Assembly (NCBI GenBank): GCA_029008595.1
Contig: JAQXJH010000051.1
Coordinates: forward strand, 1 to 33,588
Direction: 5' to 3'
DNA length: 33,588 bases
Source of the DNA: Bacillota bacterium
GTDB taxonomy: Bacteria > Bacillota > Clostridia > Oscillospirales > Acutalibacteraceae
Shown: positions 1 through 33,588 of the stretch, piece after piece
Position numbering within the stretch: position 1 is the stretch's first letter
Layout: each line of letters begins with the position of its first letter
Position numbers and translations under genes: made by a program
Notes under the pieces: model-generated
What the model saw: only the letters and a program-made list of their open reading frames with translations
Database searches by the model: none
Told to the model about the DNA's origin: nothing

Positions 1-20
1 CGAACGCATCCAAAGTAAAA

Positions 21-60
21 CAGGAGTAGCACCGCTGACGCTGCGCCACTCCTGGTAAAA
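21..60 (-). terminator. Imperfect inverted repeat, possible terminator
   Basis: CAGGAGT at 21-27 pairs with ACTCCTG at 48-54, and the pairing extends inward through two A-C mismatches. Read on the minus strand, the stem is followed by TTTTA, so it could end a minus-strand transcript arriving from the right, although no minus-strand gene is seen here. Apart from this and the repeat at 100-144, bases 1-303 hold no convincing gene; in particular there is no small antitoxin frame ahead of mazF. The stem is clear, its role is a guess. Confidence 0.3.
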
Positions 61-99
61 CCGAATATTCCTGCATAGGGGCTCTTTTTTGTGCTGTCT

Positions 100-144
100 A
101 CACAATCTGGGGCGGTTCACTTAGCCGGGGGATCTTTATTGTGT
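100..144. repeat. Left copy of a 22-bp terminator-derived repeat
   Basis: Bases 120-141 are identical to 7784-7805, which form the right arm and loop of the terminator beside tRNA-Ser. Here the matching left arm is absent: the outer pairs ACACAAT (100-106) and ATTGTGT (138-144) could still close, but the sequence between them on the left is G-rich and cannot pair with the G-rich right arm. It looks like a broken hairpin or a rearrangement scar. No gene overlaps it. Confidence 0.5.
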
Positions 145-303
145 TTGCAGAACCTTTGCGGCTCTGCAGCATTGCTTTGTCATTTTTTCGCTCCGTGAAT
201 ATGATGAAATAAAGAAATGCGGAAACGCTGAATATTTTGAAAAAACAAAGGCAACACTATTTTTGTCAGATGACAGAATAGCTTTTACGGAGCGTGAGTG
301 ATC

Positions 304-666
304 GTGATCGTACACAGAGGAGATATTTATTACGCCGATCTGAGTCCTGTTGTCGGTTCCGAACAGGGAGGCGTGCGCCCGGTACTGATTATTCAGAATG
401 ATATCGGAAACAGGTACAGCCCAACCGTGATCGCGGCTGCGATCACGAGCCAGCGGGATAAGGCAAAGCTGCCCACCCATATTCAGCTCAGCTGCGGCAC
501 CAGCGGGCTGGCGAAGGAATCCATCGTTTTGCTGGAGCAGATCCGTACGCTTGACAAGCGGCGTCTCCGCGAATGTATGGGAACGCTGGACAGCAAATCC
601 ATGCAGCTGGTCAACAAGGCGCTTTCGGTCAGTTTTGGACTTGATCCGTCGCGCAGAACCATCTGA
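304..666 (+). CDS. mazF: MazF/NdoA-type mRNA interferase toxin
   Basis: A PemK/MazF-family endoribonuclease that cleaves mRNA at short sequence motifs. The protein is 120 residues, close to the 116 of B. subtilis NdoA, and nearly matches it across the N-terminal half (RGDIYYADLSPVVGSEQGG, then RPVLIIQND). The residues known to act in catalysis fall at Arg25 and Thr48 if GTG at 304 is the start, which is why I prefer it to GTG at 298; GGAG at 289-292 could serve either. The usual antitoxin gene (mazE/ndoAI) is not immediately upstream, so the toxin is orphan within this window. In many Firmicutes the gene lies near alr and sigB-type genes; here it precedes coat-type genes. Family assignment is very secure; the control of the toxin is unknown. 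Confidence 0.93.
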   Translation: MIVHRGDIYYADLSPVVGSEQGGVRPVLIIQNDIGNRYSPTVIAAAITSQRDKAKLPTHIQLSCGTSGLAKESIVLLEQIRTLDKRRLRECMGTLDSKSMQLVNKALSVSFGLDPSRRTI

Positions 667-711
667 GGGCTACATAGACCTTGCGTCTGCCCGAAGAAAA
701 GGAGATTTGCC

Positions 712-903
712 ATGACAGAACTGACGGAAGAAGAATTGCATCTGATCGAAGACCGCATCAATCAGGAACTGCTGATGATTCAAAAATGCCGGATGTATGC
801 GGCGCAGGCGGAAGATCCGCAGGTGAAAGCAAAATGCGAGCAGCTTGCCGGAATGCACCGGATCCATTGCGAACGAATGCTGCGTTGTCTGGATCAGCCG
901 TGA
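712..903 (+). CDS. Small helical protein, likely coat-associated
   Basis: A 63-residue, highly charged, probably all-helical protein with no signal peptide or membrane segment. AGGAG at 700-704 sits 7 bases before the ATG, so translation is likely. It contains three scattered Cys and several His/Met residues. I do not recognise a named family, but its helical pattern and its place 50 bases before a CotF-type gene suggest a companion in the spore coat or a half-size ferritin-like helical bundle. That role is inferred only from position and composition. Confidence 0.6.
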   Translation: MTELTEEELHLIEDRINQELLMIQKCRMYAAQAEDPQVKAKCEQLAGMHRIHCERMLRCLDQP

Positions 904-953
904 CGGCAGCAAAAAACTGCGCATGGGACAGCAACAGAAAAGGGAGAATTCCG

Positions 954-1238
954 TTGTATCAACTTACAGATCAGGAAATTTTAGCGGATTTGCTTTTGGC
1001 GCAGTCATCGCTTGCCGAACAATATGGGGCGGCTGCGCTGAGCAGCATGCATGCCGCAGTTCGCAATGCGATGCTTGAACAGATGAATGAGGAGCACCGT
1101 CTGCATGCTGCCGTTGCCGGGATGCTTGAACAAAGGGGATACGGCCGGATGCGCACGGCAGATCAAAAAGAAATCGAACAGATCAGGGAAACGCTGAAAC
1201 AGCTGCTTTCGGCCCGGCACGGAATCTGGGGTTCCTGA
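954..1238 (+). CDS. CotF-like spore coat protein
   Basis: A 94-residue protein resembling the Coat F domain (PF07875): it begins with LTDQEILADLL, continues with a helical stretch containing LAEQYGAAAL, and then shows an N-E-E-H segment and a C-terminal helix around RGYGRM, as in ferritin-like two-helix coat proteins. The start is TTG at 954, chosen because AGGGAG at 941-946 lies 7 bases upstream; the longer open frame from 681 runs through the previous gene in another frame and is spurious. It probably forms a pair with the 63-residue protein before it. A strong inverted-repeat terminator follows directly. CotF-type proteins are spore coat components in Bacillus and Clostridia; localisation here is inferred from the family. 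Confidence 0.75.
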   Translation: MYQLTDQEILADLLLAQSSLAEQYGAAALSSMHAAVRNAMLEQMNEEHRLHAAVAGMLEQRGYGRMRTADQKEIEQIRETLKQLLSARHGIWGS

Positions 1239-1243
1239 TGATG

Positions 1244-1282
1244 ATCCTGCGGAAGAAAATTTTCTTCCACAGGATTTATTTT
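1244..1282 (+). terminator. Rho-independent terminator after the coat-type genes
   Basis: Bases 1244-1275 form a near-perfect palindrome (ATCCTG, one C/A mismatch, GGAAGAAAA and its complement) followed by a T-rich tract ending TTTTTCT. It separates the coat genes from the spoIIGA promoter only a few bases downstream. Confidence 0.75.
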
Positions 1283-1289
1283 TCTGAAT

Positions 1290-1323
1290 TTGACATAAAT
1301 TCACCGGATGCTCCGCATATAAT
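1290..1323 (+). promoter_or_regulatory. spoIIG-type promoter with 22-bp spacer
   Basis: A consensus -35 TTGACA (1290-1295) and consensus -10 TATAAT (1318-1323) are separated by exactly 22 bp. The spoIIG promoter of B. subtilis is known for the same over-long spacing, which makes RNA polymerase dependent on Spo0A~P. The -35 overlaps TTTGACA (1289-1295), a 6-of-7 match to the Spo0A box TTCGNCA. Position just ahead of spoIIGA supports the call. Spo0A binding is inferred. Confidence 0.75.
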
Positions 1324-1386
1324 TAAAAAAGATTCGGGGAAAGGACAACAGGATGCCGGGTCGCTTGCAGGAATGGGGGTGTTTTG

Positions 1387-2319
1387 GTGACGGTGATCTA
1401 TCTGGATGTGCTGATCGGACTGAACTGGATCATTGATTATTTTCTGCTGCTCGCTGCAGCGCATCTGCTTTCAAGAAAAGTCCGGCGCTGGCGTATTGTA
1501 CTGGGGGCAGCGCTGGGAGGGGCGGCCTCTGCAATGGTGCTGATTCCGGACATCAACGGGCTGCTCTCGTTTTTGATGCATACTGCTGCGGCGGCGCTGA
1601 TGGTGCTGATTACATATGAATTTCAGTCCGTCCGTCTGTTTTTCAAAACGCTGCTTTGCTTTTACGCCGTCAGTTTCTCTTTTTCCGGGATCATGTACGC
1701 CGTCTGGTACGCTGCTGCACCGCAGGGGATGATCTGGCGGTGCGGTGTGGTATATTTCGATATCTCGCCGCTGCTTCTGATCCTGCTGACGGTTTTCTGT
1801 TATCTGCTCCTGATCCTGCTGCAAAAACTGGTTGGACGGAAGGAAGCTCCGGAAAAATTCTTTTCTGTGGAAATTACGATTGGCGAACAGACAGCGGAAT
1901 TCCGGGCAATGCTGGATACCGGCAATGCGTTGGTGGAGCGGATGTCCGGCGCACCGGTCATCGTGGCAGAATATGATGCCGTACAAAGTCTGATTCCGGA
2001 AGAACTGCAGAAGATTTATGCCGCAGGCGAAGTAGAGCGGATCGACATTCTGGAACGATCCGGCTGGGAAAAACGCTTCCGGGTGATTCCGTTTGCCAGT
2101 GTGGGAGCGCAGAGCCTGTTACCGGCTTTTTTTCCGGACAAGATCACATTGGAAAAAGGAGAAGTTGTCCGGTCGTGCGTGGCGGTCTGCCCGCAAAAGC
2201 TTTCCTCCGGTCTTTATCATGCGCTTGTGCCTTCCGTGCTGGTGGAAACAGTTCAGCTGCAGACAAAAAAGAAAAAGCGGAAAACCGCTGCAAAACATCA
2301 AAGAAATCAGATGCAGTGA
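1387..2319 (+). CDS. spoIIGA: SpoIIGA, pro-sigma-E processing protease
   Basis: A membrane aspartic protease that removes the pro-sequence of sigma-E in the mother cell after septation. The first ~150 residues hold about five hydrophobic membrane segments; the cytoplasmic half contains the catalytic Asp-Thr-Gly triad in the motif AMLDTGNAL (Asp177 counted from GTG at 1387). Length of 310 residues is typical. The start is GTG 1387, 7 bases after GGGGG at 1375-1379; TTG at 1384 would be too close. The stop lies 16 bases before sigE, so the two are cotranscribed as in other endospore formers, from the 22-bp-spacer promoter at 1290. The C-terminal tail is Lys-rich. Confidence 0.96.
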
Positions 2320-2335
2320 AAGGATGGTCGTTGTT

Positions 2336-3061
2336 ATGTTACGGTTCCTGCGAAAATGGCTGATGCGTTGGAAAATGCTCCTGATGCGGCGGATCGGGCA
2401 AAAAATACCCGGTGAGCTTTATTACATCAATGGCTCTGAAACGCTGCCGGCGCCGCTGTCCGCAGAGGAAGAAGCCGCTCTGATGAACAGGATTCTGAAC
2501 GGTGATGAAAGTGCGCGTGAACCTTTGATTACACATAATCTGCGACTGGTGGTTTATATTGCCAGAAAATTTGAAACGCGTGTTGCAAATGTGGAAGATC
2601 TGATCTCAATCGGTACCATCGGACTGATCAAAGCGGTGAGAACCTTCTGCCCGGAACGGAATATCAAGCTTGCAACCTATGCTTCCCGCTGCATCGAAAA
2701 CGAGATTCTGATGTTTCTGCGAAAAAGCGCACAGTACAAAAACGATCTTTCCATTGATGAACCGCTGAATATCGATTGGGACGGAAACGAGCTGCTGCTT
2801 TCGGATGTTTTGGGCAGCGAGCCGGATACGGTTGGAAGAAACATTGAAAGCGAAGCAGAACGCGACCTTTTGATGGAAGCCGTACACCGGCTTTCTCCCC
2901 GGGAACAACGTATTATGGAGCTGAGGTTCGGGCTTGGCGGCGCAGCGGAACACACACAGAAAGAAGTTGCCGATATTCTCGGCATTTCTCAGTCTTATAT
3001 CTCAAGGCTGGAAAAGCGGATCATCAGCCGCCTGAAAAAAGATCTTGAACGGGTAGGGTAG
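2336..3061 (+). CDS. sigE: RNA polymerase sigma-E, mother-cell sporulation factor
   Basis: Early mother-cell sigma factor, made as an inactive precursor. The 241-residue product matches B. subtilis SigE closely over region 2 ([16 protein letters not shown]-like segment, [15 protein letters not shown]) and region 4 ([20 protein letters not shown], the helix-turn-helix). The N-terminal ~27 residues are basic and hydrophobic, the pro-sequence that tethers it to membrane until SpoIIGA cuts near [13 protein letters not shown] at 2336 is chosen because AGGA at 2321-2324 lies 11 bases before it, overlapping the end of spoIIGA; the open frame upstream of it is only a shadow inside spoIIGA. Unlike the usual order, sigG downstream is on the opposite strand. 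Confidence 0.97.
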
Positions 3062-3079
3062 GGGCGGCAGAACTGTGAT

Positions 3080-3850
3080 TTACAGCTGCTTTTTGATGCG
3101 ATCCAGAGCGCCTTTTTCAAGCCGGGAAACCTGAGCCTGCGAGATTCCGATCTCCTCGGCGACCTCCATCTGTGTTTTGCCTTGAAAAAAGCGCAAAGTA
3201 AGAATGCGTTTTTCTCTGCTGTTTAACTTTGCGATCGCTTCCCGCAATGCAAGTTCTTCCAGCCAATTGCTGTCGTCATTTTTGTCGCCGATCTGATCCA
3301 TCACATAAATCGCATCTCCGCCGTCGGAATAGACCGGTTCGAAGAGCGAAACAGGATCAACGATCGCCTCCAGAGCCATCACAACGTCTTCTTTTGGCAG
3401 CGACAGTTCTTTGGCGATTTCTTCCACCAGAGGCTCGCGCCCGTTTTTTACGGTCAGGCGTTCTTTGACCTGCATAGCCTTATAGGCGATATCGCGAAGC
3501 GAGCGGCTGACGCGGATGGAATTGTTGTCTCTCAGATACCGGCGGATCTCTCCGATGATCATCGGGACGGCGTAAGTGGAAAAACGGACGTTTTGTGAAA
3601 TATCAAAATTGTCGATCGCCTTGATCAGACCGATGCAGCCGACCTGAAACAGATCATCCATGTTTTCGCCGCGGTTTGTGAACCGTTGGATCACGCTCAA
3701 TACCAGACGCAGATTTCCGGAGATCAGCTTTTCCCGCGCCTGGCGGTCGCCTGTATGCATTTTTTGCATCAGCTCTATTTTTTGCGCTTCGGTCAGAACC
3801 GTCAGCTTCGATGTATTGACGCCGCAGATCTCCACTTTATTGTATTGCAT
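3080..3850 (-). CDS. sigG: RNA polymerase sigma-G, forespore sporulation factor
   Basis: Late forespore sigma factor. The 256-residue product carries the diagnostic N-terminus NKVEICGVNTSKL, region 2 with DDLFQVGCIGLIKAIDNF and RFSTYAVPMIIGEIRRYL, region 3 around IRVSRSLRDIAYKA, and region 4 with GKTQMEVAEEIGISQAQVSR. ATG 3850 is preferred over the adjacent ATG 3853 because GGAGG is 7 bases upstream and the protein then begins as in relatives. It is convergent with sigE: only 18 bases separate the two stop codons and no terminator lies between them. In most endospore formers spoIIGA, sigE and sigG run in the same direction, so an inversion is likely. A sigma-F/G-type promoter lies just upstream (3888-3917). 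Confidence 0.97.
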   Translation of the reverse strand: MQYNKVEICGVNTSKLTVLTEAQKIELMQKMHTGDRQAREKLISGNLRLVLSVIQRFTNRGENMDDLFQVGCIGLIKAIDNFDISQNVRFSTYAVPMIIGEIRRYLRDNNSIRVSRSLRDIAYKAMQVKERLTVKNGREPLVEEIAKELSLPKEDVVMALEAIVDPVSLFEPVYSDGGDAIYVMDQIGDKNDDSNWLEELALREAIAKLNSREKRILTLRFFQGKTQMEVAEEIGISQAQVSRLEKGALDRIKKQL

Positions 3851-3887
3851 CATGATTCCTCCGTTTTCACTGCAGAAGTGACAAACA

Positions 3888-3917
3888 CAGTATTCCCCTG
3901 CGGAGAAAGCGGTATAC
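3888..3917 (-). promoter_or_regulatory. Sigma-F/sigma-G type promoter of sigG
   Basis: On the minus strand GTATA (3917-3913) is followed after 15 bases by GGGAATACTG (3897-3888). The consensus for sigma-F/G is GYATA and GGNNANANTW; all conserved positions match except the last. The -10 lies about 37 bases before the sigG start, fitting the known control of sigG by sigma-F and by itself. Confidence 0.6.
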
Positions 3918-3930
3918 GAAAGGCAGAAGA

Positions 3931-3959
3931 AAAAGCCTGACGATTTTCATCAGGCTTTT
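3931..3959 (-). terminator. Terminator downstream of the AraC-type gene
   Basis: AAAAGCCTGA (3931-3940) pairs perfectly with TCAGGCTTTT (3950-3959) over a 9-base loop. On the minus strand the stem ends in TTTTTCTTCT. It insulates sigG from the regulator gene to its right. The ~135 bases between it and that gene hold no supported gene. Confidence 0.85.
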
Positions 3960-4094
3960 GTCTTATCATTTTTCATTGTTTTCTTCAAAAAAGGCCGGAA
4001 AGCGTCGTGCCTGAAAACAGGATGATGGACGTGCGCACGGCCTTCCGTGAAACTCAAACGCCGTGAAGAACCTCCGATTTTCTGAAGCCCTGCA

Positions 4095-4865
4095 TCAAAG
4101 ATGTGCTTTGCGGTATTGCTGCGGAGACTCTGAAAATTTGGCTTTAAACCGCCGGCTGAAATAGAATGCATCGGTAAATCCGCATTTTTCTGCTATCTGT
4201 GAAACCGGCATTTGTGTTTCCAACAACAGGCTGCGTGCAGATTCAAGCCGGAGCCCGATGATGTATTGTTTTGGAGAAGTACCCGTCACATTCCGGAAGG
4301 ACTGCAGAAAAAGGGTCTTTTTTACGCCGGCTCGGGCGGTCAGGTCTTCCAGCGTGAACGGATGGGACGGATCTTCGTGGATGTATTCCAGCACCTTCTT
4401 GATACGGGCCTGTTCTGCAGGAATGCTCTCCTGGTACAGAGCGGTGAAAATTTCACATAGTATTTGCTGAAGCAGAAGGTTTTGCCGCCACTGATACAGA
4501 TATGCCTTTTTCTGATAGACTCCGAGCAGATCTTTGAAAAGTGCCTCCAGCTGAGCGGCGGGTTTAATCTGCGCAAGATCCGGCAGCGGAAGTTGTTCCA
4601 TTTCTGCCGGCAGCGTAAAGTGGACACCGTAGAACTCCATGCATGGCTCCTGCGAAACGGAAAGGCTGTGCAGAACACCGGGCCGAAAACATACCAGATC
4701 ACCGGGCTGAATGGTCATCTGCTTATTTTCCAGAACGATATTTCCCTGTCCTTTCAGAACAAACACCAATTCGTAATTGGAAATGCGGCGCGGTGCGATC
4801 CCCCAGCCGCAATAGGTGGCCCTTCGCACCAGATAATCCAGAGTTACCTCAAAATGCTCCCACAT
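4095..4865 (-). CDS. AraC-family transcriptional regulator
   Basis: A 256-residue regulator with an N-terminal cupin-like sensor domain (ELVFVLKGQGNIVLE, then QPGDLVCFRPGVLHS around residues 35-75) and two C-terminal helix-turn-helix units, the second carrying the AraC signature IAEKCGFTDAFYFSRRFK followed by SPQQYR. ATG 4865 is chosen over 4889 because GGAGG (minus strand, 4876-4872) lies 6 bases upstream. A good sigma-A promoter precedes it. It diverges from a URO-D-family gene 130 bases away, so that gene is the natural target; the ligand cannot be told from sequence. Confidence 0.93.
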   Translation of the reverse strand: MWEHFEVTLDYLVRRATYCGWGIAPRRISNYELVFVLKGQGNIVLENKQMTIQPGDLVCFRPGVLHSLSVSQEPCMEFYGVHFTLPAEMEQLPLPDLAQIKPAAQLEALFKDLLGVYQKKAYLYQWRQNLLLQQILCEIFTALYQESIPAEQARIKKVLEYIHEDPSHPFTLEDLTARAGVKKTLFLQSFRNVTGTSPKQYIIGLRLESARSLLLETQMPVSQIAEKCGFTDAFYFSRRFKAKFSESPQQYRKAHL

Positions 4866-4898
4866 ACAGCGCCTCCAGAGCTTTATCATTCTGCGAAT

Positions 4899-4927
4899 AT
4901 AATAGCGGAATTTTGTCCATATTTCAA
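4899..4927 (-). promoter_or_regulatory. Sigma-A promoter of the AraC-type gene
   Basis: On the minus strand TTGAAA (4927-4922), 17-base spacer, TATTAT (4904-4899), 33 bases before the chosen start. The same interval must hold the control region of the divergent gene at 4996, for which I see only a weak match (TTGCGC, 16 bases, TAAACT). Confidence 0.65.
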
Positions 4928-4995
4928 CCGTTTCTTCATTGCGCTTTTTCTCGGTCCGGGTAAACTGAAAGAAGCGAAAGAAAGGAATGGGATTG

Positions 4996-6111
4996 ATGAT
5001 CTGGAACAGAGAACGCTACATCGCACATTGTAATTTTGAATTCACGGGCCGCGAGATGTTCTGCGAACTTTTCGGTCCGCTGATCGGACTGGAAGAGGAG
5101 TGGCGCAGACAGGGGGCCAGCGCAAAGGAAATCGCCATGACTGCCTTCGACTGGGATTATGTGCTGAGGGCAATGCTTGCAGGCAACTGTCAGGCGATGA
5201 CCGGCAATGAACCGAAGGTTTTGGAAGACACGCCGGAATATACCGTCTCTATTGACGAAATGGGACGCAAGATGAAGCTGTGCAAGCAAAGTGCGACCAT
5301 TCCGCTGCCAATGGAGTATCCCGTTCAGACAATGGATGATTGGCTGAAGATCAGGCACTGGTATGAATTCCGTGAGGATCGTATCGACCGGGAGAAACTG
5401 CTGGAGCAGAAGGCACTGCGTGACAAAGGTTATCTCATGATCCAGTCGGTTCCCGGCGGCTTTGACGAACCGCGCCAGTTGATGGGCGAAGAAGGGCTTT
5501 GTATTGCGGCTTACGAAGAACCGGAGCTCATTTCGGATATGCTGGAGACGATCGGAAACACATGCGTTCAGGTCATGGAACGGGTGGCAGATATTGTGCC
5601 GATTGACTGTTTGAGTATTCATGAAGATATGGCCGGAAAGTCCGGCCCGCTGTTCGGGCCGAAACAGGTCAGAGAATTTATGGAGCCGTATTACCGGAAA
5701 ATCTGGTCCTGCGCCAAAGCCCATGGCGCCGCTCTTTTCTCTCAGGACAGTGACGGAGATATGAACCCGATTGTGGATGTCATGCTGGACTGCGGTGTCA
5801 ACTGCATGTATCCGTGCGAGCCTGCAGCCGGGATGGATATTGTTGCACTTCGTAAAAAATACGGGAACAGGCTTTCCTTCAAAGGGGGAATCGACAAATT
5901 TGTTCTGCGTAAGGACTTTGACGCTATTCGTACCGAGTTGGAATACAAAATGTCGGCTCCTATGTTGGGAGGCGGCACGGTCTTCGCGATCGATCATCGT
6001 ATCCCCAACGGTGTACCTCTTGAAAATTATCGCTATTATGTAAAGACGGGACGGGAATTGCTGGGGCTTCCGCCCGTGAAAAACGAAGGATGGGGACGCA
6101 TGGCGTTCTGA
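4996..6111 (+). CDS. Uroporphyrinogen decarboxylase (URO-D) family protein
   Basis: A 371-residue TIM-barrel protein of the URO-D/MtaA-like superfamily, which includes heme-pathway decarboxylases and cobamide-dependent methyltransferases. Visible features: an N-terminal family-like segment (FTGREMFCELFGPLIG), a central DIVPIDCLSIHEDMAG segment, and a C-terminal half with SQDSDGDMNPIVDVMLDCGV and LSFKGGIDK, equivalent to the HSDG...GGID region of the family. Heme-pathway partners are absent nearby, and the solitary gene with a divergent AraC regulator points to a catabolic or methyl-transfer role instead of heme synthesis; this is inference. ATG 4996 is preferred over 4987 because AGGA at 4983-4986 is then 9 bases upstream. 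Bases 6112-6287 downstream hold no gene, only a weak 6-bp hairpin at 6191-6213. Confidence 0.85.
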   Translation: MIWNRERYIAHCNFEFTGREMFCELFGPLIGLEEEWRRQGASAKEIAMTAFDWDYVLRAMLAGNCQAMTGNEPKVLEDTPEYTVSIDEMGRKMKLCKQSATIPLPMEYPVQTMDDWLKIRHWYEFREDRIDREKLLEQKALRDKGYLMIQSVPGGFDEPRQLMGEEGLCIAAYEEPELISDMLETIGNTCVQVMERVADIVPIDCLSIHEDMAGKSGPLFGPKQVREFMEPYYRKIWSCAKAHGAALFSQDSDGDMNPIVDVMLDCGVNCMYPCEPAAGMDIVALRKKYGNRLSFKGGIDKFVLRKDFDAIRTELEYKMSAPMLGGGTVFAIDHRIPNGVPLENYRYYVKTGRELLGLPPVKNEGWGRMAF

Positions 6112-6287
6112 AACAGGACGCTCATGGTTTCTCCGCGGTTCATAAATTCCGGGATCATGCTGGCGCCGGATGAAGATGAGCTGTGACAAAACAGTTCTCA
6201 GGAGCAAAACTGTATTTTGCAGTCCGTTGTCAGACTGTCGCCGTCACAGGCGCAATGTTTTGCAAAGGGAGAAGGGAGCCGCTGCGG

Positions 6288-6796
6288 TCAGCGATAGGCT
6301 GCATAGCGGAAGTGGGGCATATCGACGCCTCTGTAATGCTTGATCCATGTGTCTTTTCTGATCATACCGTTCCTGACGGCCACCTTTTGCGAGGCGATGT
6401 TTGTATCTCTGATAATGGAACAGACCTTATCCGCTTTCAATACGTCAAACGCATACTTTTTGCAGGCGCGCGCCGCTTCAATCGCATATCCCTGATGCCA
6501 GTGAGACCGCTCAAACAGATAGCCGATCTCCAGCACCTCTTCGTTTTTCCATGGCTGATTGTCAGCCCGCATTGGCCGATCATTTCGTCCGTCTCCTTCA
6601 GAATGACCGCCCACAGACCAAAGCGCCATTTTTGATAGCGTGAAATTTGTCTGTTCAGCCATTCCTGCACTTCGGCATCACTGAATGCCCCTTCGTAAGC
6701 GTACATGGCTTTTTCATCCTGCAAAATTCTGCATAAAGACTGAAAATCCGCCTGATTCATTTCCCGCAAATACAATCTCTGTGTTTCAAGTATCAT
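6288..6796 (-). pseudogene. GNAT acetyltransferase, broken by a frameshift
   Basis: A RimJ/RimL-type N-acetyltransferase split over two frames. The N-terminal half starts at ATG 6796 (GAGG about 9 bases upstream) and reads MILETQRLYLREMNQADF through IGQCGLTI; near 6557-6559 one base appears to be missing and the homology resumes in the next frame with QPWKNEEVLEIGYLFE, the acetyl-CoA-binding region HWHQGYAIEAA and a normal C-terminus ending at 6288. Joined, the product would be about 169 residues, the usual size. It is the last of three minus-strand genes, 40 bases after the previous one. A sequencing error is the alternative to a true pseudogene. Confidence 0.8.
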
Positions 6797-6836
6797 TTTG
6801 TTTTACCTCACAATTACAAACAGAAGGGAAGGCAGC

Positions 6837-7376
6837 TTATTTGACGATACGCTGATATGTATTCCAGTCATAGATCTCGTACTGCTTTTGTGCGCCCAGT
6901 AATTTTGAAAACAACCCTTTCGGCTTTTTAATTTGCTGCAGTGCTTTTTGAAATCCGGGTGCTCCGAAGGTATCGTCATCATTGCTCCGATCAAAACATG
7001 CATCGGCGAGCCAGCGTTTTTTTCTGATCTCATTCAAAACGATCACGATCAGATGACCTTTTTGGATTTCTGAGATATTGCGGATCAGATCGTCTGCAAG
7101 CGTCACTTCATTGCAATCAAACAGTTCATAGCAAAAATCGCCGAAACGCAGTTCCTCAAAACGAAACGCATCTCCGGCAGCGTTGAACTGCAGTTCAATA
7201 TCTTTCTTGCCATTCTTGCTTTTTATGACCATGGCGACGACTTTGCAGGGTCTCGCGTTTTTGGTATAAGGAAACAGCGTCGCATGATGCCAATACTCTG
7301 CTTCATGATTAAATTCCTGTAATTCAAACGGAATCTTATTTTTCGATAACAACACTTTTGCTTCATCCAAAGTCAT
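6837..7376 (-). CDS. Uncharacterised soluble protein
   Basis: A 178-residue protein with no signal peptide or membrane segment. I do not recognise a named family. Visible features are a WHH near residue 30, a FRFEELRFGDFCYELFD segment, a cluster of acidic residues (SNDDDTFG), and a basic C-terminal part ending YEIYDWNTYQRIVK. ATG 7376 is preferred over TTG 7400, with GGTGA about 7 bases before it, though the site is weak. It lies between two damaged acetyltransferase genes in the same direction, so it probably belonged to the same transcription unit. Its frame is intact, but with no promoter seen it may be poorly expressed. Confidence 0.6.
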   Translation of the reverse strand: MTLDEAKVLLSKNKIPFELQEFNHEAEYWHHATLFPYTKNARPCKVVAMVIKSKNGKKDIELQFNAAGDAFRFEELRFGDFCYELFDCNEVTLADDLIRNISEIQKGHLIVIVLNEIRKKRWLADACFDRSNDDDTFGAPGFQKALQQIKKPKGLFSKLLGAQKQYEIYDWNTYQRIVK

Positions 7377-7421
7377 AGGATCATCACCAGTATCAATCAA
7401 ACTTTATAAACCGGAATTCTG

Positions 7422-7772
7422 TCACAAACTGATTTCATAATAATGGCACAGATGATACTCGCCGCGGTATTCTTCTTTGTCGGTAACAGCGGTCTGCTGC
7501 ATTCCGCACTTTTCCATTACGCGGCGGCTAGCCACATTTTCAGCGAAGAAGCCTGCGGCGACCTTCCGGAATCCCATTTCACGAAGCTCGCCAATGACCG
7601 CTCGCACAGCTTCTGTTGCGTACCCATGTCCCTGATAATCAGGATGAATGACATATCCGATTTCAATTTCTTTGTCTTCCGTTCCGCAGTCGTTGACAAA
7701 GCCGATGATTTTTCCGTTTAAATAGATCCCATACTCGCAGCTTGCCGGGCAAGAAAAGGCATAGAATAATAA
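7422..7772 (-). pseudogene. GNAT acetyltransferase lacking its N-terminus
   Basis: The frame ending at 7422 encodes the C-terminal two thirds of a GNAT acetyltransferase: YGIYLNGKIIGFVND, then EIEIGYVIHPDYQGHGYATEA with the acetyl-CoA-binding QGHGYA loop, and a C-terminal half with NVASRRVMEKCGM. The coding frame runs unbroken up to about 7765, then enters the hairpin terminator of the tRNA-Ser gene, where a stop codon occurs (7785-7787). About 60 N-terminal residues, the start codon and the promoter are missing. A short internal start (GTG 7607) would give only a fragment. The junction looks like a deletion or rearrangement breakpoint at the tRNA terminator. Confidence 0.75.
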
Positions 7773-7804
7773 AGATCCCCCGGCTTAGCCGGGGGATCTT
7801 TATT
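7768..7804 (-). terminator. Terminator of tRNA-Ser, perfect 37-base palindrome
   Basis: AATAAAGATCCCCCGGCT (7768-7785) and its exact complement (7787-7804) surround one central T, giving a very strong stem flanked by A and T tracts, so it would act in both directions. On the minus strand it begins directly at the tRNA 3' end. Its right half recurs at 120-141. Confidence 0.9.
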
Positions 7805-7895
7805 GGCGGAGCTGGAGGGATTCGAACTCTCGAGACGCTTTTAACGCCTACACGATTTCCAGTCGTGCGCCCTCGACCAACTAGGCGACATCTCC
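7804..7895 (-). tRNA. tRNA-Ser, anticodon GGA
   Basis: A 92-base class II tRNA with encoded CCA (minus strand 7806-7804). The anticodon stem CACGA/TCGTG holds the loop CTGGAAA, giving anticodon GGA (codons UCU/UCC). A long variable arm and the T-loop TTCGAAT identify it as serine. Two stem pairs are broken: A5-G68 in the acceptor stem and A52-C62 in the T stem, where the common clostridial sequence has paired bases. A consensus promoter lies upstream and a strong terminator abuts the 3' end. It should still fold, but may be a decaying or specialised copy. Confidence 0.93.
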
Positions 7896-7924
7896 ATAGC
7901 GTCGGGTCGTTTCAACGCTCGATT

Positions 7925-7953
7925 ATTATATCGGTTTTTCTGCTGCTTGTCAA
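7925..7953 (-). promoter_or_regulatory. Consensus sigma-A promoter of tRNA-Ser
   Basis: On the minus strand a perfect TTGACA (7953-7948), a 17-base spacer and a perfect TATAAT (7930-7925) lie about 30 bases before the tRNA, as expected for a strong stable-RNA promoter. Confidence 0.9.
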
Positions 7954-8072
7954 TAGTTTTTTTGAAAAATCTTTCAGAACGGTGTAAGAATGATCCAATG
8001 AAAAACGGGCAGCAGATCTGTGTTAAGCGGGAAAAGGCCCGGCGGATGGTGTTTGTTCAAAAAGAACGCGGG

Positions 8073-9224
8073 TCATTTGCGGATATCGAGCAGCTTCTGC
8101 TTCAATTCCGTTTCAATTTTAGAAAGCTCGCTTTCGGCTTCGCGGCGTTTCTGTCGGCCTTCCTCCTGAATCTGTATGACTTCGTCCAGCGTGGAGATCA
8201 GGCTTTCGTTCGTGTATTTCAGTGTATCCAGATCAACGATCCCGCGTTCGGATTCCTTTGCGGTAGCGACCGTTGCCATTTTCAGCGTTTCGGCGTTTTT
8301 GCGCAGCAGCTCGTTGGTCATGTCGGTCACTTCGCGCTGGGCTTTGGCGGCCTGTTCGGAATGAGCGACGCCCAGCGCCAGAACCATCTGGCTTTTCCAG
8401 AGGGGAATGGTATTGACCAGCGTGGACTGTATTTTTTCCGACATCAGCGTATCGCTGCCCTGCACCAGACGGATCTGGGGCGCCATCTGAATAGAGATCA
8501 TGCGCGTCAGTTCCAGATCGTGCAGCTTTTTGTCGAACCGGTTGCAGAGCGCGGCAAGGTCGTTGGCTGCCTGAGCGTCTTCGGGAAGACCGGACTGTCT
8601 GGCGCGGGCGGTCAGATCGGCCAGATCGGTATCTTCCACCTGTTTGAGCTTCTTTTTGCCCGCGATGATATACATGGAAAGCTCTTTGAAATAGACCTTG
8701 TTCAGTTCATACATCTTGTCCAGCATCGCGACGTCTTTCAGCAGCTGGATCTGGTGGGACTCCAAAGCCTTGCAGATCTGGTCAATGTTCGCCTCTGCCT
8801 TGGCGTATTTGGCGCGCATCGTGCCGAGTTTGTTGGAAGACTTTTTGAAAAGACCGAGAAAGCCTTTTTCATTCTCATCCTCTTCAAATCCTTTCAGCTC
8901 TGTGATCACGCCGGTGAGCATTTCACCGATCTGTCCCAGATCCTTGGTGCGGACGCTGTTCAGGGTATTTTCGGAGAAATCTGCAATTTTTTTCTGTGCG
9001 CCGGAACCGTACTGAAGCACCATATTGGAGTCGGAGAGACTGATTTTTGCTGCAAAATCATCCACCATCTTCCGTTCTTCGGCAGTCAGGGAAGATTCGT
9101 CCAGCACAGGAACAGCCGGTTGAGCCGGCGCTTCGGCCGCTTGAAGGACTTCGGCAGGCTGTTCGGTTTCAAAAGGCTCAAATGTCAGCGTGGGGGTGGG
9201 CAGGTTTTGAAAAGAGTCGTTCAT
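8073..9224 (-). CDS. yaaN: TelA/YaaN family protein (toxic anion resistance family)
   Basis: A 383-residue soluble, largely helical protein of the TelA family (PF05816), known from tellurite resistance loci but broadly present in Firmicutes with an uncertain cell-envelope or stress role. Family features are the long coiled-coil-forming helices, the QIQLLKDVAMLDKMYELN segment near the middle, LELTRMISIQMAPQIRLVQ, and the C-terminal IPLWKSQMVLALG stretch. An acidic, Pro/Ala-rich N-terminal tail of about 45 residues precedes the domain. It follows xpaC by 75 bases on the same strand, the pairing known from B. subtilis xpaC-yaaN, so the two are probably cotranscribed. The ribosome site is weak (AGGA about 14 bases upstream). 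No clear terminator follows before the tRNA promoter. Confidence 0.9.
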   Translation of the reverse strand: MNDSFQNLPTPTLTFEPFETEQPAEVLQAAEAPAQPAVPVLDESSLTAEERKMVDDFAAKISLSDSNMVLQYGSGAQKKIADFSENTLNSVRTKDLGQIGEMLTGVITELKGFEEDENEKGFLGLFKKSSNKLGTMRAKYAKAEANIDQICKALESHQIQLLKDVAMLDKMYELNKVYFKELSMYIIAGKKKLKQVEDTDLADLTARARQSGLPEDAQAANDLAALCNRFDKKLHDLELTRMISIQMAPQIRLVQGSDTLMSEKIQSTLVNTIPLWKSQMVLALGVAHSEQAAKAQREVTDMTNELLRKNAETLKMATVATAKESERGIVDLDTLKYTNESLISTLDEVIQIQEEGRQKRREAESELSKIETELKQKLLDIRK

Positions 9225-9299
9225 CGTTCTGTAGACCGTCCTTTCTGAGCTTGCGGAAGTTTCCGCATTACCGGAAAGCTTCCGTCTGAATTTGTGTGG

Positions 9300-10496
9300 T
9301 CAGGATCTCTTAAAATCGCTGCCGGTCAGCCCTTCCTGCCGGAGCATGGTTTCCAAAACGGAAATATCGGTGGAAACGTCCATGGCATCGTCTTCAAAGA
9401 GCCCGTCGAACAAGTTTTCAAACGCAAGGTTGATGGTGTCAAGCGTGTCTTCAATTTCGCGCTTGGAAGAAAGAATATTTTCCCCCTGAACAGGCTGTGC
9501 GTCAAACTTGCGGTATGCGTTGACCAGTTTCAGCGTCGTGGGGAGGTAATAACTCATAAAACGACGGATTTCCGGCAGCTTTTCGGGATGCTGTGCAACG
9601 TACTCAAAGATTTTTTCCGTAACGGATTCCAATCGGCTGAGCTTGCGGGAAATTTCTTCGCCGGGAATGGCTTCGTTTGCTTCGCGGATCTGCCCCAGAC
9701 ACTGCTTTCCTTCCCGGATCACGCTTTCCAGCTCCGGGTTGGAACGAAGCTGTTCCTGACGTTCTTTCTCATACGCCTCTTTTTCTTTTGCGCGTGTCAT
9801 CAGCTCCTGATATTGTTTGAAGGTTTTGTCGTCCAGCATCAGGCAGGTGCCCTGTTCATCCAGATGACCCTGAGGAAAGTAACCGCGGCGGATCATTTTT
9901 TTGATATCGCGGAGAACATATCCGGCGGTTTTTCCGGCAGAGGAGGCAAGTGTGCGGATCGAACAGAAAGCTGCTCCGGAAATCTCGTGCAGATACGTCC
10001 GATATCTGCGTACCCGAAGGCGTAACGCCGTTCCGTGAGCTGCGGCGAACGCACTCAGGGCCATCAGCGCAGCATAAGTGATCAGTTCTGCCGTTATTGC
10101 AAGAGAGGCGGAAGAAATCAGAAGATGGCCGATCGCCGCAGCGGAGAAGAGGATTCCGCCGGCGCCGGCAACCGTGAGCAGAGGACCGGCGGCGTGCCCG
10201 GGGACCCGGTTGGGCGGAATGGCCAGCGTTTTTTCCTCGGTCTTTGGCGGTGCGGAAGGGACAGCCGCTGCTTTTGCCGGTCGGGGAGGGGCAGCAGGAG
10301 CAGCCTGCGGCCGCAGCGGCGGGGGAGCAGGAGAAGCTGCCCGGTTGGCGGCAGCGCTTTGTTTTACTGCGTCTTTCACATCCCGTACCGTTTCATCAAT
10401 ACTCTTTTTCAGTTCCGCAATATTTTCGGGACTGGCAATATCCTGAACCGTTTTTCCGATCTGCCGGAACAGATCGTTCAAATCGTTGTCGTTCAT
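9300..10496 (-). CDS. xpaC: XpaC-like protein
   Basis: A 398-residue membrane-associated protein of the XpaC family (PF10112), named for 5-bromo-4-chloroindolyl phosphate hydrolysis, with no proven biochemical role. Order of parts: a soluble N-terminal region of about 60 residues with amphipathic helices; an Ala/Pro-rich linker (roughly 65-110); a hydrophobic hairpin of two membrane segments (roughly 115-165); then a cytoplasmic domain with RRGYFPQGHLDEQGTCLML and a C-terminal helical part. ATG 10496 is chosen over 10556, since AGGA lies 11 bases upstream. The gene is followed by yaaN, its usual partner, and preceded by a sigma-A promoter. The long Ala/Pro-rich linker looks lineage specific. 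Confidence 0.82.
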   Translation of the reverse strand: MNDNDLNDLFRQIGKTVQDIASPENIAELKKSIDETVRDVKDAVKQSAAANRAASPAPPPLRPQAAPAAPPRPAKAAAVPSAPPKTEEKTLAIPPNRVPGHAAGPLLTVAGAGGILFSAAAIGHLLISSASLAITAELITYAALMALSAFAAAHGTALRLRVRRYRTYLHEISGAAFCSIRTLASSAGKTAGYVLRDIKKMIRRGYFPQGHLDEQGTCLMLDDKTFKQYQELMTRAKEKEAYEKERQEQLRSNPELESVIREGKQCLGQIREANEAIPGEEISRKLSRLESVTEKIFEYVAQHPEKLPEIRRFMSYYLPTTLKLVNAYRKFDAQPVQGENILSSKREIEDTLDTINLAFENLFDGLFEDDAMDVSTDISVLETMLRQEGLTGSDFKRS

Positions 10497-10591
10497 ACAG
10501 AAGCGTTTCCTTTCGTCAGGTTCGGATGCAGCATGGTTGCCGAAGGATCGCTGCATTTCGTCGGATTCTCCGATCGTTATGATTATTTCAT

Positions 10592-10620
10592 ATTATAAAT
10601 GATTTTTTTATGAAACACAA
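10592..10620 (-). promoter_or_regulatory. Sigma-A promoter of the xpaC-yaaN unit
   Basis: On the minus strand TTGTGT (10620-10615), 17-base spacer and TATAAT (10597-10592), about 95 bases before the xpaC start. The rest of the 10621-10754 interval holds the leader of gpr; I could not find a convincing sigma-F/G promoter there. Confidence 0.65.
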
Positions 10621-10754
10621 GCGCCGAAGAAGGGGATTCATGGAAGAATAGAGGAACTTTTTGCGCCAATACTACCGTTATGACAGGAAGAAAATCCTTT
10701 GCCCGGGACGAAGTGTATTTTAATTTTCCAAAATGAAAAGGATGAGGTATTTTT

Positions 10755-11642
10755 ATGGAATTCCGAACAGATCTCGCGCTGGAGCTTCGGGAGGAGATGC
10801 AGCAGCTGCCGTGCGGTGTCAGCAGTGAGAAGGAGGAACGCGGAGAAGCGAAAATTACCAGAATCAAAATTTTTACCGAGGCAGGCGCCAGAGTGTTTCA
10901 AAGGCCGATGGGCAGTTATGTGACCGTGGAGCTGCCGCCGTTTTCGGATTATGTGGATGATGAAAATCGGTTTGCGCCTTTGATCGCGGAAGAGCTGCGT
11001 GCTTTTCTGCCGCAGGAAGGGGCAGTTCTGGTAGCGGGACTGGGAAATGAAGATATTACGCCGGATGCGATCGGCCCGTTAACGGCAGGCAGGGTTCTGG
11101 CAACGCGTCATCTGCAAGGAGAATTTGCCCGTGTCTGCGGGCTTGATTCGCTGCGCAGCGTGGCGGCAGTGATTCCCGGCGTCTTGGGGCAGACGGGGAT
11201 CGATGCGGTGGAGCTTTTAAAAAGTGTGGTTCAGTCGTTGCGTCCGGCCTGCCTGATTGCGGTGGATGCCTTTGCGGCCAGAAGCCTTTCGCGGCTTGGA
11301 AATACCGTTCAGATTTCCGATGCAGGGATTTCTCCCGGTTCCGGAGTGGCAAATGCCCGGCCGGAGCTGAGCTGCGAAACGATGGGGATCCCGGTGATTT
11401 CAGTTGGGGTGCCGACCGTGGTTGACGGAGCAACGCTGGCAGCAGGTCTGGCTGCCGGGCAGGAGGATGAACGGTTTGAGAACTTGCGCACGATGCTGGA
11501 ACCGCGCGGCGCAAAAATGATGGTGACGCCGCGGGAGATCGATCTGCTGGTGCAGCGGGCGGCAAAAATGGTGGCAATGGCGGTGAACTGCGCGCTGCAG
11601 CAAGACCTTTCTGCAGAAGAGATCGTGATGCTGCAGTCGTAA
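10755..11642 (+). CDS. gpr: GPR, germination protease
   Basis: The spore protease that starts degradation of small acid-soluble DNA-binding proteins during germination. It is an atypical aspartic protease made as a zymogen. The N-terminus FRTDLALE carries the self-cleavage motif; GLGNEDITPDAIGP holds Asp104 and LIAVDAFAARSLSRLG holds Asp171, equivalent to catalytic Asp127 and Asp193 of the B. megaterium enzyme; SDAGISPGSGVANAR is also diagnostic. Length 295 residues is slightly short, with a shorter N-terminal region. GAGG at 10744-10747 is 7 bases before ATG. spoIIP follows, as in B. subtilis. Confidence 0.96.
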   Translation: MEFRTDLALELREEMQQLPCGVSSEKEERGEAKITRIKIFTEAGARVFQRPMGSYVTVELPPFSDYVDDENRFAPLIAEELRAFLPQEGAVLVAGLGNEDITPDAIGPLTAGRVLATRHLQGEFARVCGLDSLRSVAAVIPGVLGQTGIDAVELLKSVVQSLRPACLIAVDAFAARSLSRLGNTVQISDAGISPGSGVANARPELSCETMGIPVISVGVPTVVDGATLAAGLAAGQEDERFENLRTMLEPRGAKMMVTPREIDLLVQRAAKMVAMAVNCALQQDLSAEEIVMLQS

Positions 11643-11657
11643 ATCTGCCGCTGGTTT

Positions 11658-11687
11658 TCATATTTACGGTTCCGTCTGCATAGCAAT
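11658..11687 (+). promoter_or_regulatory. Candidate sigma-E promoter of spoIIP
   Basis: TCATATT (11658-11664) is a full match to the sigma-E -35 consensus KMATATT; after a 14-base spacer comes CATAGCAA (11679-11686), a partial match to the -10 consensus CATACAHT. B. subtilis spoIIP is known to be transcribed both from gpr and from its own sigma-E promoter, so position fits. The -10 match is only moderate. Confidence 0.4.
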
Positions 11688-11749
11688 CTAACAGCCAAGT
11701 TGGCCGGACAGCCTGTCCAATGGCGAAATTGAACCGGGAGGACGCTTGA

Positions 11750-13021
11750 ATGAAGGACGGCAGCAATCTTGAAGCAGGGAAAAAACGCGCAGCCGCAAAA
11801 AAACAACCGGGACGTTCCGCCGTGAAACAACTTCTTTCACGGCACGCTTTCCGGTTTTTTGCCCGGCAAAAACATCGGTTTGGCAAATGGATCCCGATCG
11901 TGCTGTGTGCGGCATTGACGGCCGGTCTGCTGAAAAACGGCGAATGGATCTCCGGGCTTTGGCGGCCGGTGATGGTGTCGGCCGGGATCGTTCTGCCCGA
12001 AGGCGGAGAAGAATATGTGCGAAAAAGCGGAATGGTGCAAAGGTTTTTTTCAGCCGCTGCTGCCCAGCCGGAATCTTCTCCCGAAGACCGGGTGAACAGT
12101 GAGATCCCGACCGAAAGCGAGATCCCGGCGGAATCGGAATTTACTGGCTCATCCGGAGCAGAACTGCCTGCGGAAAGCGCAGCTGAACCGCTTGCATCCT
12201 CGGACGGCGGCGTTTCATCGCTGCCGGAAAATTACAAGCCGGTGGAAGAGGTACAGCTTTCCTCAACCGGCAATCTCAGCTGCGGAGCCGTTTCCATGCG
12301 GAGCCGTTCTGCTGCTGAAATCAGTGTGGCGGAGGAATTGTCGCGAAGGCCGGATGTCACCCTGAAGGATACCGACGAGCCTCAGGTGCTGATCGTGCAC
12401 ACACATACGTCGGAGGCCTATATGGAATCCTATACGGGCAGCTATCCAACATCCTTCAGTGCGCGCACCGATAATCCGGCGCACGGCGTGATCGCAGTAG
12501 GGGACGCGATCGCCCGTATTTTAAATAATGAAGGGATCGTCACGATCCACGACACGACTTTTCATGACGATCCTGCCTATAAAGGCGCCTATTTCCGGTC
12601 GCTTGCCACCATGGAAAAATATCTGGAACAGTATCCGTCGATTCAGGTGATTCTTGATGTTCACCGGGATTGTCTGGAACAGGCGGACGGCACAAAGCTG
12701 AAGCCGACGGTGACCATCAACGGAAAAAAAGCGGCACAGATCATGATCGTCAGCGGCTGCGACGATAACGGAACGCTGGGATATCCCGACTGGGAATACA
12801 ACCTCCGTTTTGGGCTGCGCATTCAAAAGAGCCTTGCGGAAAAATACCCGGGTCTTGCCCGCCCGCTGTATTGCTGGAATATCCGCTACAATCAGCATCT
12901 GCGCCACGGAGCTTTGCTGGTGGAATTCGGAACCGAAGCGAACACCTATGATGAAGTGCGGTATTCGGGGGAGCTTTTTGCCGATTGTCTGACTGAGGTG
13001 CTGGAATCCTTAAAGGAATAG
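11750..13021 (+). CDS. spoIIP: SpoIIP, engulfment amidase/endopeptidase
   Basis: Peptidoglycan hydrolase of the DMP complex (SpoIID-SpoIIM-SpoIIP) that drives membrane migration during engulfment. The 423-residue protein has a basic N-terminal tail of about 45 residues, one membrane segment (about 47-62), a Ser/Glu/Pro-rich spacer, and an extracellular amidase domain from about residue 210: VLIVHTHTSEAY (zinc ligand region, His217/His219), ILDVHRD (His305), and the C-terminal LLVEFGTEANTYDE containing the likely catalytic Glu. GGGAGG before ATG 11750 supports the start. The N-terminal tail and spacer are somewhat longer than in B. subtilis (401 residues). Confidence 0.95.
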   Translation: MKDGSNLEAGKKRAAAKKQPGRSAVKQLLSRHAFRFFARQKHRFGKWIPIVLCAALTAGLLKNGEWISGLWRPVMVSAGIVLPEGGEEYVRKSGMVQRFFSAAAAQPESSPEDRVNSEIPTESEIPAESEFTGSSGAELPAESAAEPLASSDGGVSSLPENYKPVEEVQLSSTGNLSCGAVSMRSRSAAEISVAEELSRRPDVTLKDTDEPQVLIVHTHTSEAYMESYTGSYPTSFSARTDNPAHGVIAVGDAIARILNNEGIVTIHDTTFHDDPAYKGAYFRSLATMEKYLEQYPSIQVILDVHRDCLEQADGTKLKPTVTINGKKAAQIMIVSGCDDNGTLGYPDWEYNLRFGLRIQKSLAEKYPGLARPLYCWNIRYNQHLRHGALLVEFGTEANTYDEVRYSGELFADCLTEVLESLKE

Positions 13022-13080
13022 TGTGTAAAAATCTGTGATAGCGGAAATCAAACGTTATCGGCAGAACGGAGGAATATCGA

Positions 13081-13281
13081 TTGAACAGGAAAAAAATCAG
13101 GGGCTTTCTGCGCGGCTTTTATATCACGCTGCTGGCGCTGAGTCTGCTGATTCTTGCGGCGTTCGGAACCTGCCTGGCGCAGGAGAATACACAAAGGATC
13201 GGTTACGGGGAAAGCTGTCTGCCGGCGCAGAACGGAAGCCGGGCGGAAACAGCTTGCTTTTTTTTCGGTTTTATGTCATAA
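13081..13281 (+). CDS. Small membrane protein between spoIIP and lepA
   Basis: A 66-residue protein with a basic N-terminus, one membrane helix (about residues 12-32, ending AAFGTCLAQ) and a short outer tail containing ENTQRIGYGES. The start is TTG 13081, 8 bases after CGGAGG at 13068-13072, which makes translation convincing. B. subtilis also has a small membrane protein gene, yqxA, at the same place between spoIIP and lepA; similarity in sequence cannot be judged by eye beyond the single helix and a following N-x-x-R-x-G-Y-G pattern. A membrane-anchored sporulation role is suggested only by position. Confidence 0.6.
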   Translation: MNRKKIRGFLRGFYITLLALSLLILAAFGTCLAQENTQRIGYGESCLPAQNGSRAETACFFFGFMS

Positions 13282-13343
13282 TACCAGCGTACAGGCACGT
13301 TGCTGCCTGCCGGTTACAAAACGATCTGACAGGATGAAATGCC

Positions 13344-14054
13344 ATGAAACATACCAGATTTCTTCTCGCCTGCAGTTTTTTCTGTGCGGCGTTGATCTTT
13401 TGGGCGGTTCCGGTTCTGGCAGAGGAGACGTCCTCTCAGGAAAGCGCGCCGGTCTCACAGCCGGAAGAGTCCCTTCCTGTACAGGGCGGCGTTTCCGATG
13501 CGCCGCTGCCGGATTCCTCGGAAGCGGAGGAATCCTCCTCCGAAACTGCGGCGTCGGAAGAGGAGCCGTCTTCTCAGCCAGAATCGCTTCCGGCCTCCTC
13601 CGTACATTCTCAGGAGCCGCAGTCTGCCGAATCAGAGGCCGGATCGGAATACGTATCAAAGGCACCGGAAACGAGTGCGGCGCCGGTTGCTTCGGCTGCA
13701 GACGGATCCTCGGAAGAAAGCTCTTCTTCTGAGGAGAACGTTTCTGCTGCGGAACCCTCTTCGCGGGCATCCTCCCGGATCATGCCATACGAATCGGGAA
13801 TCCTGTCTGTCGATCCGATGCAGGGAGGAACTTTGTCAGACGGCGAAGGAACATCCCGTCTTTACGGTCTGATCGCGTGGATCGTGATCGGTGCGGCGGC
13901 GCTGGCGGCCTTTATCGTATTGATTTGCAGCAAACGGACGCGCGGCAATAAAATGTCCAGCGGCCGGGCTTATGCGCGCAAACGGAGCGTCGGTTACAAG
14001 CGCAAGCGTTTGTTGGACGACAAATATTATCAGAATATCAGGCGAAAAAAATAA
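13344..14054 (+). CDS. Ser/Glu-rich single-pass membrane protein
   Basis: A 236-residue protein with a signal peptide (about 1-26, ending VLAEE), then about 130 residues of low-complexity Ser/Glu/Pro/Ala sequence, a short ordered segment ([17 protein letters not shown]), one membrane helix (about 176-196, [18 protein letters not shown]) and a basic cytoplasmic tail rich in Lys, Arg and Tyr. This is type I topology with an extended acidic outer stalk. I recognise no family. It sits 34 bases before lepA, is probably cotranscribed with spoIIP and lepA, and replaces nothing in the B. subtilis order, so it is lineage specific. Fast-evolving stalk proteins of this kind are often poorly detected by searches. 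Confidence 0.65.
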
Positions 14055-14088
14055 AACAGGAAAAGAGAAAACGTTGGGGGGATCTTTT

Positions 14089-15897
14089 TTGCACATTCCT
14101 CGCGAAAGAATTCGCAATTTCAGTATCATTGCGCATATTGACCACGGAAAATCCACGCTGGCGGACCGCATTCTGGAAAAGACGCAGTCCGTTGCGCTGC
14201 GCGATATGTCCGACCAGCTGCTCGACAACATGGATCTCGAGCGTGAACGCGGGATCACCATCAAGGCTCATGCGGTAACGCTTGTGTACCGTGCGCAGGA
14301 TGGACAGGATTATCTGTTCAATCTGATCGATACCCCCGGCCATGTTGATTTTAACTACGAGGTTTCCCGCTCTCTGGCTGCGTGCGAAGGGGCGGTACTG
14401 GTGGTGGATGCGTCACAGGGAATCGAAGCGCAGACGCTGGCCAATACTTATCTCGCCGTGGACGCAGGGCTGGAGATCGTTCCGGTGATCAATAAGATCG
14501 ATCTTCCGAGCGCAGAACCGGAAAAGGCTGCCAAAGAAATAGAAGATGTGATCGGGATTCCCGCCATGGAAGCGCCGCGTATTTCCGCCAAGCTCGGCAT
14601 CAACATCGAAGCGGTTCTGGAGGATATTGTCAGGCAGATCCCCGCTCCGCAGGGAGATCCGGAGCAGCCGCTGCAGGCGCTCGTTTTTGATTCCTATTAC
14701 GACGCCTACAAGGGCGTTATCGTATATGTACGAATCAAGGAAGGAACGGTCCGTCAGGGCGACACGATCCGGATGATGTCCACCGGCGCGGAATTTACGG
14801 TGGTGGAATGCGGCTATCTGCGCGCGACCCGTATGGAACCGGCCGATCTGCTGGAAGCAGGCGAAGTCGGCTACATTGCGGCTTCCATCAAGACGGTCAG
14901 CGAAGCGCGCGTCGGCGATACCGTCACTTTGGCGGAAAAACCGGCGGCCGAGCCGCTTCCCGGTTATCGCAAGGTGAACCCGATGGTCTACTGCGGAATT
15001 TACCCGGCCGACGGCGCACATTACGCGGATCTGCGCGAGGCGCTTGAAAAGCTGCAGCTGAACGATGCTTCGCTTTCCTTTGAACCTGAAACCTCGGTTG
15101 CTCTCGGCTTCGGTTTCCGATGCGGTTTTCTTGGCCTGCTGCATATGGAGATCATTCAGGAACGTCTGGAGCGGGAGTATAATCTGGATCTTGTTACCAC
15201 TGCGCCGAGCGTTGTGTACCGTATTACAAAGACGGACGGATCAGTCGTCCTGATCGATAATCCGACCAATTACCCCGATCCTGCGATGATCCAGCAGGCG
15301 GAAGAACCGATTGCAGAAGCCCACATTTATTCTCCGACAGATTATGTAGGCAGCATTATGGAGCTTTGTCAGGAACGGCGCGGTATTTTCAAGGATATGA
15401 AGTATCTGGATACCGACCGTGTGGATCTGCACTATATCCTGCCGCTCAACGAGATCGTCTATGACTTTTTTGATTCGCTGAAATCGCGTACACGCGGCTA
15501 TGCGTCGTTTGACTATGAGGTTTCCGGCTATGAAAAATCCTCGCTGGTCAAGCTGGATATCATGCTGAACGGGGAAGTGATCGACGCGCTTTCGTTTATC
15601 GTGTTCAGTGAAAAAGCTTATCCGCGCGCCCGCAAAATGACGGAGAAGCTGAAGGAGCATATCCCGCGCCAGTTGTTCGAAGTCCCGATCCAGGCGTGCA
15701 TCGGTGGCAAAATCATTGCGCGTGAAACCGTCAAGGCAATGCGGAAAGATGTTCTGGCAAAATGCTACGGCGGTGACATTACCCGAAAAAAGAAGCTGCT
15801 GGAAAAGCAGAAGGAAGGAAAAAAGCGGATGCGCCAGCTTGGCAGCGTGGAAGTGCCGCAGGAAGCCTTTATGGCGGTGCTCAAGCTGGATGAATAA
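14089..15897 (+). CDS. lepA: LepA/EF4, ribosome back-translocase GTPase
   Basis: Translation GTPase that binds stalled ribosomes and promotes back-translocation. Length 602 residues is the family norm. The G1 motif AHIDHGKST begins at about residue 13, G2 lies in [10 protein letters not shown]3 is DTPGH, G4 is NKID, and the C-terminal LepA-specific domain includes [20 protein letters not shown]. The start is TTG 14089, 7 bases after a run of six G; the open frame reaching to 13972 overlaps the previous gene and is not used. It is followed 20 bases later by an EEP-family gene. Confidence 0.97.
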
Positions 15898-15917
15898 TCT
15901 TTTCGGAGGGATAAATC

Positions 15918-16670
15918 ATGCAGATTCGTTTTATGACTTTCAACATTCAGCACGGAATTGATTTTCTGAAGCAGAAGGCAAAAGGCCCGCACGATGATGA
16001 TTCGCAGGATGTGGTCGACCTGAAGCTGATGGCTGACGTGATCCGCGAACAGAAGGCGGATATTATCGGCCTGAACGAGGTGCGCGGCCGCGGAGTTTCT
16101 CCGGATTACACTGCACAGGCCGAGGAACTGGCAGCGATGCTGGGATACCACTGCTATTTTGCCTGTGCGCTGAAGTTTGACGGGATCAACCCTTACGGCA
16201 ATGCGATTCTGTCGCGGTTTCCGCTGCAGGCAGCCGAAACGGTGATGATCCCGGATCCGCCGGTGCAGGATGAGGACACTTATTATGAAACGCGCTGTGT
16301 CCTGCGCGCCCGTGTTGCAGAAGCAGGCGGCTTTACCGTTCTGATCAGCCATTTCGGGCTGGCGCGGTCGGAGCAGCGCAATGCAGTCAGCACGATCGTC
16401 GGCTTGCTCGAGCAAGAAGGCGGACCGATGGTTCTGATGGGAGACTTTAATCTGGAACCCGGCGATCCGATTCTGACGCCGCTGTTTGAGCGGATGAACG
16501 ATACGGCGGACGTTTTTGCGGAGCCGCAGCAAAGCTGGCCTTCGGATGTTCCGGAAGTGAAAATCGATTACATTCTGGCGCGCGGCGCAAAAGTGCTGGA
16601 AGCGGAAATTCCGGCGATCACCGCCTCCGATCACCGTCCGCATGTCGCGCTGCTGGAACTGCAGGATTAA
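15918..16670 (+). CDS. Endonuclease/exonuclease/phosphatase family hydrolase
   Basis: A 250-residue cytoplasmic metal-dependent phosphodiesterase of the EEP fold (PF03372). The catalytic set is complete: Asn9 (FMTFNIQHG), Glu54 (GLNEVRG), His145 (LISHFGL), Asp176 and Asn178 (MGDFNLE), and Asp238-His239 (ASDHRP). Substrate cannot be inferred; members act on DNA ends, sugar phosphates or sphingolipids. CGGAGGG lies 7 bases before ATG, 20 bases after lepA, so the two are cotranscribed. A hairpin terminator follows, marking the end of the spoIIP-lepA unit. Confidence 0.9.
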   Translation: MQIRFMTFNIQHGIDFLKQKAKGPHDDDSQDVVDLKLMADVIREQKADIIGLNEVRGRGVSPDYTAQAEELAAMLGYHCYFACALKFDGINPYGNAILSRFPLQAAETVMIPDPPVQDEDTYYETRCVLRARVAEAGGFTVLISHFGLARSEQRNAVSTIVGLLEQEGGPMVLMGDFNLEPGDPILTPLFERMNDTADVFAEPQQSWPSDVPEVKIDYILARGAKVLEAEIPAITASDHRPHVALLELQD

Positions 16671-16693
16671 ATTCATAGAAATCAGAATTTCGG

Positions 16694-16730
16694 GCGGGTC
16701 TCCGGCTTCGGGGGATCCGCTCATTTTTCT
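16694..16730 (+). terminator. Terminator after the EEP-family gene
   Basis: A 10-bp stem (GCGGGTCTCC at 16694-16703 with GGGGATCCGC at 16711-16720, two G-U pairs) with loop GGCTTCG and a T-rich tail TCATTTTTCT. It separates this unit from hemW. Confidence 0.75.
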
Positions 16731-16748
16731 GCGAAACGGGGGAACACG

Positions 16749-17864
16749 GTGAAACCGATCGGACTGTATCTGCATATTCCGTTCTGCGACGGAAAGTGCC
16801 CTTATTGTGATTTTTATTCCATGCGCGCCGGCGAAGACGCAAAGGAGGCCTATACACAGGCGCTGTGCCGTTCCGTAAAGATGTGGGGCGAGCGGACGAA
16901 CCGGCGGCCGGTGGATACGGTGTATTTCGGCGGGGGAACGCCGGTGTTGCTTGGTGCGTCCCGGCTGAACCGTGTGCTTTCCGCCGCTGGGGATGCCTTT
17001 CGGCTTCTGCCGGACAGCGAAATCACGCTGGAAGCCAACCCGGCGGCAGCCCTGCAGACGGAGCTGGAGATGCTTGCAGAGGCGGGATTCAACAGGATCT
17101 CGTTCGGCATGCAGTCTGCGCATGAAGAGGAACTGCGCTTTCTTGGCCGGCGGCATACGGCAGATGACGCCCAAAAGGCGGTTCAGGCCGCAAAACAGGC
17201 CGGATTCCGCAATATTTCGCTGGATCTGATGCTCGGACTGCAGGGACAGACGGTGCAGAAGGCGGAAGAATCTGTCGATTACTGCGCAGCGCTCGGCGTG
17301 CAGCACGTGTCGGCATATTTGCTGAAGGTGGAGGAAGGCACACCCTTTGCCAAACGCAGCCTGACTCTGCCGGAGGAAGAGGCGCAGCGGGAAATTTATC
17401 TGGCTGTGTGCAGAAGGCTGGAGCATCATGGGTTCCGGCAGTATGAAATCTCTAATTTTGCAAAGCCGGGGAAAGAGAGCCGGCACAATTTAAAATACTG
17501 GAACGATGAAGAGTATCTCGGTCTGGGTCCTGCAGCACATTCCTTTCTTGACGGACGGCGTTTCTGCTACCCGAGAGATCTGCGGTCGTTTCAGCAGGGA
17601 GACGGACCGGCGGAGGATGGTACCGGCGGCGACTTTGAGGAATACGCCATGCTTCGGTTGAGGCTGACAGCCGGATTGCAGGAAAGCGAGTGCAGAAAAA
17701 GATTCGGAACAGGGATCCCGGAACGTATGAGAGCGGCGGCAGTGCCGCTGGAAAAAGCGGGGCTTCTTCGTGTCGGGCGCGACGCTTTGGCTCTGACGCC
17801 GGAAGGCTTTCTGGTTTCCAATTCCGTCATCGTTTATTTGCTGCAGAGCGCAGAATCTGCATGA
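16749..17864 (+). CDS. hemW: HemW, radical SAM heme chaperone
   Basis: Radical SAM protein that binds heme and delivers it to respiratory targets; formerly annotated as oxygen-independent coproporphyrinogen III oxidase. The 371-residue protein has the cluster motif Cys13-x3-Cys17-x2-Cys20 (PFCDGKCPYCDF), the SAM-binding VYFGGGTP, LEANP, and RISFGMQS segments, and a HemN-type C-terminal domain with YEISNFAKPG. It lacks the extra N-terminal region of true HemN. The start is GTG 16749 after GGGGG at 16737-16741. Its place between lepA and hrcA is the same as in B. subtilis. Confidence 0.94.
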   Translation: MKPIGLYLHIPFCDGKCPYCDFYSMRAGEDAKEAYTQALCRSVKMWGERTNRRPVDTVYFGGGTPVLLGASRLNRVLSAAGDAFRLLPDSEITLEANPAAALQTELEMLAEAGFNRISFGMQSAHEEELRFLGRRHTADDAQKAVQAAKQAGFRNISLDLMLGLQGQTVQKAEESVDYCAALGVQHVSAYLLKVEEGTPFAKRSLTLPEEEAQREIYLAVCRRLEHHGFRQYEISNFAKPGKESRHNLKYWNDEEYLGLGPAAHSFLDGRRFCYPRDLRSFQQGDGPAEDGTGGDFEEYAMLRLRLTAGLQESECRKRFGTGIPERMRAAAVPLEKAGLLRVGRDALALTPEGFLVSNSVIVYLLQSAESA

Positions 17865-17910
17865 TTTCTGTCGGCATTCCGGATTTAACAATTAGTTTAC
17901 AATTCTCCTG

Positions 17911-17944
17911 TTGACAAACGGCCTGCGAGATGGTAAATTATAAT
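17911..17944 (+). promoter_or_regulatory. Sigma-A promoter of the hrcA-dnaK operon
   Basis: A perfect -35 TTGACA (17911-17916) has TAAATT (17934-17939) at 17 bases and a perfect TATAAT (17939-17944) at 22 bases. The first is the likelier -10 by spacing. Either way the CIRCE element starts within a few bases downstream, so HrcA would block initiation. Confidence 0.8.
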
Positions 17945-17948
17945 CATG

Positions 17949-17975
17949 TTAGCACTCAACAAGCAAGAGTGCTAA
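17949..17975 (+). promoter_or_regulatory. CIRCE operator for HrcA
   Basis: A perfect CIRCE inverted repeat, TTAGCACTC (17949-17957), 9-base spacer, GAGTGCTAA (17967-17975), between the promoter and the hrcA start. HrcA repressor binds it and is released under heat stress when GroE is occupied. Confidence 0.98.
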
Positions 17976-17999
17976 AACCACCCGGTGGAGGTGAAAACA

Positions 18000-19028
18000 A
18001 TGACGCTGGGCGAAAGAAAACTGAAAGTGCTTTTCGCAGTGGTCGAAGCCTATATTGCCACCGGAGATCCGGTGGGATCCAAAGCGATCTGCGAAATGAT
18101 GGGCAATACCGTTTCGTCGGCAACGATCCGGAACGACATGGCTGCGTTGTCTGAAATGGGGCTTTTGGAGCAGCCGCATACTTCGGCAGGGCGGATCCCG
18201 ACGCATCAGGGGTACCGCGTTTACATTCAGAATATGCACCGCAGAACCTTGCCGGAATCGGAACGCCTGATGATCGACAGCATGCTTTCCGAAGCGAACC
18301 GCGATCCGGAGCAGCTTCTGGAGGAGGCCGCTCAGGTTCTGGCTTCCATCACCAATTGTGCGGCGGTTTCCACGACGCCGATGGGGAAGACTACAACCGT
18401 GCGCAGTGTGCAGGTGATCCCGGTTGCATCCAGAACGGCGCTGATCGTTCTGATGACCTCTTCCGGAATTTTTAAAAACAAGATCTGCTGGTGCGATTTT
18501 ACGTTGACGCCCGAGGTCATGCGCGTTGTGGCGCGTCTGATGAATGAAAAAGTGGTCGGAAAGCCGCTTTCCGAAATCACAATGGCTTATCTGCAGACGC
18601 TGGCCGCTTCCATTGGTGAGTTTGCTTTTTTGGTTTCTCCGATCCTGATGGCACTGTTCGAGGCAGTAAAGGACGCTTCGTCTGCGGATGTGTGTCTGGA
18701 AGGTCAGGCGAATCTGCTTGCTCACGCAGAATATGACGATACCAGCGCCCGCAGAATTCTGGGCTTTCTTAACCGCCGCGCCGAACTGGCCAATCTGTTG
18801 AATCAGAAGCGGGGCGGCGTTCAGACGTTCATCGGCAGAGATATCGACCGGCCGGAGCTTGCCGATTCCAGTATGGTGGTTGCCCGTTACCGTGTGGGAG
18901 GAGAAGAACTCGGTTCCATTGCGGTGATCGGACCGACACGGATGGATTATTCAAAAGTTATGGCAAGCCTCGAATATTTCTCCGGCGAAGTCGGAAGAAT
19001 TCTGACAGAGCTGCTGAAAAACGATTAG
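18000..19028 (+). CDS. hrcA: HrcA, heat-shock repressor
   Basis: Repressor of class I heat-shock genes. The 342-residue protein has an N-terminal winged helix (RKLKVLFAVVEAYIATGDPV, then VSSATIRNDMAALSEMGLLE, with TSAGRIPTHQGYR), a GAF-like middle domain and the C-terminal segment around IAVIGPTRMDYSKVMASLEY, all typical. ATG 18000 is 8 bases after GGAGG at 17987-17991; an upstream in-frame GTG at 17985 would overlap the ribosome site. It heads hrcA-grpE-dnaK-dnaJ and controls itself through the CIRCE element 25 bases upstream. Confidence 0.97.
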   Translation: MTLGERKLKVLFAVVEAYIATGDPVGSKAICEMMGNTVSSATIRNDMAALSEMGLLEQPHTSAGRIPTHQGYRVYIQNMHRRTLPESERLMIDSMLSEANRDPEQLLEEAAQVLASITNCAAVSTTPMGKTTTVRSVQVIPVASRTALIVLMTSSGIFKNKICWCDFTLTPEVMRVVARLMNEKVVGKPLSEITMAYLQTLAASIGEFAFLVSPILMALFEAVKDASSADVCLEGQANLLAHAEYDDTSARRILGFLNRRAELANLLNQKRGGVQTFIGRDIDRPELADSSMVVARYRVGGEELGSIAVIGPTRMDYSKVMASLEYFSGEVGRILTELLKND

Positions 19029-19079
19029 AACGAGTGCAGTTAAGATGATAAGGTGAAGATGATAAGGGAGATGACAGAT

Positions 19080-19673
19080 TTGTCGGAACAGAAAGAACAA
19101 CAGCAGACAGGCGCAGTGCAGGAGGAAACGGAAAACAGGCAGTCCGGAGCAGCTGAGCAGACAGATACGGCAAAACAGGAACCTGCGCAGGAATCCCGGC
19201 CGGAACAGGCCGACGAAATTGCCGGACTGAAGGAAGAGATCAAAAAGCTGCAGGAAGAACTGGAAAAGCAGAAGGATCTTGATATGCGCGTCCGCGCCGA
19301 ATATGATAATTTCCGCAAGCGCACCTCCCGCGAAATGGGCGAGATCGCAGCGCGCGCCAAGGCGGAAGCCATTGCAGATATTCTTCCGATCGCCGATAAC
19401 ATCGACCGCGCGCTTTCTGTACAGGAGGGCAGCGAGGCGGATATCCGCAAGGGCGTTGAAATGATCCATACGCAGATCGAAAACGTATTTCAGAAGCTTG
19501 GCATTGAAGCGATTGCGGAGGAGAATGTGGAATTCGATACACAGCTGCACAACGCAGTCATGCATGTGGAGGATGAAAACGTAAAACCCAATACGGTGGT
19601 TCAGGTATTGCAGAAAGGTTATAAAATCGGCAGCAGGGTGCTGCGTTATGCGATGGTCAAGGTTGCAAACTGA
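19080..19673 (+). CDS. grpE: GrpE, nucleotide exchange factor of DnaK
   Basis: Releases ADP from DnaK. The ~197-residue protein has a Gln/Glu-rich disordered N-terminus, a long coiled-coil helix (ADEIAGLKEEIKKLQEELEK onwards), the conserved RVRAEYDNFRKRT segment, and the C-terminal beta domain ending VLQKGYKIGSRVLRYAMVKV. I take TTG 19080 because AAGGGAG at 19064-19070 gives a 9-base gap; ATG 19071 abuts the Shine-Dalgarno and ATG 19059 precedes it. The start is therefore less certain than the gene. Confidence 0.95.
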   Translation: MSEQKEQQQTGAVQEETENRQSGAAEQTDTAKQEPAQESRPEQADEIAGLKEEIKKLQEELEKQKDLDMRVRAEYDNFRKRTSREMGEIAARAKAEAIADILPIADNIDRALSVQEGSEADIRKGVEMIHTQIENVFQKLGIEAIAEENVEFDTQLHNAVMHVEDENVKPNTVVQVLQKGYKIGSRVLRYAMVKVAN

Positions 19674-19757
19674 ATGGTTCCCGTCGGCGGAATGCCGATT
19701 TGATTCCATAAAAACAAAAATCCAAACAGAGAGAATTTCTGAACGGGGGAATTTATT

Positions 19758-21602
19758 ATGTCTAAAACAATTGGTATCGATCTTGGAACGACAAACTCCT
19801 GTGTGGCCGTTATTGAAGGCGGCGAGCCGGTCGTTATTGCAAATGCGGAAGGCGCCAGAACAACGCCGTCCGTTGTGGCGTTTGCAAAGAGCGGCGAGCG
19901 CATGGTCGGCCAGGTAGCAAAACGTCAGGCCATCACCAATCCGGAACGCACGATCTCTTCCATCAAACGTGAAATGGGTACCGACCACAAGGTGCGGATC
20001 GACGATAAATCCTATACGCCGCAGGAGATTTCCGCAATGATCCTGCAGAAGCTGAAGGCAGATGCAGAGGCGTATCTCGGCGAAACGGTGTCTTCCGCCG
20101 TGATTACGGTTCCGGCGTATTTTACCGATGCACAGCGCCAGGCAACCAAGGACGCCGGCAAGATCGCCGGTCTGGATGTGAAAAGAATCATCAACGAGCC
20201 GACGGCTGCTGCTCTTTCCTATGGCATTGATAAGGAAAAAGACCAGAAGATCATGGTTTACGACCTGGGCGGCGGTACGTTCGATGTTTCCATCATCGAA
20301 ATGGGCGACGGCGTGCAGGAGGTTCTGGCGACGGCCGGCAACAACCGTCTCGGCGGCGATGACTTTGACCAGCGCATCATTGACTGGCTGTGCGACAGCT
20401 TCAAGAAAGAAAGCGGCATTGACCTGAAGGGCGATAAAATGGCTATGCAGCGCCTGAAGGAAGCTGCCGAAAAAGCGAAGATCGAGCTTTCCGGCGTTAC
20501 CTCGTCGCAGATCAATCTGCCGTTTATCACGGCCGATGCAACAGGCCCGAAGCACCTCGATATGACGCTGACCCGTGCAAAGTTCGATGAATTGACGGCA
20601 GACCTTGTTCAGAAGACGGTCGGCCCGGTCAGGCAGGCCCTGTCGGATTCCGGTCTGCAGTTCAGCGATATCGACAAGATTCTGATGGTTGGCGGTTCCA
20701 GCCGTATTCCGGCTGTTCTGGAGGCCGTCCGCAGCCTGAGCGGCAAGGATCCGTTCAAAGGCATCAATCCGGACGAATGTGTTGCCATCGGCGCCGCGCT
20801 GCAGGCGGGCGTGCTCGGCGGCGAAGTCAAGGGACTTCTGCTGCTGGATGTTACGCCGCTTTCTCTCGGTGTTGAAACCAAGGGCGGGGTCATGACAAAG
20901 ATCATCGACCGCAATACGACCATCCCGACCAAGAAGAGCCAGATCTTTACCACGGCTGCCGACGGCCAGACCTCTGTTGAGGTGCATGTGCTGCAGGGCG
21001 AGCGTGAATTTGCAAAGGATAATAAGACGCTGGGCGTGTTCCATCTGGATGGGATTCCGGCTGCCCGCAGCGGTGTGCCGCAGATCGAGGTCACCTTTGA
21101 TATCGACGCCAACGGTATCGTTCATGTTTCCGCAAAGGAACTCGGTACCGGCAAGGAGCAGAGCATTACCATTACTTCCAACACCAATATGAGCAAAGAA
21201 GACGTTGAAAAGGCTGTCCGCGAAGCGGAACAGTATGCCGAGGAAGACAAGAAGCGCCGCGAAGCGGTTGATGCCCGCAACGCAGCCGAAAGCATGGTCT
21301 TTTCCACGGAAAAGTCCCTTGACGAACTGGGCGACAAGATCCCGGCGGATGAAAAAGCAAATATCCGTTCCAAGATCGACGCTGCCAAAGAGGCTCTGAA
21401 AGGCGAAGATATGGATAAGATCAACCAGACCTCCGAAGAGCTGAAAAATGCTTTCTATACCGCCTATGAAAACGTCATGAAACAGGCGCAGGCCGCCGGT
21501 GCCCAGCCTGCGGACGGAGCTGCCGCAGCAGACAACGCGGCCCCGCAGGACGGCGTTTATGACGCGGAATACAAGGACGTCGACGATAATAACCAGAATT
21601 AA
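19758..21602 (+). CDS. dnaK: DnaK, Hsp70 chaperone
   Basis: ATP-dependent Hsp70 chaperone. The 614-residue length, phosphate-binding [14 protein letters not shown] at the N-terminus, [12 protein letters not shown] in the ATPase domain, interdomain linker and start of the substrate domain ([18 protein letters not shown], about 355-372), and an Ala/Gln-rich lid ending in an acidic tail are all normal for Firmicutes. The start ATG 19758 follows GGGGG. It lies 84 bases after grpE. A large open frame (18951-21689) on the opposite strand is an artefact of its codon pattern. Confidence 0.98.
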
Positions 21603-21620
21603 GATTTCAAACGTACCGGG

Positions 21621-21659
21621 TTCGTTGCAGTTTTGTGCAAAGCACAGAGCTGCAGCGAA
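21621..21659 (+). other. Structured hairpin in the dnaK-dnaJ gap
   Basis: TTCGTTGCAG (21621-21630) pairs with CTGCAGCGAA (21650-21659), one G-U pair; inside, a 4-by-4 internal loop surrounds a second stem GTGC/GCAC (21635-21638, 21642-21645) closed by AAA. There is no proper T tract after it, so it is more likely an mRNA-stabilising or attenuating element than a full terminator. It would set the DnaK:DnaJ ratio in an operon otherwise read as one message. Confidence 0.6.
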
Positions 21660-21712
21660 TTTCCCTGTTTGCGGATGAAGTTGAGGCAATTTTGTTTTGG
21701 GAGTGATTCCGA

Positions 21713-22858
21713 ATGGCTGACAAGCGAGATTTTTATGAGGTAATGGGCGTTCCCAAAAATGCCTCAGATGATGAGATCAAAAAAGCTTACCGCCGTCTGG
21801 CAAAGCAGTATCACCCGGATCTGAATCCCGGGAATAAAGAAGCAGAGCAGAAATTCAAAGAAGTCAATGAAGCATACGAAGTTCTTTCCGACAAAGAAAA
21901 GCGCGCCCGCTACGACCAGTACGGCCATGCCGGAGTGGATCCGAATTTTGGCGCCGGTGCCGGATATGGAGGAAACATTGATATTGACGATATTTTCGGC
22001 AGTATTTTCGGCGGGTTCGGCGGGTTCGGCGGCTTTGGCGGACAGCGTACACAGGCAAACGGCCCGCGCCGCGGCAGCGATACACAGGTACAGGTAACGA
22101 TTTCTTTTGAGGAAGCTGCCAAAGGATGCAAAAAAACGGTCTCTTACAGCTGTATCGATACCTGCGCAGACTGCCATGGTACCGGAGCGGCAGAGGGGAC
22201 GACACCGACAACCTGTCCGAACTGTAACGGAACGGGGCAGGTCGTTGTAAAACAGCGCACACCGTTCGGAATGGTGCAGACGCAGGGCGTCTGCGATAAA
22301 TGCCGCGGAACAGGAAAGATCATCGATTCCCCGTGCCATACCTGTTCCGGAACCGGACGCATCCGCCGCCAGCGCCGCGTTGAGGTAGAGATCCCGGCCG
22401 GTATCGCAGACGGTCAGATGATGAATGTCAGCGGCAGAGGCAACGCCGGAACAAACGGAGGCCCGGCCGGTAATCTGATCGTCGAAGTCTCCGTGCGCCC
22501 GCATCCGATCTTTGAACGGAGGGGCAATGATGTCTGGTGTGAAGTACCGGTTACTTTTTCGCAGGCGGCGCTGGGCGCCGAGGTCATTGTTCCGACCCTT
22601 GACGGAAAGGTCAGCTACAATTTGCATGAAGGAACACAGCCGGGTGATATCTTCAAGCTGAAAGGGAAGGGAATCACAGCAATCAACGGACGTTCGCGCG
22701 GCGATCAGTATGTCCGCGTTACCGTTGAAGTGCCGAAAAATCTTTCCGAAGCACAGAAGAAGTGCCTGCGTGATCTGGATGAGCTCAGCTCCGAAAAGAA
22801 CTATCAGAAGCGCAAAGGCTTTTTCAACACGATCAAGGATCTGTTCGGCGGGAACTAA
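21713..22858 (+). CDS. dnaJ: DnaJ, Hsp40 co-chaperone
   Basis: Stimulates DnaK ATPase and delivers substrates. The 381-residue protein has the J domain with His34-Pro35-Asp36, a Gly/Phe-rich segment (about 80-120, with a repeated [11 protein letters not shown] run coded by tandem 9-base units), the zinc-binding domain with four CxxCxGxG repeats (from Cys151 to about 215), and the C-terminal peptide-binding domains. It closes the heat-shock operon; a strong terminator follows. Confidence 0.98.
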
Positions 22859-22929
22859 ACCGTCGTTCGGTTTGACGGCCTGAATGCAGAACAGTTTTTA
22901 TCCGATTATCTTTTCCAGCAGCACAAAGA

Positions 22930-22968
22930 GGCGGCATTCTTTTATCACAAAAGAATGCCGCCCTTTTC
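22930..22968 (+). terminator. Terminator of the hrcA-dnaJ operon
   Basis: A perfect 14-bp stem GGCGGCATTCTTTT (22930-22943) with its complement (22949-22962), 5-base loop, then CTTTTC. It is also A-flanked and could act in both directions. Confidence 0.88.
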
Positions 22969-23006
22969 AGTATATTGCCGTTCTCAGTTTCGGGTTCCAT
23001 AAAAAA

Positions 23007-23039
23007 CAGAAGCTGATGTCGGAATGACATCAGCTTCTG
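23007..23039 (-). terminator. Terminator of rpmB
   Basis: A perfect 14-bp stem (CAGAAGCTGATGTC, 23007-23020, with 23026-23039) and loop GGAAT. On the minus strand it is followed by TTTTTT, so it ends the rpmB message. Together with the terminator at 22930 it forms back-to-back convergent terminators. Confidence 0.9.
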
Positions 23040-23055
23040 AAAATCCCCTGAAGGA

Positions 23056-23244
23056 TCAGACTGCGCGGGTAACCTTACCCGAACGCAAGCAACGGGTGCA
23101 GGCGTAAACACGCTTCGGGGAACCGTTTACGATCGCCTTGACACGCTTGATGTTCGGCTTCCAGGTACGGTTGGAACGACGATGGGAGTGAGACACGCGA
23201 ATGCCGAAAGCAAGATCTTTTCCGCAAAAATCGCATTTTGCCAT
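23056..23244 (-). CDS. rpmB: Ribosomal protein bL28
   Basis: Large-subunit ribosomal protein of 62 residues, the normal size. It is the zinc-binding (C+) form: CDFCGKD near the N-terminus and CTRCLRSGK near the C-terminus give four cysteines. The core VSHSHRRSNRTWKPNIKRV is typical. GGAGGTG lies 8 bases upstream of the ATG. It is a single-gene unit with its own promoter and terminator. Confidence 0.98.
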   Translation of the reverse strand: MAKCDFCGKDLAFGIRVSHSHRRSNRTWKPNIKRVKAIVNGSPKRVYACTRCLRSGKVTRAV

Positions 23245-23276
23245 TTGACTGCACCTCCTTTTGTTTACCGCTATAG

Positions 23277-23317
23277 AATAACAGTGTTATTTTAGCAGAA
23301 TCTCTTCTAAAAAGCAA
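23277..23317 (-). promoter_or_regulatory. rpmB promoter with overlapping palindrome
   Basis: On the minus strand TTGCTT (23317-23312), 17-base spacer, TAAAAT (23294-23289). An inverted repeat AATAAC-AGT-GTTATT (23277-23291) overlaps the -10 and the likely transcription start, as an operator would, and could also fold in the leader. Promoter well supported; operator is a guess. Confidence 0.6.
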
Positions 23318-23405
23318 GTCTTTTTTTAAAAAACGAAAAAGAAACCTGCAATAAGTTCTATAAATCGGGATTCGTACCGGTCGTGAAATCGCAGATGGCT
23401 TTTGC

Positions 23406-23434
23406 TTGTAATTTGTCTGTAAATCAGTTATAAT
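23406..23434 (+). promoter_or_regulatory. Sigma-A promoter of the site-2 protease/scpAB unit
   Basis: TTGTAA (23406-23411), 17-base spacer, consensus TATAAT (23429-23434), about 105 bases before the first gene. No other clear promoter is seen until 29169, so it may drive eight genes. The 3' half of 23245-23539 shows no gene. Confidence 0.7.
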
Positions 23435-23539
23435 TAATTATGTTTATGCAAATGTTTCCGCCGGGGTGAAACGCCATGCCGGGAAAAGGCGTTGTCATTG
23501 CGGCTGTTCTGAAAAATACGATTGACGGAGAATTCAATT

Positions 23540-24229
23540 ATGTGGATTTTAAACGCGATCAAAACCGGAGATTATCTGCAGCTTCTGATCGGCCTCGGAA
23601 CGCGTCTGCTGATTATTTTTTGCGTACTGCCCGTTCATGAATGCGCTCACGGATGGGCTGCGGAAAAGCTTGGCGACAACACAGCCCGGGCGCAGGGAAG
23701 GCTGACGCTGAACCCGATGGCGCATCTTGACCCGTTTGGCGCGCTGTTTCTGGTTCTGTTCGGCTTCGGCTGGGCAAAACCGGTTCCGGTCAATCCCTTT
23801 TATTTCAAGAACCGAAAGGGCGGTATGGCGCTGACCGCCTTGGCAGGGCCGCTTTCCAATTTACTGATGGCGCTGATTTCGGCGATTATCTATAACCTGT
23901 GTCTTGTGTTTTTGCCTGCGGCGTTCTTTGCCACGGTCGGATACCGGATTTTGTACTATTTCTTTTCTGCGATGATCGTGATCAATATTTCTCTGGCGGT
24001 ATTCAATCTGATCCCGATCCCTCCGTTGGACGGCTCGCGGATCTTCAGTGCGGTACTGCCGGAAAAATGGATCTATACCATTGCGCGGTACGAGCGTTAT
24101 ATTTTTCTCGGGCTGGCCGTGCTGCTGTTTACTGGCGCTTTGGATCCGGTGCTGGATTTTTTGAACGAGTATGCTCTGCAGGGCGTGCTGTGGATCGCGG
24201 ATCTGCCGTTCCGGCTTTTCGGGCTGTGA
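23540..24229 (+). CDS. Site-2 protease family (M50) intramembrane metalloprotease
   Basis: A 229-residue polytopic membrane protein of the short M50B type common upstream of scpA in Firmicutes (YwhC/YdjN-like). The zinc motif His33-Glu34-Cys-Ala-His37 lies in the first membrane segment; LNPMAHLDPFG and WAKPVPVNP are typical, and the third zinc ligand Asp164 is in NLIPIPPLDGSRI. Five or six membrane helices are visible. ATG 23540 is preferred to TTG 23522 because GGAG at 23526-23529 is 10 bases upstream. Substrate unknown. Confidence 0.93.
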   Translation: MWILNAIKTGDYLQLLIGLGTRLLIIFCVLPVHECAHGWAAEKLGDNTARAQGRLTLNPMAHLDPFGALFLVLFGFGWAKPVPVNPFYFKNRKGGMALTALAGPLSNLLMALISAIIYNLCLVFLPAAFFATVGYRILYYFFSAMIVINISLAVFNLIPIPPLDGSRIFSAVLPEKWIYTIARYERYIFLGLAVLLFTGALDPVLDFLNEYALQGVLWIADLPFRLFGL

Positions 24230-24266
24230 TCCGCTGCCGGATTTTCAGGAAAGGCATGGCGCATGA

Positions 24267-25001
24267 ATGACTGAAACGATTTCCTATAAATTAGGCGCGT
24301 TCGAAGGTCCGCTGGATCTGCTGCTGCACCTGATTGCAAAGAATAAACTGAATATTTACGATATTCAGATCTCGCTGCTGCTCGACCAGTATATGGAGCA
24401 GATCGACCGGATGCGGGAAGAAAATCTGGAGATTGCAAGCGAATTTCTGGAAATGGCCGCCCGCCTGGTTTATATCAAAACCGTGTCGCTGCTGCCCAAA
24501 AGCGAAGAATCGGAAGAACTGAAAAAAGAGTTGACCGGCCAGCTGCTGGAATATCAGGAGTGCAGGCGGATCGCCGCTTTGCTGGCAGAACACGTTTCTT
24601 TTGATTCTTTTGTGCGGGAACCGGGCAAACTGGATGTGGATCAGACCTATACGCGGGAGCATCTTGTCAAAGAACTGACAGAAGCGTATTATGCCGCGGT
24701 CGGCAGAGGGGGAAGAAAACTGCCGCCGCCTGCGGAAGCCTTCAGCGGGATTGTAGAGCATAAAATTGTTTCGGTATCGTCCCGCGTGTTCCATGTGCTT
24801 CGGACGCTGCGCCGGGGCGCATGCTCCCTCAACGGTCTGATAGAATCCTCCCGGAGCAGATCGGAGCTGATCGCAACCTTCCTTGCCGTTCTGGAACTGA
24901 TCCGTGCAGAACGCATTTTTCTGGAAGACAACGGATCTGTTACGCTGAACACGGAAAGGAGTGCGGAACATGGAGATTACGCAGGCACAAGCAGCGATTG
25001 A
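24267..25001 (+). CDS. scpA: ScpA, kleisin of the SMC-ScpAB condensin
   Basis: Kleisin subunit linking the SMC heads for chromosome condensation and segregation. The 244-residue protein starts with the family signature FEGPLDLLLHLIAKNKLNIY and has a helical middle ending in the C-terminal winged helix that binds the SMC cap. AGGAAAGG lies about 12 bases before ATG 24267. Its end overlaps scpB by 32 bases, so the two are translationally coupled and made in matched amounts. Confidence 0.96.
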   Translation: MTETISYKLGAFEGPLDLLLHLIAKNKLNIYDIQISLLLDQYMEQIDRMREENLEIASEFLEMAARLVYIKTVSLLPKSEESEELKKELTGQLLEYQECRRIAALLAEHVSFDSFVREPGKLDVDQTYTREHLVKELTEAYYAAVGRGGRKLPPPAEAFSGIVEHKIVSVSSRVFHVLRTLRRGACSLNGLIESSRSRSELIATFLAVLELIRAERIFLEDNGSVTLNTERSAEHGDYAGTSSD

Positions 25002-25527
25002 AGCCGTTTTGTTTGCAAGCGGCGATCCGATTTCCGTGGATAAGCTGGCCGAAGTGACGGATATGGATAAGCCGACGCTGGTCAAGCTGCTGGCGTTGAT
25101 GACGGAAAAAAGGCAGAACGAAGAAAGCGGCCTTCGCATTGTAAAAATGGATGATACCTATCAGCTTTGTACCAAGGAATGCTTTGCGGAGCAGATCCGC
25201 GGTGTTCTGGAACAGAAAAGAAATGTCCCGCTTTCTCAGGCTGCAATGGAAATTCTTGCGATCGTGGCCTATAACCAACCGGTCACCAAAGGATTTATCG
25301 AACAGATCCGCGGCGTGGATTCTTCCGGTGCGGTGTCCAGCCTGGTGGCAAAAGGCCTGATCGAGGAAAAAGGAAGGCTGGAGCTGCCGGGACGCCCGCT
25401 GCTGTACGGAACGACGGATAATTTCCTTCGCTGTTTTCATCTGACTTCTCTGGCGGAGCTGCCGCCGGTTCAGCATCCGGAGGAAGCCCCGGCAGAAGAA
25501 GACGAAGAAGACGGCCTGACAGATTAA
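24970..25527 (+). CDS. scpB: ScpB, SMC-ScpAB condensin subunit
   Basis: Partner of ScpA; two copies bind the kleisin middle. The 185-residue protein has two winged-helix domains, with EAVLFASGDPISVDKLAEV at the N-terminus and ILAIVAYNQPVTKGFIEQIR plus a GRPLLYGTTDNFL segment in the second, all typical. The acidic C-terminal tail is usual. ATG 24970 is 8 bases after AAGGAG at 24956-24961, inside the end of scpA. Confidence 0.96.
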   Translation: MEITQAQAAIEAVLFASGDPISVDKLAEVTDMDKPTLVKLLALMTEKRQNEESGLRIVKMDDTYQLCTKECFAEQIRGVLEQKRNVPLSQAAMEILAIVAYNQPVTKGFIEQIRGVDSSGAVSSLVAKGLIEEKGRLELPGRPLLYGTTDNFLRCFHLTSLAELPPVQHPEEAPAEEDEEDGLTD

Positions 25528-25568
25528 AACCGCGCTGCAGTCAAAAAAAGATAAAAGGAGGTTGCACG

Positions 25569-26207
25569 ATGACAGGCTGGATCATTTTTCTTTCCATTCT
25601 GACCATTGTGCTGCTGCTGCCAATTCGCTGTTGTTTTTCATATGACGAACAGGTGCGGCTTGTCGTCTGGCTTGCATTCGTTCCGTTGAAGATTTTGCCG
25701 TCAGAAACTTCCGGAGATCAGGAAAACAGCGAAGAGCCAAAGGAATCCGAAAAAGAGGAACACAAAAAGACCAACGTGTTTTCGGAGCTTCGAAAGGAAA
25801 AAGGGTTGAAAGGATTCCTGTCTTTTTTAAAAAAGCTGCTGCAGATCGTCTTCCGTGCCGTCAAACGGTTCGGAAAGCACCTGATTGCGGAGCGTTGTGA
25901 GGCGGAGGTGACCGTGGGAGCGGAGGATTCTGCTGCTGTGGCTGAACAGTACGGAGCAGTTTGTGCTGCGGCATTTCCCGTCTGGGCGCAGCTGCTTTCC
26001 CTGACACGGTGCCGCCGGCACAATCTTCAGATCCGTCCGGATTTTTTTGCAGAGTCGTATCAGATCCGCTGCCGGATCCGGATTCGGATCCGCCTGTTCT
26101 GGATCGTTCGCGCCGCCGCAGCAGCAGCCGGTTCATTCCTTTGGCTGATGCTGAAAGAAAAAATGCATTCGGCTGGCCCGGACAGGGAACAGGCAGCCGC
26201 AAAATAA
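25569..26207 (+). CDS. DUF2953 (YtfI-like) membrane protein
   Basis: A 212-residue protein with an N-terminal membrane segment (about 3-21), a charged Glu/Lys-rich middle, conserved-looking helices (FLKKLLQIVFRAVKRFGKHL), and a C-terminal hydrophobic helix (about 175-193, FWIVRAAAAAAGSF). The pattern and the place directly ahead of ytfJ match the DUF2953/YtfI family, which in B. subtilis also precedes ytfJ. Function unknown, probably sporulation related by association. AAAAGGAGG gives a strong ribosome site. Confidence 0.75.
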   Translation: MTGWIIFLSILTIVLLLPIRCCFSYDEQVRLVVWLAFVPLKILPSETSGDQENSEEPKESEKEEHKKTNVFSELRKEKGLKGFLSFLKKLLQIVFRAVKRFGKHLIAERCEAEVTVGAEDSAAVAEQYGAVCAAAFPVWAQLLSLTRCRRHNLQIRPDFFAESYQIRCRIRIRIRLFWIVRAAAAAAGSFLWLMLKEKMHSAGPDREQAAAK

Positions 26208-26242
26208 TGCGGCTGAGAAAAAAGGTTTCGCTGCGTATTTTC

Positions 26243-26274
26243 AGGCGGATGATCCGCTCATCCTGCTTTTTATA
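26243..26274 (+). terminator. Weak terminator-like hairpin before ytfJ
   Basis: GGATGA (26247-26252) and TCATCC (26258-26263) form a short stem with loop TCCGC, followed after TG by CTTTTTATATT. An overlapping alternative stem (GCGGAT/ATCCGC) is possible. It may reduce read-through into ytfJ, implying that ytfJ is under separate sporulation control. Confidence 0.4.
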
Positions 26275-26298
26275 TTCAATCAGGAAAGGATGTTTTAT

Positions 26299-26748
26299 AT
26301 GGCAGAACGTATGGCAGAAAGCATGATGGATAAGACCATTGAAAAGATCAAGGCTATGGTAGATGCCAATACGATCATTGGCACACCGATCCAGGCGGGA
26401 GACGTTACGGTGATTCCGGTTTCCAAGGTGACTTATGGTTTTGCGGCCGGCGGTTCCGATCTGCCCTCCAAAACGACGACGCGCGAATTGTTCGGCGGCG
26501 GTGGCGGGGCCGGGGTTACCATTGCGCCGATCGCTTTTCTGACGATCAGCGGAGGCGCCGTTAAGCTGCTGCCTGTCAATCCTCCGGTCACAACGGCAGA
26601 CCGTATTGTCGAAATGGTGCCGGAAGCGGTGGATAAGATCAGCGGATTTGTAAAGAGCCGCAAAAAGGATCACACAGACGCCGGCGAGGAATCCGACAGG
26701 ATTGCCGAACAGGCAGCTGCCGAGATCAATGAAAAACTCGCGGATTGA
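26299..26748 (+). CDS. ytfJ: YtfJ/GerW family sporulation protein
   Basis: A 149-residue GerW-family protein, found in essentially all endospore formers; GerW in Bacillus is a forespore product and in Streptomyces/Bacillus relatives affects germination or sporulation. The core is clear: TIIGTPIQAGDVTVIPVSKV, then TYGFAAGGSD, a glycine-rich GGGGGAGVTIAPIAF, and VKLLPVNPP. ATG 26299 is chosen over 26290, being 8 bases after AAAGGA. It lies between DUF2953 and a carboxypeptidase gene, the usual clostridial order. Confidence 0.92.
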   Translation: MAERMAESMMDKTIEKIKAMVDANTIIGTPIQAGDVTVIPVSKVTYGFAAGGSDLPSKTTTRELFGGGGGAGVTIAPIAFLTISGGAVKLLPVNPPVTTADRIVEMVPEAVDKISGFVKSRKKDHTDAGEESDRIAEQAAAEINEKLAD

Positions 26749-26800
26749 TTGTTTTTTTCCCTGCCGGCGCATATGAATGGGTGAGGCAGGTGGAAACAAC

Positions 26801-27952
26801 ATGAAACGGATATTTTCCTGTGCGGCAATCCTTCCGATCCTGATCGGCGTGTTCTTTTGCAGCGCTCCTGCGGTTTATGCGGAACAGCCGAAGGTCTGCG
26901 CTTCTTCGGCGGTATTGCTGGAGGCGCAGAGCGGTCGGGTCCTTTTTTCAAAAAACGGCCGGGAACGGCGTTCCATGGCGAGCACAACAAAAATTATGAC
27001 GGCGCTGATCGCTGTTCAGTCCGAACGGTTGGACGATGTGGTCGAGATCACACAGAAAATGATCGAAGTGGAAGGCTCGTCTATTTACCTGAAGGCGGGA
27101 GAAAAACTGACGCTTCGCGCTTTGGTCACCGGGCTGCTGCTGGAGTCCGGTAATGATGCGGCAAATGCGATCGCCATTGCACTGGCAGGTTCCCAGGAAG
27201 CGTTTGCCGATAAAATGAACGAGTATGCGCAGAATCTCGGCATGAAGGATACGCATTTCGTTACGCCGTCCGGTCTGGATGACGAAGAACACTACACCAC
27301 CGCATACGATATGGCGCTGCTGGGCCGCGCGGCCATGCAATGCCCGGATTTTTCGGCGATCGCTTCTCAGAAAACCATGACGGTCGATTTTGAGGAACCT
27401 GCGATCCGACGGACTTTTTATAACCACAACCGTCTTCTGCTGGAGCTGCCGGGCTGCAACGGCGTAAAAACGGGGTTTACCAAAAAAAGCGGCCGCTGTC
27501 TTGTCAGCAGCTGTGAGCGCGGCGGGATCCTGCTGATCGCGGTGACGCTGAATGATCCGGATGACTGGAATGATCATAAAAAAATGATGGCGTACGGATT
27601 TGAACAGGTGGAACGCGTCACCTTCTCCGAAGCGGGAATGCAGATCTCCGTTCCGGTGGTCGGCGCCGGAACAGAACGGCGGACGGTTCTGAAAGAATCT
27701 TCTCCGGTGGAAGCGGTGATTCCCAAAGAACGCGCCGCAGATATTCAGATGCATCTGGAAACGGAACCTTTCCTGTATGCTCCCGTAATTTCCGGCCAGG
27801 TGGCAGGACGCCTGGTCTATACGCTGGACAATGAACCCATCGCAGAACTTGCGCTGGTCACGGATGAAAAGATTGACTTTGCCGAAAGAGAACGCAGCTG
27901 GTTCGAAAAGCTCTGTGATTTCTTTCGCAACTTGTTTGGAATAACGCAATAA
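26801..27952 (+). CDS. dacF: D-alanyl-D-alanine carboxypeptidase (DacF/DacB type)
   Basis: Penicillin-binding protein that trims D-Ala from peptidoglycan stem peptides; family S11. The 383-residue protein has a signal peptide (about 1-27, ending VYAEQ), catalytic Ser61-x-x-Lys64 in SMASTTKIM, Ser116-Gly-Asn118 in LLLESGNDAAN, and Lys223-Thr-Gly in GVKTGF, then a beta-rich C-terminal domain and an amphipathic membrane anchor (SWFEKLCDFFRNLFG). The start ATG 26801 follows AGGTGG. Its neighbour ytfJ suggests a cortex-related DacF role, but a vegetative carboxypeptidase cannot be excluded. Confidence 0.92.
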   Translation: MKRIFSCAAILPILIGVFFCSAPAVYAEQPKVCASSAVLLEAQSGRVLFSKNGRERRSMASTTKIMTALIAVQSERLDDVVEITQKMIEVEGSSIYLKAGEKLTLRALVTGLLLESGNDAANAIAIALAGSQEAFADKMNEYAQNLGMKDTHFVTPSGLDDEEHYTTAYDMALLGRAAMQCPDFSAIASQKTMTVDFEEPAIRRTFYNHNRLLLELPGCNGVKTGFTKKSGRCLVSSCERGGILLIAVTLNDPDDWNDHKKMMAYGFEQVERVTFSEAGMQISVPVVGAGTERRTVLKESSPVEAVIPKERAADIQMHLETEPFLYAPVISGQVAGRLVYTLDNEPIAELALVTDEKIDFAERERSWFEKLCDFFRNLFGITQ

Positions 27953-27976
27953 TTCAGAAGGTAGGGTGGATTCTGT

Positions 27977-28717
27977 TTGAAACAGGAAGTACGACTGCAG
28001 AAATTTCTCGCAGATTGCGGGATCGCTTCGCGGCGCAAGGCGGAAGAGATGATCGCTGCCGGTGCGGTGCGTGTGAACGGAAAACCCGTTCAGGTGGGGG
28101 ATAAGGTGGATCCCTCCAGGGATAAGGTTTCCGTACACGGGCGCCGTGTGGTACCACAGAAAAAAATGATCTATATCATGCTGCACAAGCCCCGCGGATA
28201 TGTTACGACGATGAGCGATGAAATGGGACGAAAGTGCGTGGCCGAGCTGGTGGAAGATGTCGGCGCACGCGTTTATCCGGTCGGCCGGCTGGATCGTGAA
28301 TCGGAAGGATTGCTGTTTCTGACGAATGACGGCGCATTTGCGCAGATGATGACGCATCCGTCGCGCCATGTTGGAAAAACATATCGGGTGACGATCCGCC
28401 CGGATATTACAGAAGATCAGATCACCGCGCTGATGACCGGTATGGTGATTGACGGGTACCGTACTGCACCGGCCGATGTGCGGATCCTTATCCGGGAACC
28501 GGGAAGAGTCGTGCTTGAAATCAATCTTTATGAAGGACGCAACCGGCAGATCCGCAAAATGTGCGAAGCACTTGGCCTTGAGGTTGCACGGCTGAAGCGG
28601 ACGGCGATCGGCAATGTAAAAATGGGGATGCTGAAACCGGGAGACTGGCGTGAATTGACGCAGCAGGAGGTTTCCTCGCTGACGACTGCTGCAAAGAACA
28701 TCGCGTCCGAACCGTAA
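27977..28717 (+). CDS. rluB: RluB-type rRNA pseudouridine synthase
   Basis: Converts a uridine of 23S rRNA to pseudouridine. The 246-residue protein has an N-terminal S4 RNA-binding domain (VRLQKFLADCGIASRRKAEE) and the RsuA/RluB/RluE/RluF catalytic domain with Asp106 in PVGRLDRESEGLLFLTNDG and the C-terminal GRNRQIRKM motif. The start is TTG 27977, 8 bases after GGGTGG. Linked with scpAB in many Firmicutes. Confidence 0.94.
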   Translation: MKQEVRLQKFLADCGIASRRKAEEMIAAGAVRVNGKPVQVGDKVDPSRDKVSVHGRRVVPQKKMIYIMLHKPRGYVTTMSDEMGRKCVAELVEDVGARVYPVGRLDRESEGLLFLTNDGAFAQMMTHPSRHVGKTYRVTIRPDITEDQITALMTGMVIDGYRTAPADVRILIREPGRVVLEINLYEGRNRQIRKMCEALGLEVARLKRTAIGNVKMGMLKPGDWRELTQQEVSSLTTAAKNIASEP

Positions 28718-28746
28718 GTTCTGCCTGAAAGAGAGGAATTCTGATT

Positions 28747-29163
28747 ATGATATCCGTGCTGCCCGTTCCTGAGAAAGAAAGGGTTCGTTTTTGCGAAACG
28801 CATCCCGTATGCAGAGAATACAGCTGTATTTATTCTGCGGTTGAGGGAGGAAGAGAGATCGGGTGGTTTTCCGTACGGGAAGAGGAAAACCGGCTGGTCA
28901 TTGCGCAGATGCAGCTGACCGGAAGGTCTGCTGCGAAAGCGATGGGCGAAGAAGAAAAGCTGATTGTAGAGCTGATGATCCGTTCTGCGGCTTCTTACGC
29001 GCTGAACCGTTACCTTCCGGAGCTTTGCTGCGAGGAGGCCTCGCTGGAATCCTATTTGCCGGAATTGAAGTTTGAAAAAAATTCAGTTGGAGTATACACA
29101 ATTCCGCTGCAGAAGCTGATTCATAAATGTGCAGACTGCCAAAAACCGAAAAATGAAATTTAA
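28747..29163 (+). CDS. Small GNAT-like protein with a C-terminal Cys pair
   Basis: A 138-residue soluble protein. The middle (EIGWFSVREEENRLVIAQMQ, then LIVELMIRSAASYALNRYLP) has the beta-strand/helix pattern of a reduced GNAT fold, and the end VGVYTIPLQKLIHKCADCQ carries a CxxC pair after a helix. There is no obvious acetyl-CoA-binding Q/RxxGxG/A loop, so activity is doubtful. ATG 28747 follows AGAGG by about 10 bases. It is probably the last gene of the scpAB unit. The family is not recognised with certainty. Confidence 0.55.
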   Translation: MISVLPVPEKERVRFCETHPVCREYSCIYSAVEGGREIGWFSVREEENRLVIAQMQLTGRSAAKAMGEEEKLIVELMIRSAASYALNRYLPELCCEEASLESYLPELKFEKNSVGVYTIPLQKLIHKCADCQKPKNEI

Positions 29164-29168
29164 AGGTC

Positions 29169-29197
29169 TTGTTATACTTCTCACAATGTAATATAAT
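29169..29197 (+). promoter_or_regulatory. Sigma-A promoter of the carboxyltransferase cluster
   Basis: TTGTTA (29169-29174), 17-base spacer, consensus TATAAT (29192-29197), about 58 bases before the first gene, in an A/T-rich gap. Confidence 0.75.
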
Positions 29198-29254
29198 AAT
29201 TCTAATTTCGATTTTTTTATTTATTACTACCCACAAAGAAACGGAGGAACTGGA

Positions 29255-30649
29255 ATGAGTATGGATACAAAACTCGAACTGGTTCAGAAATCGCACGCGG
29301 CACAGGAGAATGCTCCGGCTAAAAAACGGATCCTGGCGCTGTTTGACGAGGGAACTTTTGTCGAGATCGATAGCCTTGCAAAGTCCGGAGAGGGACAGGC
29401 TGAAGTCGTGGCCGGTTTCGGTTCGGTCAACGGCAGCCCTGTCTATGCGTTCTCGCAGAACAGCCAGATTGCCGGCGGTGCAATGTCAAAAGCGCAGGCA
29501 GCCAAAATCAAGAAAATTTATGATCTGGCCGTTAAGACGGGCGCTCCGGTTGTCGGAATCTTTGATTCCAACGGCGGCCGCCTGAAGGAAGGCAATGAAA
29601 TGCTGGCTGCTTACGGGGAGCTTTTGCTGCAGAGCAATAATCTTTCCGGCGTCGTTCCGCAGATTTCTGTCATCGTGGGAGCTTGCGTGGGAACTTCAGC
29701 CATGATCGCAGCAGGAGCGGATTTCGTCGTTCTGGCCAAGGACGCCGTATTCGGCGTAGCGGTAAACGGCAGCGATGAGACCGCTGAGGAGGCCGCAAAA
29801 TCCGGTACGGCGCATATCGTCGCAGAAAATGCCGAGGAAGCGGTTGTCGCTGCGCGTACGCTGGTTTCCATGCTGCCTTCCAATAATCTGGAAGCGCCGC
29901 TGATGTGTGAATTTGCAGAGCCGGAAAACAGCGCTGCTGTTTTGAATGCCGCTGCCGCCAAGCTGGAAGCGGATGCATCGGCAGCCGTTGCGGCGGAAAT
30001 CGCTGCAGCTGTTGCAGACGCGGGCAGCGCCATTGAATTGCTGAAAGATTTCGGTACGGGCGTGCTCTGTGAGCTGGCTACCGTCGGCGGTTCCGTCTGC
30101 GGATTGATCGTTTCCGATTCCGGCGTGATCGATGCTGCCGCCTGTGAAAAGGCTGCCCGTTTTGTCCGTTTCTGTGATGCTTTTGCCATTCCGGTGATCA
30201 CAATGGTCAACAGCACCGGCTTTGCTTCTCTCCGCGAGGCGTCCATGCTTTCACACGCCTATGCGGAGGCCACCACAGCAAAAATTTCGATCGTGACCGG
30301 CGCTGCATACGGTTCTGCATTTATCGCAATGGCAGGCCGCGCAGCCAATGCGGATCTGACCGTAGCCTGGCCCAGCGCCGTGATTTCCGCGCTGGAACCC
30401 AAAGCAGCGGTTGCGATCCTCTGCGAGGATCAGCTTGCTGCGATGACCGATCCGAAAACGCAGCGGGATGAGATCGTCCGCAAATACATGGATACCGAAG
30501 CTTCTCCGTTTGCAGCGGCCGAATCCGGATTTATTGAGGATGTGATTGCTCCGGCGGAAACAAGAGCCTGCCTGATCAACGCACTGGATATGCTGGCCGG
30601 TAAACGCGTGAGCCGTCTTCCCAAGAAGCATTCCAATATTCAGCTGTAA
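29255..30649 (+). CDS. Carboxyltransferase (PccB/MmdA-like) subunit
   Basis: Acyl-CoA carboxyltransferase-domain protein (PF01039), the partner that moves CO2 between acyl-CoA and biotin. The 464-residue product is shorter than the usual ~510-530. It keeps the order of the crotonase-fold halves: FDEGTFVEIDSL, GSVNGSPVYAFSQ, GGRLKEGNEMLAAYGELL, LSGVVPQISVIVGACVGTSA, then in the second half VITMVNSTGF, GAAYGSAFIAMAG and VAWPSAVISAL. The oxyanion-hole glycine pairs differ from the norm (CVGTSA for CAGGA; AYGSA for AYGGA), so its acyl-CoA substrate may be unusual. GGAGG is 7 bases before ATG. It heads a three-gene unit with a biotin carrier and an OadA-like protein. Confidence 0.88.
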   Translation: MSMDTKLELVQKSHAAQENAPAKKRILALFDEGTFVEIDSLAKSGEGQAEVVAGFGSVNGSPVYAFSQNSQIAGGAMSKAQAAKIKKIYDLAVKTGAPVVGIFDSNGGRLKEGNEMLAAYGELLLQSNNLSGVVPQISVIVGACVGTSAMIAAGADFVVLAKDAVFGVAVNGSDETAEEAAKSGTAHIVAENAEEAVVAARTLVSMLPSNNLEAPLMCEFAEPENSAAVLNAAAAKLEADASAAVAAEIAAAVADAGSAIELLKDFGTGVLCELATVGGSVCGLIVSDSGVIDAAACEKAARFVRFCDAFAIPVITMVNSTGFASLREASMLSHAYAEATTAKISIVTGAAYGSAFIAMAGRAANADLTVAWPSAVISALEPKAAVAILCEDQLAAMTDPKTQRDEIVRKYMDTEASPFAAAESGFIEDVIAPAETRACLINALDMLAGKRVSRLPKKHSNIQL

Positions 30650-30691
30650 AAACCGGGGCACTCCGCCCGTTACGAAAGGAAGAGTAATATC

Positions 30692-31096
30692 ATGAAAAAT
30701 CTGAAAATTACCGTTAATGGCGTTTCCTATGATGTTCAGGTAGAAGAAGTCGGATCTGCTGCGGCGGCTTCGGCTCCCGTTTCCGCTCCCGCAGCTGCTC
30801 CTGCGGCGGCCCCGGCTCCTGCTGCTCCTGCTGCTCCGGCCCCGGCTGCAGCTCCTGCGGCCGCGCCTGCTCCTGCTGCGGATGCCGAAACAGTCAATTC
30901 CCCGATGCCCGGTACGATCGTCAGCGTAAACGTTACGGCCGGTCAGACCGTTTCCGAAGGCGATGTTCTGGTCATTCTGGAAGCCATGAAGATGGAAAAT
31001 GAGATCATGGCGCCGCGCGACGGCGTTGTTGCAGGCATTCATGTCAGCAAGGGACAAAGCGTTGATTCCGGCACGCCGCTGGTTTCTCTTCAGTAA
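30692..31096 (+). CDS. Biotin carboxyl carrier protein
   Basis: A 134-residue biotin carrier. An N-terminal strand region (about 1-20) is joined by an Ala/Pro linker (about 24-63) to a biotinyl domain with SPMPGTIVSVNV and EAMKMENEI, the biotinylated residue being Lys100. The linker is coded by degenerate GCTCCTGCT-type repeats and gives the arm its reach between two active sites. It matches the small carrier of transcarboxylase and methylmalonyl-CoA decarboxylase (1.3S/gamma type). Confidence 0.95.
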   Translation: MKNLKITVNGVSYDVQVEEVGSAAAASAPVSAPAAAPAAAPAPAAPAAPAPAAAPAAAPAPAADAETVNSPMPGTIVSVNVTAGQTVSEGDVLVILEAMKMENEIMAPRDGVVAGIHVSKGQSVDSGTPLVSLQ

Positions 31097-31190
31097 GAGA
31101 AACCGTTTCCAACTCGTTTTCAGGTATGCGCAGCCGGAATGCTCGCTGTTCCGTGCTGCGGCTCCTGCAAGAAAGGAATGGTCATAGAGA

Positions 31191-32591
31191 ATGGCTAAAA
31201 AAATTCTGATCACAGAGACCGTGCTCCGCGATGCGCATCAGTCTCTTCTTGCAACAAGAATGTCCACTGCAGAAATGGAACCGATCCTTCCGCAGCTTGA
31301 TAAAATCGGTTTTCATTCTTTGGAATGCTGGGGCGGCGCAACGTTTGACAGCTGCCTGCGCTTTCTCCATGAAGATCCGTGGGATCGTCTGCGCCTTCTG
31401 CGCCAAAAATGTCCGAATACCAAACTGCAGATGCTCTTCCGCGGTCAGAATATGCTGGGCTATCGTCATTATGCTGATGATGTGGTCGAATATTTTGTCC
31501 AGAAGTCCGTTGCGAACGGTATCGATATTATCAGAATCTTCGATGCCCTGAATGATATCCGCAATCTGCAGACCTCCATCAAGGCTGCCATTAAGGAAAA
31601 AGCCCACGTTCAGGCTGCGATTTCCTACACAACTGGTCCGGTTTTCACCACGGAGTATTATACAAAATACGCCAAACAGTTGGAAGAACTCGGCGCAAAT
31701 TCCATCTGCATCAAGGATATGGCTGCTCTGCTGACGCCGAGCGCAACGTATGAACTGGTCAAGGCGCTGAAAGAAACGGTCAGCATTCCGGTTCAGCTCC
31801 ATACGCATGCTACTTCCGGCCTGGCTTCCATGTGCCTGCTCAAGGGAATCGAAGCCGGTGCAGATATTATTGATACGGCAATGTCTCCGCTTGCGCTGGG
31901 AACGTCTCATGCTCCGACGGAGTCTATGGTCGCGGCGCTGCAGGGAACCGAATTTGATACCGGCCTGGATCTGGCGCAGTTTGCAGAGATCCGCGCCTAT
32001 TTTATGGATCTTCGCCGCGATTATATCAAGCGCGGGCTGCTTTCGACCGATATGCTCGCAACAGACACAAAAGCACTGATCTATCAGGTTCCGGGCGGAA
32101 TGCTTTCCAATCTTGCCTCTCAGCTGAAGGAAGCCGGAAAGCTGGATAAGCTCGACGAAGTAATGCAGGAAGTTCCGCGTGTGCGCGCGGATGCCGGTTA
32201 TCCGCCGCTGGTTACGCCGTCTTCCCAGATCGTCGGTACACAGGCAGTGTTCAACATTATTACCGGCGAACGCTACAAGATGTGCACCAACGAATTCAAG
32301 GCACTGGTGCGCGGCCAATACGGTCAGACCCCGATCAAGATCGATCCGGAGTTCCGCAAGAAAATCATTGGCGATGAAGAACCGATCGAATGCCGTCCGG
32401 CCGATCTGCTGGATCCGGAACTGGATAAGCTGCGCGGAGAAATTTCCGAATTTATTGAGCAGGACGAAGACGTTTTGTCCTATGCGCAGTTCCCGCAGGT
32501 ATCCAAAAAGTTCTTCGAAGAACGCCGCAATAAAAAATACGGCATTGACGGCGAACATCTTGATATGAAAGAAAAAGTGCATCCCGTCTGA
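31191..32591 (+). CDS. oadA: Oxaloacetate decarboxylase alpha/transcarboxylase 5S-like subunit
   Basis: Carboxyltransferase acting between a 2-oxo acid (pyruvate/oxaloacetate) and biotin. The 466-residue protein has the TIM-barrel signature TVLRDAHQS (Asp14, His16), FDALND, the carboxylated lysine in CIKDMAAL (Lys175), and the metal ligands His204/His206 in QLHTHATSG, followed by the PYC/OAD conserved C-terminal domain. It ends without a biotinyl domain, unlike full-length OadA (~590 residues), because the carrier is the separate gene upstream. AAAGGA is about 14 bases before ATG 31191. A strong terminator follows. Confidence 0.94.
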   Translation: MAKKILITETVLRDAHQSLLATRMSTAEMEPILPQLDKIGFHSLECWGGATFDSCLRFLHEDPWDRLRLLRQKCPNTKLQMLFRGQNMLGYRHYADDVVEYFVQKSVANGIDIIRIFDALNDIRNLQTSIKAAIKEKAHVQAAISYTTGPVFTTEYYTKYAKQLEELGANSICIKDMAALLTPSATYELVKALKETVSIPVQLHTHATSGLASMCLLKGIEAGADIIDTAMSPLALGTSHAPTESMVAALQGTEFDTGLDLAQFAEIRAYFMDLRRDYIKRGLLSTDMLATDTKALIYQVPGGMLSNLASQLKEAGKLDKLDEVMQEVPRVRADAGYPPLVTPSSQIVGTQAVFNIITGERYKMCTNEFKALVRGQYGQTPIKIDPEFRKKIIGDEEPIECRPADLLDPELDKLRGEISEFIEQDEDVLSYAQFPQVSKKFFEERRNKKYGIDGEHLDMKEKVHPV

Positions 32592-32614
32592 TGATCGTCT
32601 GTTTCTGAGTATGC

Positions 32615-32650
32615 GCAAAGCCTTCCGTTTTCGGAGGGCTTTGCTTTTTT
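32615..32650 (+). terminator. Terminator of the carboxyltransferase cluster
   Basis: A 13-bp stem (GCAAAGCCTTCCG, 32615-32627, with 32632-32644, one G-U pair) closed by TTTT and followed by TTTTTT. Confidence 0.9.
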
Positions 32651-32733
32651 GTCTGCAGTACAGTTAGTTGCTCATAATATCCAATGAAAAGAAAAAATAT
32701 ATGTGCAAACCAAACAAAGAATTCGTTTTTTGG

Positions 32734-32763
32734 TTGACACGTTTCCATAAAAACTGGTACAAT
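32734..32763 (+). promoter_or_regulatory. Sigma-A promoter of yicC
   Basis: Consensus TTGACA (32734-32739), 18-base spacer, TACAAT (32758-32763), 39 bases before the yicC start. Confidence 0.75.
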
Positions 32764-32802
32764 ATAAAAAGAAAATTATCTTAAAGAATCGGGTTGAAGA
32801 GA

Positions 32803-33588
32803 ATGATAAAAAGCATGACAGGGTATGGGCGTGCTCAGCAGACGGTGCAGGGCATGGACGTGACCATTGAAATCAAATCGGTCAACCACCGCTACTATGA
32901 ATTTTCCTCCCGGATCACACGAGGCTACGGTTTTTTGGAAGACAACATCAAGTCCTATCTGCAGGGGCGGGTCTGCCGGGGAAAAATCGATGTTTTTGTG
33001 GAAATTCAGACAGTCGATTCTTCCAGCGCCGAGGTCATGGTCAATGAATCGCTGGCGTCGGGCTATGTTCAGGCTCTGCGGCGGATCGCGGAGCAGTACG
33101 GTCTGAAGGATGATCTTTCCGCATCGGTGATCGCCCGCTATCCGGATGTTCTGTCGATCCATCGTGCGCCGGAAAATGAGGATGCCGTCTGGGAGGCGGT
33201 TCGCCCCGTATTGAGAGAAGCGGCCGACCACTTTATCGCAATGCGCGAAGCGGAAGGCGCAAGGCTGCGCGCAGATGTGGAATCCCGCATGAAGGTTCTG
33301 CTGGGGAATGTGGAAGCGATCGAAAAGCGTTCTCCTCAAACAGTTGCGGAATACAAGGAACGTCTGATCACGCATATTCATGAATTGATCGGGGAAGCGC
33401 CGCTTGATGAGCAGCGGATCCTTACCGAAGCGGCTATTTTTGCGGATAGGATCGCCGTTGCGGAAGAAACCGTCCGTCTGCGCAGTCATTTTGCCGAAAT
33501 GACGCAGATGCTGGAATCCGGAACAGGCGTTGGCCGCAAGCTGGATTTTGTGGTGCAGGAATTGAACCGGGAGGCCAATACGATCGGT
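32803..33588 (+). CDS. yicC: YicC-family endoribonuclease/adaptor (partial, 3' end cut)
   Basis: YicC proteins are RNA-binding endoribonucleases or adaptors affecting small-RNA turnover. The frame from ATG 32803 stays open for 262 codons to the window edge. The N-terminus MIKSMTGYGRA, the segment IEIKSVNHRYYEF, RGKIDVFVEI, and the C-terminal GVGRKLDFVVQELNREANTI match the family; about 30 residues are missing at the right edge. A weak purine-rich ribosome site (GAAGAGA) precedes the start. In Firmicutes it usually precedes remA/gmk/rpoZ. Confidence 0.95.
   Translation, partial: MIKSMTGYGRAQQTVQGMDVTIEIKSVNHRYYEFSSRITRGYGFLEDNIKSYLQGRVCRGKIDVFVEIQTVDSSSAEVMVNESLASGYVQALRRIAEQYGLKDDLSASVIARYPDVLSIHRAPENEDAVWEAVRPVLREAADHFIAMREAEGARLRADVESRMKVLLGNVEAIEKRSPQTVAEYKERLITHIHELIGEAPLDEQRILTEAAIFADRIAVAEETVRLRSHFAEMTQMLESGTGVGRKLDFVVQELNREANTIG

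Follow-up and report, generated by a model that had tools for sequence, protein, structure and literature searches.

The promoter of spoIIGA-sigE in the analysed DNA (a 33,588-nucleotide contig of a Bacillota bacterium of the Acutalibacteraceae, referred to as the window) is very probably a Spo0A-activated sigma-A promoter of the B. subtilis spoIIG type, in which the role of the -35 element is supplied through a weak 0A box. The two hexamers are exact matches to the consensus and lie at an unusually long distance from each other, and this layout is conserved among sampled loci of the same family, order, class and phylum, where a canonical -35 at normal distance is nearly absent. Judging from the aligned upstream regions, the best reading is that a spoIIG-type promoter has been kept widely among endospore formers. 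The features of this part of the window are as follows.

298-666: MazF/PemK-family gene (PF02452), preceding spoIIGA
712-903: open reading frame of 63 residues with no family match, preceding spoIIGA
954-1238: Coat F-domain gene (PF07875), preceding spoIIGA
1243-1276, plus strand: hairpin followed by a T-run (-19.6 kcal/mol, z -5.0)
1279-1285, plus strand: TTTTTCT, a weak putative remnant of an upstream 0A half-box, 10 bp from the first box, read by eye
1289-1295, plus strand: putative 0A box TTTGACA, matching TTCGACA at 6 of 7 positions and overlapping the -35 position (logo (T/A)NYGACA in 149 loci)
1290-1295, plus strand: -35-like hexamer TTGACA, an exact consensus match of which GACA (1292-1295) is the conserved portion
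1296-1317, plus strand: 22-bp spacer, with no other -35 or -10 at the usual distance
1318-1323, plus strand: TATAAT, the -10 hexamer for spoIIGA, an exact consensus match (pair kept in 149 of 177 loci)
1384-2319, plus strand: spoIIGA, pro-sigma-E processing protease (PF03419, E 2e-71; TIGR02854 178.7 bits, below the cut-off of 209.55)
2336-3061, plus strand: sigE (NF006158 360.3 bits, above the cut-off of 339)

A first-pass annotation of the window had described two perfect hexamers 22 bp apart upstream of spoIIGA and a 0A box matching at six of seven positions across the -35. Both descriptions were confirmed at the positions listed above, the span of 1289-1323 including the leading T of the box. 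The end of the -10 hexamer is separated by 60 bp from the TTG start of spoIIGA at 1384 (the start codon could also be GTG 1387), and sigE is the next gene downstream. A consensus scan of positions 1100-1500 found no promoter with a spacer of 16-18 bp, and the hexamer 17 bp from the TTGACA of spoIIGA is CCGCAT, which by eye does not resemble a -10. The hairpin at 1243-1276 probably serves as the terminator of the preceding Coat F-domain gene, from which it would separate the promoter; this hairpin is absent from the output of a simple terminator scan. Taken alone, the 0A box is not significant, as matches to five of the six specified bases of TTCGNCA occur four times in about 195 bp where simple arithmetic predicts about two, and its weight therefore comes from positional conservation in relatives. 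TTCCACA at 1265-1271 was considered as a second 0A box and set aside, being at chance level, located within the hairpin and absent from the logo of the relatives.

Allowing up to two mismatches, a search for TTGACA/TATAAT returned three matches in the window, two of them exact, compared with 1.12 expected. The genome assembly of the organism (2.28 Mb) contains 49 exact TTGACA-N12..26-TATAAT pairs, with 29 at 17 bp, three at 22 bp and none at 21 bp, and the same pattern read backwards gave no match. The other two exact 22-bp pairs are found at hrcA (window 17911) and at a lipoprotein-like protein gene on contig C84. Both are probably ordinary 17-bp promoters, since each has a second -10-like hexamer (TAAATT and TAGGAT, respectively, by eye) 17 bp from the same -35, and none such is present at spoIIGA. 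Their occurrence would be in line with a perfect hexamer pair at spoIIGA arising by chance at an irrelevant distance, with the true promoter located elsewhere. This explanation is extremely improbable, given that 149 of 177 loci and all 61 Bacillus-type loci described below retain 21-22 bp, and given the result of the scan of 1100-1500. The shorter pattern GACA-N22-TATAAT occurs at seven places in the genome (backwards control: 13 + 15 over eleven spacings). At the four places beyond spoIIGA, hrcA and C84 no sporulation gene was evident on a short reading, and no wider regulon is therefore claimed. The hrcA promoter itself (window 17911-17975) combines its TTGACA-N22-TATAAT pair with TGG-TAAATT, located 17 bp from that -35, and downstream of it lies a CIRCE-like repeat, TTAGCACTC-N9-GAGTGCTAA (by eye).

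The spacing was followed through overlapping genome samples. At family level PF03419 had matches in 182 of 200 genomes, at order level in 55 of 59, at class level in 92 of 118 and at phylum level in 108 of 119. Upstream DNA was taken from the 179 best-scoring loci (90 of the 182 in the family, window included, 29 in the order, 30 in the class and 30 in the phylum), and removal of the duplicates L124 and L133 left 177 loci (90, 27, 30 and 30, the order set having one extra family member, L149). Loci in all four groups are thus best-scoring matches rather than random draws. When every distance from 8 to 32 bp was scored for GACA and a downstream TATAAT in which one mismatch was allowed, 116 of the 177 regions had a pair at 21 bp and 38 at 22 bp (some at both), compared with 2.9 and 2.4 in dinucleotide shuffles. 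At 20 and 23 bp the counts (0 and 1 of 177) did not rise above the chance level of about 2, and a single region had a pair at 17 bp. The 22 regions with a pair at 24 bp appear to arise at least partly from -10 elements such as TATAATAAT that match twice. Counting one best pair per locus, 149 of the 177, window included, lie at 21-22 bp, with 114 at 21 and 35 at 22. Divided by group, the counts at 21 and 22 bp are 53 + 31 of 90 in the family, 17 + 2 of 27 in the order, 20 + 0 of 30 in the class and 24 + 2 of 30 in the phylum. The same element emerged from an unbiased scan of the proximal DNA with all 256 tetramers at spacings of 10-27 bp, where GACA at 21 bp ranked first (113 of 177) and TGAC at 22 bp, which is the same element, second (76 of 177). 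By the test that the first-pass annotation set for itself, conservation of the spacing in relatives, its interpretation is supported. A long spacing recurs in most of these loci and in every Bacillus-type locus, but not 22 bp as such: the permitted interval is 21 or 22 bp, and 21 bp is the commoner of the two among the 149.

In 12 of the 28 loci without the pair, the best pair lies at 21 or 22 bp with a score at least as high as that of the lowest hit, the elements being altered to TACA, GACC, AACA or GCCA cores or to a -10 of GAGAAT. L097 has its best pair at 19 bp and L105 at 24 bp, the second best pair of L105, at 21 bp, also passing. Hit-level pairs at 21 or 22 bp are therefore present in 13 of the 28 (12 as best, L105 as second best) and absent from 15. 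The remaining 14 misses score below the hits, and eight of these still have their best pair at 21 or 22 bp. Four loci (L159, L160, L164 and L172) carry TTCTACA at the same spacing, a sequence that would make a poor -35 and that is called a classical Spo0A box of C. difficile in PMC7643835.

The Bacillus-type set comprises 61 named-record loci (Bacillus, Anoxybacillus, Lederbergia, Pseudalkalibacillus and others), many closely related to one another, retrieved using SpoIIGA of B. subtilis as the query. The pair is present in all 61, with 38 at 22 bp and 23 at 21 bp, and the -10 is always TATACT. All of these loci have CA 8-7 bp before GACA and T as the base directly preceding it (position -1), and 39 of them have an exact TTGACA.

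Anchored on GACA, the 149 loci have informative columns at C(-8), A(-7), (T/A)(-3) and Y(-1), followed by A-/T-rich positions after the core, and the mid-spacer columns are near background. C(-8) is found in 111 of these loci, A(-7) in 79 and both in 69, and the CA at -8/-7 is a repeat of the core-box CA at a distance of exactly 10 bp. In a tandem Spo0A site, a second 0A box is located 10 bp upstream of the first. Based on these columns, the logo C(-8)A(-7)...(T/A)NYGACA corresponds to a putative weak 0A box together with the remnant of a second box 10 bp upstream. In the window, the half-box at 1279-1285 retains the conserved C at 1284 and lacks the A that follows, i.e. one of the two conserved bases is present.

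Alternatively, TTGACA could be a genuine -35, which sigma region 4 would contact over a long spacer that is bent or stretched, with the overlapping 0A box as an addition. In 100 of the 149 loci the base at -1 is T, as in TTGACA, where a consensus 0A box would have C, and GACA fits both readings; the invariant T and the 39 exact hexamers of the Bacillus-type loci point in the same direction. Since T at -1 also suits a -35, the box and -35 functions are inseparable by sequence, least of all in Bacillus. However, the base at -2, corresponding to the opening T of TTGACA, varies almost at random in the 149 (A45 C18 G40 T46), whereas TT precedes GACA in 29 of 38 GACA-N17-TATAAT pairs of the organism's own genome. 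C(-8), A(-7) and T(-3) would be meaningless in a -35, as would the choice of TTCTACA in the four loci mentioned above be a poor one. A genuine -35 is thus considered unlikely. The perfect -35 consensus noted by the first-pass annotation is exact in the window but largely incidental, as TTGACA is complete in only 31 of the 149 loci, and the conserved element is better read as a hybrid of 0A box and -35 than as a consensus -35, being more -35-like in Bacillus. Matches of at least four bases to TTGACA at any single spacing of 15-20 bp from the -10 occur in at most 1 of the 149 regions, and a TGn extended -10 is found in 18. With normal -35 elements nearly absent and extended -10 elements few, nearly all of these promoters are without the usual route of sigma-A recognition.

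The same layout is found at spoIIE, the other gene controlled by Spo0A and sigma-A, which differs from spoIIGA in gene and in leader length. GACA is followed by a TATAAT-like hexamer at 21 or 22 bp in 26 of 30 spoIIE loci, these being the 30 best-scoring; 50 genomes were covered, 46 of them had a match, and none scored above the TIGR02865 cut-off. The spoIIE of the organism itself (L293) has GACA-N21-TATACT preceded by CCAATATAT. At spoIIAA, which served as control and whose matches likewise lie below the family cut-off, the pair was present in 5 of 30 loci, all with one -10 mismatch, where roughly 1 is expected (scaled from shuffles). In C. difficile, spoIIAA is driven by sigma-H according to PMC3789822.

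A regulator other than Spo0A could also bind the conserved block. The box deviates from TTCGACA at -2 and -1, and Spo0A binding in the window and its relatives is a prediction, but several observations make another regulator very improbable. The conserved block agrees with TACGACA, a degenerate 0A box that PMC7643835 names for the C. difficile targets spoIIAA, spoIIE and spoIIGA, leaving unstated which one. In addition, the C. difficile Spo0A DNA-binding domain binds spoIIGA upstream DNA, if weakly, in PMC3485338, and spoIIE shares the layout. The organism has an intact spo0A (261 bits to TIGR02875, cut-off 200), and its product carries the same DNA-binding domain, which scores 154 bits to chain 1lq1_A, the solved Spo0A domain, with SRVERAIRHAIEVAW in common.

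A FastTree phylogeny was built from 155 SpoIIGA proteins, covering the 61 Bacillus-type loci and those 94 of the 149 loci for which enough DNA was available. It shows at least 13 changes of spacing (39-50 with shuffled labels). No other protein in the tree shares more than 41% identity with the SpoIIGA of the window, so that the match between promoters does not reflect mere recent kinship. Spacers of 22 bp are richer in G+C than those of 21 bp, with 0.50 vs 0.42 in the family (84 loci, p 0.012) and 0.43 vs 0.32 in the Bacillus-type loci (61 loci, p 2e-6, the rows not being independent), and the upstream 60 bp are equal in both sets. Compensation of twist by composition was considered and rejected, as the summed dinucleotide twist is 750 vs 782 degrees and the extra base pair is not cancelled. 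The tree holds six independent 21/22 pairs on well supported branches, which is too few for a sign test of the trend in twist or G+C. Perhaps the apparent -35 of spoIIGA and spoIIE is a Spo0A site that replaces the sigma contact entirely, in a layout that was already established in the shared ancestor of the Bacillus-type and Clostridia-type spore formers and has since moved at least 13 times between 21 and 22 bp; this extension is offered tentatively and with some doubt.

Homology, together with what has been published for C. difficile and B. subtilis, suggests that the window promoter would be activated by Spo0A~P, Spo0A being the master regulator of sporulation. With a good -10 and no usable -35 at normal distance, the promoter would be silent until Spo0A~P arrives. 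Spo0A~P would then bind the weak 0A box at 1289-1295, sited where the -35 should be, and the degenerate half-box 10 bp upstream could assist this binding. Bound Spo0A might either position sigma region 4 or replace its -35 contact, after which the polymerase would open TATAAT 21-22 bp downstream. Due to the weakness of the box, the operon would be switched on only at high Spo0A~P, and this threshold could lead to commitment to mother-cell development. Binding, activation and the kinetic step affected are presumed for this organism. For B. subtilis spoIIG, PMC12090719 (2025) refers to earlier work in which Spo0A~P acts after closed-complex formation and not on polymerase binding.

These comparisons suggest that an activator-rescued promoter known from one model organism may be a widespread signature of the commitment step in endospore formation. 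The alignment sharpens its definition with respect to box position, the two spacings and the remnant tandem box, and could be used to annotate Spo0A/sigma-A promoters in uncultured spore formers. Natural variants with 21 and 22 bp also provide material for studying how an activator stands in for a -35 contact. No published statement of a conserved long spacer in Clostridia was found in the passages and search listings covered. Few subscription papers were among these, and the earlier promoter studies of C. acetobutylicum and C. perfringens to which PMC3789822 refers lay outside this coverage, so that no priority is claimed.

The surroundings of the operon have peculiarities of their own. In the window, sigG (3080-3853, minus strand) is convergent to spoIIGA-sigE. 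Among 119 loci (including two duplicates) with a SigG-like match of at least 55% identity, the match shares its strand with spoIIGA in 118, the window being the sole exception; 61 further loci gave no match at this identity in the DNA examined. In this arrangement, transcripts reading through from the spoIIGA promoter would run antisense to sigG, and a local assembly error is possible. Further downstream, a GNAT acetyltransferase (6288-6796, minus strand) appears to be split into two overlapping frames that match different parts of PF13302, which probably reflects a frameshift in the gene or an error in sequencing.

Among known systems, the window promoter is closest to those of B. subtilis spoIIG, C. 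difficile spoIIGA and spoIIE. B. subtilis spoIIG has a further upstream 0A site, site 1, and the boxes of this site are not evident in the window, the chance-level TTCCACA at 1265-1271 being at most a doubtful candidate. The window also differs in having TATAAT instead of TATACT as its -10 and in its weaker upstream half-box. Close relatives of B. subtilis (e.g. L210-L217) carry GACA-N22-TATACT with CA 8-7 bp ahead of GACA in front of the same gene as in the window. In C. difficile, a sigma-A promoter with GTGACA/TATAAT has been mapped upstream of spoIIGA, and sigE is reduced 240-fold in a spo0A mutant (both PMC3789822). Compared without its spacing, this promoter shares with the window the gene it serves and the cores of both hexamers, and dependence on Spo0A has been reported for it.
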